64,000 bases of DNA from Methylococcales bacterium. Its GTDB lineage: Bacteria; Pseudomonadota; Gammaproteobacteria; Methylococcales; Methylomonadaceae. The translations under genes were made by a program, and so were the position numbers. Below, piece by piece: positions 1 through 64,000 of the stretch. Below the pieces are notes generated by a model. That model was not told the DNA's origin. It worked only from the letters and a program-made list of their open reading frames with translations, and did not search any database. The stretch covers positions 1-64,000 of the forward strand of contig JAQURG010000009.1 of assembly GCA_028715725.1 (NCBI GenBank), given 5' to 3'. Position 1 is the stretch's first letter. Every line of letters starts with the position of its first letter.

Positions 1-121
1 TATTTAGCTTTTTATAATGGAAAACGCATGCACTCAAAACCAGGCTATCAATCCCCGCTGGAATTTGAGCGGGAATTCTATAGGAAAACTGCTTAAGAAA
101 GTGTCCGGTTTTAGTTGACCA
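1..121 (+). mobile_element. Right end of an IS3-family insertion sequence
   Basis: The first 96 bases encode the last 31 residues of an IS3-family transposase (OrfB, DDE integrase type). The tail carries YNGKRMHSKPGYQSP, matching the family's C-terminal motif, and ends at a TAA at 94-96. About 25 bases further on comes the presumed terminal inverted repeat. Read on the opposite strand it begins TGGTCAACTAAAACCGGACA, which is typical of IS3-family ends, so the element should end near 121. The rest of the IS lies outside the window to the left. The insertion abuts a truncated hsdS. Family assignment is from memory of motifs; the exact IS cannot be named. Confidence 0.8.
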
Positions 122-633
122 TTACAGCCTTAGAAAATACTGAAAGTTGGACAGGTAAAATTGATTTGACAATTGGGCAAGGTGAATTTGAGAGTAACGT
201 AAAGAAGTTTAAAAAAATTGATGTCTTGTTTAGCAAACTAAGACCGTATTTAGCAAAAGTTGTTATTCCCGATTTCAACGGTGTTTGTGTAAGTGAAATT
301 TTAGTATTAAGACCTTCAATATTGATTGATAGAGAATTTATCTTTTATAAACTTATTTCAAGAAGATTAATTGATTATGTGAACACTTCAACTTATGGCA
401 GCAAAATGCCAAGAGCCAGTTATAATTTTATTGGAAAAATAGAAATTGAATACCCAACGGAAATTGATGCGCAAAGAAACTTAGTTCAAGAAATAAAACA
501 AAAGGAAATTCAAATCGAAAATTTGAAGAGTAAGTATAGAAAAGAAATCTCATCTATCAAAGAATACCGTGAAGCGTTGATAACAGATTTGGTAACGGGA
601 AAACGTAGTGTTCCTCAATTACAAATGAGTTAA
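122..633 (+). pseudogene. hsdS: hsdS, type I restriction specificity subunit, 5' part removed by IS
   Basis: This is the C-terminal part of a type I restriction-modification specificity subunit: one target-recognition domain followed by the C-terminal conserved helix. It begins in the conserved LENTESWTGKI motif that opens a target-recognition domain. It continues with the mid-domain motif DVLFSKLRPYLAKV and ends with the long helix region around YREALITDLVTGKRSV. A full HsdS has two such domains (about 400 residues), so the first half is missing. The IS end at 121 lies exactly where the reading frame is broken. A TTG codon at 115 could in principle restart translation from within the IS end. 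The stop codon is 2 bases before hsdR. Without its first half the protein should not give normal DNA specificity. Confidence 0.82.
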
Positions 634-635
634 GT

Positions 636-3539
636 ATGCAGTTTACCGACACATCTGGAAGAGGCTTTCAAAAATTCATTACCCATCATTTGGTCAATGA
701 GCATAAGTTTATTGAAACAACTCCAACCGAATTTGACCGTGAATTTAGCATCAATACCAAGCAACTTTTAGCATTTATTGAAGCAACCCAAAAAGACGCA
801 TATGAAATGATTCAGAAAAAAGGCGAACGGCCTTTTTTAGTTCGCTTGGACGCAAAAATCAAAGAGCTTGGGGTAATTGAAGTGCTTCGTAAAGGGATAA
901 AGCATTTTGACAAAACCATTGATTTATTCTACCGAAAACCCTCATCAACCTTTAACGCCAAGGATGCTACAAGATATGCAGCCAATGTATTTGCGGTAAC
1001 GCAGGAATTAACATACAGCCTAAGCAATGAAAACCGTTTGGACTTAACTGTTTTTGTAAATGGCATTCCGGTAATCTTTGCAGCCGACACCGAGCAAGTC
1101 TTTATGTGTTCGGAATTGAAAGGAAAAGCCTCTTCCTTTATTCCATTCAACAAAGGCTTAAACGATGGCAAAGCTATACCGCCTTTTGGTGCAGGCAATC
1201 CTGTAAACCCAAACGGACTGAAAACCCATTATTTATGGGAAGAAGTGTTGAGCAAAGATTCGTTGAACAATATCATCGATAAGTTTGCACAGGTGATTGA
1301 AGAAACTGACGAGGACACAGGAAAAAAGAAAAAGAAAAAGATTTTTCCTCGTTATCATCAATTGACTTCTGTAAAAAAAATATTGGCACACGCCAAAGAA
1401 AATGGCATTGGACAAAAATATTTAATTCAACATTCAGCTGGTTCAGGCAAATCAAAATCTATTGCTTGGGTTTCGCATCAGTTACATGGACTGTTCGATA
1501 AATCGGGAACAAATAACATGTTTGATTCTGTAATTGTCGTAACAGATAGAACAGTTTTGGACAAACAATTGCGTGATGAAATAATACAGTTTTCACCAAA
1601 ACAAGGAATAGTAGCCGCCATTACAGGCGAAGGCTCAAGCAAAACAAATCAATTAAGAGAAGCCATTGCCAACAAGAAGAAAGTAATTATTTGCACCGTT
1701 CAAACCTTTCCGCATTTGTTAGACGAAATGCAGGATATGGGTTTATTGAAATTCGGAATAATTATAGACGAAGCACACAGCAGTCAAAGCGGAGATACAT
1801 CTTCAAAAATGAATGCTGTATTAGCAGATAAAAACGAAGATGAAGAAGCCGAAGACGAGGATGAACCAACCTTAGAAGATAAAATTAATGAGTTGATTAA
1901 TAGCCGTAAAATGATTAAGAACGGCTCTTACTTTGCGTTTACGGCAACACCAAAAAACAAAACATTGGAAATCTTTGGCGTTCCAAGAAAATACATCCAA
2001 AACGGAGAAGAAAAAACCGCTTTTGATGCGTTTCATTTATATTCGATGAAACAAGCCATAGAAGAAGAATTTATTCTTGATGTGCTGCAGAATTACACCA
2101 CATACAATTCGTTTTACAAGCTCATCAAATCAGTAGAAGAAAATCCTGAATTCGATACCAAACAAGCTCAAAAAAAATTAAAGGCTTATGTAGAAGGTCA
2201 TGAGTTTGCAATTGCAGAAAAAGCTAAAATAATGATTGACCATTTTCACCGTGAAGTAAAACACTCGATAAATGGTCAAGCTAAAACAATGATAATTACC
2301 AAAAACATTGTAACTGCTATCAAATACAAGCAAGCCTTTGACGAATATCTAAAAGAAATAAAATCACCCCATAAAGCCATCGTTGCCTTTTCGGGTAAGA
2401 AACCCTGCAAAGGCGTTAATTATGATGAAGCATCAATGAACAATTTTGAAAGTTATAAAAATGACATTCCAAAAAACTTTAAGAAAAAGGAGTATCGTTT
2501 TTTAATTGTAGCGAACAAATATCAAACAGGTTTTGACCAGCCACTTTTGCATACGATGTATGTAGATAAAAAGTTGAGAGGTGTTCTAGCAGTACAAGCC
2601 CTTTCACGTCTAAATAGAGCCTTAAAGCCCTACAAAAATGATACTTTTGTATTAGATTTTTACAATACAGCAGAAGACATTAAATTAGCTTTTGACCCTT
2701 ACTATACATCAACAATTTTAAGCGAAGAAACAAGCCCAAATAAACTCAATGACCTTATAGATGCTTTGGAAAAATTCGAAGTTTACAATGAGCAAGTAGT
2801 AAAGGATTTCTTTGAAAAGTATTCAGGTAATGCAGACAGAATAATTCTAGACCCAATTATTGATTCAGCGGCTCATATATTCACATACGAGTTACAGTTA
2901 GAAAAGCGGATTGATTTTAAAATTAAAGTAAAGTCCTTTTTAAGGACATATAGCTATTTAGCCAAGCTTCTTGATTTCAATAACCCATATTGGGAACAGT
3001 TGTGGTGGTATTTGAAATATCTATTACCAAAGCTAACCATCGACCAAAACGAAGATCTTGCGCAAGGTATTATTGAATCTATTGATATAGATAGTTATCG
3101 GCCATCTAAACAAGGTACAGACAAAATCATCTTGATTGATGATTCTGGATTTGTAGCGCCAATTCCTGTCGATGTTAGTGGGGGAAAATCAGAACCAGAA
3201 CTTGATACGTTAGAAAATATCCTAAAAACATTTAATTATCGTTTTGGTGATATAGACTGGACGGATAAAGACAAGGTGAATGAAATATTAACGCAACAAA
3301 TTCCTGCGGATATGAAAAAGGATGAGCGAATTATGGATGCCATAACAACTTCACCCGACAAGCAAAATGCAAAAATATCATCCGACAAAAAAGTAGAAGA
3401 TTTGATGCAACAATATTTGTTTACGCAAACAGAAATTTTTAAGAAGTTCTCGACTGACCAAGATTTTCAAAGACGATACAAGGAATTTATTTTTGATACA
3501 CTTTGGCAACAAGGGCAGCGACCGACAATAAACCTTTAG
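636..3539 (+). CDS. hsdR: Type I restriction enzyme R subunit (HsdR)
   Basis: Motor and nuclease subunit of a type I restriction-modification enzyme: translocates DNA using ATP and cleaves it away from the recognition site. The 967-residue length fits the family. The N-terminal third carries the nuclease-type region, with LDLTVFVNGIPV followed by ELKGKA, which I take as the PD-(D/E)xK core. The SF2 helicase motor follows, with Walker A HSAGSGKS near residue 270 and a DEAH box in IIIDEAHSSQSG near residue 380. Helicase motif VI is represented by ALSRLNRA. No clear Shine-Dalgarno sequence precedes the ATG. The gene is markedly AT-rich with Bacteroidetes-like codon use, suggesting horizontal transfer. 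hsdM is not in the window and would be expected to the left of the IS. Function as a restriction enzyme is doubtful while hsdS is broken. Confidence 0.93.
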   Translation: MQFTDTSGRGFQKFITHHLVNEHKFIETTPTEFDREFSINTKQLLAFIEATQKDAYEMIQKKGERPFLVRLDAKIKELGVIEVLRKGIKHFDKTIDLFYRKPSSTFNAKDATRYAANVFAVTQELTYSLSNENRLDLTVFVNGIPVIFAADTEQVFMCSELKGKASSFIPFNKGLNDGKAIPPFGAGNPVNPNGLKTHYLWEEVLSKDSLNNIIDKFAQVIEETDEDTGKKKKKKIFPRYHQLTSVKKILAHAKENGIGQKYLIQHSAGSGKSKSIAWVSHQLHGLFDKSGTNNMFDSVIVVTDRTVLDKQLRDEIIQFSPKQGIVAAITGEGSSKTNQLREAIANKKKVIICTVQTFPHLLDEMQDMGLLKFGIIIDEAHSSQSGDTSSKMNAVLADKNEDEEAEDEDEPTLEDKINELINSRKMIKNGSYFAFTATPKNKTLEIFGVPRKYIQNGEEKTAFDAFHLYSMKQAIEEEFILDVLQNYTTYNSFYKLIKSVEENPEFDTKQAQKKLKAYVEGHEFAIAEKAKIMIDHFHREVKHSINGQAKTMIITKNIVTAIKYKQAFDEYLKEIKSPHKAIVAFSGKKPCKGVNYDEASMNNFESYKNDIPKNFKKKEYRFLIVANKYQTGFDQPLLHTMYVDKKLRGVLAVQALSRLNRALKPYKNDTFVLDFYNTAEDIKLAFDPYYTSTILSEETSPNKLNDLIDALEKFEVYNEQVVKDFFEKYSGNADRIILDPIIDSAAHIFTYELQLEKRIDFKIKVKSFLRTYSYLAKLLDFNNPYWEQLWWYLKYLLPKLTIDQNEDLAQGIIESIDIDSYRPSKQGTDKIILIDDSGFVAPIPVDVSGGKSEPELDTLENILKTFNYRFGDIDWTDKDKVNEILTQQIPADMKKDERIMDAITTSPDKQNAKISSDKKVEDLMQQYLFTQTEIFKKFSTDQDFQRRYKEFIFDTLWQQGQRPTINL

Positions 3540-3700
3540 CTCTTTCACAAGCAAATTGCTGAACAATTACGCTGGATATTTTAGGATTAGTTTTTCACCA
3601 AAGAGTCCATCACAAGACGTAACCAAAATCGGTCCCACCCTTCAGTGCCCCATCCGACCTATGCCGACCGGTGACTTCCGAAAAAGACGCTCCCTCGGGG

Positions 3701-3735
3701 CAAAAAAAAGGGCCTACTTTTTACAGTAAGCCCTT
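3701..3735 (-). terminator. Rho-independent terminator of the csrA-tRNA transcript
   Basis: On the minus strand a 10-base stem (arms at 3726-3735 and 3708-3717, one G-T pair) is followed by a run of eight T. It lies just downstream of tRNA-Asn and fits the end of a csrA-tRNA-Ser-tRNA-Arg-tRNA-Asn transcript. Confidence 0.75.
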
Positions 3736-3743
3736 GATTTATC

Positions 3744-3819
3744 TGGCTCCCCCGGACGGGCTCGAACCGCCGACCTAGTGATTAACAGTCACCCGCTCTA
3801 CCGACTGAGCTACAGGGGA
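3744..3819 (-). tRNA. tRNA-Asn (GTT)
   Basis: A 76-base cloverleaf with encoded CCA end. The acceptor stem TCCCCTG pairs with the sequence before GCCA, the D arm contains AGCTCAGTCGGTAGAGC, and the T arm contains GGTTCGAGCC. The anticodon loop CTGTTAA gives anticodon GTT. It is the last of three tRNA genes in a row and the one nearest the restriction island. Confidence 0.96.
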
Positions 3820-3837
3820 TTAAACTTTAAATTCAAA

Positions 3838-3914
3838 TGGCGCGCCCGGAGAGATTCGAACTCCCGACCGATCGGTTCGTAGCCGATTACTCTATCCAGC
3901 TGAGCTACGGGCGC
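3838..3914 (-). tRNA. tRNA-Arg (ACG)
   Basis: A 77-base cloverleaf with encoded CCA. The acceptor stem GCGCCCG pairs with CGGGCGC, the D arm is AGCTCAGCTGGATAGAGT, and the T loop GGTTCGAAT-type sequence is present as AGTTCGAATC. The anticodon loop CTACGAA gives anticodon ACG, the form normally edited to ICG and reading CGN codons. Confidence 0.96.
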
Positions 3915-3984
3915 TTGTTGAGCCGCACATTATCTTTCTAAATTTATTCGGTGTCAATCTTATTTTAAAAGATTGTATGAATTA

Positions 3985-4076
3985 TGGCGGAGAGAGAGGG
4001 GTTCGAACCCTCGATGGGCTATAAAACCCATACTCCCTTAGCAGGGGAGCGCCTTCAGCCTCTCGGCCATCTCTCC
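3985..4076 (-). tRNA. tRNA-Ser (GCT)
   Basis: A 92-base tRNA with the long variable arm typical of serine tRNAs and an encoded CCA. The acceptor stem GGAGAGA pairs with TCTCTCC. The anticodon loop CTGCTAA gives anticodon GCT, reading AGC and AGU. It lies 8 bases downstream of csrA, the common gammaproteobacterial arrangement of csrA next to tRNA-Ser. Confidence 0.96.
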
Positions 4077-4084
4077 TAAAACTT

Positions 4085-4285
4085 TTATTCTTCAGAATCG
4101 CCCGCGCCTGTTGACTCAGACTGCTCCTTTTTGATTCTTTCGTAAATTTCTTCCCTATGAACAGAGACATCTTTAGGTGCATTAACACCTATACGAACCT
4201 GGTTTCCTTTCACTCCAAGAACAGTAACTGTAACTTCGTCACCGATCATTAAAGTTTCTCCCACTCGACGAGTCAAAATAAGCAT
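4085..4285 (-). CDS. csrA: Carbon storage regulator CsrA/RsmA
   Basis: A 66-residue RNA-binding post-transcriptional regulator that acts as a dimer on GGA-containing leader RNAs to control carbon flow, motility and biofilm genes. The sequence starts [16 protein letters not shown] and carries the conserved core [19 protein letters not shown], which includes the RNA-binding VHR-E segment near residues 42-46. The C-terminal tail is acidic and variable, as usual. A good ribosome-binding site (AGGGAG) lies 5 bases before the ATG. It is followed immediately by tRNA-Ser on the same strand and is probably part of the same transcript. The promoter should lie in the AT-rich 4286-4450 stretch. Confidence 0.97.
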
Positions 4286-4582
4286 GGCATCTCCCTAATG
4301 TATATAAAAAACTCACTGTTCTTACACAGCATCCAACTTATGAAGGCCATATTAACAGCTTTTGTAAAAAAATAAAAATTTAAAGCCTCTTCCAATAGAA
4401 ATGAGCCTGAGATTAAGCCATATTTCTAGAGAGAAAGTGCTAAAAGTTGGCAAAACTTGTTAACTGTAAGCGAATAAGAAATTTTCGCGGAACAATAATC
4501 AAGCATGAATATAAGTTTATAATTTTCTCTAAATATCATTTTCCGGATACATTTGCCAAGGTTCCAGTTCCTGCTGAATTCA
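4286..4582. other. Intergenic region between csrA and sppA
   Basis: About 300 AT-rich bases with no convincing gene. It should contain the minus-strand csrA promoter and the end of the sppA transcript. The open frame on the plus strand from 4447 is low-complexity in character and runs antisense into sppA, so I do not call it a gene. Confidence 0.5.
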
Positions 4583-5560
4583 TTATCGTAATGACGGCCA
4601 CTGAATTGCGCTGCCTATTCCCTGTCCGAAATAGGCACCCAGCTTGCCGGCTATTTTATCAAGAAAAGGCCCTTGTTGCGTAAAGTCAACCAGCCTTTCT
4701 GCGCCAATAATATCTTTGGCGACGTTATCATCATTGCCAAAGCCATCAGCAACACCCAGCTTAACACCTGCTTCTCCTGTCCAGACCAGACCTGAAAACA
4801 TCTCGGGCGAGTCTTTCAGGCGATCGCCGCGTCCGGTTTTAACGGCGCTTATAAACTGCTGGTGCACCTGATCTAATAAGCCTTGCATGTATTTGGTTTC
4901 ATCTGCTTTCGGCGGCGAGAAAGGATCGAGCATCGCCTTATGTGCGCCTGCGGTCAGCAGTCGGCGCTCAACGCCCAGCTTTTGCATAATATCAACAAAA
5001 CCGAAGCCATCCATAAGCACGCCTATTGAACCGATAAGGCTGGATTGATTGACAAAAATTTTGTCGCTGGCGGAGGCAATATAATAACAGCCGGATGCGC
5101 ATATATCGCTAACCACTGCATAAACCGGCAAATCGGGATGTTCTTTTTTTATTTTTCTGATTTCTTCATAAACATAAGCGGATTGTACAGGACTGCCTCC
5201 CGGTGAATTGGAATGCAGAATAATGCCTTTGGTATTCCTGTCTTTTACTGCGTCTCTTAAGCTCTCAATAATACTGGATGCATTGGCATCCTTATCTTCA
5301 GCAATAACCCCTACCACATCAATGACTGCGGTATGGCCTTTGCCGTCGCTGCCCATATCATGTTTGATTCTTGGATACATGGCCACGCCCAGCAGGGCAA
5401 TCAGGTATAAAAGCATGACCGACTTAAAAAAAACGCTCCAGCGTCTTGCCCTTGTTTGCTCTGTTATCGAAGCCAGCGCCAGTTTTTCAATGACTTCTCT
5501 TTCCCAGCCCGATTCGCGGGAAACCTCTGCTTTAATCGGATTGTCGTGTTGATTTTCCAT
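4583..5560 (-). CDS. sppA: Signal peptide peptidase SppA, 36K type (S49 family)
   Basis: Inner-membrane serine protease of peptidase family S49 that degrades cleaved signal peptides. It has 325 residues, the short single-domain form rather than the 67K tandem form of E. coli. One N-terminal membrane segment lies at about residues 43-62 (SVMLLYLIALLGVAMY), and the catalytic domain follows. The nucleophile is expected at Ser156 in CASGCYY and the general base at Lys208 in GAHKAM. The motif HSNSPGG near residue 117 is also typical. It lies 13 bases downstream of the HAD phosphatase and belongs to the rluC-HAD-sppA operon that faces rne in many gammaproteobacteria. An AAAGG sequence precedes the ATG. 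Confidence 0.93.
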   Translation of the reverse strand: MENQHDNPIKAEVSRESGWEREVIEKLALASITEQTRARRWSVFFKSVMLLYLIALLGVAMYPRIKHDMGSDGKGHTAVIDVVGVIAEDKDANASSIIESLRDAVKDRNTKGIILHSNSPGGSPVQSAYVYEEIRKIKKEHPDLPVYAVVSDICASGCYYIASASDKIFVNQSSLIGSIGVLMDGFGFVDIMQKLGVERRLLTAGAHKAMLDPFSPPKADETKYMQGLLDQVHQQFISAVKTGRGDRLKDSPEMFSGLVWTGEAGVKLGVADGFGNDDNVAKDIIGAERLVDFTQQGPFLDKIAGKLGAYFGQGIGSAIQWPSLR

Positions 5561-5573
5561 TACTTTTTAACCT

Positions 5574-6221
5574 TTAAATAATATTCAGTAATTCGGTTGG
5601 CTGCTGCAGGCACAACAACGGATTGTATTGTTGCAAGAATTCTTCCGGGTGCGCGCCGCAAGACACGGCGATAGCTGAAATATTGGCATTGAGTGCCATT
5701 TGCAAGTCGTGTGTCGAATCGCCCACCATCAATGTACGTTCATTTGCCGCATTCGTATGTTCAATAATCTCAAGCAGCATCCTTGGGTCAGGCTTGGATG
5801 CGGTTTCGTCAGCGCAGCGGGTCGTACAAAATAAATCCTCAGTTTCTGTAGCCTGCAAGGCGCGTTGCAGGCCGTCTCTGGTTTTTCCGGTGGCAACGGC
5901 CAATTGATAGCCGGCCTCTTTCAATTGCACCAGCATCTGGTATACGCCTGGAAACAAATCGGCTCTGCTGATTTCCCTGGAAATATATTTCCGGCTGTAG
6001 CAGGCCACCAGTTGCTCCTGCGTTTTTGCGTCGGCTTCAGGAAACAGCGCCTGCATGGCCCGTTTAATGCTTAAGCCTATCACATCCTTTGCGGCTTGAG
6101 GCTCAGGAACAGGGTAATCGCACTGTGCAGCTGCACTTTGCAGGCAATCGGTAATCCAGTCTATCGAGTTGATTAAAGTGCCGTCCCAATCAAATATAAT
6201 CAAATCAAATCTGTTCTTCAT
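5574..6221 (-). CDS. HAD-family hydrolase, phosphoglycolate phosphatase-like
   Basis: Haloacid dehalogenase superfamily phosphatase of 215 residues. Motif I is FDWDGTLINS, with the nucleophile at about Asp11. Motif II is the LAVATGKTRDG region near residue 107. Motif III/IV is MVGDSTHDLQMA near residue 167. A helical cap between motif I and motif II fits the Gph/phosphoglycolate phosphatase subgroup, but the substrate cannot be told from sequence. The start overlaps the end of rluC by 17 bases, so the two are translationally close, and sppA follows after 13 bases. This trio is conserved in Pseudomonas-like genomes. Confidence 0.85.
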   Translation of the reverse strand: MKNRFDLIIFDWDGTLINSIDWITDCLQSAAAQCDYPVPEPQAAKDVIGLSIKRAMQALFPEADAKTQEQLVACYSRKYISREISRADLFPGVYQMLVQLKEAGYQLAVATGKTRDGLQRALQATETEDLFCTTRCADETASKPDPRMLLEIIEHTNAANERTLMVGDSTHDLQMALNANISAIAVSCGAHPEEFLQQYNPLLCLQQPTELLNII

Positions 6222-7164
6222 GTTTTAATAAATTTTGTAATTGCAAGGGTAAAGGCGCTGAGATGGTCATCAATAAACCGGTGATGGGATGTTTAAATTG
6301 CAACGTTTCCGCATGCAGAAACATCCGCTTATAGCCTTTCGTTCTAAAAACCTTATTGACCTCATCCAGGCCGTAACGTTCATCTCCGACGATTGGATGA
6401 CCGAGGCTGGCGGCATGAACCCGTATTTGATGAGTGCGTCCGGTTTTGGGTGCAGCTTCAACCAGGGTTGCATTATGAAATAATTTCAAGCGTCTGAACA
6501 ATGTTTCAGCGGCTTTGCCTGACTGGCTGATGACGACTATGCGCTCACCGCCTTTATTAATGTTTTTTAATAAAGGTGCTGTCACCACCAGTTTTTTCCT
6601 GGCCCATTGTCCCGCCAGCAGGGCCTGATAGGTTTTATGAACCTGATCATCCCGGAAAAGCTCATGCAGTTTACGGAGTGCACTGCGTTTCTTGGCGATT
6701 ATCAGGCAGCCGGAGGTATCTTTATCAAGCCTGTGCACCAGTTCTAAAAAATGGGCTTCAGGTCTTATGAGGCGCAGTCCCTCGATTATGCCGGAACTGA
6801 TTCCGCTGCCGCCATGTACGGCAAAACCCGCCGGTTTGTTCACGATCAGGAAGCCTTCATCTTCAAATAAAATGCCCTGTTGTAACGCCTCTTGCAAACC
6901 CTGCGGAACGTACGACTCTTCGCTGCGCTCCGCTACTCTGATCGGTGGAATCCTGACAATATCACCTGAAACCAGACGGTATTTAACATCTACGCGGCCT
7001 TTATTAACCCTGACTTCGCCTTTCCTGACAATTCTGTAAATGCGGCTTTTAGGCACACCTTTCAAGCGTGAAATTAAAAAATTGTCCAGACGCTGATCGT
7101 TGTTCTCTTCGGTTATTTCGATGTTGACAACCTTGGGTAAATCGCTGCTTTCTTCTATGCTCAT
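6205..7164 (-). CDS. rluC: 23S rRNA pseudouridine synthase RluC
   Basis: Converts specific uridines of 23S rRNA to pseudouridine; the E. coli enzyme acts at 955, 2504 and 2580. An N-terminal S4 RNA-binding domain (NDQRLDNFLISRLKGVPKS) is followed by the RsuA/RluA catalytic domain with the HRLDKDTSGCL motif carrying the catalytic aspartate. The C-terminal TGRTHQIRVH and GDERYG motifs are also typical. I choose the ATG at 7164 (MSIEESSDLPKV). The frame is open to a TTG at 7242, but the extra 26 residues do not resemble the family. It is divergent from rne, a conserved arrangement, and the HAD phosphatase overlaps its 3' end. Confidence 0.92.
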   Translation of the reverse strand: MSIEESSDLPKVVNIEITEENNDQRLDNFLISRLKGVPKSRIYRIVRKGEVRVNKGRVDVKYRLVSGDIVRIPPIRVAERSEESYVPQGLQEALQQGILFEDEGFLIVNKPAGFAVHGGSGISSGIIEGLRLIRPEAHFLELVHRLDKDTSGCLIIAKKRSALRKLHELFRDDQVHKTYQALLAGQWARKKLVVTAPLLKNINKGGERIVVISQSGKAAETLFRRLKLFHNATLVEAAPKTGRTHQIRVHAASLGHPIVGDERYGLDEVNKVFRTKGYKRMFLHAETLQFKHPITGLLMTISAPLPLQLQNLLKHEEQI

Positions 7165-7675
7165 GATGTAAATAATATCAGTATCCGGTAATGATTGATT
7201 CTTTAAATTGATGTAGGGCAATAAGGTTGTTATATTAGGCAAGTTTTTTATAAAAACATACTTTAATGCTCTGCGGATTCGGTTAGGGAATCAATCCTGC
7301 CGGGAGCAAATTAATGAAGGTTAAACCAACAATTATTACGTAAATAACTCTTCATTATAAGATTTTTCGGGTTCATCGTTCGACCCTAGACGCGCGATTT
7401 TTAACACCTGTTTAAAACAGAATTTACCTCCAAAGACTGAACATAAATATTAACTTGGTACCTGTCTGCGCTCACTCTGAGGCTTCACCTGTTGAAGTCC
7501 GAAATCACGATAAAATGCGCAGATGACGGAATATAAGACCGCCAAAGCTAAGCGCGATATGTCATTGCCGGACCAGCGCTTTGCGTTGTACCGGTCTGTA
7601 ACATAGTGCAATGACAAAACCCAGTCTGGTTCAGTAAAGTCTGACAATGGAGCAGGAAACTACAAGGATAATTGA
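7165..7675. other. rluC-rne divergent intergenic region / rne leader
   Basis: About 510 bases separating the divergent genes rluC and rne. No convincing coding sequence. By analogy with E. coli, where rne has a long leader through which RNase E controls its own mRNA, most of this is probably the rne 5' untranslated region plus both promoters. One clear stem-loop is listed separately. Confidence 0.6.
7560..7616 (+). promoter_or_regulatory. Stem-loop in the rne leader
   Basis: A perfect 9-base inverted repeat, TGTCATTGC at 7560-7568 and GCAATGACA at 7608-7616, encloses a GC-rich loop. It ends 60 bases before the rne start codon. Position and size resemble the leader hairpins used for RNase E autoregulation in enterics. 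That role is inferred, since the sequence itself is not recognisably homologous. Confidence 0.4.
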
Positions 7676-9991
7676 ATGAAAAGAATGCTTATCAATGCTA
7701 CGCAGGCAGAAGAACTGCGAGTCGCTTTGGTAGACGGTCAAAAACTTTATGATTTTGACATAGAAGTCCCTTCAAAAGAACAAAAAAAATCCAATATATA
7801 TAAAGGTATCATTACTCGCGTAGAACCCAGCCTCGAAGCAGCCTTTATAAATTATGGTGCTGAAAAACATGGTTTTTTGCCTTTTAAGGAAATTTCTCCG
7901 CTCTACCGGCAAACTCAGGAAGGTGCCGACACAGAGGGTCGCCGTCCAGCTATAAAGGATATGATTAAAGAGGGGCAGGAAATCCTTGTTCAGATTGAAA
8001 AAGAAGAACGAGGCAATAAAGGCGCCGCATTAACGACTTATATCAGCCTGGCGGGCACCTATCTGGTGTTAATGCCTAACAATCCCAAGGCAGGCGGCAT
8101 ATCTCGACGTATAGAAGGCGAAACCCGAAGTGATCTGCGTGAAGTCATGGCGTCGCTTGAAATTCCTGAAAATATGGGCTTGATTGTCAGGACGGCGGGA
8201 TGTGGTAAAAACGCTGAAGAACTGCAATGGGATTTAAATTATCTACTCCAGCTATGGGAAGCCATTGAACGCTCGTCCAATGAGCAGTCTGCGCCATTTC
8301 TTGTGTTTCAGGAAAGCAACGTTATCATCAGAGCACTGCGCGACCACTTGCGCGGCAATATCGATGAAATCCTGATCGATAATGAAGATTCATTCAAACT
8401 GGTGCAAGACTTCTTAAAGCAGGTGATGCCGCATTTTTTGCCCAAAGCGAAACTGTATCGAGACGCCGTCCCTTTATTTAATCGTTACCAGATTGAGTCT
8501 CAGATTGAAGTGGCTTATGGCCGTGAAGTATCTTTGCCTTCAGGCGGTTCGCTGGTTATCGATCATACCGAAGCATTGACCTCGATAGATATAAACTCCG
8601 CCCGCGCTACCAAGGGCAGCGATATTGAAGAAACAGCTCTTAATACCAATCTGGAAGCGGCTGATGAAATCGCCCGTCAACTTAGGTTGCGTGATTTAGG
8701 TGGTTTATTTATTATCGATTTCATCGATATGCTGTCCAATAAAAATCAACGCACTGTTGAAAATCATCTGCGTGATGCGCTTAAAATTGACAGGGCGCGG
8801 ATTCAGACCAGCCGCATCTCGCGTTTCGGCCTGCTTGAAATGTCAAGACAAAGAATGCGGCCGTCTCTGGGCGATTCTACCCAATTGCCTTGTCCTCGTT
8901 GTAAAGGCCAGGGGACCATTCGCAATGTTGAATCAGTCGCACTTTCGGTGTTAAGAATTCTTGAAGAAGAAGCCATGAAGAAAGGCACAGAAAAAGTTAT
9001 TGCCCATATGCCAATTGAGTGCGCCACTTTTCTGCTGAATGAAAAGCGCCATGCTATTGAACAAGTTGAAGCACGGCTGAAGGTTGGCATTATCATTCTG
9101 CCCAGTAAACATCTTGAAACGCCGGCTTATGATATTGAGCGTATTAAGGAGAAAGATGCTGTTGAAGAAAAACCCAGTTACCAGCAAATAAAAGCGGAAG
9201 ATATTATTATTCCTGAATTTGCGCAGCAAATAAAATCGAAAATTGAAAAGGCGGCAATCAAGGAATTTATGCATGATTCGCCTGCGCCTGTGCAGACTAA
9301 AAATGAAGCGGACAGCCTGATTAAACGCTTCTGGCATAAGCTTGTAGGTCCGAGTCCCGAGCCTGAAGTGAAAGCACCGCCTGCGCCGGTGATTGAAAAA
9401 GTAAAATCACCTGACGAAGGCCAGCCAGGCAGAAACCGCAATAATAGACGCAGTAGAGGTCAAGGTCAAAAAAACCAGGAGCCGCGTCCTAATCGCGCCC
9501 CACAAGAGCAGGAGGCCAAGCAGGAACAAAACAAGGAAGCCCGACCTCCTCGTAATATCAGAGGGCCTGGACGAAACGTAAGGCGCAACCTCGCACCGGT
9601 CAATAATACTGTAGATGAGGCCGCCGACCTGATTAAAAATGAGCCCGTAGTTGCTGATGAAATGGCTGTAGCTGAAGCTACGGCGCTTTTACCTGAAGTT
9701 TCCTCCCCGGTTGAAGAGCAGGCTAAACAAACAATCAGAAAAAGCCCGAGCAGAAGAGGTCCGAATCGCAGAAGGCCGCGTAACCCCAACTATAAAAAAC
9801 CTGAGGGGGAGGGTGATTCAAATGGTGGTAATGGTGGTGAAGCCGCAACTGAGACTCAACCGACACAAATCCAGTCTTACGACAGTAATTTTGCTGAAAG
9901 AGTAGAAAGAACCGAACATTCCGAACCTCAGTCCAGCTTGCCCGTTGTCACGGAATCCAAGCCAAAAGTGGTTGAAGAAAGCAAGGAATAG
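7676..9991 (+). CDS. rne: Ribonuclease E
   Basis: Essential endoribonuclease for mRNA decay and rRNA/tRNA processing, and scaffold of the RNA degradosome. The N-terminal catalytic half (about residues 1-500) contains the S1 RNA-binding domain ([19 protein letters not shown]), the RNase H-like and DNase I-like regions with [12 protein letters not shown], and the Zn-link [11 protein letters not shown] that joins protomers. The remaining 270 residues are low-complexity, rich in Arg, Pro, Gln and Glu, and fit the unstructured scaffold. They include arginine-rich patches for RNA binding ([12 protein letters not shown] and [14 protein letters not shown]). At 771 residues it is shorter than the E. 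coli protein (1061). AAGGA lies about 8 bases before the ATG. Confidence 0.96.
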
Positions 9992-10002
9992 TAGTACCCG
10001 AG

Positions 10003-10060
10003 AAGGCTCAAGGATAAAAGTGTAACCGTTATAATGGCAAGCTTTTAAACCTTGAGCCTT
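10003..10060. terminator. Long stem-loop between convergent rne and dnaE
   Basis: An 11-base perfect inverted repeat (10003-10013 with 10050-10060) is extended inward by TAAAAG at 10015-10020 pairing with CTTTTA at 10042-10047. This gives a stem of about 17 pairs with a small bulge and a loop near 21 bases. It lies between the convergent rne and dnaE genes and could end both transcripts. The U-tract after it is weak (ATTTGTTG), so it may instead be an mRNA 3'-end stabiliser. Confidence 0.5.
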
Positions 10061-10194
10061 ATTTGTTGATGTTGACCTACATCAAGCGGCATTTGTTAAA
10101 AGGCGGGAGCCATTCTATATGGCTATTTATATGATGAGCCGGTAGAAAACCTGCTCCTGCCTGATCAATACCTGTTTCCCTATCAACACATCAG

Positions 10195-13100
10195 TTATTT
10201 ATATCTGATCTCAACGGCTGTTGGCCCAAGCGTTGATCTCAGGCGAGCAACCAATTCATCCGTTGGATGCACGCGCCATTTATCGCCCAGTTGAACAGTC
10301 GCCCGTGCCTGATGTGACGTGTAATTAATACCAATGGGGCAATTGCCGCCCTTGAAAGGGCTCAGAACCGCATTCAGTCTGTTAATATAAGCATTATCTT
10401 CAAGTTTGTTTTCTGTTGTTGTCCAGGTTAGTTGAATACCCCTCGAAAAACACTCTCTTGCCTGCTCGATGTTGTATAGTTTCTCAACGGTCAGGCGTAA
10501 TGCGCCGGAAAAATTATCAATTGCCAAGGCTCCTTCGGCGATTAAAAGATCATCACGAGCAAAAATATTCCGATACTTATCGTAAACTTCGCCAAAAACG
10601 GCAATTTCCAGTCTTCCGGATTTATCATCAAGGGTGGCAAAGCCCATCGTTTTGCCCTGTTTCGTCTGGCGTGTGCGCACTTCTATGACCAGACCCGCAA
10701 TACGCGCCTCCATGCTGCCGCGCGAAATCTGTAAAGAGCCTATTTTTCCATGCGTAAAATGTTTTAATTCCGGCTCGTATTGGTCAATCGGGTGCCCCGT
10801 CAAAAACAATCCCAGCGTTAATTTTTCTGCCGCCAACCTTTCATTGTCAGACCAGGGCTCAACTACTGTTGTATAAGTTTCGGCTTCCGCGGTCTCTTCC
10901 ATAGCCGCCAAGCCAAACAAATCGTTCTGTCCGGTTTGCGACATTTTTCCATGCTGTTCCGCTACCCGTAAAGCGGTTGGTAATTCCGCCAGATGACTCG
11001 CGCGGTTAGTATCAAATTCATCAAAAGCTCCGGCGCGAATTAATGCTTCAAGCACACGCCGATTAAATTTGCGCAAGTCCACCCGTTTGCATAAATCATA
11101 TAAACCTGAAAATAGGCCATTATCATTGCGTTCTTTAAGCATATCTTCAATTGCCGCCTGACCCACGCCCTTGATTGCGCCAAGTCCATAAACAACATGA
11201 TCATTGTCATTGACGGTAAACCGATAAGTGGAGACATTGATAGTCGGCGGAAGAATGACCAGCTTCATCTGGCGGCATTCTTCTATCAATATCACCACTT
11301 TATCGGTATTGTCCATATCGGAAGAAAGCACTGCGGCCATAAAGGCTGCCGGGTAATGGGCTTTCAGCCAGGCTGTTTGATAGGCGACCAGAGCGTATGC
11401 GGCGGAATGGGATTTGTTAAAACCATAGCCGGCGAATTTTTCCATTAAATCGAAAACATAGGTGGCTATGGACTCATCAATCTGATTGGCAATTGCACCG
11501 GTCGTGAATTTTTCCCGTTCCTTCGCCATTTCCTCCGGCTTCTTTTTGCCCATGGCCCGCCGCAGCATATCCGCTCCGCCCAGCGTATAATGCGCCAGCT
11601 CCCGCGCAATCTGCATCACCTGTTCCTGATACAAAATAACGCCATTGGTGGGTTTCAAAATAGGCTCCAGCAACGGATGGGCATACTCCGCTTTCGCGCC
11701 GTGTTTTACGTTGATGTAATCGTCGACCATGCCTGACTCCAGAGGACCCGGACGAAACAGCGCCACCAGCGCGATAATATCGTCAAAACAGTCGGGTTTG
11801 AGTTTTTTAATCAGCTCCTTCATGCCTCTGGATTCCAACTGGAACACGGCGGTGGTCAGGCCGTTTTTTAACAGCGCATAGGAAGCGGGATCGTCCCTGA
11901 GTATAATGGTAATTTCAACCCGCGCTTCACCTGTCTGCTGTTTTTTATGATTAATGGTTTGCAGCGCCCAATCGATGATGGTCAGCGTGCGCAGACCCAA
12001 AAAGTCAAACTTGACCAGGCCGACGGCTTCCACGTCATCTTTATCAAATTGAGTGACCAGATTACCGCCGCCCTCTTCACAATATAACGGCGTAAAATCG
12101 GTTAATCTGGTTGGCGAGATAACCACGCCGCCTGCGTGCTTGCCTGCATTTCTGGCGGTACCTTCCAGCGACAGCGCCATATCGATCAGCGTCTTGACCT
12201 CTTCTTCGGTGTCATAAAGCTGTTTAAGCTCGGGACTGTCTTTTAGCGCTTTGGTTAACGTCATCCCGATTTCAAAAGGGATCAGCTTGGCCAATCGATC
12301 GACAAAGCCGTAAGCAAAGCCCAATACCCGTCCCACATCGCGGATGACCGCCTTGGCCGCCATCGATCCGTAGGTGATAATCTGCGCCACATGATCCCGG
12401 CCATAATGGCGGGCGACATAATCGATCACTTCATCACGTCTGTCCATGCAAAAGTCGATATCAAAGTCAGGCATGGAAACCCGTTCGGGATTCAAAAAGC
12501 GCTCAAACAGCAAATCAAATTCTATCGGGTCCAGGTCGGTGATTTTCAGCGCATAAGCCACCAGTGAACCGGCGCCTGAGCCGCGTCCCGGGCCGACTGG
12601 AATATGTTCGTTTTTTGCCCACTGAATAAAGTCGGCGACAATCATAAAATAGCCGGGAAATCCCATTTCGGTTATCACCTTTAATTCGGTGTCCAGGCGC
12701 TCATAATAAACCTTGCGGTTTTCATCATCAGTGCCTTTTCCGACCGCCGGATATTGCTGCAAACGATCTTCCAGACCCTTTCTGGACTCATTAGTCATCA
12801 GTTCATCCAGCGTCATCCCCGCCGGCACAGGAAAATCGGGCAGAAAATTCTTCCCCAGCGTCAGCTTTAAATTGCAGCGTTTGGCGATTTCCACGGTGTT
12901 TTCCAGCGCCTCGGGAATATCGGCAAATAACTCCAGCATTTCCTCGGCACTGCGTAAATATTGCTGCTCGGTATAATCCCTGGGCCGGCGTGTATCGTCC
13001 AGTACCCGCCCCTGATTAATGCATACCCGCACTTCATGGGCGGCAAAATCCTTTTTATGCATAAAGCGTACATCATTGGTAGCAACGACAGGCAAACCCG

Positions 13101-13671
13101 TTGCCAGCGCCAACTCAACGGCAGAGGCAATGTAATGCTCTTCGCCGGGTTTGCCGACCCGCTGCAATTCCAGATAAAAGCTGTTCTCGAACAAGGCGCT
13201 CCATTGTTCGGCCAATCGTTTGGCTTCTTCATGTTTGTCTGCCAACAGGGCTTTGCCGATATCGCCGTTCATTGCGCCCGACAATGCAATCAAACCGTTA
13301 TGATTCTGCTCTATCCACTCGCGCTGCAACATAGGCACGCCCTGATGCTGGCCTTCCTGATAGGCTTTTGAAATCAATTCGGTCAGGGTGATGTATCCGG
13401 CATGATTGTTGACCAGCAAGGTTAAACGATAAGGCGTGGCCGGCTCTTCCGGATTAAAAATCAGCACATCAGCTCCGGCTATTGGCTTAATGCCTTGCCC
13501 CATAGCCGCTTTATAAAATTTGACCAGCGAGAACAGGTTGGCATGATCGGTAACAGCAATCGCAGGCATATTTAACTCAGCCATTCTTTTAACCAGTGGC
13601 TTGATCTTAACGATTCCGTCTATCAGAGAAAATTCGGTATGAAGTCTTAAATGAATGAATGCCGGTTGCAT
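10195..13671 (-). CDS. dnaE: DNA polymerase III subunit alpha
   Basis: Catalytic polymerase subunit of the replicative DNA polymerase III holoenzyme; 1158 residues, the normal length for DnaE. It starts with a PHP domain (HLRLHTEFSLIDGIVK). The polymerase palm carries the catalytic aspartates in PDFDIDFCMDRRDEVIDY near residue 400. GPGRGSGAGSLVAYAL precedes them. Helix-hairpin-helix and OB-fold regions follow (GLGAIKGVGQAA, then ARIAGLVIEVRTRQTKQGK near residue 1000). It is transcribed toward rne. No dnaQ-type exonuclease domain is fused. The start is at the conserved M-Q-PAFIHLRLH sequence. The upstream 550 bases hold no gene. Confidence 0.97.
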   Translation of the reverse strand: MQPAFIHLRLHTEFSLIDGIVKIKPLVKRMAELNMPAIAVTDHANLFSLVKFYKAAMGQGIKPIAGADVLIFNPEEPATPYRLTLLVNNHAGYITLTELISKAYQEGQHQGVPMLQREWIEQNHNGLIALSGAMNGDIGKALLADKHEEAKRLAEQWSALFENSFYLELQRVGKPGEEHYIASAVELALATGLPVVATNDVRFMHKKDFAAHEVRVCINQGRVLDDTRRPRDYTEQQYLRSAEEMLELFADIPEALENTVEIAKRCNLKLTLGKNFLPDFPVPAGMTLDELMTNESRKGLEDRLQQYPAVGKGTDDENRKVYYERLDTELKVITEMGFPGYFMIVADFIQWAKNEHIPVGPGRGSGAGSLVAYALKITDLDPIEFDLLFERFLNPERVSMPDFDIDFCMDRRDEVIDYVARHYGRDHVAQIITYGSMAAKAVIRDVGRVLGFAYGFVDRLAKLIPFEIGMTLTKALKDSPELKQLYDTEEEVKTLIDMALSLEGTARNAGKHAGGVVISPTRLTDFTPLYCEEGGGNLVTQFDKDDVEAVGLVKFDFLGLRTLTIIDWALQTINHKKQQTGEARVEITIILRDDPASYALLKNGLTTAVFQLESRGMKELIKKLKPDCFDDIIALVALFRPGPLESGMVDDYINVKHGAKAEYAHPLLEPILKPTNGVILYQEQVMQIARELAHYTLGGADMLRRAMGKKKPEEMAKEREKFTTGAIANQIDESIATYVFDLMEKFAGYGFNKSHSAAYALVAYQTAWLKAHYPAAFMAAVLSSDMDNTDKVVILIEECRQMKLVILPPTINVSTYRFTVNDNDHVVYGLGAIKGVGQAAIEDMLKERNDNGLFSGLYDLCKRVDLRKFNRRVLEALIRAGAFDEFDTNRASHLAELPTALRVAEQHGKMSQTGQNDLFGLAAMEETAEAETYTTVVEPWSDNERLAAEKLTLGLFLTGHPIDQYEPELKHFTHGKIGSLQISRGSMEARIAGLVIEVRTRQTKQGKTMGFATLDDKSGRLEIAVFGEVYDKYRNIFARDDLLIAEGALAIDNFSGALRLTVEKLYNIEQARECFSRGIQLTWTTTENKLEDNAYINRLNAVLSPFKGGNCPIGINYTSHQARATVQLGDKWRVHPTDELVARLRSTLGPTAVEIRYK

Positions 13672-14218
13672 GAAGTCTGTTGAATTGGAGTAAAAAAGGC
13701 TGAGATAAAATAATAAAATGGCAACAATAGACCAGATGCATTATTTGCTATTTCAGGATGCAAAAATGATCCTGCGGGGTTCACTATGAATGATTCACTA
13801 AAGGCTCTATTTAATGCACTGATCAATCGTCTCGCCAGCGTTTTGCAAATTCGCCATATTAACTTTGTATAAAGTCTTGAGGAGCCTTGTCTGCTATTCC
13901 GGAACTATGGTAGTGTTGGCTGTAGCTATTCATTTCTTAATGTTCTGGATGTCGTTGAGGTTTGCATTTTACCATTTATAAGCCCGGTTAATTATTAAAG
14001 TATGTTCCGGGCTGAAATAACAAATTTCTTTTATTCGCTAGTCTTTTATTAACTCATTTTTTTATTGTGTAAGAAAAAAGCGTTTGGACCAATAGCTTAA
14101 GGCGCAAGTTTATGACTGCGCATAGAGTCCTTCTTAATGTACCAAACAGCTCATCAAAATAATATTGGCTTAATATTAGCCCCCTGAAATCAAATAATTA
14201 TCAATAAGTCCCGAACCC
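13672..14218. other. Intergenic region between dnaE and the UspA gene
   Basis: About 550 bases without a supportable gene. It must hold the promoters of the divergent dnaE and uspA-like genes. An inverted repeat AGCCCGG (13981-13987) / CCGGGCT (14007-14013) encloses an AT-rich loop. It lacks a following T-run, so a terminator function is uncertain. A 28-codon open frame at 13786 has no ribosome-binding site and is not called. Confidence 0.5.
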
Positions 14219-14662
14219 ATGAAAGCTTATGAACATGTTTTACTCGCTGTAGATTATTCTGAACAAGGGCTTTATGTGGCTGAAAAAGCCAGATCACTGG
14301 CTTACAGATACCAGGCCAAATTGAGCATGATTCATGTACTGGACAATATTCCTATGCCGGATACCAGCTATGGCACGGTGATTCCTCTGGATCAGGACTC
14401 ATCAGATGGTTTGCTTGAAGAGGAAAAAGCCAAATTCATGCAGCTTGGCGATCAACTCAAGGTTGACAAGGCCAATCGCTGGATGCTCTGGGGTATTCCC
14501 AAACAGGAAATTATTCATATTGCTGAGCAGGAACAGGTTGATTTAATTGTTGTAGGTTCTCATGGGCGGCATGGCCTGGCCTTGTTATTGGGATCAACTG
14601 CAAACAGTGTTCTGCATTATGCAAAATGCGATGTAATGGCCATTCGCTTGCAGGATGATTAG
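14219..14662 (+). CDS. Universal stress protein, UspA family
   Basis: A 147-residue cytosolic universal stress protein of the nucleotide-binding subtype. The N-terminal strand is YEHVLLAVDYSEQG. The C-terminal ATP-binding motif is VVGSHGRHGLALLLGSTANSV, which fits the G-2x-G-9x-G-S/T pattern. Such proteins are induced by starvation and stress, but the specific role cannot be inferred. It stands alone: the next gene downstream starts about 95 bases later and is unrelated. No strong Shine-Dalgarno sequence is visible. Confidence 0.92.
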   Translation: MKAYEHVLLAVDYSEQGLYVAEKARSLAYRYQAKLSMIHVLDNIPMPDTSYGTVIPLDQDSSDGLLEEEKAKFMQLGDQLKVDKANRWMLWGIPKQEIIHIAEQEQVDLIVVGSHGRHGLALLLGSTANSVLHYAKCDVMAIRLQDD

Positions 14663-14757
14663 TATTTAGCCCGGCTTTTAACAGCAATGCCGGAAAATGA
14701 GGTATATTCGAGCCGTTTATATTCTCTTCAAATAATGCCAGCATCACCCGATATAAC

Positions 14758-15459
14758 ATGAACTTCATACAAGGTAACGGTTTTGTAGCCGCTGTAACCC
14801 GCTCTTCCAGAAGAACAACCGCTGTGATCAAGATACGCCACGGCAAGGTATCGGTTATTGTTCCCGACCGGTTTCCAATGGCCAGAATTGAGTCTTTGGT
14901 TCTTGATAAAAGCCGCTGGATTAAAGAGAAACTGGCGATTCAGAATGACATAATTGCCATTAAACCAAAACAGTTCGTTTCAGGTGAGTCTTTTTCTTTA
15001 TTGGGCCAAGAACACGTGTTGAAAGTTGAATCAGGCAGTTATCCGGCTATTAGATTGCATCAGGGGGAACTGGTGGTTTCAGTTAAAGATAAAATCGCGA
15101 ATGACAGCCTAAAAATCAGGGCACAGCTGATCAAATGGTATAAACAGCAGGCCGAAGCCGAGTTAACAGAAAGAACCGGGCGGCTCGCCGATATTATCGG
15201 AGTGAAGCCGACCTCCGTTAACATTAAGTCTTTTAAATCAAGCTGGGGGAACTGTAGTGTTGCAGGCGGCATTAATTATAACTGGAAGCTTGTCATTGCA
15301 CCCGAGCGAATTGTTGATTATGTAGTGATTCATGAGTTATGCCATATTCTGCACCATAACCACTCGCCTGCATTCTGGCGGGCTGTTGTGAAGCATTGTC
15401 ATGATTACCCCGAACGCAGGGCCTGGCTGAAAATTAATGGCGGCCGCCTAGAAATTTGA
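14758..15459 (+). CDS. YgjP-type zinc metallopeptidase (DUF45)
   Basis: A 233-residue predicted zinc metallopeptidase of the YgjP/DUF45 family, related to WSS1/SprT-like gluzincins. The HExxH motif is VIHELCHILHHNHSPAFW, with ligands His192 and His196 and catalytic Glu193. Upstream of it lies the family signature SFKSSWGNCS, corresponding to the usual RWGSC segment. There is no signal peptide, so it is probably cytoplasmic. Biological substrates of this family are poorly known. No operon partner is obvious. Confidence 0.86.
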   Translation: MNFIQGNGFVAAVTRSSRRTTAVIKIRHGKVSVIVPDRFPMARIESLVLDKSRWIKEKLAIQNDIIAIKPKQFVSGESFSLLGQEHVLKVESGSYPAIRLHQGELVVSVKDKIANDSLKIRAQLIKWYKQQAEAELTERTGRLADIIGVKPTSVNIKSFKSSWGNCSVAGGINYNWKLVIAPERIVDYVVIHELCHILHHNHSPAFWRAVVKHCHDYPERRAWLKINGGRLEI

Positions 15460-15581
15460 GGATTGATAAGGCTCGCCAAGATGCTCTTATGATCCAGTAA
15501 GAAGAAAAGTGTTGGTCTTTAGTTCGGGTAATTTATGTATTTGGAAATTACCTTCACGGTTTTAATTTAACAGGAAAAGCT

Positions 15582-16025
15582 ATGCGTTTATATTCGAGAT
15601 ACATAAAGCAAACTCTACTTTTTTCAGCGCTTTTTAGCGCGGCCGCTACGATATCAGGTTGTTCCTTTTCAGACAGTTCAGAAAGTATTTCTGACTCTAC
15701 CAGTTCCATTATCAGTAGCCCGTCTTCAATTTCCGGAAAGAGTAAAAAATATCAAAATGAAGTTGCCGACTACACGTCGGCCTATGTTAAATCTTCGCAA
15801 CCCGGCGCAGACTATACGACTTTTCTTAAGGGCTTGAGTGATATGGCCGCAAAAGAAGGGGTAACCAACTGGGATCAGGACCTGCTGACTTATCTGGGCA
15901 TCGGGATGGGTTTGAAGAAAGCGAATGTGCAGGGCATCGCTTATGAAACTTACAAAAGAAATTTCGCAAGAGGCGACTCTAAAAAAATGGAAGAAATTCA
16001 GAGCGGTTATGAGTCTGTAAAATAA
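15582..16025 (+). CDS. Putative lipoprotein of unknown function
   Basis: A 147-residue predicted lipoprotein. A charged N-terminus and hydrophobic stretch lead to a lipobox ISGC, so Cys27 would be the lipidated residue. A Ser-rich linker follows (about residues 29-53), then a compact 95-residue helical-looking domain. I do not recognise a characterised family. It lies 62 bases upstream of the DUF4105 gene on the same strand, so the two may form an envelope operon. AACAGGAAAAGCT before the ATG gives a plausible ribosome-binding site. Confidence 0.7.
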   Translation: MRLYSRYIKQTLLFSALFSAAATISGCSFSDSSESISDSTSSIISSPSSISGKSKKYQNEVADYTSAYVKSSQPGADYTTFLKGLSDMAAKEGVTNWDQDLLTYLGIGMGLKKANVQGIAYETYKRNFARGDSKKMEEIQSGYESVK

Positions 16026-16087
16026 ACTTTTGTCCTAAAGATTTACTCGCTGTTATAAAAAGGCTTCGATATTTCCAGGTGTTAGTC

Positions 16088-18043
16088 ATGCGCTTCGGCT
16101 TTAAGCCTTTTTTCATTAATGCTGTTTTTATAGTGTTATTTACCGGTTCAACCGCTGTTTCGTCAGCGTCGTTCGATTATCTTTATGTGGAAGCGAGTGA
16201 GGGTAACTCCAGCGGCGGGCATAGTGCGCTGCAATTCGGCGATGAAGTCTACCATTATCAGCATCATGATTCAGGGTTGATTCGTTTGCTGAGACAGGAT
16301 AAACAGCCGTTTCATTTTCTATATCGTTTTTTGCAGAACCGGCGTATTCATTTGAGCCATATTGAGGTATCCGAAGAGACCTTTAATAAGCTCAGAGAGC
16401 ATTTCAAGATGCAATTTCTGGCGCAAGACCAACAGTTCAGGCAACTGAATCAGATACACAGGGACCGGGTTTTATTGCATCGCCTATTACAACCAGACGC
16501 CCATGAAGCTTTGCCCGATACTGATTCTTCTTCTGTTTTAAGGCTCAATGGCGCGGGTCTTTTTTATGACGAAAAGCAATTGGAGCCCCCAAAAAAAATA
16601 GTAAGAAAGCTAAATGGAGCTGAAGCCCGCGCATCACAGATGGTTGAAACATTGCGGGAGCTGATTGCTCAAACCTACGGACAGGATTTTCTTCTTTATC
16701 GCCGGGAACAAATCATCCACGACATCAAGATCCAAACCCCCGTCCATTGGCCTGTGGGCCAGGAAATTTTATCGAAAGATAACTTTCCTGCTGCAATTAA
16801 TTCATTTGCCGATAGTGTTGAAGATGATTGGACGGCACTGGTCGCGATCAAAGTACTGATGGAGAAGCAACCGCTACGGCCTGACGCTTTTTTCATGACC
16901 GGGTTTGCAGTATCTCAGGAGGAAAGACAGATACTTGAAAAGCTACGGGATCAGTTGGTAATAAGCACGGTAAAGTCAGTCAATTCCGGACGGCCTGATT
17001 GGGGTTATGCAGTACTGGTCAATATTGCGCGCTTGTTAGCGGTTGATTTTTCTATACAACTCGGTCAATGGGTTTTTATCGACGATTTTGCCGTCGACAG
17101 TGAATGGGTCAGTGCTGATCAATTTGCCCGATACGCTGAGCAAATGCAAACGCATATTAATGATGCGCTGGCTGATCTGGCACTGGCCCGAAAAACATTA
17201 TTAGATAATGACGGCCTGACTGAAACTGGCTATAGCCGGCTTGAAATGTCCGCCAACCGCTATTTTGAATTACTCAAGGGCAGACAGCACAAGGCTGTCC
17301 GCTATAGAGGTGAAAGCGCGCTGCCGACTAGAAGCATTGCTCTTCCGGATTGGATTGCTCCTGAATTAACTCAGCAACAATTAAAAACGGCTTTAGCTGA
17401 GCTTGGCGCTTATGAAAACAGACTACACGATGAACTGAAAGCTCGCTATAGGTATAATTTGATTACCCGTAATTGTGTCACCGAATTGTTTAGAATGATT
17501 GACCGGGCTTGGTTGCAACAAATCAACGTGAACGTGGGTCAATCCAAACTAGCCGAACAAGTCACGGCAGAATCAACGAAACGGCTGGGCGGCAATATTT
17601 CTGTAACTTATAACTTTATTCCCTTTGTGTCGTTTCAATCAGTGCAAGAGCATTACAAAGTCACCGGAAATGCCGTATTAAACTCCTACCGCGGACAAAA
17701 ACTGGAAGAGCTTTATGCCCGTAATAATGCATTGATGACCGCAATGCGCGAGTCCAACACCTTGACCAGTACCTTGTACACTTATAATCCGAACGATGCT
17801 TTTTTTATTTTCTTCACCGATGACAACTTGGCATTAAGGCCGCTTTTTGGTCTTTTTAATACCGTGGCCGGAATGGGCCAAACTGCCGTCGGGCTATTCA
17901 GCTGGCCATTTGATTCGGGGAAAAATCTTGAGTCAGGCGCAACCGGAATTTTAATGAGCCTGCCCGAACTGTTTTTTTTCAATATGCGCAAAGGCAGCTA
18001 TAAGTATCTGTCTTACCATCAATTTGCGCAGCAAGAAAAATAG
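16088..18043 (+). CDS. DUF4105-family exported protein
   Basis: A 651-residue protein with an N-terminal signal sequence, so it is exported to the periplasm or outer membrane. The start is taken as the ATG at 16088, 9 bases after AGG; an upstream GTG at 16079 is possible. Near the mature N-terminus lies SGGHSALQFGDEVYHY, and at about residue 460 NLITRNCVTELF. This H-then-C order recalls permuted papain-like (NlpC/P60 or LRAT-like) enzymes. That reading is inference, since DUF4105 has no established activity. The C-terminal part contains hydrophobic stretches (FGLFNTVAGMGQTAVGLF). It follows the lipoprotein gene and probably acts with it. Confidence 0.75.
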   Translation: MRFGFKPFFINAVFIVLFTGSTAVSSASFDYLYVEASEGNSSGGHSALQFGDEVYHYQHHDSGLIRLLRQDKQPFHFLYRFLQNRRIHLSHIEVSEETFNKLREHFKMQFLAQDQQFRQLNQIHRDRVLLHRLLQPDAHEALPDTDSSSVLRLNGAGLFYDEKQLEPPKKIVRKLNGAEARASQMVETLRELIAQTYGQDFLLYRREQIIHDIKIQTPVHWPVGQEILSKDNFPAAINSFADSVEDDWTALVAIKVLMEKQPLRPDAFFMTGFAVSQEERQILEKLRDQLVISTVKSVNSGRPDWGYAVLVNIARLLAVDFSIQLGQWVFIDDFAVDSEWVSADQFARYAEQMQTHINDALADLALARKTLLDNDGLTETGYSRLEMSANRYFELLKGRQHKAVRYRGESALPTRSIALPDWIAPELTQQQLKTALAELGAYENRLHDELKARYRYNLITRNCVTELFRMIDRAWLQQINVNVGQSKLAEQVTAESTKRLGGNISVTYNFIPFVSFQSVQEHYKVTGNAVLNSYRGQKLEELYARNNALMTAMRESNTLTSTLYTYNPNDAFFIFFTDDNLALRPLFGLFNTVAGMGQTAVGLFSWPFDSGKNLESGATGILMSLPELFFFNMRKGSYKYLSYHQFAQQEK

Positions 18044-18107
18044 AGCAATTTATTTATTCAGCATATTCAGGAGTTACTGTTGAATATTTTGAAAAACTGG
18101 AATTTTA

Positions 18108-18321
18108 ATGACTAAAAATATGCCCCATCAATTTATAAGAAAATCTTTTTTACTGTTATCCCTGTCTGTTGTTTTATGCGGGTGCGCCAGTTTCGGAAAA
18201 GGCTCATGTAGGCTACTCAAAGGATGACAGGGTTGTGGCCTTGATCGCAAAAGGAATCGGTAATGGCGATACTGCGCCGATTATCAAGAAAAAATGTCAG
18301 TGGACAGAAATAACTGATTAA
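18108..18321 (+). pseudogene. Frameshifted small lipoprotein gene
   Basis: An ATG at 18108 opens a lipoprotein signal sequence (SFLLLSLSVVLCGCASFGK, lipobox LCGC). The frame ends at 18227. A second frame, entered around 18197-18205, continues sensibly as AHVGYSKDDRVVALIAKGIG and ends KKKCQWTEITD at 18321. Joining them needs a one-base shift and gives a protein of about 70 residues. It resembles small lipoproteins with a KDDRVVALIAKGIG-type core, but I cannot name the family. A sequencing error is the alternative explanation. Confidence 0.5.
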
Positions 18322-18323
18322 AT

Positions 18324-18491
18324 ATGCGGAATATTATTAATTTAACCCCTCGGATTATTCAGTTAATTGATTTGCCAGAAGTGTCTTTTGAACAGCGTGA
18401 TGCTCCGTAAGAGGCTTACGGCGATTCGGTTTCATCCGCAAATTACAGTTATATAACCATCGATTTTAAGGCTGGGACACAATGGATTTAA
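18324..18491 (+). pseudogene. Possible decayed small ORF with in-frame stop
   Basis: A reading frame from the ATG at 18324 runs 28 codons to a TAA at 18408-18410. It then continues in the same frame for another 26 codons to a TAA at 18489. The in-frame stop lies inside a perfect 7-base hairpin, CCGTAAG-AGG-CTTACGG at 18406-18422. Codon content on both sides looks protein-like, but the family is not recognised. It could be a single decayed gene of about 55 residues or chance. Confidence 0.3.
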
Positions 18492-18527
18492 ACCGCCATA
18501 CAGATTATAGAGTTCAATAGCAGCCCT

Positions 18528-20129
18528 ATGCTTACACGACTGATTGTATATTTTGCCTATGCACTGAAAAGATCGAGGCATTATCGGAATACCAAGCTGT
18601 TCTTTTATAATCTGCTGGGAAATCCGGACAGCCAGCTTAAATCATATTTTGATATATTTATGGTTAGCCTGGTTTTGCTCAGCGTCTTCCTGCTGATTTA
18701 TGAAGTGGACACTCGGCTGACTAAAGTTGAAATACTGTTCGAGCAGGTCCTTATCAGCTTGTTTGTTGTTGAATACCTGTTAAGAGCCTGGCTTTATAAC
18801 GATGTTCATAAAATGATTATTGAGCATTACGAGAATGCCAGATATTTAGGATGTCCATTTCGTCCGGGTAAAGTGATCCGGCTGATTTTGGCCAAGAAAA
18901 TGAAATATGTTTTTACGCCTTTGGCTATTATTGATCTATTGGCAATCTTGCCCAGTTACAGGTCGCTCCGTCTGCTGAGAGGATTGCTTATCTTCCGGCT
19001 GTTTAAGCTTTTCCGGTACTTTAACAGTATCACTGTATTTTCTGAAATTCTGATCAGTAAGCGCTTCGAGATTTATACGCTAGCGGTTTTTCTGGGTTTT
19101 CTGGTATTTATCGGCGGTACCGGAATCTATTTATTCGAACATCCCACCAATGGCGAACAGGTCGGTGACTTATTCGATGCGGCTTATTGGGCGATAGTTA
19201 CCGTTTCATCCGTCGGATATGGCGATATCGCACCGAAAACGATGAGTGGCCGGATAGTTGCAATGGCATTGATTTTGACAGGTCTCGGGGTATTATCTTT
19301 TTTTATCTCCCTTATTGTTTCAGAATTTCATGACAGAATGCACGATCTGCGTGAAAACAGAGCCTATGCGGAACTGAAGCGCTATGAGAGTTTTGTCATC
19401 ATTTGCGGGTTCGGGCGCGTAGGGCGGCATATTGCCTTGCAGCTTGAAAAGCACCAGCAACATTTTATAGTGATTGACAGCGAGGAAGTTAATGTCCTGA
19501 AAGCAAGGCGGCTCGGGTATCTTGTTATTCATGCGGACGCCAGCAAAAATGAAGTTTTAATCAAGGCCGGTATCAAAAATAGAGCCACGGCTGTGTTATG
19601 CACGACAGGTGATGATGTAGTCAATGTTTATATTACCTTGACCAGCCGGCATCTGAATCCTGATGCCCGGATTATTTCCCGAGCCAATAACAGGGATAAT
19701 GTTAAAAAACTCTATCAGGCCGGGGCTGACGATGTCATTCAGCCTTTTGAAATCGCTGCAATGGTGGTTGCCGAATACATTGGCCAACCGGTCGCTTTTG
19801 AAGCTATCCTAGGTATTATCCGTGAAGAAAAGGAGTTCATATTGGAAACACTGTATGTTCATCCAGGATCAATGATCGATGGCATGAAAATCACCGAGGT
19901 TGACTTTGAAAAAAGGAAATTAATGCTGGTAGGCGTTGTCAGCGCAAATCCGGTGCATCAAAAACATAAGAACAGCTATCAATTAAAAGATCAGCATTTC
20001 TATTTTAACCCCGAGCAACACTTTGTATTACGGGCGGATGATCTTCTGGTTGTTTTAGGCAAGGAGGTCGGGATTAACTACTTTCGAGACCAGATTGAAC
20101 AAAGCCGGTTAATCAGAGGGTATAAATGA
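18528..20129 (+). CDS. Potassium channel with two-part RCK (TrkA) regulatory domain
   Basis: A 533-residue inner-membrane voltage-gated-like K+ channel. The N-terminal 260 residues hold six hydrophobic segments. An S4-like stretch (SLRLLRGLLIFRLFKLFRYF) is rich in regularly spaced arginines. The pore loop carries the selectivity filter TVSSVGYGDIAP near residue 228. The cytosolic part has an RCK_N/TrkA-N nucleotide-binding fold (VIICGFGRVGRHIALQLEKH near residue 290) and a C-terminal RCK_C domain. Such domains gate the channel in response to ligand or NAD(H). It overlaps the following RCK gene by 4 bases, so the two should be co-translated. Confidence 0.9.
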   Translation: MLTRLIVYFAYALKRSRHYRNTKLFFYNLLGNPDSQLKSYFDIFMVSLVLLSVFLLIYEVDTRLTKVEILFEQVLISLFVVEYLLRAWLYNDVHKMIIEHYENARYLGCPFRPGKVIRLILAKKMKYVFTPLAIIDLLAILPSYRSLRLLRGLLIFRLFKLFRYFNSITVFSEILISKRFEIYTLAVFLGFLVFIGGTGIYLFEHPTNGEQVGDLFDAAYWAIVTVSSVGYGDIAPKTMSGRIVAMALILTGLGVLSFFISLIVSEFHDRMHDLRENRAYAELKRYESFVIICGFGRVGRHIALQLEKHQQHFIVIDSEEVNVLKARRLGYLVIHADASKNEVLIKAGIKNRATAVLCTTGDDVVNVYITLTSRHLNPDARIISRANNRDNVKKLYQAGADDVIQPFEIAAMVVAEYIGQPVAFEAILGIIREEKEFILETLYVHPGSMIDGMKITEVDFEKRKLMLVGVVSANPVHQKHKNSYQLKDQHFYFNPEQHFVLRADDLLVVLGKEVGINYFRDQIEQSRLIRGYK

Positions 20130-20818
20130 AAAGGATTGCCGTATTCGGTTACAGTACAATGTCCTTAGAGGTGATGAGCCGATTGAATAAGGATCAATAC
20201 AGTCTTGTTTTTATTGGAGAAGATGAGGAGGAGGCGGCTTTAGTTGCAGCGCAAGAGTTTGAAACTGAAGTTATTGATTTTCGCAATGATGATGCGCTTA
20301 AATCCATTGGGATCGGCACTGAAATTGATATTCTCTTTTGCTTTTTTCAAAGAGATTCTGATAATGTGTTTTTAACAATTTCAGCGCGGGCAATAGATAA
20401 AAATCTGACTATTATCGCTATTGTCGATGATCCCGAGTCCGCGGAAAAATTATTGGCGGCGGGCGCTGATAAAATTATCGATCCTTATGAAATCTGCGGC
20501 AGAAAAACGCATGATATGCTGACCAAGCCGGATATTACCGACATTTTGGACGATACGGTCTTCGGCCGGCCTGATTTGCATATCGCACAAATAGAAATTC
20601 CTGTAGGGTCCAGCCTGGAAAACACCAGATCCTGCGATTTAAAATTGAATAAAAAGCATAATTTAATCCTCATCGGAGTCGTTGACAGGGAATCCGGCGA
20701 GGCGCTGCATTTTGCCGTCGGGGAAAAAGAATTCACCCTGAATGCAGGCGATGTTTTGGTCGTTTTGGGTCCATCCGGGGCAATCAGATCTTTTAAGGAT
20801 GAAGTTGAGATAGTTTGA
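20126..20818 (+). CDS. Stand-alone RCK/TrkA-domain protein paired with the channel
   Basis: A 230-residue cytosolic protein with an RCK_N Rossmann-type domain (RIAVFGYSTMSLEVMSRL at the N-terminus, GADKIIDPYEICGRK near residue 113). A C-terminal RCK_C domain follows (VGSSLENTRSCDLKL and LNAGDVLVVLGP). It has no membrane segment. The first glycine motif is degenerate (GYSTMS instead of GxGxxG), so nucleotide binding may be altered. Its ATG overlaps the stop of the channel gene by 4 bases. It is probably an accessory gating ring subunit for the upstream channel, comparable to TrkA- or KtrA-type subunits. Confidence 0.85.
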   Translation: MKRIAVFGYSTMSLEVMSRLNKDQYSLVFIGEDEEEAALVAAQEFETEVIDFRNDDALKSIGIGTEIDILFCFFQRDSDNVFLTISARAIDKNLTIIAIVDDPESAEKLLAAGADKIIDPYEICGRKTHDMLTKPDITDILDDTVFGRPDLHIAQIEIPVGSSLENTRSCDLKLNKKHNLILIGVVDRESGEALHFAVGEKEFTLNAGDVLVVLGPSGAIRSFKDEVEIV

Positions 20819-20892
20819 CACAATACATTCAGAATCTTTCAGTTACATAGGCCCCGTTCAGGGTTATCTATTTTTTATAGAAGAAGTTTATT

Positions 20893-21411
20893 ATGTTGAA
20901 ATCATTGAAGTTTAATTCGAGAATCTGGTTCTTGTTAGGCTTCGCAGGTTGTATGGGCTTGCTGGGCATGGGCGCTTATTTTCAATTTGTTGGAGGTCTG
21001 GACCCTTGCCCCTTATGTATCTCCCAGCGTCTTGCTATTTTATTGACAGGCCTGATTTTCCTGATTGCGGGACTGCATAACCCTGGGCGAACAGGAGTGA
21101 CACGTTATGCGATTTTGGGTGCAGTCACAGCATTATGCGGCGCATCGATCTCTATCCGGCATGTCTGGCTGCAACACTTGCCTCCCGATCAAGTACCGGA
21201 ATGCGGCCCTGGGCTGGAGTATATGTTTCAAAACTTTCCTTTATTTGACACTCTTAAGTTGATGTTGAGCGGTACCGGCGATTGCGCCAAGGTAGATTGG
21301 ACTTTTTTGGGCTTCAGCATGCCCGCCTGGACTTTGGTCGCTTTTTTAATGTTGGCGATATTGAGCTTATTGCAAATATGGAATTATGAAAAAAATAATG
21401 CAAGGCTTTAA
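20893..21411 (+). CDS. dsbB: Disulfide bond formation protein DsbB
   Basis: Inner-membrane quinone-dependent oxidase that reoxidises DsbA during disulfide formation in the periplasm. It has 172 residues and four membrane segments. The first periplasmic loop carries the CxxC pair in DPCPLCISQR (about residues 38-41). The second loop carries the other cysteine pair, Cys in VPECGPG and in GTGDCAKVDW. All four redox cysteines are therefore present. The RCK gene ends 75 bases upstream. The exported methyltransferase-like gene starts 35 bases downstream and could be co-transcribed. Confidence 0.93.
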   Translation: MLKSLKFNSRIWFLLGFAGCMGLLGMGAYFQFVGGLDPCPLCISQRLAILLTGLIFLIAGLHNPGRTGVTRYAILGAVTALCGASISIRHVWLQHLPPDQVPECGPGLEYMFQNFPLFDTLKLMLSGTGDCAKVDWTFLGFSMPAWTLVAFLMLAILSLLQIWNYEKNNARL

Positions 21412-21446
21412 TTAATAACCTTTAGGCGTTTTAATCGAGATATTGA

Positions 21447-22253
21447 ATGAAAAAAATTTTATGGATAGGACTGCTTGTACTAAATTTTTCATCCGCACAG
21501 GCAGGCGGAGATTCAACCTTTTTGCAACAGGTCATAGAAGGAAAACAGCGTTCTGCCGAACACAAAGCCAGAGATAAATACCGTCATCCACTGCAAACGC
21601 TGGAATTTTTCGATGTTAAAGAAAATATGACGGTAGTTGAAATCTGGCCTGGAGAGGGCTGGTATACAGAAATTCTGGCGCCTTATTTAAGGAATAAGGG
21701 CAAACTTTATGCCGCGCATTTTTCAGCGGATGCCAAGGAGCCTTATTTTAAAAAGAGCTTGGAAAATTTTATTAAAAAAATACACAAGCAGCCCAAGGTC
21801 TACGATAAAGTTGAGTTAACTGTGCTGCAACCGCCGGAGTTTTTGCAAATCGCACCGGCCGGATCGGCAGACCGGGTGTTAACGTTTCGCAATGTTCATA
21901 ACTGGATGAAAAACGATCAGGCCGCTGCAGTATTTAACGCCATGTATAAGGCTTTAAAACCGGGAGGCATTCTTGGAATTGTGGAGCATAGAAGCCGTGC
22001 ATCAAAGCCGCAAGATACCCGTGCAGAATCCGGCTATGTCAGCGAGGACTATGTGATTGCTCTGGCCAGAAATGCCGGTTTTGAGTATTTGGCAAAATCT
22101 GAAATTAACGCCAACAGCAAGGATACCAAAAATTATCCGGAAGGAGTCTGGACGTTACCGCCTTCTTTAAAACTCAAGGATAAAGACCGCAATAAATACC
22201 TCGCCATCGGAGAAAGCGACAGAATGACGATAAAATTTATCAAGCCTAAATAA
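21447..22253 (+). CDS. Exported class I methyltransferase-like protein
   Basis: A 268-residue protein with a clear signal peptide (KKILWIGLLVLNFSSAQA, cleavage predicted near residue 19) followed by a class I SAM-methyltransferase fold. Motif I is VVEIWPGEGWYTEIL near residue 65, a later strand carries ADRVLTFRNVHNWM, and the post-motif region is LKPGGILGIVEHRS. Homologues annotated as putative or predicted methyltransferase are common in proteobacteria. A periplasmic location is odd for an enzyme needing S-adenosylmethionine, so either the cofactor differs or the function has changed. The gene follows dsbB by 35 bases. Confidence 0.8.
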   Translation: MKKILWIGLLVLNFSSAQAGGDSTFLQQVIEGKQRSAEHKARDKYRHPLQTLEFFDVKENMTVVEIWPGEGWYTEILAPYLRNKGKLYAAHFSADAKEPYFKKSLENFIKKIHKQPKVYDKVELTVLQPPEFLQIAPAGSADRVLTFRNVHNWMKNDQAAAVFNAMYKALKPGGILGIVEHRSRASKPQDTRAESGYVSEDYVIALARNAGFEYLAKSEINANSKDTKNYPEGVWTLPPSLKLKDKDRNKYLAIGESDRMTIKFIKPK

Positions 22254-22771
22254 GGGGCATTATATTCGTTCGGCCGCATTCTTTTGACATCCTCAATAGT
22301 CTTGTTAGGGATGAACGCTCATCTCTTTTTTGTATCTTTTTGCAGAGTCAAAACCAGAGATTAAACTATGAAACTACGCTCAGAATCAGTTTATACACAG
22401 TTTAGTTTGAGTTTATTGATGACGCTTTAAAAATAAAAGAAGAGATTGTAAATCCGGTTCTTGTTTATTAACGTATTGATATTAAAGCAATTAATTATTG
22501 TCTTAATATTGTTCAAGGTTATAAAACTGTAATAAAAACAGTAAGTAAGCGCTCTTAAGCTTCAGTTGTCCCCAGAGTTATCCACAGCTTCTGTGGGTAA
22601 CTTAAATAGTTAAGGCGGCATAGTCACTTAACATTACTACGCTTGCTTCCCACTGGAGGTTAGGAGTTAGCACAGAATAGTGACTTATAAAATCAGGCCC
22701 ATGGAATGCATTGGTTTTTGCATAGTGTATGATAAACTAAACTAACTGAACTTAATTCGATGAGGTTTATC
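22254..22771. other. Intergenic region upstream of the Phd/PIN cassette
   Basis: About 500 bases without a gene. It contains left repeat segment A1 (22488-22630), then the presumed left edge of the toxin-antitoxin insertion and the phd promoter region with AT-rich direct motifs near 22727-22755. No RNA gene is recognised. Confidence 0.55.
22488..22630. repeat. Intergenic repeat copy 1, segment A
   Basis: This segment matches 23850-23990 nearly base for base. The two share an identical 33-base block (22570-22602 here, 23932-23964 there). The block contains TTATCCACA, a perfect DnaA-box sequence at 22578-22586, within a hairpin (AGTTATCCACAG / CTGTGGGTAACT, three-base loop). The match stops after ACTTA at 22626-22630. 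The expected continuation, segment B, reappears at 23461 after the toxin-antitoxin genes. Confidence 0.85.
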
Positions 22772-23017
22772 ATGCAGACAGTCAACATCCACGAAGCCAA
22801 AACCCAACTGTCACGGTTGATAGAGCAGGCCGTAAAGGGTGATTCTTTTATTATCGCCAAAGCTGGAAAGCCACTGGTGAAGGTAATCCGGCTGGATGCG
22901 CCATCAGCCGTACAAATCCGAAGGCTGGGTTTCATGGCGGGGCAGATCACTGTTCCGGATGATTTCGACAGCATGGGCGCTAAGGAAATCGAGCTGCTTT
23001 TTGGCGGTGAAGAATGA
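22772..23017 (+). CDS. Antitoxin, Phd/YefM family
   Basis: An 81-residue type II antitoxin of the Phd/YefM fold, which neutralises the toxin encoded next to it and represses the operon. The conserved N-terminal DNA-binding region reads MQTVNIHEAKTQLSRLIEQ, followed by GKPLVKVIRL. The toxin-binding tail is acidic. I choose the ATG at 22772, which is 7 bases after GAGG; the in-frame ATG at 22760 would add four residues. The stop overlaps the PIN toxin start by 4 bases. The pair lies on a segment that interrupts an intergenic repeat. Confidence 0.92.
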   Translation: MQTVNIHEAKTQLSRLIEQAVKGDSFIIAKAGKPLVKVIRLDAPSAVQIRRLGFMAGQITVPDDFDSMGAKEIELLFGGEE

Positions 23018-23400
23018 AGCTGCTACTGGATACCCATATTTTACTATGGGCGGTTGGTTCGCCTGACCGGTTGCCTGCTGCGGCACGCCAGTTGCTGGAA
23101 GATCCCTTGAACGAACTGCTTTTCAGCGCGGCCAGCCTTTGGGAAATTGTCATCAAACGAGGCCTTGGGCGTTCCGATTTTCAGGTGGATGCAAGGGTGC
23201 TCCGTCGAGGGCTGTTGGACAATGGTTATCAGGAGTTAGCTATTACCAGTGAACACGCTGTTTCTATCGAAAGTTTACCGCCCATCCATAAAGACCCATT
23301 CGACCGCATCCTAGTTGCGCAGGCGACTATTGAGGGAATCATCTTGCTAACAGCAGATGCCTTGGTGGCAAAGTACCCAGGCCCGGTGCGGCAAGTTTAA
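23014..23400 (+). CDS. PIN-domain toxin (VapC-like RNase)
   Basis: A 128-residue PIN-domain endoribonuclease toxin. The acidic metal-binding residues are visible in MKLLLDTHILLWA (Asp6), SLWEIVIK (Glu near 43), KDPFDRILVAQA (Asp near 93) and LLTADALVAKY (Asp near 112). The family is paired with Phd-type antitoxins and cleaves RNA when released. It is translationally coupled to the upstream antitoxin by a 4-base overlap. All expected catalytic residues are present, so it should be active. Confidence 0.92.
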   Translation: MKLLLDTHILLWAVGSPDRLPAAARQLLEDPLNELLFSAASLWEIVIKRGLGRSDFQVDARVLRRGLLDNGYQELAITSEHAVSIESLPPIHKDPFDRILVAQATIEGIILLTADALVAKYPGPVRQV

Positions 23401-23458
23401 TCTTTGAACGGCAGGCAACATTAATGCGTTTTAGCGGCTACATGTTTAGGCGACATAA

Positions 23459-23512
23459 TTACTTAGCAATGAATCATCCAAATTAATTTAACTTCCCTGG
23501 CTAAGTTGCATT
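23459..23512. repeat. Intergenic repeat copy 1, segment B
   Basis: This segment matches 23987-24039 (segment B of copy 2) with few changes. It starts at ACTTA (23461-23465), the same five bases that end segment A1 at 22626-22630. Joining A1 to B1 recreates the continuous A-B order of copy 2. The phd-PIN segment 22631-23460 is therefore best read as an insertion into copy 1. Confidence 0.75.
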
Positions 23513-23577
23513 TTGCTGATGAACTGGTTTTCAGATTGGTGTGTGTAATTATTTAAAAACAGCCACAGGAGATTATT

Positions 23578-23696
23578 ATGCGTATCAATATGATTGATAA
23601 CGAGCTTGTGAGGGATGTCTTAAACTGGCCCGGGAAATCAAACGTGAAGCAGTAGAACAGGGACTTCGAAAACCCGCTGGCATTAAAACAACATGA
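23578..23696 (+). pseudogene. VapB-type antitoxin gene remnant
   Basis: The ATG at 23578 follows a good ribosome-binding site (AGGAG about 8 bases upstream) and opens MRINMIDNELVRDVL, matching the start of VapB-type antitoxins. The frame then shifts. The expected second half is found in another frame as KLAREIKREAVEQGLRK, followed by a stop at 23694-23696. No VapC toxin gene follows, so this is a decayed, solitary antitoxin. Confidence 0.65.
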
Positions 23697-23819
23697 AAAA
23701 ACAGTTTATGCCATATTTTTTGCTGAGTCAGTCCGTATAGAGCGGGAATAGCCTAGCATATTCCACCGAATGATTACTCCAGCAAATCATATGCTATTGT
23801 TGAAACAGCACCCGAGCGC

Positions 23820-23839
23820 GACGGGGTATGTACCCCGTC
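23820..23839. repeat. Perfect short hairpin
   Basis: GACGGGGTA and TACCCCGTC form a perfect 9-base stem with a 2-base loop just upstream of repeat copy 2. There is no T-run, so it is probably not a terminator. Confidence 0.6.
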
Positions 23840-23849
23840 CGGCGCAGGG

Positions 23850-24039
23850 CAATTAACTATTGTCTTAATATTGTTCAAGGATATAAAACTCTAATTAAAA
23901 CAGTAATTAAAGAATCTTAATCTTCAGTTACCCCCAGAGTTATCCACAGCTTCTGTGGGTAACTCGAATAGTTTAAATTGCATAGCTACTTGGCAATGAA
24001 TCATCAAGATTAATTTAACTTCCATAGCTAAGTTGCATT
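23850..24039. repeat. Intergenic repeat copy 2, complete (A+B), with DnaA-box hairpin
   Basis: A complete copy of about 190 bases with both segments contiguous. It carries TTATCCACA at 23940-23948, a perfect DnaA-box match, within a 12-base inverted repeat with a 3-base loop. The copy ends about 175 bases before the first Wadjet gene. Copy 1 lies about 1.3 kb to the left and is split by the phd-PIN cassette. Confidence 0.85.
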
Positions 24040-24215
24040 CAGATGTTGAGTGGTACCTGACGTCATCAGTCACAGGTACAATGGTATAACCCTCATTAAA
24101 ATTGCTTAGCAGTTTGCCTTCTACTTTGGAAATCAATCAGATTGGCTTAAGCTAAGTTGAAGTAAATAGTTAGCTTTTAAATGTAATTATTAAATGAGTT
24201 TTCTCTATCTGGCAT

Positions 24216-25010
24216 ATGTATATTTATAAATATCTTGAAAATATTAAGTCTGGAAAGCCAATCAACTTTGACAGCTTTTGTAAGCAGCTACGCCTTAAAG
24301 AATATGATGACCAAACTATTTTGAGGATTTTCTCGACACAGAAGATTTCCAGGTTGAGCTATCAGGTCAGCATTATTGATGACAAGCTGTTTGCGCAACT
24401 TCTAGCTGATTTCCCTAAATATTCAATAATTAATAGAGTTTCGGCTGCAAGAGCTGGCGACAGTCATAAACATCCGGTTAGTCAGGCGATGATTATTCTC
24501 TGGCCGAGTCAGCAAAGTCATCCGGTAGTCGTTTTGAATGATGTCAATGGGATAAAATCCCCGGTCGCGTTGGGTAAACGATTATTGATTATCGAAAATC
24601 AGGAAAACTTTGTGCAAAAAAATGAATCCTTGGCATTTTTAAAGCATCAGTTTTCTGATTTTAATGATGAAGGATTAGATATTGCGTGGGGCTCCGGTAA
24701 TGCCATCAGTAATCGCTTGAATAAAGCATTTTTCAATCACTATCCGCACATCGATTGTTTACTTGATCTGGATATTGGCGGGCTTACAACTTTTGCAAAT
24801 ATATGTGAATTAACCTCCCATCCCCGAATTAGTTTTTTATTGCCTTCTTGTGCCGATGAGCAATTAAAAAGTTCGAAGATGGATTTACAAAATGGACATT
24901 TGCCGACCTTACGCAAATTTCGTGAGAATTACCCACTGTTAAAACCAGCCATTGAATTGATGATCCATCACAAAAAAATGCTGGAACAGGAAACATATTT
25001 ACTGGATTAA
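24216..25010 (+). CDS. jetD: JetD/MksG-like Toprim nuclease subunit (short form)
   Basis: A 264-residue protein that I read as the Toprim-type nuclease subunit of a Wadjet/MksBEFG system, which cleaves circular DNA extruded by the SMC motor. Toprim-like motifs are IIENQENF (Glu127, matching the first acidic residue of the JetD Toprim), WGSGNAIS near 158, and CLLDLDIGGLTTF (Asp184 and Asp186), followed by FLLP. The N-terminal part (1-110) has no recognised domain. It is shorter than the roughly 380-residue JetD proteins. It is the first gene of the operon and ends 2 bases before the ATPase gene, which suggests co-translation. Family assignment rests on motifs and context only. Confidence 0.7.
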   Translation: MYIYKYLENIKSGKPINFDSFCKQLRLKEYDDQTILRIFSTQKISRLSYQVSIIDDKLFAQLLADFPKYSIINRVSAARAGDSHKHPVSQAMIILWPSQQSHPVVVLNDVNGIKSPVALGKRLLIIENQENFVQKNESLAFLKHQFSDFNDEGLDIAWGSGNAISNRLNKAFFNHYPHIDCLLDLDIGGLTTFANICELTSHPRISFLLPSCADEQLKSSKMDLQNGHLPTLRKFRENYPLLKPAIELMIHHKKMLEQETYLLD

Positions 25011-25012
25011 TC

Positions 25013-27925
25013 ATGGAAAATTTGGAATTACTGGATAAAAAAATCGCCTACTCGGTGAGAAAGCTGATTGCGATTAACTCAATCAGCTATTGCTATACCG
25101 AGTTACCGATTGACCGGCATTGCGCGTTGTTCGGTCGCAATAATTTAGGTAAAACTTCGCTTTTGAATGCGCTGAAACTGCATCTTTTTCCGGAAATTAG
25201 TTTTAATGACTGCAAAACCAAGTTTGCTTTTAAATCCTCCAAGGGTGAGCTGTACTCCACAGAAGACAGCTACAACTATTATTTCCCGACCGACAGCAGT
25301 TTTCTAATTCTGGAGGCGGAAAATATCCACGGTTCTTTTTGCCTGATTCTATTCAAATCCAATAGCAGCTTCGGTTATCAACGGTTGGCATTGCCCTGTG
25401 CTTATGATGAGATTCGTGCGCAGTTTTGGGATATTCATAATACAGAAGTGAATAATGGCTTGGGTAGTCCTGTGTCGGATTTGGGCATTCCGAAAATACA
25501 TGCTTTGCATCAACAGTATAAGGACGATGGTGCAGTGCTGCTAACAACTACGAAAGACATAAAGGAAAAACTGTTTAGCCATAATCCGATGCAGAGAGCC
25601 AAGGGCCGTTATTGTTTGGTGCCTTTAAAAGAAGGCGGGAAAGAACGTGAGCTAAGTGCTTTTCGCCAGCTAATGAATTTTACTTTTGAAATTGCTAAAA
25701 CCGACACCAAAGGTTTGACCGAAACCTTTGCCACTATCATTGAAAGCGGCAAAATCAATGCCCAGGATAAGTTGCATCAGGATTTGCAAGTGATTCTGAA
25801 TGAATACAACGAGCTGCGTCAGAGCCAGGATAAACTGAAAGCTATAGCGAATTATCGTGATGACTTTAAGCAATTGAACGAGATGTCTCAAAGCCTGCAA
25901 GACCACCAGTTACGCTTTGCGGGCACTTTTATGACTTATAAGAATTGTCTGGATAAGATGACAGCTGAATCACAACAGCAGACAGTGAAGCTTGAGCCCA
26001 AAGTAAAAAAGCTATTAAGCGAACAGCACAAACTTAAAAGCATGGAAAACGAACAGCGGCAAAGCTTTGGAGAATTTACAGGGCAGTTAAAGACCTTGAA
26101 TAAGATCATTGATGAACTCAATCAAAAAATTGCGCGTTTTCAAAAGATTCAAAGTCAATACCAGGATGCTGAAATTGCCGACATCCGTAATGTTTTGCAA
26201 TTGCGTCTGAGTGAATTGGATGAAAAAATCAATTGCTTAAAAGATAGCCACAAGGCGATTGACACTCTGACCTCCAAAATCATGTTGCAAAAAAGCAAAA
26301 TTGTTGATCGGAACAAGAAAAAACAGATGGTCGAACAATACGACTCATTGCTGATTAATCAAATTGACGAACACAGCGCCACAGTATTGAGTAATTTGAA
26401 CGCACACTTCTTGGAGATAATGGTTAAGCCCGGTGCGGAGCAGACAAAGATTATCGATCAATTCGGCCAACTATTTAGGATTGATGAAGCCCGCATGGAT
26501 TTTCTGGGTGAAAGCTTTATTGCGGAGTCTTTAAAATCACCGCAGCAAATTAGGGAAGAGTTGCAACAGGGGCTGGATAGCCTGGAAACTGAAATCCAAA
26601 AATTGGATCGAGAGATTCTTGATTTGAAAAAGATGTCCAATGTGTCGGGTGACTATCAGCAGGCGCAATTACAGGAAGCGGAAAAAAATTGGCTAGCAGT
26701 TAAAGAAGATGTGAAAATGGTCAACGCATTTGAGGATACGCAACAGCAGTGGCAATCTAAAACAAGCGAAATAGAAGAGGCTGAAAACGCGCAGAAACAG
26801 CTGGAAAAGCAACGGGAAGAAACTCAGGATATACTGAAACAAAACCTTAACGATTACGCAGCCACTAAAGAAAATCTGGAATCATTGAATAAACAAGCAC
26901 AGGAAGCAGCTTCCCTGTCGCAACGACTACAAAATATGAAGCCTGATGAACCGACTAAATCAGAAATTCGCGCGATCAATAGCGTTTCGGCGAGCGATCT
27001 GGATGAACTTGAAAGTGAACAAGTAAAAATTAAGCATCTGAAAGAAAATCTGGATAAAAAAATCAATGAATTTGTCCAATGCGGTCATTTTTCGGTGCCT
27101 GTCGAGATAGCGTACAGCAGCTACAGCAACGAACAGCAACGCGCTATTCTGGATGCTTTGAACAACACTTTTGTCGCATTGCCCGATCATCAGGAAAACT
27201 TGCAAAGCCGGATCATCGAACATAACAAAATGACCGGCGCAAAGATTAGTGAGCTGACCGGTAATCGCAGTCATATCCGTACCTTCATCAACAATGTCAA
27301 TAAACAATTTGAACACTACAGCATTTCCAATCTGAAGGACATCAAAGTGGAAATTGAGTTGGATCATCGGTTTGAAGAACTGGTTAATGAGTTGGATCGC
27401 ACAAATCTGAACACGATCGATATTTATGACGATGGCTTATATCAGCGTCTGAATCAGTTCTGTGCGGATTTTTTCATCGGCGGGCGCGGCAACCGCATTC
27501 TGGAAATGAGCAAAATCATCACCAACGTCAAATACAGTTATAAAAAAGAGCATCAGGACAAGCGTGAACAAAAAGACCAGAGTAACGGTACCAACGCGCT
27601 GATTAATTGCACGCTGCTGACTATTTTGCTGAGCGATTTATTGGCGCAGGACAGCGATCTGACCTTGCCGGTAATTTTTGACGAGTTTAGCAATCTCGAT
27701 GAATATAACCAGCGTACCGCGATTCAGGCTGCAACCAAACATGGCTTTGCTTTGTTCTGTGCTTCGCCCACGCAAACGGCTGAAGTGGTTGCCGTTGTGG
27801 ATCACTATATTACACTTGATGATTTTCATGCCAATACCATTTACGACGCCAGCGGCGAACGTGATGTGGTGTTTCATCACTTCTCGGAACGACTTTATGA
27901 TGTGGCGGAGCGGCAGGTATTATGA
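25013..27925 (+). CDS. jetC: JetC/MksB-like SMC-type ATPase
   Basis: A 970-residue SMC-like motor ATPase. The head is split between the termini, with Walker A GRNNLGKTS at residues 41-49 and, near the C-terminus, a signature-like region NGTNALINC (about 859) and Walker B VIFDEFSNLDE (about 887-897) with a catalytic Glu at 891. Between them lies a long heptad-rich coiled coil, from roughly 250 to 800, rich in Gln, Glu, Lys and Leu, with a small hinge-like interruption. In Wadjet this subunit extrudes DNA loops and senses circular DNA size. It overlaps the next gene by 4 bases. Alternatives such as MukB or a RecN/SbcC-like ATPase fit less well with the small kleisin- and KITE-like partners. Confidence 0.85.
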   Translation: MENLELLDKKIAYSVRKLIAINSISYCYTELPIDRHCALFGRNNLGKTSLLNALKLHLFPEISFNDCKTKFAFKSSKGELYSTEDSYNYYFPTDSSFLILEAENIHGSFCLILFKSNSSFGYQRLALPCAYDEIRAQFWDIHNTEVNNGLGSPVSDLGIPKIHALHQQYKDDGAVLLTTTKDIKEKLFSHNPMQRAKGRYCLVPLKEGGKERELSAFRQLMNFTFEIAKTDTKGLTETFATIIESGKINAQDKLHQDLQVILNEYNELRQSQDKLKAIANYRDDFKQLNEMSQSLQDHQLRFAGTFMTYKNCLDKMTAESQQQTVKLEPKVKKLLSEQHKLKSMENEQRQSFGEFTGQLKTLNKIIDELNQKIARFQKIQSQYQDAEIADIRNVLQLRLSELDEKINCLKDSHKAIDTLTSKIMLQKSKIVDRNKKKQMVEQYDSLLINQIDEHSATVLSNLNAHFLEIMVKPGAEQTKIIDQFGQLFRIDEARMDFLGESFIAESLKSPQQIREELQQGLDSLETEIQKLDREILDLKKMSNVSGDYQQAQLQEAEKNWLAVKEDVKMVNAFEDTQQQWQSKTSEIEEAENAQKQLEKQREETQDILKQNLNDYAATKENLESLNKQAQEAASLSQRLQNMKPDEPTKSEIRAINSVSASDLDELESEQVKIKHLKENLDKKINEFVQCGHFSVPVEIAYSSYSNEQQRAILDALNNTFVALPDHQENLQSRIIEHNKMTGAKISELTGNRSHIRTFINNVNKQFEHYSISNLKDIKVEIELDHRFEELVNELDRTNLNTIDIYDDGLYQRLNQFCADFFIGGRGNRILEMSKIITNVKYSYKKEHQDKREQKDQSNGTNALINCTLLTILLSDLLAQDSDLTLPVIFDEFSNLDEYNQRTAIQAATKHGFALFCASPTQTAEVVAVVDHYITLDDFHANTIYDASGERDVVFHHFSERLYDVAERQVL

Positions 27926-29310
27926 ATGTCGCTTTAGATCGCACCCTAATTTTGCTGATCGAACATAAGGATATGATGTTTCAACTGATTGATTATATGG
28001 ATCAGAATCAGCGCAAGGATTTACCTACCGAGGTGTTTTACAATAGCATCCGTGTCAAGCTGGAAAATATAGGGAATAAGAAGGAGGCGGATCGGGATCG
28101 GCTTAACAATGCTTTTGATCTGGGTAACCTGATTAAAACCGGGATTATCTCCGAGTTTAATAAATCTCGCGGAACAATCGCCTTACAACCAGCCGTGCTG
28201 GATATTTTTCGTTTGTTCGATAAGGAACGGGTACGCGGATTGAGCAGTGCGGACTTGGAAAATATCCGCGTACAACTGGAAGGCGCACTTCAACGACTTG
28301 AATCGTTAAGCTTTGCCGAAGATAACCTCGACTTCCTTGAACAGCATGACCAGCTTTTTGATTTATTGCGTAAAATTAACAGTCAGATTCAAAGTAATAC
28401 CGATCATTTGCAGTTTGAAGCTGACCGCTTATCTCAACGATTGGATCATGATCAGGCGTTGTTGTCATTGAATGAATCCCGTCAGCACCGGGAAATTCTG
28501 GCGCAGGTAAAAAAGATTTATGACCGGGAAATTATTCCCACTTTGGAGTTTCTTAACGCCAGGGAATACAGCAAAACCAAAGCGCCGTTGACTGTGATTG
28601 ACGATATAAGCCGACTTTACGGTATTCGGGGTCATGAAGCCGATAGCTATTATATCGATCAATATAAACTGTCGATACTCAGTCATTACAAAGCGGTGGA
28701 AAAGGTCAAGCAGGCTCTGCAACGCTATTTGCACCAGGAACGGCGGCACAGGCTGACCTATGATGCGATTGAAAAGGCGTATTTGAATTTACAAGCTTTG
28801 GCGCAAAGCACTTTTACCGAAAGCCTGAAAGAGAAATACATTTTCAAGTCGTTGGATTCGGAAACGCTCTATTTTTACGGTCTTAAAACGCATTCAGCCG
28901 GGCAGGAAGCCCGTATCGAATGGCATGATCGTAATCACATGATTTACTTTAATGAATATCTGATACAGCAAAGTGCGCGAAAACGTAGCGATAGCTCGGC
29001 CCAGATCAAGACCTTTAATGATAGGCAGCAGAATGACCGGCATAATGCCATCAAGCGGAGAATCGACCAGTTGGTCAAGCAGTTTGATATTAAACCGCCG
29101 GTCGATGATTTATATCTGGTTGTACACAACCTGCTGGCGGAAAAGTTAAAGCAGGATTATCAACTGAACTATTTGCTGTACGGCGTAAGCAGTTTTAAAC
29201 AGCGGTACGGCAAAAAATTCAAGGTGCAGGTGAGCTTTAACAAACCTCAGCAGAGTATCCGTTATCAAAATCAAGTGCTGGAATACAACAAACGCGAGTT
29301 TATCTTATGA
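27922..29310 (+). CDS. jetA: JetA/MksF-like kleisin subunit
   Basis: A 462-residue protein read as the kleisin subunit that bridges the two SMC heads. It begins MNVALDRTLILLIEHKDMMF and contains winged-helix-like N-terminal sequence (TEVFYNSIRVKLENI), followed by a helical middle region (about 120-260) such as LEGALQRLESLSFAEDNLDF. The C-terminal part is basic and mixed. I see no enzymatic motif. It overlaps the ATPase gene by 4 bases and the KITE-like gene by 4 bases, so all should be made in fixed ratio. Assignment comes from length and position within an SMC operon rather than from a strong motif. Confidence 0.7.
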   Translation: MNVALDRTLILLIEHKDMMFQLIDYMDQNQRKDLPTEVFYNSIRVKLENIGNKKEADRDRLNNAFDLGNLIKTGIISEFNKSRGTIALQPAVLDIFRLFDKERVRGLSSADLENIRVQLEGALQRLESLSFAEDNLDFLEQHDQLFDLLRKINSQIQSNTDHLQFEADRLSQRLDHDQALLSLNESRQHREILAQVKKIYDREIIPTLEFLNAREYSKTKAPLTVIDDISRLYGIRGHEADSYYIDQYKLSILSHYKAVEKVKQALQRYLHQERRHRLTYDAIEKAYLNLQALAQSTFTESLKEKYIFKSLDSETLYFYGLKTHSAGQEARIEWHDRNHMIYFNEYLIQQSARKRSDSSAQIKTFNDRQQNDRHNAIKRRIDQLVKQFDIKPPVDDLYLVVHNLLAEKLKQDYQLNYLLYGVSSFKQRYGKKFKVQVSFNKPQQSIRYQNQVLEYNKREFIL

Positions 29311-29846
29311 TTAGTAACGAGCTCAGCCAAGCAATTTACAACGATCTGGTTAAAGGCAAGACCATTAATAAGCACAGCTATGTCGTTAAAACAAACGAGT
29401 TGGAAGAGAACTTGCTGTATAACGAGATTTTTATCAACTTTGATGAATATCGGCAACTGTATCAGCGTATTAATTTTGACTTGATACATAAAAACAGCAG
29501 CTTTTTTTTCATCCGTGAAATGAATGGCGGCGATGCGAATGAGGCGACTATTAAGATTCAAGCGTTGCTGATTATTATCGGGCGTATCGTTACAGAGAAA
29601 GGCTATCTTTTCGACGTGCTCACCGATCATCGCGCCGGAATCGGATTGGAAGACCTTTCTGTCGCTATGTCGGAAGAGCATTACAGCGATATTCTACATA
29701 CTTGTAAACTATGCGTGTCGCGCAGCATTGAAGACGAAATCAATAGTCATTTAATTATCCGAGGCATTATGTTTAAAAACAGCCGTGGACATTATGTGTT
29801 AAGCGATGCCGGAACTGCTTTTTTTAGTGAGCTTACAGAAGCTTAA
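29307..29846 (+). CDS. jetB: JetB/MksE-like KITE subunit
   Basis: A 179-residue acidic protein read as the KITE (tandem winged-helix) subunit that binds the kleisin. The N-terminal half has INKHSYVVKTNELEENLLYNE-like short-helix sequence. The second half holds IKIQALLIIIGRIVTEKGY, which matches the MksE-type core, and ends LSDAGTAFFSELTEA. It is the last gene of the operon. The next gene, priA, starts 137 bases later after a change to a core region. Its identity depends largely on position after the kleisin-like gene. Confidence 0.7.
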   Translation: MISNELSQAIYNDLVKGKTINKHSYVVKTNELEENLLYNEIFINFDEYRQLYQRINFDLIHKNSSFFFIREMNGGDANEATIKIQALLIIIGRIVTEKGYLFDVLTDHRAGIGLEDLSVAMSEEHYSDILHTCKLCVSRSIEDEINSHLIIRGIMFKNSRGHYVLSDAGTAFFSELTEA

Positions 29847-29983
29847 TCACTTTTTGTAATGCGTAGGCTTGGTGAAGTGTAACAAGTTGCATTTTTTGAT
29901 ACGTCCGTCACATCAACTTAATATGAAAATAACAGTCCGGTATATGCGACAGTCAGAATTACCAGAGCGAGACGCTACAATTA

Positions 29984-32206
29984 ATGACTAAGTTACCTTC
30001 CGGCAAATCACTGATTTTCAAGGTTGCCATTCCAGTTCCTGTTTATCGTTTATTCGATTATCTCGCTCAGGAAAATATCGAGCTGGATAACGTCAAACCG
30101 GGGGTGCGCCTGGAAGTTCCTTTCGGCTTGGGTAAAAAAATTGGTTTTCTGCTTGAAATTGCGGAGCAGAGCGAACTGGATACCGGTAAATTAAAACGGG
30201 TCATCCGGATTCTGGATCACAAGCCGTTATTATCCGCAAAGGATTTGCGGTTGTTGCTGTGGGCCAGCAGCTATTACCATCATCCGGTGGGCGAGGTGAT
30301 CAGCACTGCCTTTCCTGCGGCGCTGCGGCAGGGAAAATCCATTGTCGTTCAATCAGAAAAACGTTATGCGCTGACTGACTTGGGTAAGGCTACTGATAGC
30401 GGCCAGTTGAAACGAGCGCCCAAACAGAAAAGCGTATTGGAAAAATTTCAATGCTCTTCCTGCCTGTCTGAAGCCGAGCTTTCGGTGTGGAATGACAACT
30501 GGCGGCCCGCGGTAAAGCAGCTAATCGCCAGGCAATTGCTGCAGATTGAATTGAACGATGCCAAGGCGAATAATCCTGAAGCATTGCTCAGGAATAATGT
30601 TTTGCAGTGTAATCTCCAGCAGCAATCAGCAATTGATGCGGTTTGCAATAGCCTAGGACAGTTTGAGGTTTTTTTGCTGGAAGGCGTTACCGGGAGCGGT
30701 AAAACAGAAGTCTATCTGCAGATTATTCGCAGCGTGCTGGAACGGGGGCAGCAGGTTTTGGTGCTGGTGCCGGAGATTACGCTAACCCCGCAGCTTGAAG
30801 ACCGCTTCAGGCAGCGCTTTGCCGTCAATATTGCCCTGTCTCACTCCAAGCTAACCGATACTCAACGGCAAATCAGCTGGCTCCGGATGCAGCAAGGCGA
30901 ATGCTCTATTTTGCTGGGTACGCGTTCGGCCTTGTTTACGCCGTTAAAAAATCCGGGATTAATTATTCTTGACGAAGAGCATGATGCCTCATTCAAGCAG
31001 CAGGAGGGCTTCCGTTTTTCTGCCCGCGATGTTGCGGTAGTGCGCGGCAAACTGTTGCATATTCCGGTTTTGTTGGGCTCTGCTACACCGTCTCTGGAAA
31101 GTTTGCATAATGTTGATAAGCGGCGTTACCGGTTATTGCATTTGCCGGAGCGGGCTGGAAATGCAATAGAGCCGGTCCTGCAATTAATGGATATCAGAAA
31201 TAAAAGGATGCAGGAAGGTTTATCCGAAGCGCTGATTGAGGAAATGCACGGAACCCTGGCTAGAAATGAGCAGGTATTGCTTTTCCTCAATCGGCGCGGT
31301 TTCGCGCCTACGCTGATTTGCCATGGCTGTGGATGGGTTGCGCGCTGTCATCGCTGCGATGCCAATCTGGTGATTCATTTTGATGAAGAGCGTTTGCGCT
31401 GCCATCATTGTGGCAAGGAACATCAACTGATTCATCAGTGTCCCGCTTGCAAGGCGGGCCAGTTAACGCCGTTGGGACTAGGCACCGAACGAGTTGAGAA
31501 AGTTCTCGCCGAACTTTTTGAAGATAGGGTGACTGTTCGTCTGGATCGGGATTCTACTCAGCGTAAAGGCTCACTGGAAAACTATTTGCAGCAAATAAAT
31601 CAGGGTAAAGTCGATATTATTCTAGGCACCCAGATGCTGGCCAAGGGTCATCATTTTCCCAATGTCACTCTGGTAGCGATTCTTGATGTAGACAGCGGCC
31701 TGTTCAGTATCGATTTCCATGCAGCCGAGAAACTGGCGCAGATGATTATGCAGGTTTCAGGCCGTGCCGGACGCGCAGATAAGCCCGGCAAAGTCATTAT
31801 GCAGACGCGGCAGCCGGAGCATCCTTTATTATTAACTTTGATCAATGAAAGTTACCGCAGTTTCGCCAAATCTGCATTGGCTGAGCGCAAGGAAGCGTTG
31901 TTGCCGCCATTCAGCCATCAGGCATTATTACGAGTACAGGCTGCGGATATAAATACCCCGATGCTTTTTCTTAAGTCGGTCACAGCATTGGCGCAGGAAC
32001 TCAACAGAGGCCATACTCAGGTTTTGGGGCCGGTATCAGCGCCAATGGCGAAGCGCGCAGGTCTTTATCGTTATCAATTGCTGTTTCAAAACACGAGACG
32101 CCAGGAACTGCATGTTTTTCTCGATGCGCTAATGCCCGCAATCGTTAAGCTTAAACATGCCAAAGTCCGCTGGTCGCTGGATGTCGATCCGGTGGATTTG
32201 TATTGA
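29984..32206 (+). CDS. priA: Primosomal protein N' (PriA helicase)
   Basis: A 740-residue 3'-5' helicase that reloads the replisome at stalled forks. An N-terminal 3'BD domain (about 1-105) precedes a winged helix, then the SF2 helicase core with Walker A GVTGSGKTEV near residue 235 and DEEHD near residue 331. A zinc-binding insertion with eight cysteines follows (CHGCGWVARCHRC, then CHHCG and CPAC), where two zinc ions sit. Motifs GTQMLAKGHHFP and QVSGRAGRA are helicase motifs V and VI. The length is normal. It stands just right of the Wadjet operon and 77 bases before argS. Confidence 0.96.
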   Translation: MTKLPSGKSLIFKVAIPVPVYRLFDYLAQENIELDNVKPGVRLEVPFGLGKKIGFLLEIAEQSELDTGKLKRVIRILDHKPLLSAKDLRLLLWASSYYHHPVGEVISTAFPAALRQGKSIVVQSEKRYALTDLGKATDSGQLKRAPKQKSVLEKFQCSSCLSEAELSVWNDNWRPAVKQLIARQLLQIELNDAKANNPEALLRNNVLQCNLQQQSAIDAVCNSLGQFEVFLLEGVTGSGKTEVYLQIIRSVLERGQQVLVLVPEITLTPQLEDRFRQRFAVNIALSHSKLTDTQRQISWLRMQQGECSILLGTRSALFTPLKNPGLIILDEEHDASFKQQEGFRFSARDVAVVRGKLLHIPVLLGSATPSLESLHNVDKRRYRLLHLPERAGNAIEPVLQLMDIRNKRMQEGLSEALIEEMHGTLARNEQVLLFLNRRGFAPTLICHGCGWVARCHRCDANLVIHFDEERLRCHHCGKEHQLIHQCPACKAGQLTPLGLGTERVEKVLAELFEDRVTVRLDRDSTQRKGSLENYLQQINQGKVDIILGTQMLAKGHHFPNVTLVAILDVDSGLFSIDFHAAEKLAQMIMQVSGRAGRADKPGKVIMQTRQPEHPLLLTLINESYRSFAKSALAERKEALLPPFSHQALLRVQAADINTPMLFLKSVTALAQELNRGHTQVLGPVSAPMAKRAGLYRYQLLFQNTRRQELHVFLDALMPAIVKLKHAKVRWSLDVDPVDLY

Positions 32207-32283
32207 TATTGTTTGAATGGATAATTGAATGATTTTAATGGATAATAGTCACTATTTATCCGATTTAACTACGCAGTGAAGCA

Positions 32284-34044
32284 ATGAAACAAAAAATAGA
32301 GGAACTGATCCTGCAAGCCGTCGGAGTACTCAAGGCAGAGGGTATTCTTGGCCTGGAAATTACTCCGCATATTACCATAGAACGCACCCGAGACCCGCAG
32401 CACGGCGATTTTGCATCAAATCTGGCTTTAGTTCTGGCAAAACCGGCAAAAGCGAATCCTCGGCAGCTGGCCGAAAAGATTATCGCTGCACTGCCTCAGC
32501 ATGAAGCAGTCCTGAAAGTGGAGCTGGCCGGCCCCGGCTTTATTAATTTTTTTATCAATCCTGATTCCCAATATCAGACTGTCAGCCAAATTCATGCCGA
32601 GGGACGGAAATTTGGTTTAAGCACTATCGGTGCGGGTAAAAAAGTTCAGGTGGAGTTTGTTTCAGCCAATCCCACCGGACCGTTGCATGTAGGGCATGGC
32701 CGAGGCGCGGCTTATGGCTCTGTGGTTGCTGATTTGCTTGAGGCAGCCGGTTTTGAGGTGCATCGCGAATATTATGTCAATGATGCGGGACGTCAGATGG
32801 ATATACTTGCCACCAGTATCTGGCTAAGGTATCTGGAAGAATGCGGCGAGCTGGTACATTTTCCCAGCAATGGCTATCGCGGCGATTATGTGCGCGAAAT
32901 TGCCTGGAATATTCACAAAAATTCCAGTGATCAATATCATAGACGGATAGAACAGGTATTAGAAAATATACCAGCGGATGAGCCGCAGGGCGGCGATAAG
33001 GAAGTGCATATTGACGCGCTGATTGACCGGACAAAAACCTTGCTGGGACCGTCGCTCTATCGGGATTTTTTTCAGTTCGGGCTGGATAATATTCTGGAAG
33101 ACATCAAGGTTGACTTGAATGAGTTTGGCGTTGAATATCAGCAATGGTTTTCTGAACGCCAGTTGATGGATAACGGTTCGGTGGAAAAGGCGCTCGAACG
33201 TCTGCGTATTGGTGGACATCTCTATGAGCAGGATGGCGCGACCTGGTTTGCATCCAGTCAGTTAGGCGATGAGAAAGACCGGGTAGTGGTCAGGGAAAAC
33301 GGTCAGTTTACCTATTTTGCTTCGGATATCGCCTACCACATGGACAAGCTGGACCGCGGTTTTGATCAGATTATCGATATCTGGGGCGCAGACCACCACG
33401 GTTATGTCCCCAGAGTCAGAGCCGCCATCCAGGCCTTGGGCGCTGACGAGTCCAAATTAAAGGTACTGTTAGTACAATTTGCTGTTCTTTATCGTGGCGA
33501 GGAAAGAGTGCAAATGTCGACTCGTTCAGGTGAATTTGTCACCTTGCGGCAACTGCGTAATGAAGTTGGCAAGGATGCGGCGCGCTTTTTTTATGTCATG
33601 CGCCGATCTGAACAGCACATGGATTTTGACTTAAAGCTGGCGACCTCAAAATCGAATGAAAACCCGGTATTTTATGTGCAATATGCGCATGCAAGAATAT
33701 GTAGTGTATTCCGCCAGCTGGATGAGAAGGGCCTGGAAAGAAATCTGTTACTGGGTATGCGGAATCTGACTGGATTGACCGAAGAACATGAAGTGCTGTT
33801 GCTGGGAACCTTGGCCCGGTATCCGGAAGTTCTTGAACGTGCCGCCTTGCAATATGAACCGCATCAGGTGATCCATTATCTGCGTGACCTGGCGACTGAA
33901 TTTCATACTTATTACAATGCTCATCAGTTCCTTGTTGAAGATGACGGAATCCGGAACGCCAGACTGAATCTCGTCTCTGCAGTAAAACAGGTATTGGCAA
34001 ACGGACTGGGACTGTTAAATATCAATACACCTGAAGCCATGTAA
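32284..34044 (+). CDS. argS: Arginyl-tRNA synthetase
   Basis: A 586-residue class I aminoacyl-tRNA synthetase that charges tRNA-Arg. The N-terminal additional domain (about 1-115) is followed by the Rossmann core with the HIGH-type motif [11 protein letters not shown] near residue 135. The KMSKS region is replaced by [11 protein letters not shown] near residue 410, as usual for many ArgRS. The C-terminal DALR anticodon-binding domain is present ([13 protein letters not shown]). Its stop overlaps the start of the SPOR gene by 1 base (34044), a common pairing in gammaproteobacteria. Confidence 0.97.
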
Positions 34045-34652
34045 TGACCAGAGATTATAAATCAAGAGTTAATGAGCGAAGAGCTCAGGGAAGGCTTGCC
34101 GCAGCGCGCAGGCTGCAATTCGACCGACATTCCGGAAATTCCAGTATAAGCCTGTGGAAATGGATGCTGATTACCGGGTTTATCATCTCATTTGTCGTAC
34201 TTGTGGTTTATTTAAGCACAGGTTCAAAGCCGGCGCCAGAAAAGGCAGGCGATGAAAAAGCCGAAATCTCCAAAGAAGAGCCAAAGCCTGAAACCAAACA
34301 GGAGCCCAAGCTTCCTCAGTTTGACTTTTATACTATTTTGCCCGAAAAAGAGGTGGTTGTACCCGAGTACGAAATTGAAACCCGTATGCGGGAAGAACAA
34401 GTCGGCAAGGCCAAAAATACTCAATACATAATGCAGGCTGGCTCTTTTATGAGCTTTAAAGAAGCCGATCAGCTAAGGGCCAGGCTGGCTTCGATGGGTA
34501 TAGAATCAAAGGTTCAGAAAGCGAAAGTGGGCAATGTAAATTGGTATCGGGTCAAACTGGGGCCTTTTACCCAGACTGCCAGTGTTAATGCCATCAGATC
34601 GCGGTTAAGGCACAACGGCATTGATGTGGTTATTACAGAGGTCGGCCATTGA
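34044..34652 (+). CDS. SPOR-domain membrane protein
   Basis: A 202-residue type II membrane protein. A basic N-terminus is followed by one membrane segment at about 39-58 (WMLITGFIISFVVLVVYLS). A Lys/Glu/Pro-rich linker follows, then a C-terminal SPOR domain (TQYIMQAGSFMSFKEADQLR to the end). SPOR domains bind denuded peptidoglycan at division septa. The pairing argS-SPOR is conserved and similar proteins are annotated FtsN-like. It could be a cell-division factor, but the short length and position alone do not prove that it is FtsN. Confidence 0.87.
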   Translation: MTRDYKSRVNERRAQGRLAAARRLQFDRHSGNSSISLWKWMLITGFIISFVVLVVYLSTGSKPAPEKAGDEKAEISKEEPKPETKQEPKLPQFDFYTILPEKEVVVPEYEIETRMREEQVGKAKNTQYIMQAGSFMSFKEADQLRARLASMGIESKVQKAKVGNVNWYRVKLGPFTQTASVNAIRSRLRHNGIDVVITEVGH

Positions 34653-34704
34653 GTTGCTGCGCGGGCGGCTCTTTTTATAGCGGCAATAATTCAGCTGAAT
34701 CGTC

Positions 34705-37095
34705 TTAAGCCCCTTCCTCTTTATCGTCATCGGTCGCCATATCCGAGATTTCCTTTAATCTGAAGATGGCTTTAAAGTTGATGCTGTTTTCCGGATAAAA
34801 CCCTTCACTGTCCAGTTCGCCGGCCAGTTGCCCGGTTAACAGGTTCAGGGTTTCGTTAACATTAGAGACTGCATATATCGCAAACAGTCCTTGCGCGACG
34901 GCATCAATCACTTCCTGTTTCAACATCAGATTGCGTTTATTGGCGGCAGGAATAATAGCGGCATGTTCTCCATTAAGACCGCGGGCCCGGCAAAGCCTGA
35001 AGTAACCTTCTATTTTTTCGTTGACACCTCCGACTGCCTGTACTTCGCCGTATTGATTGACGGAGCCGGTAACGGCAAAGGCTTGCTTGATTGGCGTCCG
35101 TGTGAGTGCAGAGATAAGGCAGCAGAGTTCAGCCAAGGCAGCACTGTCGCCATCGATATCACCGTAGGATTGCTCAATGGCAATGCTGGCCGATATGGCT
35201 AAAGGGAATTGCTGGGCATAAGAATGCCCCAGGTAACCCGTTAATATCATGACCCCTTTTGAATGGATGGCCTGGCCCAGTTCTGCCTCCCGCTCAATAT
35301 CAACGATGCCGCGCGAACCCGGAAAAACTGTGGTGGTAATGCGGGCCGGAGCGCCGAAGCTGCTGCCGCCTATTTCCAGGACAGTCAAGCCGTTGACTTT
35401 GCCGATAGCTTCGCCTTCGGTATCAATCAAAATAGTGCCTTCGAGCATTTCTTCGAGTATGGCCTGCGATAATCTGCCGTTGCGGTATTCTCTGGCAGCC
35501 AGAGCCTGGGCAATATGCGATCTGTCAATCTTGCTGTGGTTGGCCTTCTTACAAAACAGGTTGGCTTCAGCAATAATATCCAGGGAGTCCTTGATGTGGG
35601 CAGAGAATTGATGCTGATTCTCTGACAGTCGGCAGCTATGCTCGATCAGGCTTTCAATGGCTGCGTGTGTTAACGGTTGGGCGCCTGAATCCGCCGCTTG
35701 GTTAAGCATTAACATCGCGAATCCCTGAATGGATTCATCGGTAAGCGGAATATGATCATCAAAGTCGGCCAGTATCCTGAACATCTCGTTAAATTCATTA
35801 TCCAGTTCTTCCAGCAGATAATAAATGTCGCGCGAGCCAACCAAAATCACTTTAACATTGAGCGGAATGACCTCGGGCTTTAAAGTAACGGTGTTAATGC
35901 CCAACTGCTCTGAATACGGCGATTCGATTTCAATGCGGCCTGATTGCAATGCCCTTTTAAGACCTTCCCATACAAAGGGATAGGTTAGCAGTTTCTCTGC
36001 GTCGAGAATTAAATAACCGCCGTTGGCTTTATGCAGTGAACCCGCGCAGATTCTCCGGTAATTGGTCACCAGGGCGCCCTGATCGCTGACATATTCGATA
36101 CGGCCAAACAGATTCTGATAAATCGGATGCGGCTCATAAATGACCGGTGCGCCGCTTTCCAGTTTATTATCGACCAGAATATTAGGCGCGTATTGCTCGC
36201 TCAGTATCTGGCTTTTTGTGATGGTATCCCGCGATTCCAGAGATTTTCCCGGCATCAGATAATCAGCAATGGTATTGCCCAGATTTTTTTTGATTTCCGA
36301 TAAATAAGTGATGACATCGTCAATGTTTTGATATTTATCATTGAGTTCAGCAAACAAAGGCTCTATAGCCAAACTGACCGTGTCATTATCAAGCTGCCTG
36401 GTTTTTTCAACCATAGACCTGCGCCACTGGGGTAACTCCAGTAATACCTCACTCAGATACTCTTCCAGTTCTTCAACCTGTTGATGAAAGGTTTCACGCT
36501 CAGGTTGCGGCAGTTGCATGAACTGATCTTCATTCAATGATTTTTTGTTCCGTATAGGCGCAAATGTAATTGACTCACTTTCCCTGAATAAGGCTATATT
36601 AAAAGCTTGAGCTTTCTTATCAACCAGATCAATGGCATAGTTGTAGCTCTGGTTAAAATCGCGCTCGATTGCCGATTTCTTCTGCTGATAAGCGGGGCTT
36701 TCAAAAGAGGCAGGAAAAGTTGCCAGTAAATTGTCGATCAGCTTTTCAACATCCTTGCTGAACACCTGCCCATACTCCGCCGGCAATTCAATAGCGACCG
36801 GCTCTCTGGAATTGTCAAAATTATCCACATAAGCATAGGAAGACGGCGCCGGCAAGGATTGGGCAGTGGCATAAAGATGATCTGTAATCATGGTCAGACG
36901 GCCTAATCCCGGTTCGCCCATGACAAAAATGTTATAGCCGGGGTTGGGCATGGCGACACCAAACTCCAGTGCCGACTGGGCTCTGGGCTGTCCTAAAATA
37001 CTGTTATACAATCGGGGCGTTTCCGAATGTTTAAAACCGGTCAAATCGACATTGAGTTTCAGTGATTCTATAGGAAGCTTTAAGTTGCTAGGCAT
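34705..37095 (-). CDS. Lon-like ATP-dependent protease (S16, LonB/LonC-type)
   Basis: A 796-residue Lon-family protease. The N-terminal region holds an AAA+ module with an unusual P-loop, GEPGLGRLT, in which the expected lysine is arginine, and later GSLHKANGGYLILDAEKLL (Walker B-type region). The C-terminal S16 domain carries the catalytic Ser in GDSAALAELCCL and the Lys in GGVNEKIEGYF. The start is taken at MPSNLKLPIESLKL (37095), because the 16 residues before it look non-native. This matches the group of Lon-like proteases found beside ordinary Lon in many gammaproteobacteria, whose substrates are poorly defined. It is convergent with the SPOR gene. Confidence 0.88.
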   Translation of the reverse strand: MPSNLKLPIESLKLNVDLTGFKHSETPRLYNSILGQPRAQSALEFGVAMPNPGYNIFVMGEPGLGRLTMITDHLYATAQSLPAPSSYAYVDNFDNSREPVAIELPAEYGQVFSKDVEKLIDNLLATFPASFESPAYQQKKSAIERDFNQSYNYAIDLVDKKAQAFNIALFRESESITFAPIRNKKSLNEDQFMQLPQPERETFHQQVEELEEYLSEVLLELPQWRRSMVEKTRQLDNDTVSLAIEPLFAELNDKYQNIDDVITYLSEIKKNLGNTIADYLMPGKSLESRDTITKSQILSEQYAPNILVDNKLESGAPVIYEPHPIYQNLFGRIEYVSDQGALVTNYRRICAGSLHKANGGYLILDAEKLLTYPFVWEGLKRALQSGRIEIESPYSEQLGINTVTLKPEVIPLNVKVILVGSRDIYYLLEELDNEFNEMFRILADFDDHIPLTDESIQGFAMLMLNQAADSGAQPLTHAAIESLIEHSCRLSENQHQFSAHIKDSLDIIAEANLFCKKANHSKIDRSHIAQALAAREYRNGRLSQAILEEMLEGTILIDTEGEAIGKVNGLTVLEIGGSSFGAPARITTTVFPGSRGIVDIEREAELGQAIHSKGVMILTGYLGHSYAQQFPLAISASIAIEQSYGDIDGDSAALAELCCLISALTRTPIKQAFAVTGSVNQYGEVQAVGGVNEKIEGYFRLCRARGLNGEHAAIIPAANKRNLMLKQEVIDAVAQGLFAIYAVSNVNETLNLLTGQLAGELDSEGFYPENSINFKAIFRLKEISDMATDDDKEEGA

Positions 37096-37345
37096 GAAGT
37101 AAGTTATTAGGTGGGGTTGCTGGTGAACGGTACATTTTAGCATTTTTAGTGAAACGGTCGATAAATCTGCAAGCTTTAGTTTGCTTAACGGGAGATAGCT
37201 TAAAAGCAGAGTTTGCGAAGGGAGATAGAAGCGCTGTTTAAGCGAAAAAGCATAACGATGCGCCTGGAGAACTCAGGCCGCTAGCCCAGAAGACAGCATT
37301 GGTTACCCGCCGATGAATCCGGCTTAAGGCTTTTTGAGCGAAAAC

Positions 37346-38173
37346 CTAACAATGTGTATCCAACCATCCGAAAACTGTTTTTAACACTTGCGCCTTCTCG
37401 TTGGGTCTATGGTTTAAAAGCTCATGCTTTAGTCCATCAAAAACAGCTAATGATTTATCCTCACTGCCCAGTTTTCCATACAATGATTTTGCGCCTGCAA
37501 TAGAAGCAATGTGATCTCCGCTACCATGACAGATCAATGTCGGGAGTAAAATCCGGCCCGCTTCGTGCAAAATATTTTTCCGGACCAGCTTGAACTCATG
37601 CAGCCAATTGATCGAGACGGTTTTCACTATAAAGGGATCGTGCTTGAAGGCTTCAATCACTTGAGGGTCGTCCGTCAATTCGGCGGGATCAATCAGGTTG
37701 GGAATATTTAACCGAGGCGCTATTCCTGATAATACATCGGCAAAAAAACTGCCCATATCGGCAAACCGGTAGGCTAACTTTACAGGGCATGACGAAATGA
37801 TTAAGCCTTGTACATGACAGGAATATTGTAAAGCATAAGCCAAAATGACAATGGTTCCCATGCTGTGCCCGAATAAGAAAACCGGTTTAATGGAATCGTC
37901 CTTATTAACAACTTCAGAGATAAATTGAGCCAGGTCATCGACATAGTCCATAAAGGAATTGATATGCCCGCGCTTGCCTTCAGAACGCCCGAAGCCTCTC
38001 TGGTCAAAGCCATAACAGCTGTAACCTTGTTCTGCAAAAGACTCAAAAATGGCTTCATAGCGGCCGATGTGTTCGCCTACGCCATGTAAAAACACCACCG
38101 ATGCCTTCTGTGAATCCGCCGGCAGCGTAGTAAAAAAGAGAGAAGTATTGTCTTTTGCTTGAAAAAATGCCAT
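37346..38173 (-). CDS. Alpha/beta hydrolase, monoacylglycerol lipase-like
   Basis: A 275-residue alpha/beta hydrolase of the serine aminopeptidase/hydrolase_4 group, resembling monoacylglycerol lipases and lysophospholipases. The oxyanion region is VVFLHGVGEHIGRY. The nucleophile elbow is FLFGHSMGTIVI (Ser near residue 106). The catalytic Asp and His lie in ICHGSGDHIAS and DGLKHELLNHR. GFGRSEGKRGHI matches the family's conserved N-terminal motif. There is no signal peptide, so it is probably cytosolic. The upstream neighbour starts 31 bases away and is a small membrane protein on the same strand. Confidence 0.85.
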   Translation of the reverse strand: MAFFQAKDNTSLFFTTLPADSQKASVVFLHGVGEHIGRYEAIFESFAEQGYSCYGFDQRGFGRSEGKRGHINSFMDYVDDLAQFISEVVNKDDSIKPVFLFGHSMGTIVILAYALQYSCHVQGLIISSCPVKLAYRFADMGSFFADVLSGIAPRLNIPNLIDPAELTDDPQVIEAFKHDPFIVKTVSINWLHEFKLVRKNILHEAGRILLPTLICHGSGDHIASIAGAKSLYGKLGSEDKSLAVFDGLKHELLNHRPNEKAQVLKTVFGWLDTHC

Positions 38174-38204
38174 TTTTTTTAAATATCCGTTTTAATGATA
38201 ACGT

Positions 38205-38600
38205 TCAGTCATTCAGTTTATGGCTCCGGGATTTCTTTGCTTCTTCTTCTTTTTTAACAGTTTTCTTTTTTTCTTCGTTAGCTTTATAAAGATCGATCGA
38301 GATTAAAGCGAAAACAGCCCCCCAAAGTTTGGAGGCGATATCCTGTCCATATTGAAAAAAAACAAAAGAATCCTTTACTCCATAAGGCATATAAATAAAA
38401 AAATACTCTATAAGAAACCACATCGGGGGAAAGATGCCCCAGACAACTAATAATATGTATTTAGTTTTTAAAGTGTGTTTTCTATACAGCAGCCATAGTG
38501 TCGCAAGGATGGAAAGCAGGCCAAAAATTATAAAGACATAAATTCCATTCCGCATCGAACCTTCATAGGCCATCCGGAGTCCAGGGGCATCATTATTCAT
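38205..38600 (-). CDS. Small multi-pass membrane protein of unknown function
   Basis: A 131-residue protein with three probable membrane segments, around 20-38 (YVFIIFGLLSILATLWLLY), 48-71 and 85-102. The tail is strongly charged, with runs of Lys and Glu. I do not recognise a family. It lies on the same strand as the lipoprotein phospholipase-like gene, about 115 bases downstream of it, and 31 bases upstream of the alpha/beta hydrolase. Confidence 0.55.
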   Translation of the reverse strand: MNNDAPGLRMAYEGSMRNGIYVFIIFGLLSILATLWLLYRKHTLKTKYILLVVWGIFPPMWFLIEYFFIYMPYGVKDSFVFFQYGQDIASKLWGAVFALISIDLYKANEEKKKTVKKEEEAKKSRSHKLND

Positions 38601-38715
38601 CGGTTTTTCCTCCCAGTCATATCAACACAAACATTATCTCTTCATGCATTTAATCGGCAGGGACTTTATCGATCTTTCTCAAATCCTGTTTAACTCAATT
38701 CGATTATAAGCCCCA

Positions 38716-39273
38716 TTACCTCTTCTTTGCCGACAAGTGCTGCTCAATTATGTTATAAATTTTAAGTTCATCCATCAGTTTTTTTACGGACCGCAAGGAC
38801 TGTGAATGCTCATAATTTGCCGGCCAGTTATCCCAGCCGTATCCCCAACGCCAAGGAGTGGGCAGCCAGGGCAATCCTCCTATTCGCACACCCGCATAGA
38901 TAATATTTCCTATAACCTGTGTTTTGTTATTCACGCAGTGCATGAGTTCCTGATCAGCTTCTTTACGATCCTGTGCGCTGCCTCCGCACCAATACGCGAT
39001 ATCATGAGCAATGCAGCAGGCTGCCCAGGAGTCATCAGGCCAGCGCGAACAGCCATCCGTAGTAAAAATAAAATCAGGTTGCGACTTTGATTCGGCGCGG
39101 CTTCTTCTGCAATATTCTTCTGCAACCTGTTCAAGTTCATTACGCATCGGTTTGTTTTTGATATAGGGCTCGATAGACAGGCGAGACTCTAATGTTGTAC
39201 AACCTGTGCATAGGCCAATTCCGAGTAGATATATCAGAAACCTGCGCGTTAATATTAAACAGCTGTTTTTCAT
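38716..39273 (-). CDS. Phospholipase A2-like lipoprotein
   Basis: A 185-residue predicted lipoprotein (lipobox LCTGC, Cys25). The central motif DGCSRWPDDSWAACCIAHDIAYWCGG (split here as DGCSRWPDD, then SWAACCIAHDIAYWCGG) resembles the CCxxHDxxYW active site of phospholipase A2, with His90 and Asp91 as the catalytic pair. Further conserved residues are QDRKEADQEL. It would act at the inner face of the outer membrane or in the periplasm, cleaving the sn-2 ester of phospholipids. Many similar bacterial proteins are uncharacterised, so activity is inferred from motif only. Confidence 0.7.
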   Translation of the reverse strand: MKNSCLILTRRFLIYLLGIGLCTGCTTLESRLSIEPYIKNKPMRNELEQVAEEYCRRSRAESKSQPDFIFTTDGCSRWPDDSWAACCIAHDIAYWCGGSAQDRKEADQELMHCVNNKTQVIGNIIYAGVRIGGLPWLPTPWRWGYGWDNWPANYEHSQSLRSVKKLMDELKIYNIIEQHLSAKKR

Positions 39274-39507
39274 CTGCGGTTTAACTCGGTCATTAATGGC
39301 AAGACAGCTTATGCTTGATCATTGCAGCTTGCCGCTTTAGTTTGCGGTTAATGCGCAAGCACTTCTATTGAGAAATCATTGGGTAGAATAATAGCTTTCC
39401 GTGCTAAGAAATGATGGATAAAAAATCCACTCTCCCTGAGCGATATTGTAAATTACTTTTTTATAATTATTCACCGGTTATTTTGTATCACCCTGAAGGA
39501 GATTGAC

Positions 39508-40182
39508 ATGAAGACGATTCGAAGAATTTTATTTGCAGTTCTGGTTCTGGCTTCCGCAGCTGTGGCGGCAGAGCGGACTGAGCAAAACGAACAGGTTTGT
39601 GATAGAAACACCGCAGGTCAATTCAAATACTATGTATTGAGTTTATCATGGTCGCCGGAATTCTGCCGTTCGCATCCCGGCAATAAGAGGAATGAGCCTC
39701 AATGCAAACAAAAACGCGAGTTCATCGTGCACGGCTTATGGCCCGAATGTGGGAGCGGCAATCCTGCAAACTGCAAAGGCGGCGGTTCGGCGGACGCGAT
39801 CGATAAGCAGAAAATTTATGTGTTCACGCCCTCGGATTTTTTGATCCGGCATGAGTGGGATACCCATGGCACATGCAGCGGACTTGCACGGAGCGCGTAT
39901 TTTGAGTTGACAGGAGAAATCTTCAGCAAGTTGAAATTTCCGCGCCTTTCAGGCGCACCCAAAGCCGATAAAATTGAAGCTCTGTTTATAGAGAACAATG
40001 CCGGACTTGATGCTGATGAGATCTATCTGTCCTGTACCGAGGGCGGGCCGAAGAGCAGCAGTAAAACGCTGGATGAGGTGAGAGTCTGCATAGACAGAGA
40101 GTCGCACGAATTCACGCCCTGTGAAGACGCCAAAGATACTTGCCAAAGGCTCAAAAAAGTTTCAGTTACTCCGGCGAAATAA
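39508..40182 (+). CDS. Ribonuclease T2 family (RNase I-like), exported
   Basis: A 224-residue secreted or periplasmic endoribonuclease of the T2 family, which degrades RNA to 2',3'-cyclic and 3'-phosphate nucleotides. The signal peptide is about residues 1-20 (ILFAVLVLASAAVAA). The two conserved active-site segments are present: CAS I FIVHGLWPEC with His75, and CAS II HEWDTHGTCSG with His115, Glu116 and His120. Cysteines in both segments fit the family's disulfides. A purine-rich AGGAG site precedes the ATG by 7 bases. No operon partner is visible. Confidence 0.9.
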   Translation: MKTIRRILFAVLVLASAAVAAERTEQNEQVCDRNTAGQFKYYVLSLSWSPEFCRSHPGNKRNEPQCKQKREFIVHGLWPECGSGNPANCKGGGSADAIDKQKIYVFTPSDFLIRHEWDTHGTCSGLARSAYFELTGEIFSKLKFPRLSGAPKADKIEALFIENNAGLDADEIYLSCTEGGPKSSSKTLDEVRVCIDRESHEFTPCEDAKDTCQRLKKVSVTPAK

Positions 40183-40369
40183 GTCTGAATATTACCGGAA
40201 ATTTCCCCAAGGCTCCTGAACAAATTGTCAGGGTCGGAGGATATGCCTGCCGTCATTCACCCTGTTCATTCTCCCGGCATGGAACTACGATAACCGGGGC
40301 AAAACCGCCGCCGTGGGTGCGGAAATTAGTGGTTTGTCCCTGATATAGCCGGGCGCTTATCAATTGAGT
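40183..40369. other. Intergenic region
   Basis: About 190 bases between RNase T2 and the truncated ATP-grasp gene, which converge. I see no gene. A short plus-strand frame ending [14 protein letters not shown] at about 40347 faintly recalls the TauD N-terminus and may be a chance match or a remnant. Confidence 0.35.
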
Positions 40370-40918
40370 CTACCACTCTTCAAGAAACATCTCAATAAAT
40401 ACCTGTTCCGGCTTATGAGTGATCGTTGCGTCTACCATTAATTCTTCAGACGCAAGATCACAACAGACTTCTTTTTGGGTACGCGCCACGATGGCGTTGA
40501 GCAAGCCTCCGCCGGCATTCGAATTTATTTCAATTAATTGCGGCCCTTCTGCGTCCATATGAAAGTCATAGCCGAAAAAGACACTGTGCGCCTTGGGAAT
40601 GAATTTAGCAGATTCAGGAGCGTACATAAGGGCGCGCTCCTGATAAGCAGGCAAAGCGATAACGCTTTCTATTGCCGCAATAATATCGCTCTGTCTCTGT
40701 ATGCAGGCATCGGTGACAAAGACAGCGGATTCTGCAAAGAGATGAGGACGTTCTTCAATGATCATTCGATACAAATCAATATCGTCTTGCCGGCGCAATA
40801 ATTCCGCCTGCATAGCGTTCTTGTTCAGCGATACGCAACGGCATTGGCTATTGAGTTGCTCGACCCTTTGTTCGCATGGGTGATCTTGTGATGGGCCTGA
40901 ATTGGAAAAGAAAGTCAC
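40370..40918 (-). pseudogene. Truncated ATP-grasp-like gene
   Basis: A 182-residue product that looks like the N-terminal half of a larger ATP-grasp-type protein. The motif FFGYDFHMDAEGPQLIEINSNAGG (DFH followed by IEIN-N-GG) is a metal/ATP-binding type segment. The protein stops abruptly after VFIEMFLEEW, where I expect another roughly 200 residues. Downstream I see no continuation in another frame. I therefore read it as a 3'-truncated gene. A genuinely short protein is the alternative. Confidence 0.5.
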
Positions 40919-41212
40919 TTTAGTTTTCTGGTTGCGGTTAGGGTAAGTCGGCTATAGTTAACTGATTATACTGATCTGCTGGCTGAGTTATCATTTTGTC
41001 AGGTACGGGTTTATCTTGTTAAAAATATTGCCGGCGGCTGTTAAAGATAATTATTTTTGCCGTTATTTCAAATATCTACAGTATGAACACCGGACAGTTT
41101 ACAGGCCTCAACCTGGACATTGATCAGTTTAAAGGGAATAAATTCCATCTGTTGTGGACAAATTCATATTTTGCTAATATGGATAAAACGCTAAAGTAAT
41201 ATAGCTAATATA

Positions 41213-41380
41213 ATGACTGATAGAAAAAAAGTGTGCGATCTTTGCGGATTGCGAGTGGAAACGCCTGGATTTGTATTGAAAACCAAAGAAGGGGATAAAG
41301 CGTTTTGTTGCGAGGGATGCAAGGGTATTTATCAATTATTAAATAAAGATCAGCTTCCGGCTAAATCGGACAAGCAGTAG
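41213..41380 (+). CDS. Small stand-alone metal-binding domain of P-type ATPase type
   Basis: A 55-residue protein with sequence KKVCDLCGLRVETPG and later FCCEGCKGIYQLL. This is the CxxC...FCCxGC pattern of the putative metal-binding domain found at the N-terminus of CcoI/FixI-type copper ATPases. Here it stands alone, with no ATPase next to it. A role in copper handling is plausible but inferred from the domain only. No strong ribosome-binding site precedes the ATG at 41213; the stop is at 41378. Confidence 0.7.
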   Translation: MTDRKKVCDLCGLRVETPGFVLKTKEGDKAFCCEGCKGIYQLLNKDQLPAKSDKQ

Positions 41381-41550
41381 CATCCCTGATTATTTTAGTG
41401 AAAAAATCAGCTGCCACACCTATCATTTCAGTTCTTCCATACGTTTAATGCCGCCCGGCATCCGTTCCGGTTTTTTAGCTTGTGCTTGATACCTCCCGTT
41501 CCAGTCAAACGGCCTCTTGCAAAAAATGTTAAGACCTGGCTGATGAGGGG

Positions 41551-42243
41551 CTAGGGGCTGACCATGCAGCCGGAGTCCAGTTTAATTATCCGTTGACAGC
41601 GCGAAGCCAATGTAGAGTCGTGGGTTACCAGACTCAGGGTAGTTTTGTTTTCCTGGTTCAGTTCAAACAGTAAATCAATGATAGTTGCGCCGGTTTTACT
41701 GTCCAGATTGCCTGTCGGCTCATCGGCAAAAAGAATCGCGGGCCTGGTGACAAAAGCTCTGGCAAGAGCGACGCGTTGCTGTTCGCCGCCGGAAAGCTGC
41801 TTTGGCGTATGCGATAAACGATGAGACAAGCCAACCCGGTGCAATAAAGCGGTAGCTGAAGCTTTAGCATTTTTATCGCCGCTTAATTCCAGGGGCAGCA
41901 TGACATTTTCCAGCGCTGTAAGCCCTTGTAATAATTGAAAAGACTGAAAAACAAAACCTATCAGCTCATTACGGACGGCGGCCCTGCCGTCTTCATTCAT
42001 GGCGGTTAATAATTTCCCGTTCAGCCGGATTGACCCGGAACTGGGTGTATCCAGACCTGCCAACAAACTGATTAACGTGGACTTTCCTGAGCCTGATTCG
42101 CCGACAATAGCAATACTTTCGCCGGATTTGATTATCAAATCTATCGATGACAAGATATGCAGCGTCCCGTCTGAAATCGTTACTGACTTACCCAGATTTT
42201 CCGTTACTATAATATCGTTTAATGTGTCTTTTAGAGTATGCAT
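41551..42243 (-). CDS. ybbA: ABC transporter ATPase, LolD/YbbA-like
   Basis: A 230-residue ABC ATP-binding protein of the MacB/LolD subfamily. Walker A is GESGSGKST near residue 50, the signature LSGGEQQRVALARAF follows near residue 150, and Walker B is ILFADEPTGNLD. The family energises lipoprotein release or peptide/macrolide export together with an FtsX-type permease. No permease gene is found downstream, which is unusual, because YbbA normally precedes YbbP. The gene is divergent from tesA, as in E. coli, and their 5' ends overlap or abut. Gene name is by analogy with that arrangement. Confidence 0.85.
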   Translation of the reverse strand: MHTLKDTLNDIIVTENLGKSVTISDGTLHILSSIDLIIKSGESIAIVGESGSGKSTLISLLAGLDTPSSGSIRLNGKLLTAMNEDGRAAVRNELIGFVFQSFQLLQGLTALENVMLPLELSGDKNAKASATALLHRVGLSHRLSHTPKQLSGGEQQRVALARAFVTRPAILFADEPTGNLDSKTGATIIDLLFELNQENKTTLSLVTHDSTLASRCQRIIKLDSGCMVSP

Positions 42244-42846
42244 ATGCCTAAATTTTTAATTGCCGCGATAATTTCGTTAATATCCATGACGACTATGGCC
42301 AAGCCGATCGTGGTATTAGGAGATAGTATCAGTGCTGGCTACGGAATTGAAGTGGACCAGGGCTGGGTTGCTTTGTTACAAAAAAAACTCGATAAATCAA
42401 AGACCGGCTATAAAATCATCAATGAAAGTATCAGCGGCGATACCAGCGCGGGTGGATTGGCGCGAATCGACCGGATTTTAGCTGCGCAAAAACCTGCAAT
42501 TGTCATCATTGAATTGGGCGCAAATGACGGCCTGCGCGGTCTGCCACCTCAGCAGATGAAAAAGAATCTTGCCGGGATTGCTCATCATGCCCAAAAAGCC
42601 GGCGCAAAAGTCATGTTTCTGGCCATGAAAATTCCCCCCAATTACGGCAAACGTTACGTTGATATGTTCTACAATGTTTACCCGCAACTGGCAACAGAGC
42701 TGAATGTTCCGTTTGTGCCTTTTATTCTCGAAGATCTCGCCCTGAATAAGGACATGATGCAGGCGGATGGGCTGCATCCCAATGCCAAAGCACAACCGTT
42801 TATTGCCGGCAAGGTAGAATCTTACCTTTTACCGCTATTAAAATAA
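42244..42846 (+). CDS. tesA: Multifunctional acyl-CoA thioesterase/arylesterase TesA
   Basis: Periplasmic SGNH/GDSL hydrolase with thioesterase, lysophospholipase and arylesterase activity in E. coli. An N-terminal signal peptide (LIAAIISLISMTTMA) precedes the block I motif VVLGDSISAGYG (catalytic Ser). Block III is ELGANDGLRG, and block V DGLHPN carries the Asp and His. Length about 200 residues is normal. I choose the ATG at 42244; an in-frame ATG at 42238 is also possible. The gene is divergent from ybbA, as in enterics. Confidence 0.9.
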   Translation: MPKFLIAAIISLISMTTMAKPIVVLGDSISAGYGIEVDQGWVALLQKKLDKSKTGYKIINESISGDTSAGGLARIDRILAAQKPAIVIIELGANDGLRGLPPQQMKKNLAGIAHHAQKAGAKVMFLAMKIPPNYGKRYVDMFYNVYPQLATELNVPFVPFILEDLALNKDMMQADGLHPNAKAQPFIAGKVESYLLPLLK

Positions 42847-42859
42847 CCAAGAGTTGCTA

Positions 42860-43288
42860 ATGACAGTATTAACATTGAAACAAGCCAATTTTATTATAAA
42901 TACAGCCGTTCATATAGCGAGAGAATTAAATTTGGCCCCTTTAACGGTGGTCGTGCTGGATGTCGCAGGTCATGCCAAAGCGATGCAAAGAGAAGATGGC
43001 GCCAGCATGATCAGGCAGCAAATTGCTACTGCGAAAGCCTGGGGTGCGGTTAATATGGGCGTATCATCCCGCAGTCTGGCAGGGGTGGCGGTGCAACGTC
43101 CGGATTTTATGAATGCATTAATAGATGTCGCCGATGGAAAAATAATGCCGGTTCCGGGCGGAGTGCTGATTCGTGACGCCGACAATAATCTCCTTGGCGC
43201 AGTCGGGATCAGTGGAGATGTCTCTGATCAGGATGAACGTTGCGCCATTGCCGGCATAGAGGCGGCAGGATTTTTTGCCGGGGTTTGA
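42860..43288 (+). CDS. GlcG/HbpS-like protein (DUF336)
   Basis: A 142-residue protein of the GlcG/HbpS family (formerly DUF336), known from heme-binding HbpS and from the glycolate-utilisation protein GlcG. Conserved features are VVVLDVAGHAKAMQRED, the MIRQQIATAKAWGAV helix, PGGVLIRDADNNLLGAVGISG and the C-terminal DERCAIAGIEA. The ATG at 42860 follows AAGAG; a TTG at 42854 would add two residues. There is no signal peptide. It lies 13 bases after tesA, so it may be co-transcribed, but a functional link is not evident. Confidence 0.87.
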   Translation: MTVLTLKQANFIINTAVHIARELNLAPLTVVVLDVAGHAKAMQREDGASMIRQQIATAKAWGAVNMGVSSRSLAGVAVQRPDFMNALIDVADGKIMPVPGGVLIRDADNNLLGAVGISGDVSDQDERCAIAGIEAAGFFAGV

Positions 43289-43590
43289 GGGTTGAAGTGT
43301 CATTGAAGTTCATGTGTACGATAGATGGAACAAATAATAAGGCTCTTTATCAAGTTACTCTATAAAGAGTATGTGATAATTGAGAAGGGTATTGTTGATG
43401 TTGATGTTTTTCGAAAAAACTACCATAAGCTACCTGATCATATGAGGTTAAGTCGCTTTTAATTCAGTAGATTATCATTGTCAGCCGGGAATGCCAATTT
43501 TCGGTTCGGTAATAACGGTAAAAAAGTCTGTTTTAGAAGAAAACGCCCGCTCCATGAATAATTTAAAGCCTTCTGATAAAGGAAAATGAT
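43289..43590. other. Intergenic region upstream of gspE
   Basis: About 300 bases with no supportable gene. An 8-base inverted repeat CTCTTTAT / ATAAAGAG (43343-43350 and 43362-43369) may be a weak terminator for the tesA transcript. The rest should hold the gspE promoter. Confidence 0.45.
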
Positions 43591-45273
43591 ATGGCCTATG
43601 AGGCTTTACTTAAAACATTGCAAGAAAGAAATAAACTGTCTGTTTCGGAATTAAAAAAAGTTGAGCGGGTTCAAAAAACCGCAGTGGCGGAAAGTCTGCC
43701 TCAGCTATTGGTAAAGCTGGGACTCTGTTCAGAGCTTGATGTAGCGGATGCGTTTGTCGAATCGGGTCATTTTGAGAAGGTTAAATCGGATCAGTACCCG
43801 TTGGAAATGCAACTGCCCGAAAGCGTATCTTTACGTTTTTTAAAAAATTATCATGCCATTGGCTTAAATAATAGCGCGGATACCATCACTATTACGCTAA
43901 TGGACCCTGAAGATCAGTTTGTTATTGATGCTCTGAGATTGGCGACAGGTAAACAGATCATCCCCAAAGTAGGTTTGCTCTCCGAAATCGATGCGGCGTT
44001 AGCGGTGCAGTATGGAGAAGGGCAGACACAGGACAAACAGGCCGATGACCTGGCGATGGATGATCTGGGTGAAGAAGATCTGGAGCATTTGAAAGATCTG
44101 GCCAGTGAAGCCCCGGTTATTAAAATGGTCAATTTGATCATGCAACGGGCTATTGAAACCAGGGCATCAGACATACATATAGAACCCTTTGAGCAAGCTT
44201 TGAAAGTCAGGCTGCGCGTGGACGGCGTTTTGCAGGAGATTGATGCGCCCAACATAAAGTCAACAGCGGCAGTCATTTCGCGCATCAAGATCATGGCTAA
44301 ACTCAATATAGCCGAACGAAGATTGCCCCAGGATGGCCGTATTAAAATACAAATGCTAGGCAAAGAGCTGGATTTACGGGTATCAACCATTCCTACGATG
44401 TACGGCGAAAGCGTGGTTATCCGTTTGCTCGATAAGGAAAATACGGTTCTGGATTTTGCTGCACTGGGGTTTGCCGGCCGTCATCTGGAGCAGTTTACCG
44501 ATGTGTTAGCGCAGCCGCATGGCATTATTCTGATCACGGGTCCTACCGGCAGCGGTAAGTCAACAACAATGTATGCAGCATTAAAGCAGCTCAACACCTC
44601 GGAGCGAAAAATTATTACTGTTGAAGACCCCGTAGAATATCAGATGGAAGGGGTTAATCAGATTCAGGCAAAGCCCCAGATCGGATTGACTTTTGCGTCG
44701 GCGTTGCGATCTATTGTCCGCCAGGACCCGGACGTCATCATGATCGGTGAAATGCGGGATCTGGAAACAGCAAGAATTGCCGTGCAATCAGCACTAACGG
44801 GTCACTTGGTATTATCCACTCTGCATACCAATGATGCAGCGGGCGGCATCACGCGGTTGCTTGATATGGGGCTGGAGGAATATCTGCTGACCTCTACCGT
44901 CAACGGCATATTGGCACAACGTCTGGTAAGAAAATTATGTCCGGTTTGTAAAGAAGGCTATAAACCGCCGCCTGAGCTTGTTAAAGAACTTCGCTTGAAT
45001 CGATTTGCGCCTGAAAGCGAGATTGTTCTATACAAACCGGCCGGTTGTTCCGCCTGTGCGGGCATGGGTTATCGCGGGCGATTGGCTATTATTGAATTTT
45101 TGCCGATGACCGATCCTATCCGTAAATTAATTATGGCGCACGAGGAAGCAGGCGCTATTCAAAAATTGGCTATTGAAGAAGGCATGGAAACCCTTTATGA
45201 AAATGGCCTGGTTAAAGTGATACAGGGCATTACCACATTGGAAGAAGTATTGCGCGTCACGTCGGAAGCCTGA
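43591..45273 (+). CDS. gspE: Type II secretion ATPase GspE (PilB/GspE superfamily)
   Basis: A 560-residue secretion ATPase that powers pseudopilus assembly for type II secretion. An N-terminal domain (about 1-150) precedes the ATPase core. The core has Walker A GPTGSGKSTTMY near residue 319, an Asp box region ITVEDPVEYQ, Walker B VIMIGEMRDLETA and a His box LSTLHTNDA. A tetracysteine zinc element (CPVC and CSAC) near residues 450-490 is typical of GspE/PilB. AAAGGAAAATG gives a good ribosome-binding site. The next gene starts 2 bases after the stop. Other gsp genes are not in the window, so PilB is the main alternative. Confidence 0.88.
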   Translation: MAYEALLKTLQERNKLSVSELKKVERVQKTAVAESLPQLLVKLGLCSELDVADAFVESGHFEKVKSDQYPLEMQLPESVSLRFLKNYHAIGLNNSADTITITLMDPEDQFVIDALRLATGKQIIPKVGLLSEIDAALAVQYGEGQTQDKQADDLAMDDLGEEDLEHLKDLASEAPVIKMVNLIMQRAIETRASDIHIEPFEQALKVRLRVDGVLQEIDAPNIKSTAAVISRIKIMAKLNIAERRLPQDGRIKIQMLGKELDLRVSTIPTMYGESVVIRLLDKENTVLDFAALGFAGRHLEQFTDVLAQPHGIILITGPTGSGKSTTMYAALKQLNTSERKIITVEDPVEYQMEGVNQIQAKPQIGLTFASALRSIVRQDPDVIMIGEMRDLETARIAVQSALTGHLVLSTLHTNDAAGGITRLLDMGLEEYLLTSTVNGILAQRLVRKLCPVCKEGYKPPPELVKELRLNRFAPESEIVLYKPAGCSACAGMGYRGRLAIIEFLPMTDPIRKLIMAHEEAGAIQKLAIEEGMETLYENGLVKVIQGITTLEEVLRVTSEA

Positions 45274-45275
45274 AG

Positions 45276-46493
45276 ATGCCTTTATTTACCTATAAAGCCG
45301 TCAACAGCCTGGGTGAAACCGAAGAAGGACTTAGAGACGCGGTTGATGAACAACTCCTGATTGCAGCTTTGCAGTCGGAAGGTTTTATCCCTATTCGTGT
45401 AAAACCCGCCAGCAGCCGGTCTTTTCTCGGCCTGGGCCTGGGCACGAAACGATCAAAATTATCACGAAAAGACATTGCAATATTGACCGGCGAATTGGCG
45501 ACCTTATTGGATTCCGGTTTGCCTTTGGATAAATCATTGCTGATATTGATGGATTTGACTGAAGATAATGAACGGCTAAGCAAGCTGATTGGGCGTATAC
45601 TGGACAGAGTAAAAAGCGGCTCTTCATTAGCTGACGCGATGGAAAAGCAGACGGGTATTTTTACCAAATTTTACTTGAACATGATACGGGCAGGCGAGGC
45701 TGGCGGTAGCTTGGGTAATGTATTGACGCGCCTGGCCGATTATCTGGAACGATCTCAGGAGTTAAAAGATACTGTCAGTACGGCATTAATCTATCCTGTC
45801 ATCCTGCTGATAATGTCGTTGGCATCCCTGTTTGTGATGCTGACCTTTGTTGTCCCTCAGTTTACTGAGATGTTTGAAAGCGCGGGTAAGGCGCTGCCCG
45901 TATCAACCCGGATTGTTGTTGGCATGGCGGAATGGCTGCAAAGCTACTGGTGGGCGTTATTGGGCGGTATTATTTTCGTATCCGGCTATATGCGTTTCCA
46001 GTTAGCCGATCCAGTAAGAAAGAAAGTTTGGGACGCTCGTTTTCTGAAGCTGCCGCTGGCGGGAACCATTATTTTAAACAAGGAAACCGCCAACATCAGC
46101 CGCACCCTGGGAACCCTGTTGGGCAATGGCGTTTCAATATTGTCGGCGCTGGCTATCGTGCGGGAAACTGTCGACAACCTGGTATTAGCGGGCGCCATTC
46201 AGGAGGCCGAAGAGCAGTTAAAACAAGGTAAACATTTATCGGATGTTCTGCTGAAAAAGGGCCTTTTCCCTAAAATGGCCATGCAAATGGTTAAAATGGG
46301 CGAAGAAACGGGGCGCCTGGAAGAAATGCTGTTACGCGTGGCCACCATATATGACAAACAGCTCAGGGTAGCGATACAGCGAATGCTGGCGTTACTGGAG
46401 CCGGCCTTGATAATCACCTTGGGGCTGATGATCGCCGGCATTATTGTATCGATTTTACTGGCTATATTGAGCGTGAATGATTTGGCCTTTTAG
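45276..46493 (+). CDS. gspF: Type II secretion inner-membrane protein GspF
   Basis: A 405-residue polytopic inner-membrane platform protein of type II secretion (PilC/GspF family). It has three hydrophobic segments, around 170-195, 220-240 and 378-400. Two T2SSF repeats are visible, the first with ELATLLDSGLPLDKSL and the second with LGTLLGNGVSILSAL, each followed by a GE(A/E)xG type motif (IRAGEAGGSLG and KMGEETGRLEE). It follows gspE by 2 bases and should be co-translated. The N-terminal sequence PLFTYKAVNSLGE is typical. With only E and F present, the rest of the secretion system must be elsewhere. Confidence 0.9.
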   Translation: MPLFTYKAVNSLGETEEGLRDAVDEQLLIAALQSEGFIPIRVKPASSRSFLGLGLGTKRSKLSRKDIAILTGELATLLDSGLPLDKSLLILMDLTEDNERLSKLIGRILDRVKSGSSLADAMEKQTGIFTKFYLNMIRAGEAGGSLGNVLTRLADYLERSQELKDTVSTALIYPVILLIMSLASLFVMLTFVVPQFTEMFESAGKALPVSTRIVVGMAEWLQSYWWALLGGIIFVSGYMRFQLADPVRKKVWDARFLKLPLAGTIILNKETANISRTLGTLLGNGVSILSALAIVRETVDNLVLAGAIQEAEEQLKQGKHLSDVLLKKGLFPKMAMQMVKMGEETGRLEEMLLRVATIYDKQLRVAIQRMLALLEPALIITLGLMIAGIIVSILLAILSVNDLAF

Positions 46494-46778
46494 CTCAGGT
46501 AATCGTCGGGAATAAATGGCAAAACCCCGGCCTGATCTGTCGGCTGATATAATATACGGCCGCAACGCTTATTGTGAACTATCTGATTGTTCCTTGTAGC
46601 CGGTATTCTGATGCTCTCAACGGCCAAGTTAGTGATTGGCGCATCTATTTAGAAACTTTAAGAATACTTTAACAAAACGCTTTTAATATTGACTCCGCCC
46701 GATAGAAGCTATCGGGAGCGAATGGCCTGTTACGGCTTAATTCGAAATTTAATATATCCTAATTGCCGGATCAATATC

Positions 46779-47471
46779 ATGAAGCGTAACCACATTTTTA
46801 ACCGTGCCATAAATCCCACTTATCAGGAAGTCAACAGAAAAGTCGCTGTTCATGAAGCCGGGCATGCAGCGGCTATTTATTTCGGCAATAAACAAAAACG
46901 ACTGCCGCCGGTATTTTTTCAGATTTTTATAACGCCTGTTAATGATGGCTTGCAATCATCCCGGTTTTTAGGCAATCCTGATATTAAATATATCGCCAAT
47001 ATAGACGGAGGCCGCTTAATCCATACATTACCCTCCTCGATTGAAGAGGCGACCAGCGGTTTTTCTTCAGAACAGAAGATGGCTTATCAGCAAGCTTTTG
47101 AAGCTGATATGATCAATATCCTGGTTGGGCCTTTGGCGGAAGCAAAATATATTTCGCAGCGGGATGGGTTGCTGATTAACCCTCGTTTCACTTATTTAAA
47201 TGCCCTGTATTACTTTGGCGGCATTTCGGATATAGAGTGCATCAACGAGTATCTTAATTGTTTTCTTGCAAATTCAGAGCTTAGGCGGCAAAAAATTGCA
47301 GAGTTATTGTGGGCGGCGTTCAGCTTTATTAATGAAAGATCCAATTGGCGTGCGATTACAGCTCTGGCTGATCATATTGTACGGGAAGACAAAACCATCA
47401 TGGAGTGTAATGAAATTATCGGCGTTCTGGAAACCGCTAATCACGGGTCAGCTTTCCAGGCTTTGTTCTAG
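46779..47471 (+). CDS. Stand-alone M41-like zinc metalloprotease domain protein
   Basis: A 230-residue protein with a zinc-protease motif VAVHEAGHAAAIYF (His25, Glu26, His29) and a downstream helix MINILVGPLAEAKYI that resembles the region carrying the third metal ligand of FtsH-type (M41) proteases. There is no AAA domain and no membrane segment. I choose the ATG at 46779 because the 30 residues before it in the open frame do not look native. Similar stand-alone M41 proteins exist but have no established function. Neither neighbour is related. Confidence 0.65.
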   Translation: MKRNHIFNRAINPTYQEVNRKVAVHEAGHAAAIYFGNKQKRLPPVFFQIFITPVNDGLQSSRFLGNPDIKYIANIDGGRLIHTLPSSIEEATSGFSSEQKMAYQQAFEADMINILVGPLAEAKYISQRDGLLINPRFTYLNALYYFGGISDIECINEYLNCFLANSELRRQKIAELLWAAFSFINERSNWRAITALADHIVREDKTIMECNEIIGVLETANHGSAFQALF

Positions 47472-47555
47472 CAACAATGAGCCTTGCTTAAACTGTGTTT
47501 TCTTTTTTATCCTGTCAATCGCTGCGAAACAGGCGCGGATTTCACTGCAACTGCA

Positions 47556-48152
47556 TTAGCGAGTGCGTTGTTCGGGTCGTTTTATCACATCCCAGACTGA
47601 ACGCACATTGGATTCGGGTTCGGACAAGAGCAGGGTAAGCGCTATTTCTTCGATGGCTGCAAGTATGCAGATCACGGCAGCCATCCGAAACGGCCATACC
47701 GGGCCACCCAGAAACAGCACATATAAGGTAAGGCCCATCGATGCGGCAGCCAGTTTTACTCCCCAGGTATGATAGCTGGTAAATTGGCCGAATTTGCTAA
47801 AGCCGGCAGCAGCCGGCAATAGACAGCTTGCTACAATCAGGCCGACAAAAAAAAGCTCTCTGTGGACGATATCCGGCCATAGCCACCAGCAAGCGGCAGC
47901 GATGGTCAGATAGGTGATTACATCCGCCCAGCTGTCAAGCGTGGCGCCAAACTGGGTGATCTGTCCGGTTAACCGTGCAACCAGTCCATCCAGTAAATCA
48001 GTTAAAAAGGCGATGGCTAACAGACCCATAAAATCAACTCCATAGCCATGCCATGCCAGCCATAACAAGCCTGGAGCGGCGACAAACCGGAACCCTGTCA
48101 GCAAATTGGGTAAGGTTAATCTGGACTGTTCAGTGTTCTGTTTGCTGTTCAT
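47556..48152 (-). CDS. CDP-alcohol phosphatidyltransferase
   Basis: A 198-residue integral membrane transferase that moves an alcohol onto a CDP-lipid. The family signature is complete: DLLDGLVARLTG, then QITQFGATLDSWAD. This fits D-x2-DG-x2-AR-x8-G-x3-D-x3-D. Five or so membrane segments follow. It resembles PgsA-like enzymes that make phosphatidylglycerophosphate, but the acceptor cannot be told. It overlaps the EEP-family gene by 4 bases and belongs to a three-gene CDP-lipid cluster with a CDP-archaeol-synthase-like gene. Confidence 0.85.
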   Translation of the reverse strand: MNSKQNTEQSRLTLPNLLTGFRFVAAPGLLWLAWHGYGVDFMGLLAIAFLTDLLDGLVARLTGQITQFGATLDSWADVITYLTIAAACWWLWPDIVHRELFFVGLIVASCLLPAAAGFSKFGQFTSYHTWGVKLAAASMGLTLYVLFLGGPVWPFRMAAVICILAAIEEIALTLLLSEPESNVRSVWDVIKRPEQRTR

Positions 48153-48901
48153 AAGGTGAATGTAGCGGCAAGAGGCGCATGATCAGAAAGCATGTGCCAG
48201 GGTGAATGAGCCAGCCTGTCGCACGATACCGGGATCAGGCCGCGATAATAGATACGGTCCATTTGCAAAAAAGGCAACCAGGCAGGAAATGTACGCGCAT
48301 AATAGCCATGAGCTTGCCGAAAAGCCTCCTTCAAATCCAGATGGTCATGAAAAAGCCGACTGGCTTGCCTCTGCCAATCGTTAAAATCGCCGGCAATAAT
48401 CAGGGGCGTATCGTGCGGCACATGACTGTCGATACGGTCACATAGTTTTCCTATTTGCTGTCGGCGCTCTTTACCCATCAATCCAAAATGAATACAAACG
48501 ATATGCACATCCTTGTTGCTTCTGGGCAGATGAATAACGCCATGCAGAAGACTGCGGCTGGCCCAGGGGAATGGGGATACATTGATATTCTCCCAGCTTT
48601 CAAAAGGATATTTGCTTAAAATCGCATTACCATGATGGCCGGCATCATAAATGGCATTTTTGCCGTATGCGTAAAACGGCCATACGCCTTCGGCAATAAA
48701 CTCAAATTGTGAGCGATCAGGCCAATCCTCAACTCTTTCTTGATGGCGAAGATGCTTGCCTTGCATCTCTTGTAAAAACAGTAAATCGGCATCAGCCTCT
48801 ATTAACGCTTCCCGAATCTGATGCAAAACAAAGTTCCGATTGCCCACGTTAAAACCTTTGTGGATATTGTAGGTTAATACCCGCAACCCTTCCTCTTTCA
48901 T
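48149..48901 (-). CDS. Endonuclease/exonuclease/phosphatase (EEP) family protein
   Basis: A 250-residue EEP-superfamily metal-dependent hydrolase, in the group that includes E. coli YbhP. Key motifs are VLTYNIHKGFN (metal-binding Asn), FLQEMQGKH (Glu), IVCIHFGLMG, IIAGDFNDWQ (Asp/Asn) and LSDHAPL (Asp/His). In E. coli ybhP lies beside cardiolipin synthase ybhO (clsB). Here it lies between two phospholipid genes, suggesting a lipid-linked role, possibly a phosphodiester hydrolysis step. That role is inferred from context. The protein could instead be a nuclease. Confidence 0.82.
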   Translation of the reverse strand: MKEEGLRVLTYNIHKGFNVGNRNFVLHQIREALIEADADLLFLQEMQGKHLRHQERVEDWPDRSQFEFIAEGVWPFYAYGKNAIYDAGHHGNAILSKYPFESWENINVSPFPWASRSLLHGVIHLPRSNKDVHIVCIHFGLMGKERRQQIGKLCDRIDSHVPHDTPLIIAGDFNDWQRQASRLFHDHLDLKEAFRQAHGYYARTFPAWLPFLQMDRIYYRGLIPVSCDRLAHSPWHMLSDHAPLAATFTL

Positions 48902-48941
48902 AAATACCTTGAGTGTCTGTGGAGTTATAAACCTTTTCTAT

Positions 48942-49445
48942 CTAATAAGGCTGATTTCGAATATGCAACCTGTAAAGAACCGGCGATATAAACTCCTCAA
49001 TTAAGAAAAAAAGCCCAACAATTATCATAATGTCAATCGGGTTTAGTGCTAGCGAATCTTTCAACAGCCATAATGGCAATAATGATTCAGGCACTGTATC
49101 AAGGCCTCGCGCCCGGCTGCTTTCAGTACGCATCAACCGGCGTTTGATAAAGCTTGACAGTAAATCCCCAACCATTGCCAGCGCACCCAGCAAGGCGCCT
49201 GTCATAGGTTCTACCCCTAAGAAAACAGCCGCAGCTGTCGAAAAAAAAACGGCTGAACACACTCCTCGCCAGGTTTTCGCCTTTCCCAGCAAGCGCTGGC
49301 CATCACTCAAACTAAGTCCTTTATCCACCGGCCATGAGTACCGGCTGCCCATGATTTTATTAATAATGACCGGCGTGCCATTGGCAATAACAAGTAATAT
49401 TAATATTTTAAAAATACAATACCAGTATGTCGACAGTAAAGGCAT
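48942..49445 (-). CDS. CDP-archaeol synthase-like protein (CarS/DUF46)
   Basis: A 167-residue membrane protein with about five hydrophobic segments and the motif GKAKTWRGVCSA followed by GALAMVGDLLSSFIKRRL, which match CDP-archaeol synthase/CdsA-like proteins. The family activates a lipid phosphate with CTP. In bacteria such short CarS-like homologues are found, but their substrate is not known. It is the first gene of the cluster, 40 bases upstream of the EEP gene. The organism's main CDP-diacylglycerol synthase CdsA would be a separate gene outside this window. Confidence 0.75.
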   Translation of the reverse strand: MPLLSTYWYCIFKILILLVIANGTPVIINKIMGSRYSWPVDKGLSLSDGQRLLGKAKTWRGVCSAVFFSTAAAVFLGVEPMTGALLGALAMVGDLLSSFIKRRLMRTESSRARGLDTVPESLLPLWLLKDSLALNPIDIMIIVGLFFLIEEFISPVLYRLHIRNQPY

Positions 49446-49774
49446 ACTCTTATCTCTTTATTCAGTTACTAAGGATAATAAAGCCAGAATTTTCTCTAAA
49501 CACATATTCGGTTAACTTGTTTCCTACAAATATTGGCACATAAAAGCCATACCGTAAATGAATTAATAAATTATTGGCAGCCGGCTATAATGTCGATGCC
49601 GTCATTTAAGATGGCCCAAAAATAATAGATATAGGCACTCTCTTTCAGACCGGTAATAAGCTGTGCATTACGATTATCTTGAATATCACAGTATACTAAT
49701 ATAGCTCCTGCCACGTCCTGATGACTAATAAAAACAAACATTCAACCAGGGGCGAGTCTACCTGAGGAGGAGTT
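49446..49774. other. Intergenic region before the multicopper-oxidase stub
   Basis: About 330 AT-rich bases with no convincing gene. It must hold the promoter of the minus-strand CDP-lipid cluster, which diverges here, and of the Tat-signal gene. Confidence 0.45.
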
Positions 49775-50014
49775 ATGTCTGATCTTAAAAATTATTCCCG
49801 CCGTCGTTTTCTGGCTCAATCAGGCTTAGGTCTGGCTGCTTTTGCGGGTGTCCCGGGCTTTCTGCAAGCTATGGAAGGCAGCATGCATGGCTTCCAGAAA
49901 CTGACGCCTAACAAGGCGTCACCCGATTTTAAACCCGATGTCGAATTTGATCTGTTTTGCCGGTCAAGCCCTGCGTCAATTCTACCCGGCCAGCAGACAA
50001 TGGTGCAACAATAG
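49775..50014 (+). pseudogene. Tat-exported multicopper oxidase, truncated after the N-terminus
   Basis: A 79-residue ORF with a twin-arginine signal (YSRRRFLAQSGLGLAAFAG). Mature sequence follows, ending FKPDVEFDLFCRSSPASILPG, which resembles the first beta-strand of multicopper oxidases. The frame then stops at 50014, where several hundred residues should follow. No continuation is clear in the other frames. An excellent ribosome-binding site (GAGGAGG) lies 5 bases before the ATG. It is most likely the remains of an exported copper enzyme; a genuine short exported protein is possible. Confidence 0.55.
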
Positions 50015-50157
50015 GCCGCCTTATTAAAAAAGGCCCGAAATATCGCATACCTTTTTTGAATCCATTGATGCCGGATATTTATGTATACAGTCTATAAATA
50101 ACCGGGAAGATTTATTCTTCCAAAATTTTACCCTGCGATTTAAACTCTGAGGCAGCA

Positions 50158-50517
50158 TTGAAAAAAACAAAATCACAACGCAAAGCCGGTTCCGGAAGCA
50201 AAGGATCGGTAATGGACAGTTTTTGCGCCTGGGATGGCGATATCCTGGTGCTTAATATACTAGGCACACCCAGCGCAAAACACGATGCCATCGGCAAGCC
50301 TAAAGGCCATCAGCTCAAAGTGAGCGTTACCGCCCCGCCGGTAGGCGGAAGAGCAACGGATCACATGGTTCGGTTCCTGGCAAAAGAATTCGGCGTGACA
50401 GCCAATGATGTTGAGGTTGTATTTGGCCGATTCAATATCAATAAACAACTGCGCATCAAGTCGCCCAGAAATCTACCTTCAGTGGTCAGCAAACAGTTAT
50501 CCCAAGCAGTCGGCTAA
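50158..50517 (+). CDS. DUF167 (YggU) family protein
   Basis: A protein of 101 to 119 residues belonging to the conserved YggU/DUF167 family, of unknown function. The core is LKVSVTAPPVGGRATDHMVRFLAKEFGV, split as LKVSVTAPPVGGRATD and HMVRFLAKEFGV, with NKQLRIKSP at the C-terminus. The TTG at 50158 has a GAGG box 5 bases upstream. The ATG at 50212 would also give a complete domain, so the start is uncertain. There is no operon partner. The family is often near yggS/yggT in enterics, which are not seen here. Confidence 0.85.
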   Translation: MKKTKSQRKAGSGSKGSVMDSFCAWDGDILVLNILGTPSAKHDAIGKPKGHQLKVSVTAPPVGGRATDHMVRFLAKEFGVTANDVEVVFGRFNINKQLRIKSPRNLPSVVSKQLSQAVG

Positions 50518-50710
50518 ACATACGATCCGTAAAATACCGGGCGATGGCGTATCGCGCAATAGAATCAATGAAGAAGTTCACATTTATGTGTTTCAGCCAT
50601 CCCTGATGACGTGCTTTCTACGATAGCTCCTGATCTTCAGATTGGGAGCTATCGTAGCTGTTGTTTCTATCCGGGCATTTGTCGCGGCGACTTGCTACCC
50701 AGCGTGTAAC

Positions 50711-52258
50711 TTATAGCTGGCGCATAAACGCCACAAGATCTTGCTTCTCCTGTGCATTAAGTTTGAGTTGCAGGACGATGTTGAAGAACTCCACGGTATC
50801 TTCCAGCGTCAGTGCACGGCCGTCATGCAAATAAGGCGGGGAGTCCTTGATGCCTCGCAGCGTGAAGGTCTTGATTGCGCCATCGCCCGGCTCGTCCTTC
50901 AGGAAACGCTCAAGATGCAAGTCATGCATTTGGTGGTCGAGATAGGCCGGCGGCATATGGCAGTTTGAGCATTGCCCTTTGCCGAAGAAGACTTTTTCGC
51001 CGCGCGCCTCGCTTTCGGTAGCTTTGGCCAGATCGAGTTTACCGGTGGCCGGGTCGAGCTTGGGCGCGGGAGGGAAGTCGAGCATGTTCTGCAATTGCGC
51101 CATATGGCTGACCTGGATGCGGTCCAGGACATTCATGCCCTTCTTCATTGCATGAATCGGGTCGCCGTTGAAATAGGCGGTGCGCTGTTCAAACTCGGTA
51201 AAGTCCTCGATCGAACGAAGGCTGCGCTTGGAACTGTGAATCTGCTGGTTGAACACGCCTCTAAGGCTCGTCGTGTCAAGCCGGAAACGGCGTTCCTGCG
51301 GCCTGATGTCGGGACTCAAGTGGAACTGCCCGGTGGTATGGCCGTTAATATGGCAATCAAAACAAGTGACCCCGAGGCTGGGGTCTTTACTTTTGCGGTC
51401 GTCGGTCGGGTTAAATTCCTCTTGAGGGAATGGCGTCAGCAACAGCCTTAACCCGTCGAGTTGCACCGGCGTCAGTATATCCTTGAACAAGCGGTAGTAA
51501 TTGTTGATCGAGACAACTTCGCCTCGCGACACATCGCCCAGCTCGGGCCGATTGTTCAGGAATATCGCCGGCGGAAACTCCGGCAGAAAGGCTTCAGGCA
51601 GATCGAAATCCACGTCAAAACGCTCCAGCCGCGGGAACATGTCGATCTGCATTTTGGGGAACACCTGGCCGCCATTCGCTTGCAACGGGTGAGGCAGCGA
51701 AGGATAAGGAAATATTCCCTGTTTCTTTATATCTTCCGGACTCATCCCGGCAAGTTCATCCCAGGTTACCCCACTGGATAATCGGGCCGTAGGACCTACC
51801 GCCAAGGGCTTGCCTCGAGACATGGCCACATTCGGGTCGAGCTTGGCCGTAAGGTTATAGCGCTGTTCCAATAACTCTTTCTGCGCCGCCATTACCTTGG
51901 TTTTACCCGCAATCTCTTTTTTCATGATGTCTTCGGGCTTTTGAAATGGCTGGTCCGCATTTAAAGGATCGCGATAGAAATCAAAGCCCGATATTTTGCC
52001 TTCCTTCGGCTGGTCATTGAAAGCCGGCGATGAGGGCGAGGCGCTCTGTGCTTTGAACAGATCTGAGCGGTCATGCTCGTTCTTCTTCTGCTCGGGCCTT
52101 TCGCTACGGACGCTACGCGGTGTTTGCGCGTCGGCGACAGCGTCGTTAACACGCTTGCCCGATGTTTCGGCAAACGCGGCTATAGAAGTGCCTAAAAATA
52201 TGCCGAATGCTATTTTTGCCATTTTTTTAAGACAGGCAAATGATGGGTTAGCTGTCAT
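50711..52258 (-). CDS. Di-heme cytochrome c, cytochrome c peroxidase-like
   Basis: A protein of about 515 residues with a signal peptide (MAKIAFGIFLGTSIAAFA) and two CxxCH heme c sites, CFDCHINGH and CSNCHMPPAYLDH. The C-terminal sequence SPPYLHDGRALTLEDTVEFF is typical of the di-heme peroxidase/MauG group. It would sit in the periplasm as an electron-transfer or peroxidase enzyme. The first ~150 mature residues are low in known motifs. The start at 52258 (MTANPSFACLKK) is preferred over the upstream ATG. The ORF overlaps the start of the upstream DUF2892 gene by a few bases. Confidence 0.82.
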   Translation of the reverse strand: MTANPSFACLKKMAKIAFGIFLGTSIAAFAETSGKRVNDAVADAQTPRSVRSERPEQKKNEHDRSDLFKAQSASPSSPAFNDQPKEGKISGFDFYRDPLNADQPFQKPEDIMKKEIAGKTKVMAAQKELLEQRYNLTAKLDPNVAMSRGKPLAVGPTARLSSGVTWDELAGMSPEDIKKQGIFPYPSLPHPLQANGGQVFPKMQIDMFPRLERFDVDFDLPEAFLPEFPPAIFLNNRPELGDVSRGEVVSINNYYRLFKDILTPVQLDGLRLLLTPFPQEEFNPTDDRKSKDPSLGVTCFDCHINGHTTGQFHLSPDIRPQERRFRLDTTSLRGVFNQQIHSSKRSLRSIEDFTEFEQRTAYFNGDPIHAMKKGMNVLDRIQVSHMAQLQNMLDFPPAPKLDPATGKLDLAKATESEARGEKVFFGKGQCSNCHMPPAYLDHQMHDLHLERFLKDEPGDGAIKTFTLRGIKDSPPYLHDGRALTLEDTVEFFNIVLQLKLNAQEKQDLVAFMRQL

Positions 52259-52691
52259 GATTATGTCCTTTATTTGACTTAAGATAGCCTTCGAAGTCGC
52301 CACGCAGCGCTTTCAGGGTGTATTTTTCGCGGTCGATTTCGCCCTGCGTCCTGATGCCGAGCCTGCGGAATATCGAAACCGGCGGGCACCAGCCTTGCAG
52401 GGCGTGTTGCAACAAAAAAGCCGCGACCCCTGTGGATAACCACATCCACTTGCGGTTGTGCAACTTCGACAAGGCCAGGCTCAGTAAGGCAACGCTGGCA
52501 GCATTAGTTTCCAGCGCCCGCTCTATATCCCATTCCCTGTCCAGTTCAGCAATGCGGCGGGTTAATGTATCCCGGCTTGCGCCGGTATAGCGCCGTAGTG
52601 TTATATCGGTCTCGGCGTCAATGCGCTCGTTAATGTCGGGAAGCGTATGCCGCCGGACCCGGTCCGGTTCTTGAGAGAGTGATGTTGACAT
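52248..52691 (-). CDS. DUF2892 (YgaP-like) domain protein
   Basis: A 147-residue protein with an N-terminal charged, helical region and a C-terminal hydrophobic part that matches the YgaP-like transmembrane region (DUF2892), with WMWLSTGVAAFLLQHALQGWCPP. The hydrophobic stretch probably forms one or two membrane helices. Its 3' end overlaps the di-heme cytochrome gene's start by about 11 bases, so both should be co-transcribed. Function is unknown. Confidence 0.75.
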   Translation of the reverse strand: MSTSLSQEPDRVRRHTLPDINERIDAETDITLRRYTGASRDTLTRRIAELDREWDIERALETNAASVALLSLALSKLHNRKWMWLSTGVAAFLLQHALQGWCPPVSIFRRLGIRTQGEIDREKYTLKALRGDFEGYLKSNKGHNHDS

Positions 52692-52739
52692 GATTTATCT
52701 CCTCTTCTGTCAGAAGTTTCATTAAGGGTTGTCGTACAG

Positions 52740-53549
52740 CTATTTTAAATTTTCAGTATTTTTATCGGCAACCCCGGGGATGGCTGTTACGGGCCTTGAA
52801 AATTTTCCTTTCAGCGCATCGACGCCCCTCTGGGGCTTGGCGAAAGGGATCAAGTCAGTGCGCCTGGAGCGAAGCTGGTCGGTCGTAACATTCAGCCGTT
52901 GATTGCGCTGCTCGACCAAACCGGGTAACACCTCGCCGTTACGGTTAAAGGACCATTCCAGGCTGGGCTCGCCCAAGGGCATTTTATCGCCCGTTTTCCC
53001 AAAGGGCGAGGAATTCCAGACATGCCAGGTTTTCCCGTAACTGTTCATCTTGCCTTTCATCAGTTCATTTTCAGCTGCTTCGGGAATTCCGTGGGCAATA
53101 AGCTGGCCGGACAGAATCTCGAAATTATGCGGGTGCCAGTATGTTTTCTCCTGCTCGGGCAAGGATTCGAATAATGATTCCGAAATAATGTATTCAATGC
53201 CGACCAGGTTGGCCTGCCGTGTATTGCCGTCAAACAGCGCGCACTGGGCGAAGTCTTCATTGACCTGGTGGCAAAAATGGTGGGCCTCCATTTGATGGCT
53301 CGGGTCTTCCTTGGAAGCATGAAAGCCATCCAGGTAAATGTTCATCGATTCCAGTGGGGAGTTAGTTTGTAGCAGGGCGGCCCCTCCTTCAAGCACTTGG
53401 GTTTTTACGCTTTTTTCCTGGCCTTTTGGTTGCGCCGAAGGTTCCACAGCCGGCTCACAGGCTGCCAACAGAGCGGAAACTATCAGGATAAGGTTTGAGC
53501 ATGAGGCAGGATTCAAGGCGGTTTCAATCCGGTTAGACTTGATCATCAT
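52740..53549 (-). CDS. OBAP-family (DUF1264) exported protein
   Basis: A 269-residue protein of the oil-body-associated protein family (DUF1264). An N-terminal signal of lipoprotein type is suggested by LIVSALLAAC (Cys near 33). The family core includes DGFHASKEDPSHQMEAHHFCHQ, split as DGFHASKEDPSHQMEA and HHFCHQ, then QCALFDGNTRQANLVGIEYI, EKTYWHPHNFEI and WHVWNSS. The His-rich motif suggests metal binding. Function is not established in bacteria. It is the first gene of a three-gene minus-strand cluster, 48 bases upstream of DUF2892. Confidence 0.82.
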   Translation of the reverse strand: MMIKSNRIETALNPASCSNLILIVSALLAACEPAVEPSAQPKGQEKSVKTQVLEGGAALLQTNSPLESMNIYLDGFHASKEDPSHQMEAHHFCHQVNEDFAQCALFDGNTRQANLVGIEYIISESLFESLPEQEKTYWHPHNFEILSGQLIAHGIPEAAENELMKGKMNSYGKTWHVWNSSPFGKTGDKMPLGEPSLEWSFNRNGEVLPGLVEQRNQRLNVTTDQLRSRRTDLIPFAKPQRGVDALKGKFSRPVTAIPGVADKNTENLK

Positions 53550-54076
53550 GTTCTCCTGAAGAAGAAACAGAATTGTTAAAAAGAAGCCGTCAAGAAGCCG
53601 ACGAATTGTTAAATCCTTAAAATTACTGTAAATAATTAATCAGCCAACGTATGTACGCTAGAGCTCATAAGCACTAAATTGTTTCTTGAGCAGAGTTGCA
53701 GGGTATGGGGAAACATGAAGCCAATTTTTGACGGAAGAAACGTCAAGTAGAGCTTGATGAATGTGCCAGGTTTTAGCGGATTTTTTCGCTGACCGGCATG
53801 AGGATAGCCCGGCATTTGTCTGCCTATAAGCTATCCATGAAGATTCCAGCAGAGGTTGCAATGAAAAAGGCGCTGTAATGGAGATAAAACGAAGAATTAT
53901 TAGATTCAATTGTCAACCGCACGAGCTTAGGCGAGGCGAGCAATATTTTTGAGATGAAAGGATGGACATAATAAGTGCGCACTCAACGCAGATAATGTTG
54001 AGCTATTGAAGCTGGGCAAGCTGAAAGTTCAGTTGGTATGCATCGCGTACCCATTGGATATAAAAATGGTGCGCTT
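53550..54076. other. Intergenic region, possibly with a gene remnant
   Basis: About 530 bases with no supported gene. A minus-strand frame of 83 codons (53658-53909) ends with a sequence TWHIHQALLDVSSVKNWL that looks protein-like but that I cannot place in a family. It may be a remnant. No ribosome-binding site or partner is evident. Confidence 0.35.
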
Positions 54077-54418
54077 TTACCGATGAAAGCCGCCCCTATG
54101 ATGCCCACCATATCCGTGATTCCAGCTGTTTCCGAATCCTCTTCCATAGCCGCCATAGCCATAATGTCGTCCATAAAAAGGACTACGGTATCCATAATGT
54201 CGCCCATAAAAAGGATAACTGCCTCGATAGCCGCCATAATTCCTGTAACTGTAATTAAATCCAAAAAAAGGATAACCGTAGCTATAACTTCCGTAATAGT
54301 TGGGATATTGATAATAGTTATAGCCTGTATAGGGGGCAGAGTAGCTGCCTCCATAAGGATAATAAGTGGCGCAGGAAGCAGTCAACAGCAACAGCAGTAT
54401 TAAAAGTAATCTTCTCAT
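54077..54418 (-). CDS. Tyr/Gly-rich small lipoprotein
   Basis: A 113-residue predicted lipoprotein (lipobox TASC, Cys16). The mature region is very rich in Tyr, Gly, Ser and Phe and includes the internal repeat FYGRHYGYRSPFYGRHYGYGG (split as FYGRHYGYRSP and FYGRHYGYGG). There are no acidic clusters. The composition recalls structural, amyloid-like or surface glycine/tyrosine-rich proteins, but no family is recognised. The antisense frame on the plus strand is a shadow of the repeats. Confidence 0.65.
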   Translation of the reverse strand: MRRLLLILLLLLTASCATYYPYGGSYSAPYTGYNYYQYPNYYGSYSYGYPFFGFNYSYRNYGGYRGSYPFYGRHYGYRSPFYGRHYGYGGYGRGFGNSWNHGYGGHHRGGFHR

Positions 54419-54865
54419 AACTTAAGTTTTCCGGTTCTTGGCCGAAAGCCAATTCACTTAACATCTGCCAATTGCAGATAATCAAATACGGCAGCCTCTT
54501 TTAAATCACTTTTCGTGATAGCCCTTTATTACTGCCGAGCTCATCCGGTTTATGTTCTTTGGAGCAAGTGCCCATTAGTACCTTTATCGGGCTTTTCGTT
54601 CAACCTGAAATCAGGCTTCTCTCTCATATTGGATTACATGGGACTATTTATCTGTAAGGGGTCATTTTTGGTTAATTTTTAGCTCGTAGTTTATCTTGGC
54701 TATGTTGCCGGATTGATGTTCACCCATTATGCGGCCACTACGGACTAGCCCTCTGGGTCAATGCGAACCTGTTCCAGAATGCCGGGGCGATGAAAAATAA
54801 ATAGAGAACATTTCTAAAAATATATTGTCTTATCGGTCTTAGATGCTTCATAGGAGTAAACTACT
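54419..54865. other. Intergenic region
   Basis: About 450 bases between the divergent Tyr/Gly-rich lipoprotein and the PLD-like gene. I find no gene, hairpin or repeat that I can support. It should hold both promoters. Confidence 0.45.
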
Positions 54866-55846
54866 ATGTCATCAAATATTAATATTTTGAAATGGCTTTT
54901 CGCGCTGGTTCTGATTTTTGGCGGATTTACCGTTTACAAAATTTTTGGCGTCCTGGCGGCTGATCTTGAAGGTAAGGAATATGTGTGGGCGGTTAAGATT
55001 ATTTCCGAGTTTGGGTTATTTACATCGGTTGTCATTTCAGTCGGGTTTTTTCACCATTGGATAATTGCGACTGAAGAACGCAGAGAAACTGAGAAGATGT
55101 TTCATAGCGTACTGACAAAATATATCGATGGGACCGTTATAAATGCTAAAAAGCGGGGTTTTTTAGGAATAACCAATAAGGAACTGGATTTTTCTGAAAT
55201 CATACACGGTTTATATTCAGGCGATCAAGTTTACTGGCTAATTACCTTCGATCCCCGTTATAAACATCATTGCAGGGAATTCGAACATGCGATTAAAAAA
55301 GGCGTTCATTTCCGGATGCTTATTTTGAAAGATTGCCCGATTTCAGAACTGTGCGCACGCGAGATTATCGGCTATAGTGAAGAGGAGTTCAGAGGAGATA
55401 ACCGGTTGTTTTTGGCCTCGCTGCAAGATATAGCAGGACGAATTAACGAGCGGGATGAAGGTTCATTAGGCGTTTTTACCTATGACGCACTGCCAAATAT
55501 TCCATTGCTTATTATTCTTCGCCACAAAGCAAAAATAGTGGAAATTTATAACAGTTATTACTTGTCCGAGCCGGTGGGGAGAATGCCTTATTTACACTGG
55601 CAGTCTGAGCTCAAGGGCGATAACCTTTACTCCTTTGAGTCAGAAAAATGGAACATGCCGGACCTTTTCCTGGACTACTTTCAAAGGCGTTGGGCGGCAG
55701 AAAGAAGCAAACTGCAACAGGCCGATAAAGAGAAATCAGCCTATCAGGATTTTCTGTATGCGCCGGCTTCAGCCCGGAAAAAGTGCACCAGCCTCATTTG
55801 TGAATTAGAGCGGTTAAATAGTTCGACCAAGAAACCTTCAATTTAG
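54866..55846 (+). CDS. Membrane-anchored PLD-like domain protein
   Basis: A 326-residue protein with two N-terminal membrane segments (about 8-28 and 44-66, ending VGFFHHWIIA). A cytosolic region resembles a single PLD-like domain (IKKGVHFRMLILKDCP and later LLIILRHKAKIVEIYNSYY). The catalytic HxKxxxxD motif is not complete: only a HKAKIVEIYNS-like sequence is present, so catalysis is doubtful. Similar membrane-anchored PLD-like proteins occur as single genes with unknown function, some near defence genes. No operon partner is seen. Confidence 0.55.
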   Translation: MSSNINILKWLFALVLIFGGFTVYKIFGVLAADLEGKEYVWAVKIISEFGLFTSVVISVGFFHHWIIATEERRETEKMFHSVLTKYIDGTVINAKKRGFLGITNKELDFSEIIHGLYSGDQVYWLITFDPRYKHHCREFEHAIKKGVHFRMLILKDCPISELCAREIIGYSEEEFRGDNRLFLASLQDIAGRINERDEGSLGVFTYDALPNIPLLIILRHKAKIVEIYNSYYLSEPVGRMPYLHWQSELKGDNLYSFESEKWNMPDLFLDYFQRRWAAERSKLQQADKEKSAYQDFLYAPASARKKCTSLICELERLNSSTKKPSI

Positions 55847-56128
55847 CCCGACAAAAAGTACAAGCATTTTACATCCTGTAGTTTTCAATTCTTTTGTCCA
55901 TCTAAAACCGCCTGTTCAAGGTAATAAGCAGATTTCCCAGGGATCGGTTATATTCAGATTATGAGTATTCTCATTGGAGGCTGGCGGGAATCAACCTTCA
56001 TCTTCTGCGGTCAACCGAATGACCTGGAGTTTTATAATCCCAGCATGAAATAGCTGAGTAATATCAACCATATTGATTTGCTTCAGGATACAATAATCTA
56101 TCTGCTTTTATCACACAGGATTCAGCTA
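55847..56128. other. Intergenic region before sdaA
   Basis: About 280 bases without a supportable gene. It should hold the sdaA promoter. Confidence 0.4.
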
Positions 56129-57508
56129 ATGGCTATCAGTGTATTTGAAATCTTTAAAATAGGTATTGGCCCATCCAGTTCTCATACCGTAGGGCCGATG
56201 CGCGCTGCGATGGAATTCGCCGTTAATCTGGAAAAATCCGGGCTCATCGGCAAAATTGACCGCATAACCATTGAATTATTCGGTTCTTTAGGCGCTACAG
56301 GTAAAGGACACGGTACGGATAAAGCGATTATGCTGGGACTCGAAGGCGAGTCCCCGGATTTAATTGATCCTTCTATGATACCCGATAGACTCGACACTAT
56401 CAGACAAACCGGACAGATTAGCCTGTTAAGACGGTGGCCTGTCCGATTCGAAGAAAAAGCACACTTGCTGTTCCATCGCAAGGTTCTGCCTTATCATTCA
56501 AACGGCATGCGCTTTACCGTTTTCGGTAGCTCAGCAACCGAGTTGCTGCAAAAGGATTATTACTCAGTCGGCGGCGGCTTTGTCGTAACGGGAAACACGG
56601 CGGCGGCAGATCGTTTGACGGATGACGATACCTGTTTACCGTATCCGTTTAAATCCGCAGAAGCATTGCTAAAACTCTGCGCCGCACATAACAAGCCCAT
56701 CAGCGCCTTGATGCTGAACAATGAAAAGGCCTGGCTCGGTGAACAGAATGTCCGGAAAAACCTGCTCAATATCTGGCAAGTTATGCAGGCTTGCGTCGAA
56801 AGGGGAATGCATCAGGAAGGCACATTACCGGGCGGCATGAAAATTAAACGCCGGGCTGCAAACCTTTACCAGCAGTTGACCGGCGCCGTTCCACGGCAAA
56901 CGCCGGGAGTTCCGGTAGGCACGCTGGACTGGGTCAACCTGTTTGCGCTGGCTGTCAGCGAGGAAAATGCTGCAGGCGGCAGAGTCGTGACCGCGCCAAC
57001 CAATGGCGCAGCAGGCATCATACCGGCGGTTTTGCATTACTATTGGCGATTCTGTGAAGGCGCAAATGAAGACGGCGTTATCAGGTTTTTATTGACGGCC
57101 GCTGCGATTGCTATTTTGTACAAAGAAAACGCTTCGCTTTCCGGCGCAGAAGTCGGCTGTCAGGGCGAAATCGGCGTAGCCTGTTCGATGGCGGCCGGTG
57201 CTTTGGCGGAAGTTTCGGGCGGCACGCCGCAACAAGTCGAAAATGCCGCCGAAATCGGCATGGAGCATAATCTGGGCCTGACCTGTGATCCGGTGGGCGG
57301 CCTGGTTCAGGTGCCTTGCATCGAGCGCAACGCCATGGGTTCGGTAAAGGCGATTAACGCCGCGCGTATCGCCTTGCGCGGCGATGGAACGCATTTTGTA
57401 TCGCTGGATAAAGTCATCAAAACCATGCGCGAAACGGGCGCCGATATGAAAACCAAATACAAGGAAACCTCGCGCGGCGGTCTCGCGGTTAATTTGATCG
57501 AATGTTGA
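56129..57508 (+). CDS. sdaA: L-serine ammonia-lyase (serine deaminase)
   Basis: A 459-residue iron-sulfur L-serine dehydratase that converts L-serine to pyruvate and ammonia. The start is the ATG at 56129, giving [23 protein letters not shown], the standard N-terminus; the open frame extends 17 codons further upstream. The [4Fe-4S] cluster cysteines are represented in [15 protein letters not shown] and [14 protein letters not shown]. The C-terminal domain is single-chain, not split as in some Gram-positives. It is monocistronic as far as visible. Confidence 0.94.
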
Positions 57509-57860
57509 TGTTTCTTTGTCAGTGTAATGTAACCTGTCATTCCTGCCGGAATGCGAGTATACAATACTATAGACGGTAAGCTTAACCACATCCGTGGTAT
57601 CTGGATATTGAATTCTCCCGCATACCCTGTTTCTTCATGTGAGCTGTTGCTATAACACGGTTAAAACATAAATGTTGTGAGTGGGTTTCGGATTAGCTAT
57701 ATTAAACCCTTGGCCGTTATGTTACAAAAGCACTTATCTTTGGGATTGGCGAAATGTTGAGGTTAACTAGAGTACTATGGTCCCAAGAGAATGATTCGTC
57801 CGTGAGGGCATGAAAGCTTGTGCCCACCTATAGGCTATTTTGTTTATAAGGAAAGATGTT
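57509..57860. other. Intergenic region before the DUF262-HEPN pair
   Basis: About 350 bases without a gene. A small hairpin, GGGCA(57807-57811)/TGCCC(57821-57825), precedes the DUF262 gene by about 35 bases. Base composition shifts toward AT at the start of the pair. Confidence 0.4.
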
Positions 57861-59060
57861 GTGGCATTTGAAGAAAACGATTTTAAGGAAGATGAATATC
57901 AAATAGAAAATGAAGATGATATTGGTAATTTAGATCAAAATTTGTTTTCAGCTGCCGTTGTCAGCGGAAATGACTGGACAACAGAAACGATAATAAATCA
58001 GATAAACAAAGGAAACATACAGCTTAATCCAGATTTTCAAAGAAGGGATGCTTGGGATAAGAGCCGTAAAAGCCGTTTTATCGAATCTCTAATTCTTGGC
58101 CTACCAGTACCACAGATCGTTTTGGCGGAGTCAAAAGAACGAAGAGGGGCATATATTGTTTTAGATGGAAAGCAGCGGTTATTAAGTATTCGGCAGTTTT
58201 CTGCGACTGCTGATGACAAGGTCTATGAGCAGCTTAAACTATCTAAACTTGATATTAGAAAAGATCTTAATGGAAAAAGTCTTGAATCGCTAAAAATTGA
58301 TTTAATTTTATTTGATGACTTGTCAGCATTTGAAAATCAGCCAATAAGAACTGTTGTAATTAAAAATTGGCCCAATGAAGCTTTTCTATATCATGTTTTT
58401 CTTAGATTAAATACTGGTAGTGTACCGTTGTCTCCTCAAGAGCTTAGGCAAGCATTACATCCAGGAAAATTTGTATCTTTTTTAGATAAATCTTCATCTG
58501 AAAGTATTGCTCTTCAAGAAATTTTAAAATTGAAAAAACCTGACTTTAGGATGCGCGATGCAGAACTTTTACTTAGGTATTATTCTTTTAAGAACTTTCT
58601 GGATGACTATTTTGGAACATTGAAAAACTTTCTTGATAACTGTTGCTCACATTTTAATGATACATGGGATATTAACCAGGAAAAAATAGAAGAACAACTA
58701 AAGTCATTTGAACTTGCACATCAATCCATTAAGTCTGTTTTTAACAAAAATTCTTATCGGAAGTGGACAGGTTCTTCATATGAAAATCGGTTTAATCGCT
58801 CAGTGTTTGACATATTAATTCTTTCTTTTTCGGATGAAGCCACCCGGGAATCATGTCGCGGTAAAGAGCAAGAAGTAGAAAAGGCATTTAAATATTTATG
58901 CGGGGAAGATAGGGCGTTTATTACTTCTCTTGAAACGACTACTAAAAGTATTCGTGCTACAGACAAACGAATATCGACTTGGAATAGTAAATTGAATGAA
59001 GTGCTTGGAATAAACCTGTATGTACCAAACTTAATTAACCGGTGGCCTTCTCAACCTTAA
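57861..59060 (+). CDS. DUF262 domain protein (ParB/GmrS-like nuclease-type)
   Basis: A protein of about 399 residues with an N-terminal DUF262 domain. Conserved motifs are QLNPDFQRRDAWDKSRKSRF (the NPxxQR region) and IVLDGKQRLLSIRQF, which corresponds to the ParB-like DGQQR nucleotide- and metal-binding motif with Lys for Gln. The C-terminal 200 residues are helical and charged with no recognised domain. I choose the GTG at 57861 (8 bases after AAGGAA) over the TTG at 57840. DUF262 proteins include GmrS and BrxU-type restriction factors. It is followed after 4 bases by a HEPN gene, forming an AT-rich pair. Confidence 0.82.
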   Translation: MAFEENDFKEDEYQIENEDDIGNLDQNLFSAAVVSGNDWTTETIINQINKGNIQLNPDFQRRDAWDKSRKSRFIESLILGLPVPQIVLAESKERRGAYIVLDGKQRLLSIRQFSATADDKVYEQLKLSKLDIRKDLNGKSLESLKIDLILFDDLSAFENQPIRTVVIKNWPNEAFLYHVFLRLNTGSVPLSPQELRQALHPGKFVSFLDKSSSESIALQEILKLKKPDFRMRDAELLLRYYSFKNFLDDYFGTLKNFLDNCCSHFNDTWDINQEKIEEQLKSFELAHQSIKSVFNKNSYRKWTGSSYENRFNRSVFDILILSFSDEATRESCRGKEQEVEKAFKYLCGEDRAFITSLETTTKSIRATDKRISTWNSKLNEVLGINLYVPNLINRWPSQP

Positions 59061-59064
59061 TCAT

Positions 59065-59715
59065 ATGACGGTGTCAGATAGATTTAAAGAACTTCGTTCA
59101 AGACTAGGCGAGCTCCGGAGGCACATGCTACCAAGCACATTCTCACCTACTGGTAACTATAAAGATCGAGAGCTGGATAGAGCTCGAGGCTATAGACTGC
59201 TCGTACACGCAGAAATTGAATCATATCTTGAAGATATTTCCAAAGATACAGTCACTAAAGCGATTAGCAAATGGAAAAATAATAAAACCCCATCCAGTTT
59301 ATTAATTGCATTTCTTGCTTCATATCACTCAAGTTGGAGTGTTAATAATGAAATGACGAAAAATGAAATTATTGATATTGCCAAATCAAGAAACAATATT
59401 AAAGATTCAGTCGAAGAAGTTATTAATTTAGCACAAACCCAATTTATAAAAAGAGTAAAAGCAAATAACGGTATAAAAGAAAAAAATTTCAAAACTCTAA
59501 TTTTGCCGATCGGAATTGATTTATGTGATTTAGATGCTACATGGATTACAAATCTTGATAACTTCGGAGGGTTAAGAGGAGAAGTAGCACACAATACAAA
59601 ACGCGCGACCAGCCAAATTAATCCGCAGGATGAGTATATCTTAGTCAAATCGCTACTCGCTGGACTTGAACAATTAGACCGAAAAATTAGTTCGATTCAA
59701 CGACAGTTTGCCTAA
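59065..59715 (+). CDS. HEPN-domain protein (RiboL-PSP / MAE-type)
   Basis: A 216-residue helical protein with the HEPN RNase motif R-x4-H at residues 171-176 (NFGGLRGEVAHNTKR). The first helices contain the expected conserved acidic-aromatic segment LLVHAEIESYLEDIS. The family includes RiboL-PSP-HEPN and MAE_28990-type proteins, often found next to DUF262 genes. Catalytic Arg and His are present, so it may be an RNase toxin or effector. There is no membrane segment. It starts 4 bases after the DUF262 stop. Confidence 0.78.
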   Translation: MTVSDRFKELRSRLGELRRHMLPSTFSPTGNYKDRELDRARGYRLLVHAEIESYLEDISKDTVTKAISKWKNNKTPSSLLIAFLASYHSSWSVNNEMTKNEIIDIAKSRNNIKDSVEEVINLAQTQFIKRVKANNGIKEKNFKTLILPIGIDLCDLDATWITNLDNFGGLRGEVAHNTKRATSQINPQDEYILVKSLLAGLEQLDRKISSIQRQFA

Positions 59716-59913
59716 CAAAAAGCCAAAGGTATAAATGCTGCAAAGTGACTTGGAGGCATGAACTTTAATACCCTATGGCAGGCCAGGTATTATAGATATT
59801 ACTGCATCGGTCATGACTGTGTTTACGGTTAATGGCATAAATACGACGTTATTCACTGCTGAAGATTGTCGAATTTTTCCAGCTTAATCTTCATTTTATT
59901 TGAGGAACACATC

Positions 59914-60261
59914 ATGCCTTTCTTGAAACTCAGCACCAATGTTGCTATCGATCAAAGCCAATCCGAGCAACTGCTCAGCGAACTTTCACGATTACTTGCC
60001 AAAGAGACCGGCAAACCGGAACGCTATGTGATGGTGGAACTGGCCGGCGGCAAAGCCATGCTATTCAATGGCAGCAATCAGCCGCTGGCTTATCTGGAGT
60101 GTAAAAGCATCGGCTTAGGAGCTGCGCAAGCGAAGGCTCTATCCGCATCGATGAGCAAATTATTGACGGGTGCTTTGCCGTTGACAGCCGAGCGTATTTA
60201 TATTGAATTCAGCAATTGCCCGGCTGAGTTCTGGGGATGGAACGGCTCTACTTTTGGCTGA
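59914..60261 (+). CDS. MIF/phenylpyruvate tautomerase-like protein
   Basis: A 115-residue protein of the macrophage-migration-inhibitory-factor family. The start MPFLKLSTNV gives the catalytic N-terminal proline (Pro2, exposed after Met removal). The family pattern includes GKPERYVMVELAGGKAMLF, split as GKPERYVMV and ELAGGKAMLF, and the C-terminal AERIYIEFSNCPAEFWGW. GAGG precedes the ATG by about 8 bases. The open frame extends 16 codons further upstream without family support. The bacterial function is unclear. Confidence 0.87.
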   Translation: MPFLKLSTNVAIDQSQSEQLLSELSRLLAKETGKPERYVMVELAGGKAMLFNGSNQPLAYLECKSIGLGAAQAKALSASMSKLLTGALPLTAERIYIEFSNCPAEFWGWNGSTFG

Positions 60262-60513
60262 CTTGAAGCGGGCTCTAATCGAGACAGGCTTGTTCATGGT
60301 CATTATTTCATTAACCCTGTTAATGGATACGCCTGAAACATGAAGTGCGCCTTTTTACTTCTTTAACCGATCTGATTGGGAGTTATCTTCAGCCAAAGCG
60401 CAACACTTACGGAATAACGTCATTTCGGCATGGACTGCCGAAATCCGGAAGCTATGGAAGCTTTTTGAGAGCCTGGATACCGGCAATCCTTGAATGCGGA
60501 TAATTGAAGTGTC

Positions 60514-61104
60514 TCACCTCTCCAAAAAGTTTCTAAGTAAATCGTGCCCATGTTCCGTCAAAATTGATTCTGGATGGAACTGTACGCCTTCAATATCAAG
60601 CTGTTTGTGGCGCACGCCCATGATTTCATCGATATTACCCTCGGCATCCTGAGTCCAGGCCGTTACTTCCAGGCAATCGGGCAGGGTAGCCTGTTCGATA
60701 ACCAGGGAGTGATAACGGGTGGCTGTGAAGGGATTATTCAGCCCTTTGAAAACGCCGATATTGCGATGATAAACAGGTGAGGTTTTACCGTGCATAATGC
60801 TTTTAGCATGGATGATATTTCCGCCAAATGCATAGCCTATGCTTTGATGACCAAGGCAAACTCCCAGGACTGGATATTTTCCTGAAAGCTTTAAAATGGC
60901 TTCAACGGATACGCCGGCTTCTTTAGGCGTGCAAGGACCTGGCGAAATGACTATTTTATCCGGGGCCTGCTTTTCGATATCCTCGACCGTCACCTGATCA
61001 TTGCGCACGACAGTCACATCCGCGCCCAATTCGCCCAGATATTGCACAAGGTTATAAGTAAAAGAGTCGTAGTTATCGACCATGACTACTTTTACGGCGC
61101 TCAT
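60514..61104 (-). CDS. trpG: Anthranilate synthase glutamine amidotransferase subunit TrpG
   Basis: A 196-residue class I glutamine amidotransferase that supplies ammonia to TrpE in the first step of tryptophan synthesis. The triad Cys lies in [15 protein letters not shown], and the His and Glu in [28 protein letters not shown] at the N-terminus is the TrpG/PabA signature. In many bacteria the same protein also serves folate synthesis as PabA. Its ATG overlaps the TrpE stop by 4 bases. Confidence 0.95.
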
Positions 61105-62588
61105 GCCTGTTCTCCTTCCAGGCCTGCTTCAGCCATACTGACTGCACGGAAGATGGCGCGGCCTTTATTCATGGTTTCATCCCATTCATTTCCGGGCACG
61201 GAATCATAAACGATGCCGGCGCCCGCTTGTATATGTAAAATATTGTTTTTAATGACAGCTGTCCTGATTGCAATGGCGGTATCCAGGTTGCCCGACCAAG
61301 CTATATAACCGACTGCGCCGGCATAAACGCCGCGTTTGACAGGTTCCAGTTCATCAATAATTTCCATGGCGCGTATTTTGGGCGCGCCGCTAACCGTTCC
61401 GGCAGGGAAGGTCGCCGCCAGCACATCAAAGGCATTTTTACCCTGCTGTAGCGTTCCGGTAACATTGGAGACGATGTGCATGACATGGGAATAGCGTTCG
61501 ACGATCATTTTATCGGTCAGTTGCACGCTGCCGATTTCTGCAACGCGTCCGGCATCATTGCGGCCCAGATCAATCAGCATCAAGTGCTCCGCCAGTTCTT
61601 TCGGGTCTGCCAACAAGTCATGTTCCAGGGCAATATCCTGTTCAGGCGTTGCCCCACGCCGGCGTGTTCCGGCAATCGGACGCACAGTCACCGTATTATC
61701 TTCCAGCCTGACTAGTATTTCCGGCGACGAGCCGACGATATGAAAATCGTCCAGATTCAGATAGAACATATAAGGCGAAGGATTCAGGCAACGCAAGGCG
61801 CGGTATAAATTCAGCGGCGACGCGGTATAAGGAATAGACAGTCGCTGCGATAATACTACCTGCATGATATCGCCGTCGGTGATGTAGTCCTTGGCTTTCA
61901 GTACGGCATCTTCAAAGCCCTGTTGGGTAAAGCCCGAGACAAAATCAGCTTCTTCTATCTTGCAGGGCTTGGCATGTTTTTCGGGCACGGCTTGCATTTC
62001 ACGCAGCTTGACAGCCAGCTCGGACACTCGCGCCACGGCACGATGATAAGCATCGGCTTCTTCCGGATTAGCGTGGGTCAGCAACAATACCTTGCCGGAC
62101 AAATTATCAAACACCAGTATTTCTTCCGACACCATCAGCAAGATGTCAGGAGTCCCTAAAGGGTCCGGCTTTTCAGTTCGCCGTAGACGCGGCTCAATAT
62201 AAGAAATCGTTTCATAGCCGAAATAGCCGACCAGGCCGCCGTTAAAACGCGGTAATTCGGCAATATCCGGTACTTTATAACGTTGTTTGAACTGTTCGAT
62301 CCAGTCCAGCGGATTGTCGTGCGTGACTGACTCCAGCAGTTCACCATTTTGTTCCAGACGAATTTGGTTGCCGCTGATTTTAACAATTGTTTTACAGGGC
62401 AACCCGATGATCGAATAACGACCCCATTGCTCACCGCCGTGAACAGATTCAAATAAATAGGAATACGCGCCATCAGCCAGTTTCAAATAAGCGCTTAATG
62501 GTGTATCCAGATCAGCCAAGACTTCACGGCTAACCGGGATACGGTTGTAGCCTTGTTGGGCATAGTGATTAAATTGTTCAGGGGTCAT
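61101..62588 (-). CDS. trpE: Anthranilate synthase component I TrpE
   Basis: A 495-residue chorismate-utilising enzyme that makes anthranilate. The regulatory N-terminal region has [19 protein letters not shown], related to the LLES feedback-inhibition motif. The catalytic core carries [27 protein letters not shown] (split here as [12 protein letters not shown] and [11 protein letters not shown]), [11 protein letters not shown] and [11 protein letters not shown]. The start is the ATG at 62588, which lies 4 bases downstream of the vapC stop codon. trpE overlaps trpG by 4 bases. No classical trp leader peptide with Trp codons is visible upstream because the VapBC cassette occupies this space. 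Confidence 0.95.
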
Positions 62589-62592
62589 GGTG

Positions 62593-62973
62593 TTATTCAA
62601 ATAGTTGTAAATCAATGACTTGATTTAATAAGCAAAAATGCTTATCCAGTGAATAAATGGCGCGGTTATGTTGTTTTGAATTTTGAGCGATAAGCAAGTC
62701 TGGAATACCTACGCCATTAATACCCGCATTTAAACAATCTGTTTGCCATTGAATAATTTCAGACCAATCTATTTTCAAGGGTAACAGTGTTATGCTTCGC
62801 AATAATTCAACACAATGTGTTGCTTTTTTGGCAATTAAAAAAGGTACTAATTTTGTAATGACAATATCATTGATAACGACCAAATTATCTTCGAGTAGAC
62901 TATCCAATTTGGTAGAGTTAGCGCCACTTATAAAATAATCAATCCAAATGGAAGTATCAACCAGAATGTGCAT
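62593..62973 (-). CDS. vapC: PIN-domain toxin VapC
   Basis: A 126-residue PIN-domain RNase toxin. The N-terminal [17 protein letters not shown] carries the first catalytic Asp. [11 protein letters not shown] and IYSLDKHF carry the later acidic residues. The start is the ATG at 62973; the frame extends upstream to a non-native TTG-type start. Its stop lies 4 bases before the trpE ATG, so trpE may be transcribed from the vap promoter. The antitoxin reading frame upstream is broken. Confidence 0.88.
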
Positions 62974-63162
62974 TGCAGTTTCTAAGTAAATCAATATCCA
63001 TATCAAGATTAACTTTGCCTTTATAAGCCCTTAATTCTGCGACTTTATTTTTTTTAATCAGCTCTTGCAGAGCTAATTTAATAACTTCAGTTTTCGTTTT
63101 GATATCAGTTAATTGCATAGCTCTTTCATTAACTCATCGGGTAAATCAAGCGTTGTTTTCAT
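62957..63162 (-). pseudogene. vapB: VapB antitoxin gene with a one-base frameshift
   Basis: An ATG at 63162 opens MKTTLDLPDELMKE, the start of a VapB-type antitoxin. Translation then ends after a few codons. In the next frame the expected continuation is found: MQLTDIKTKTEVIKLALQEL and onward to NCNAHSG. Restoring one base after GAAAGA joins both parts into a normal VapB of about 68 residues. Its natural stop overlaps the vapC start. The lesion may be real, a sequencing error, or bypassed by internal initiation at the second ATG. Confidence 0.75.
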
Positions 63163-63194
63163 TTTTGTAGGCCTTCTATTGTGGTTAACCGGGT

Positions 63195-63286
63195 AGCAAG
63201 TAGCCTCGATGTAACGTAGTGGAATCGAGGATAATCGGGTGTCTCCACGCCCTCGATTCCGTTTTACTCCATCGAGGCTACTTGCT
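63195..63286. repeat. Imperfect palindrome (MITE/REP-like)
   Basis: Two arms of about 36 bases, starting AGCAAGTAGCCTCGATG and ending CATCGAGGCTACTTGCT, pair imperfectly around a short loop. A smaller hairpin (CGGATT/AATCCG) follows within 25 bases. The structure resembles REP or MITE-like elements. It lies between vapB and the kinase gene and could be a bidirectional transcription block. Confidence 0.65.
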
Positions 63287-63321
63287 CTCCGTTGATGGCG
63301 GATTGCTAGCGCAAATCCGAC

Positions 63322-64000
63322 TTACAGGTTAGGAGTATGTAGATCACGCCAAAATTCCATAGCACTTGCAGTTCGGTAAACTACATGACGACGGAGGGCT
63401 TTTTCCAATGCAAAACTGTAAGGCGTAGGTAGTTCAAGTGCCATTTCGCGAGGTTTACCATCAATTATTTCTTGCGCTGTGAATTTCATCTCTTTAGAGT
63501 AAGCCAATTGAAGAAATAGTAATCCGATGTGATAAATATCAAGGCGATGATCAATTGGACCAAACTCGGGGCTGTTTAATATTTCTGGTGGCAACATCCA
63601 TTGTGCCATAGTATTTTTAGCATCCATTTCATCAAGGAGTTTTGCTATACCCAGGTCTCCAAGTTTAAACTGAAGAACTTTTTGATTATCTGGATTTAAC
63701 TCGTCTTTAACAAATGTTGCAAAAACGTTTCCAGGATGAATGTCTTGATGCGCGAAATTATGAATATGTAAATAGTGAACAGCTTGTAACAATCCGCGTG
63801 CAATTCCCATTAGCCAAATTTGACCATTAAAGTTTTCAATTGTAAATAGATTGGTAATTGGGGAGTGACAAAGCTCAGTAATTATGTAGAACGTATCACG
63901 GTACTCAAAAGCATCATAAACGAATGTGATATATGGATTGCGCAGTTGAAGTAATTTTATAAACTCTCTTTCTGCTGAATCCTTAACCTCTTCGTAGGTT
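63322..64000 (-). CDS. Eukaryotic-like protein kinase, 5' part outside window
   Basis: The visible part encodes about 226 residues of the C-terminal two-thirds of a protein kinase domain; the frame is open to the window edge at 64000, so the start is missing. The catalytic loop is HNFAHQDIHPGNVFA, with HQD for HRD, and metal-binding Asp in LGDLGIAKLLD, a DFG-like motif. The activation segment ends in MLPPEI, an APE-like motif. The conserved P+1 region is followed by GPIDHRLDIYHIGLLFLQL. Key catalytic residues appear present. There is no C-terminal extension or membrane segment, so it ends with the kinase domain. Confidence 0.82.
   Translation of the reverse strand, partial: TYEEVKDSAEREFIKLLQLRNPYITFVYDAFEYRDTFYIITELCHSPITNLFTIENFNGQIWLMGIARGLLQAVHYLHIHNFAHQDIHPGNVFATFVKDELNPDNQKVLQFKLGDLGIAKLLDEMDAKNTMAQWMLPPEILNSPEFGPIDHRLDIYHIGLLFLQLAYSKEMKFTAQEIIDGKPREMALELPTPYSFALEKALRRHVVYRTASAMEFWRDLHTPNL

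What the first reader, a model, noticed from the sequence alone, without database searches (positions are those of the whole stretch)
24216..29846. Wadjet-like operon with the nuclease gene first (D-C-A-B order)
Four overlapping or nearly overlapping genes encode a Toprim protein, an SMC-like ATPase, and kleisin- and KITE-like proteins. This fits a Wadjet/MksBEFG plasmid-defence condensin. The described JetABCD operons have the order kleisin, KITE, ATPase, nuclease. Here the nuclease comes first and the kleisin and KITE last. The rearranged order and divergent sequences may mark a distinct subtype.
Basis: partly seen in the sequence, partly recalled or inferred. Interest (0 to 1): 0.65.

Follow-up and report, generated by a model that had tools for sequence, protein, structure and literature searches.

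The report
Nuclease-first Mks/Wadjet plasmid-defence operon
Four linked genes in a methane-oxidising bacterium encode a DNA-looping motor plus a DNA-cutting enzyme of the kind that destroys invading plasmids; they belong to a small, apparently unclassified branch of that known defence family in which the cutter gene comes first.

Summary
Four intact, nearly overlapping genes (24216-29846) encode, in order, a 264-aa Toprim nuclease, a 970-aa SMC ATPase, a 462-aa MukF-like kleisin and a 179-aa MksE-type KITE. All four are under strong purifying selection. The same D-C-A-B order recurs in Methylobacter relatives at different chromosomal sites and in about a dozen distant gammaproteobacterial loci, two of them on large plasmids. 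In an ATPase tree these loci form one clade (98/97), apart from type I JetC and from short MksFEB(G)-type operons, which keep the usual A-B-C-D order. The nuclease folds like C. glutamicum MksG (Z 14.4), Topo VI-A and JetD, and keeps the Toprim E and DxD residues, but it lacks the long N-terminal part of type I JetD. Kleisin, KITE and nuclease profiles match the Mks family best. PADLOC finds no JetA and almost no JetB in the clade, so searches with those models would miss it. The most likely function is DNA-measuring cleavage of small circular DNA, as in Wadjet. This is a new variant of a known kind, not a new mechanism. Gene orders of types II and III could not be checked, and function is inferred from homology.

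The parts
24216..25010 (+). D: short JetD/MksG-like nuclease (264 aa): small N-terminal winged-helix-like part plus Toprim domain
   Evidence: AF2 model pLDDT 92.7; best PDB match MksG 8b7f Z 14.4; HHalign to type I JetD 94.8%
24594..24773 (+). Toprim catalytic residues of D: E127 (24594-24596), D184 (24765-24767) and D186 (24771-24773)
   Evidence: E127 and D184 invariant, D186 at least 90% in 20 homologues; aligns by eye with ENxxNF and GDxDxxG of type I JetD
24984..24992 (+). C-terminal EQE motif of D (residues 257-259)
   Evidence: invariant in 20 of 20 homologues; RLEQE also present in type I JetD
25013..27925 (+). C: SMC/JetC/MksB-like ATPase (970 aa) with ATPase motifs at both ends
   Evidence: weak JetC1, NF040859 and DUF3584 matches; tree
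25133..25156 (+). Walker A GRNNLGKT of C
   Evidence: GK in 18 of 18 homologues
27578..27592 (+). ABC signature-like QSNGT of C
   Evidence: S857 in 18 of 18, T860 in 17 of 18
27668..27685 (+). Walker B PVIFDE of C
   Evidence: D890 and E891 in 18 of 18
27922..29310 (+). A: kleisin, MukF/MksF type (462 aa)
   Evidence: AF2 model matches MukF 7nz2_C1 Z 13.9 and 1t98 Z 13.8; HHalign to MksF-like proteins 93.9%
29307..29846 (+). B: KITE protein, MksE family (179 aa)
   Evidence: Pfam PF21980 MksE E 1.1e-15, over cut-off; found in 18 of 18 homologues

Best explanation
The operon encodes a four-subunit SMC-nuclease of the MksBEFG/Wadjet kind that restricts circular extrachromosomal DNA. The ATPase (C) dimerises and is bridged by the MukF-like kleisin (A) bound by the KITE (B), and the motor pulls DNA through as a loop (inferred). 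When a small closed circle is fully extruded, the stalled motor brings the Toprim nuclease (D) into its active form and D cuts the plasmid (inferred from type I Wadjet). D keeps the Toprim metal-binding residues and the C-terminal EQE motif but lacks the long N-terminal part of type I JetD, so its docking on the motor probably differs (inferred). The nuclease-first order D-C-A-B is the common order of a distinct gammaproteobacterial clade that lies near the short MksFEB(G) operons.
For: Four intact genes. B is MksE, Pfam PF21980. A folds like MukF. D folds like MksG, Topo VI-A and JetD with E and DxD kept. C has Walker A, signature and Walker B conserved. Profile-profile links to Mks A, B and D, and of D to type I JetD. 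D matches a JetD1 model in 14 of 20 homologues and Pfam JetD_C in 7 of 20. Clade-specific order. Purifying selection. Defence-island neighbours in relatives: Gabija and type III RE at L044, type III RM at L041. A divergent WYL regulator lies upstream in four clade loci and two Mks loci. Rare and patchy: 3 of 35 good-quality genomes among the relatives, own included, and 4 of 312 class genomes with strong hits, own included. Found on 320-kb and 599-kb plasmids, above the size range that Wadjet is reported to restrict (PMC10586767).
Against: No experiment. The window copy is not in an obvious defence island and has no WYL gene; its upstream neighbour is a toxin-antitoxin-like pair. A and B are not detectably related in sequence to type I JetA and JetB by HHalign. 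Complex formation was not modelled. A role in chromosome maintenance, as for P. aeruginosa MksBEF, is not excluded.
Confidence: 0.78

Rival explanations
1. A chromosome-organising condensin (MksBEF-like) that acquired a Toprim subunit used for DNA repair or decatenation rather than defence.
For: The A, B and D profiles match the Mks family best, and P. aeruginosa MksBEF acts in chromosome segregation (PMC7485682, abstract).
Against: Patchy distribution and different surroundings in close relatives; defence-island and plasmid contexts; D is a JetD/MksG homologue with nuclease residues kept.
Confidence: 0.1
2. An SMC-nuclease defence aimed mainly at phage DNA or another substrate rather than small plasmids.
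For: Clustering with anti-phage systems in relatives; a WYL regulator at several loci; D differs from type I JetD in its N-terminal part.
Against: The characterised relatives, type I Wadjet and C. glutamicum MksBEFG, act on plasmids (PMC10123090, PMC10586767).
Confidence: 0.1
3. An ordinary type II or III Wadjet whose described order is already nuclease-first.
For: Operon organisation is said to differ between types (PMC12647877); some homologues of D hit JetD3 models weakly.
Against: No PADLOC type II or III model matches A or B in any clade member. The type II and III JetC profiles that C touches are mostly 1355-1473 positions long against 970 aa here, and the matches are weak stretches within C's central region.
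Confidence: 0.05

Closest known systems
MksFEB(G) short-type operons (Pfam MksE PF21980, NCBIfam NF040858/NF040859)
   Same: MksE-family KITE, MksF-like kleisin, roughly 930-950-aa ATPase and 277-316-aa Toprim protein; HHalign 94-98% for A, B and D
   Different: Their order is A-B-C-D (L052, L053, L054, L056, L086); separate clade in the ATPase tree
Wadjet type I JetABCD / C. glutamicum MksBEFG
   Same: Four subunits of the same kinds; D motifs ENxxNF, GSG, DxD and EQE; D fold matches MksG 8b7f and JetD 7til
   Different: Order A-B-C-D; JetC about 1100-1214 aa; JetD about 400 aa with an extra N-terminal part; A and B not detectably similar in sequence
MukBEF
   Same: Kleisin fold like MukF, Z about 13.9; KITE distantly like MukE
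   Different: No nuclease gene; MukB 1486 aa; order mukF-mukE-mukB

Membership tests
Wadjet type I (JetABCD) | JetA1, JetB1, JetC1 and JetD1 profile matches | tested here: not met
   A none; B none in the window copy; C and D only weak. Positive control: the own genome's type I operon scores up to 740 (JetA1) and 984 (JetC1) bits.
Wadjet type I (JetABCD) | Toprim nuclease with E and DxD | tested here: met
   E127, D184, D186 conserved; fold match to JetD/MksG
Wadjet type I (JetABCD) | Gene order kleisin-KITE-ATPase-nuclease | tested here: not met
   D-C-A-B; type I controls L109, L111, L113, L107 are A-B-C-D
MksBEFG family in the wide sense | MksE (PF21980) KITE | tested here: met
   E 1.1e-15 over cut-off; 18 of 18 homologues
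MksBEFG family in the wide sense | MukF-type kleisin and SMC ATPase with Walker A, signature and Walker B | tested here: met
MksFEB(G) short-type subgroup | Falls inside that subgroup's ATPase clade | tested here: not met
   Separate clade, 98/97 against 99/99; 80/85 against 100/99 with long branches removed
Wadjet types II and III | Type-specific JetA, JetB, JetC and JetD profiles | tested here: not met
   No A or B matches; C and D marginal
Wadjet types II and III | Gene order of those types | not testable with these tools
   Defining papers not held; no clear type II or III operon turned up in 150-200 phylum genomes
Wadjet (function) | Restriction of small circular plasmids | not testable with these tools
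   needs experiment

The most novel reading that the evidence does not exclude
The nuclease-first clade is a separate Wadjet type with its own nuclease activation: D lacks the long N-terminal part that type I JetD has, so the motor must recruit and unlock it differently, possibly with a different DNA size or topology threshold.
Probability: 0.35. Interest if true: 0.55.

Novelty: new variant of a known kind. Interest (0 to 1): 0.4.

Why it matters
The PADLOC models tested here do not recognise this clade's kleisin and hardly its KITE, so plasmid-restriction capacity is probably undercounted in gammaproteobacteria, methanotrophs among them. A compact SMC-nuclease with a 264-aa nuclease and a 970-aa motor would be a useful minimal model for how loop extrusion triggers cutting, and it sits between defence (Wadjet) and chromosome (MksBEF/MukBEF) condensins.

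Tried and rejected
PDB sequence searches with C alone, D alone, or the A, B, C and D profiles gave no informative hit; only fold comparison worked. JetC2 and JetC3 profiles over phylum genomes gave weak partial hits that look like coiled-coil noise. JetD2 and JetD3 searches gave weak hits; those followed up were type I nucleases or, at L108, not a clear operon. A WYL remnant upstream of the window operon was looked for and not found. No phage record gave a match to D. The 143-nt repeats upstream were checked as possible operon boundaries: they flank the toxin-antitoxin pair, not the operon. No empty-site comparison was made. Papers with type II and III operon maps are not held. Promoter and terminator scans gave no more sites than shuffles.

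Full report
What is there. The window contains four genes on the + strand: D 24216-25010 (264 aa), C 25013-27925 (970 aa), A 27922-29310 (462 aa) and B 29307-29846 (179 aa). They are separated by a 2-nt gap and then two 4-nt overlaps, so they very likely form one operon. Pfam recognises B as MksE (PF21980, E 1.1e-15, over its cut-off); C gives only weak DUF3584 and AAA matches, and D and A nothing of note. PADLOC gives C a weak JetC1 match (3.7e-9) and D a weak JetD1 match (2.7e-4), and nothing for A or B. NCBIfam links C to the 926-position model NF040859 at 1.2e-9.

Conservation. The same four genes in the same order occur in close methanotroph relatives, including Methylobacter and Methylococcaceae assemblies, and in one more distant genome of the same order (L014-L017, L021), in several different chromosomal surroundings. 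L013 has the same block but an in-frame stop in C. dN/dS against four relatives is about 0.04 to 0.15 for each gene where it could be estimated, so the genes are kept for function. The operon is patchy: 3 of 35 good-quality genomes among the relatives carry D, the own genome included, and 4 of 312 genomes of the class have strong hits with a diverse D profile, again with the own genome included.

A clade with its own order. Searches with D, B and C found about a dozen distant loci, all gammaproteobacterial: L030, L031, L041-L046, L048, L049, and on plasmids L050 (Photobacterium damselae, 599 kb) and L051 (Methylophaga thalassica, 320 kb). In each the order is D-C-A-B; L050 has two extra small genes between C and A, and the A gene of L042 and L049 was recognised by position rather than by the first A profile. 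L087 shows D-C and then the contig nearly ends. Related but more distant loci (L052, L053, L054, L056, L086) are A-B-C-D, as are the type I controls. An ATPase-head tree puts all D-C-A-B loci on one side of a branch with 98/97 support, the A-B-C-D Mks loci in another group (99/99) and type I in a third (99/92). With the longest branches removed the clade remains at 80/85, and a Toprim-domain tree gives 94/93. A single origin of the order is therefore the simplest reading. The sequences are very divergent, and the tree program warned that long branches meet, so the exact sister group is not settled: the Toprim tree draws the clade next to type I, while profile comparison favours Mks.

Subunit identities. 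Profile-profile comparison links A, B and D of the clade to the Mks loci (93.9, 97.2 and 97.7% probability), and D to type I JetD (94.8%). A against type I JetA (0.5%) or MukF (0.9%) is below detection by sequence; three cross-family negative controls gave 0.1-0.2%. The AlphaFold2 model of D (mean pLDDT 92.7) matches C. glutamicum MksG best (8b7f, Z 14.4 over residues 89-264), then Topo VI-A (Z 11.4), P. aeruginosa JetD (7til, Z 10.5) and Spo11. E127, D184, D186 and the terminal EQE are invariant or nearly so and have visible counterparts in type I JetD. D is 264 aa against about 400 for type I JetD: the extra N-terminal part is missing, while residues 1-65 look like a small winged helix in the model (inference from its secondary structure). 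The model of A (mean pLDDT 74) has winged-helix-like ends and a low-confidence linker, and its best matches are MukF chains (7nz2 Z 13.9, spanning the whole model but with a large rmsd; 1t98 Z 13.8), with type II JetA also listed (9qe0, Z 9.4). For a mostly helical protein such Z values alone are not decisive, but the MukF chains fill the top eight places. C keeps Walker A (GK 18/18), the signature serine (18/18) and Walker B DE (18/18).

Membership. As a positive control, the same genome carries a canonical type I Wadjet on contig C8 (L025), whose proteins score hundreds of bits on JetA1, JetB1, JetC1 and JetD1 models. The window operon does not: across the clade, PADLOC finds JetA in 0 of 20 kleisins, JetB in 2 of 18 KITEs (weakly) and a JetD1 model in 14 of 20 nucleases (weakly). 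So it is not a type I Wadjet by profile or order, and no type II or III model matches A or B. By MksE family, kleisin fold and ATPase it belongs to the MksBEFG family in the wide sense, as a separate branch.

How it most likely works. Shown by computation: subunit composition, conserved catalytic residues, predicted folds of D and A, selection, clade-specific order. Inferred from type I Wadjet and MksBEFG (PMC10586767, PMC10123090): the C-A-B motor extrudes DNA, and a small circle that is fully extruded triggers D to cut it. Presence on plasmids of 320 and 599 kb fits a system that spares large circles (Wadjet is described as acting on plasmids below about 50-100 kb, PMC10586767). Some clade members sit beside Gabija, type III restriction or other candidate defence genes, and a divergent WYL regulator lies next to L043, L049, L051 and L087 and two Mks loci, which fits a regulated defence system. 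The window copy itself has only a toxin-antitoxin-like pair upstream.

Limits. No complex was modelled and no experiment exists. Gene orders of Wadjet types II and III could not be verified: the primary papers are not held, and searches of 150-200 phylum genomes turned up no clear operon of those types. One open paper states that the three types differ in operon organisation (PMC12647877), so a nuclease-first order could exist there too. Literature searches for a described Wadjet subtype of this kind found none in the open-licence library, which does not hold most subscription papers.

Noticed in passing
L025 (G000:C8:25000-40000), locus 5152-11890: The same genome has a second, canonical type I Wadjet (A-B-C-D) whose jetC is split by a frameshift near 9370, so it may be inactive or a sequencing error.
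   Followed up: partly
window 22487-24049: A small toxin-antitoxin-like pair (22760-23400) is flanked by 143-nt direct repeats (22487-22629 and 23849-23991, 85% identical); a 69-nt repeat (23454-23522 / 23981-24049) lies beside it. Elsewhere in the genome there are only weak partial matches.
   Followed up: partly
L047 8615-9502 (G515): A gene similar to D stands alone, with no C, A or B next to it.
   Followed up: no
L013 1846-4758: The ATPase gene of a close relative is interrupted by an in-frame stop, although D, A and B are open.
   Followed up: no
L055, L057, L058: Bacteroidota plasmids carry A-B-C loci with a much longer ATPase (about 1220-1234 aa); L055 has an MksE KITE. L057 has a separate D-like gene after C; L055 and L058 show none nearby.
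   Followed up: partly
window 25013-27925, match to NCBIfam NF040859: The model named MksF (926 positions) matches the SMC ATPase, not the kleisin, in these loci; the subunit name looks swapped.
   Followed up: no
L050 9938-10712: In the Photobacterium damselae plasmid two small genes (one DUF5406) lie inside the operon between C and A.
   Followed up: no
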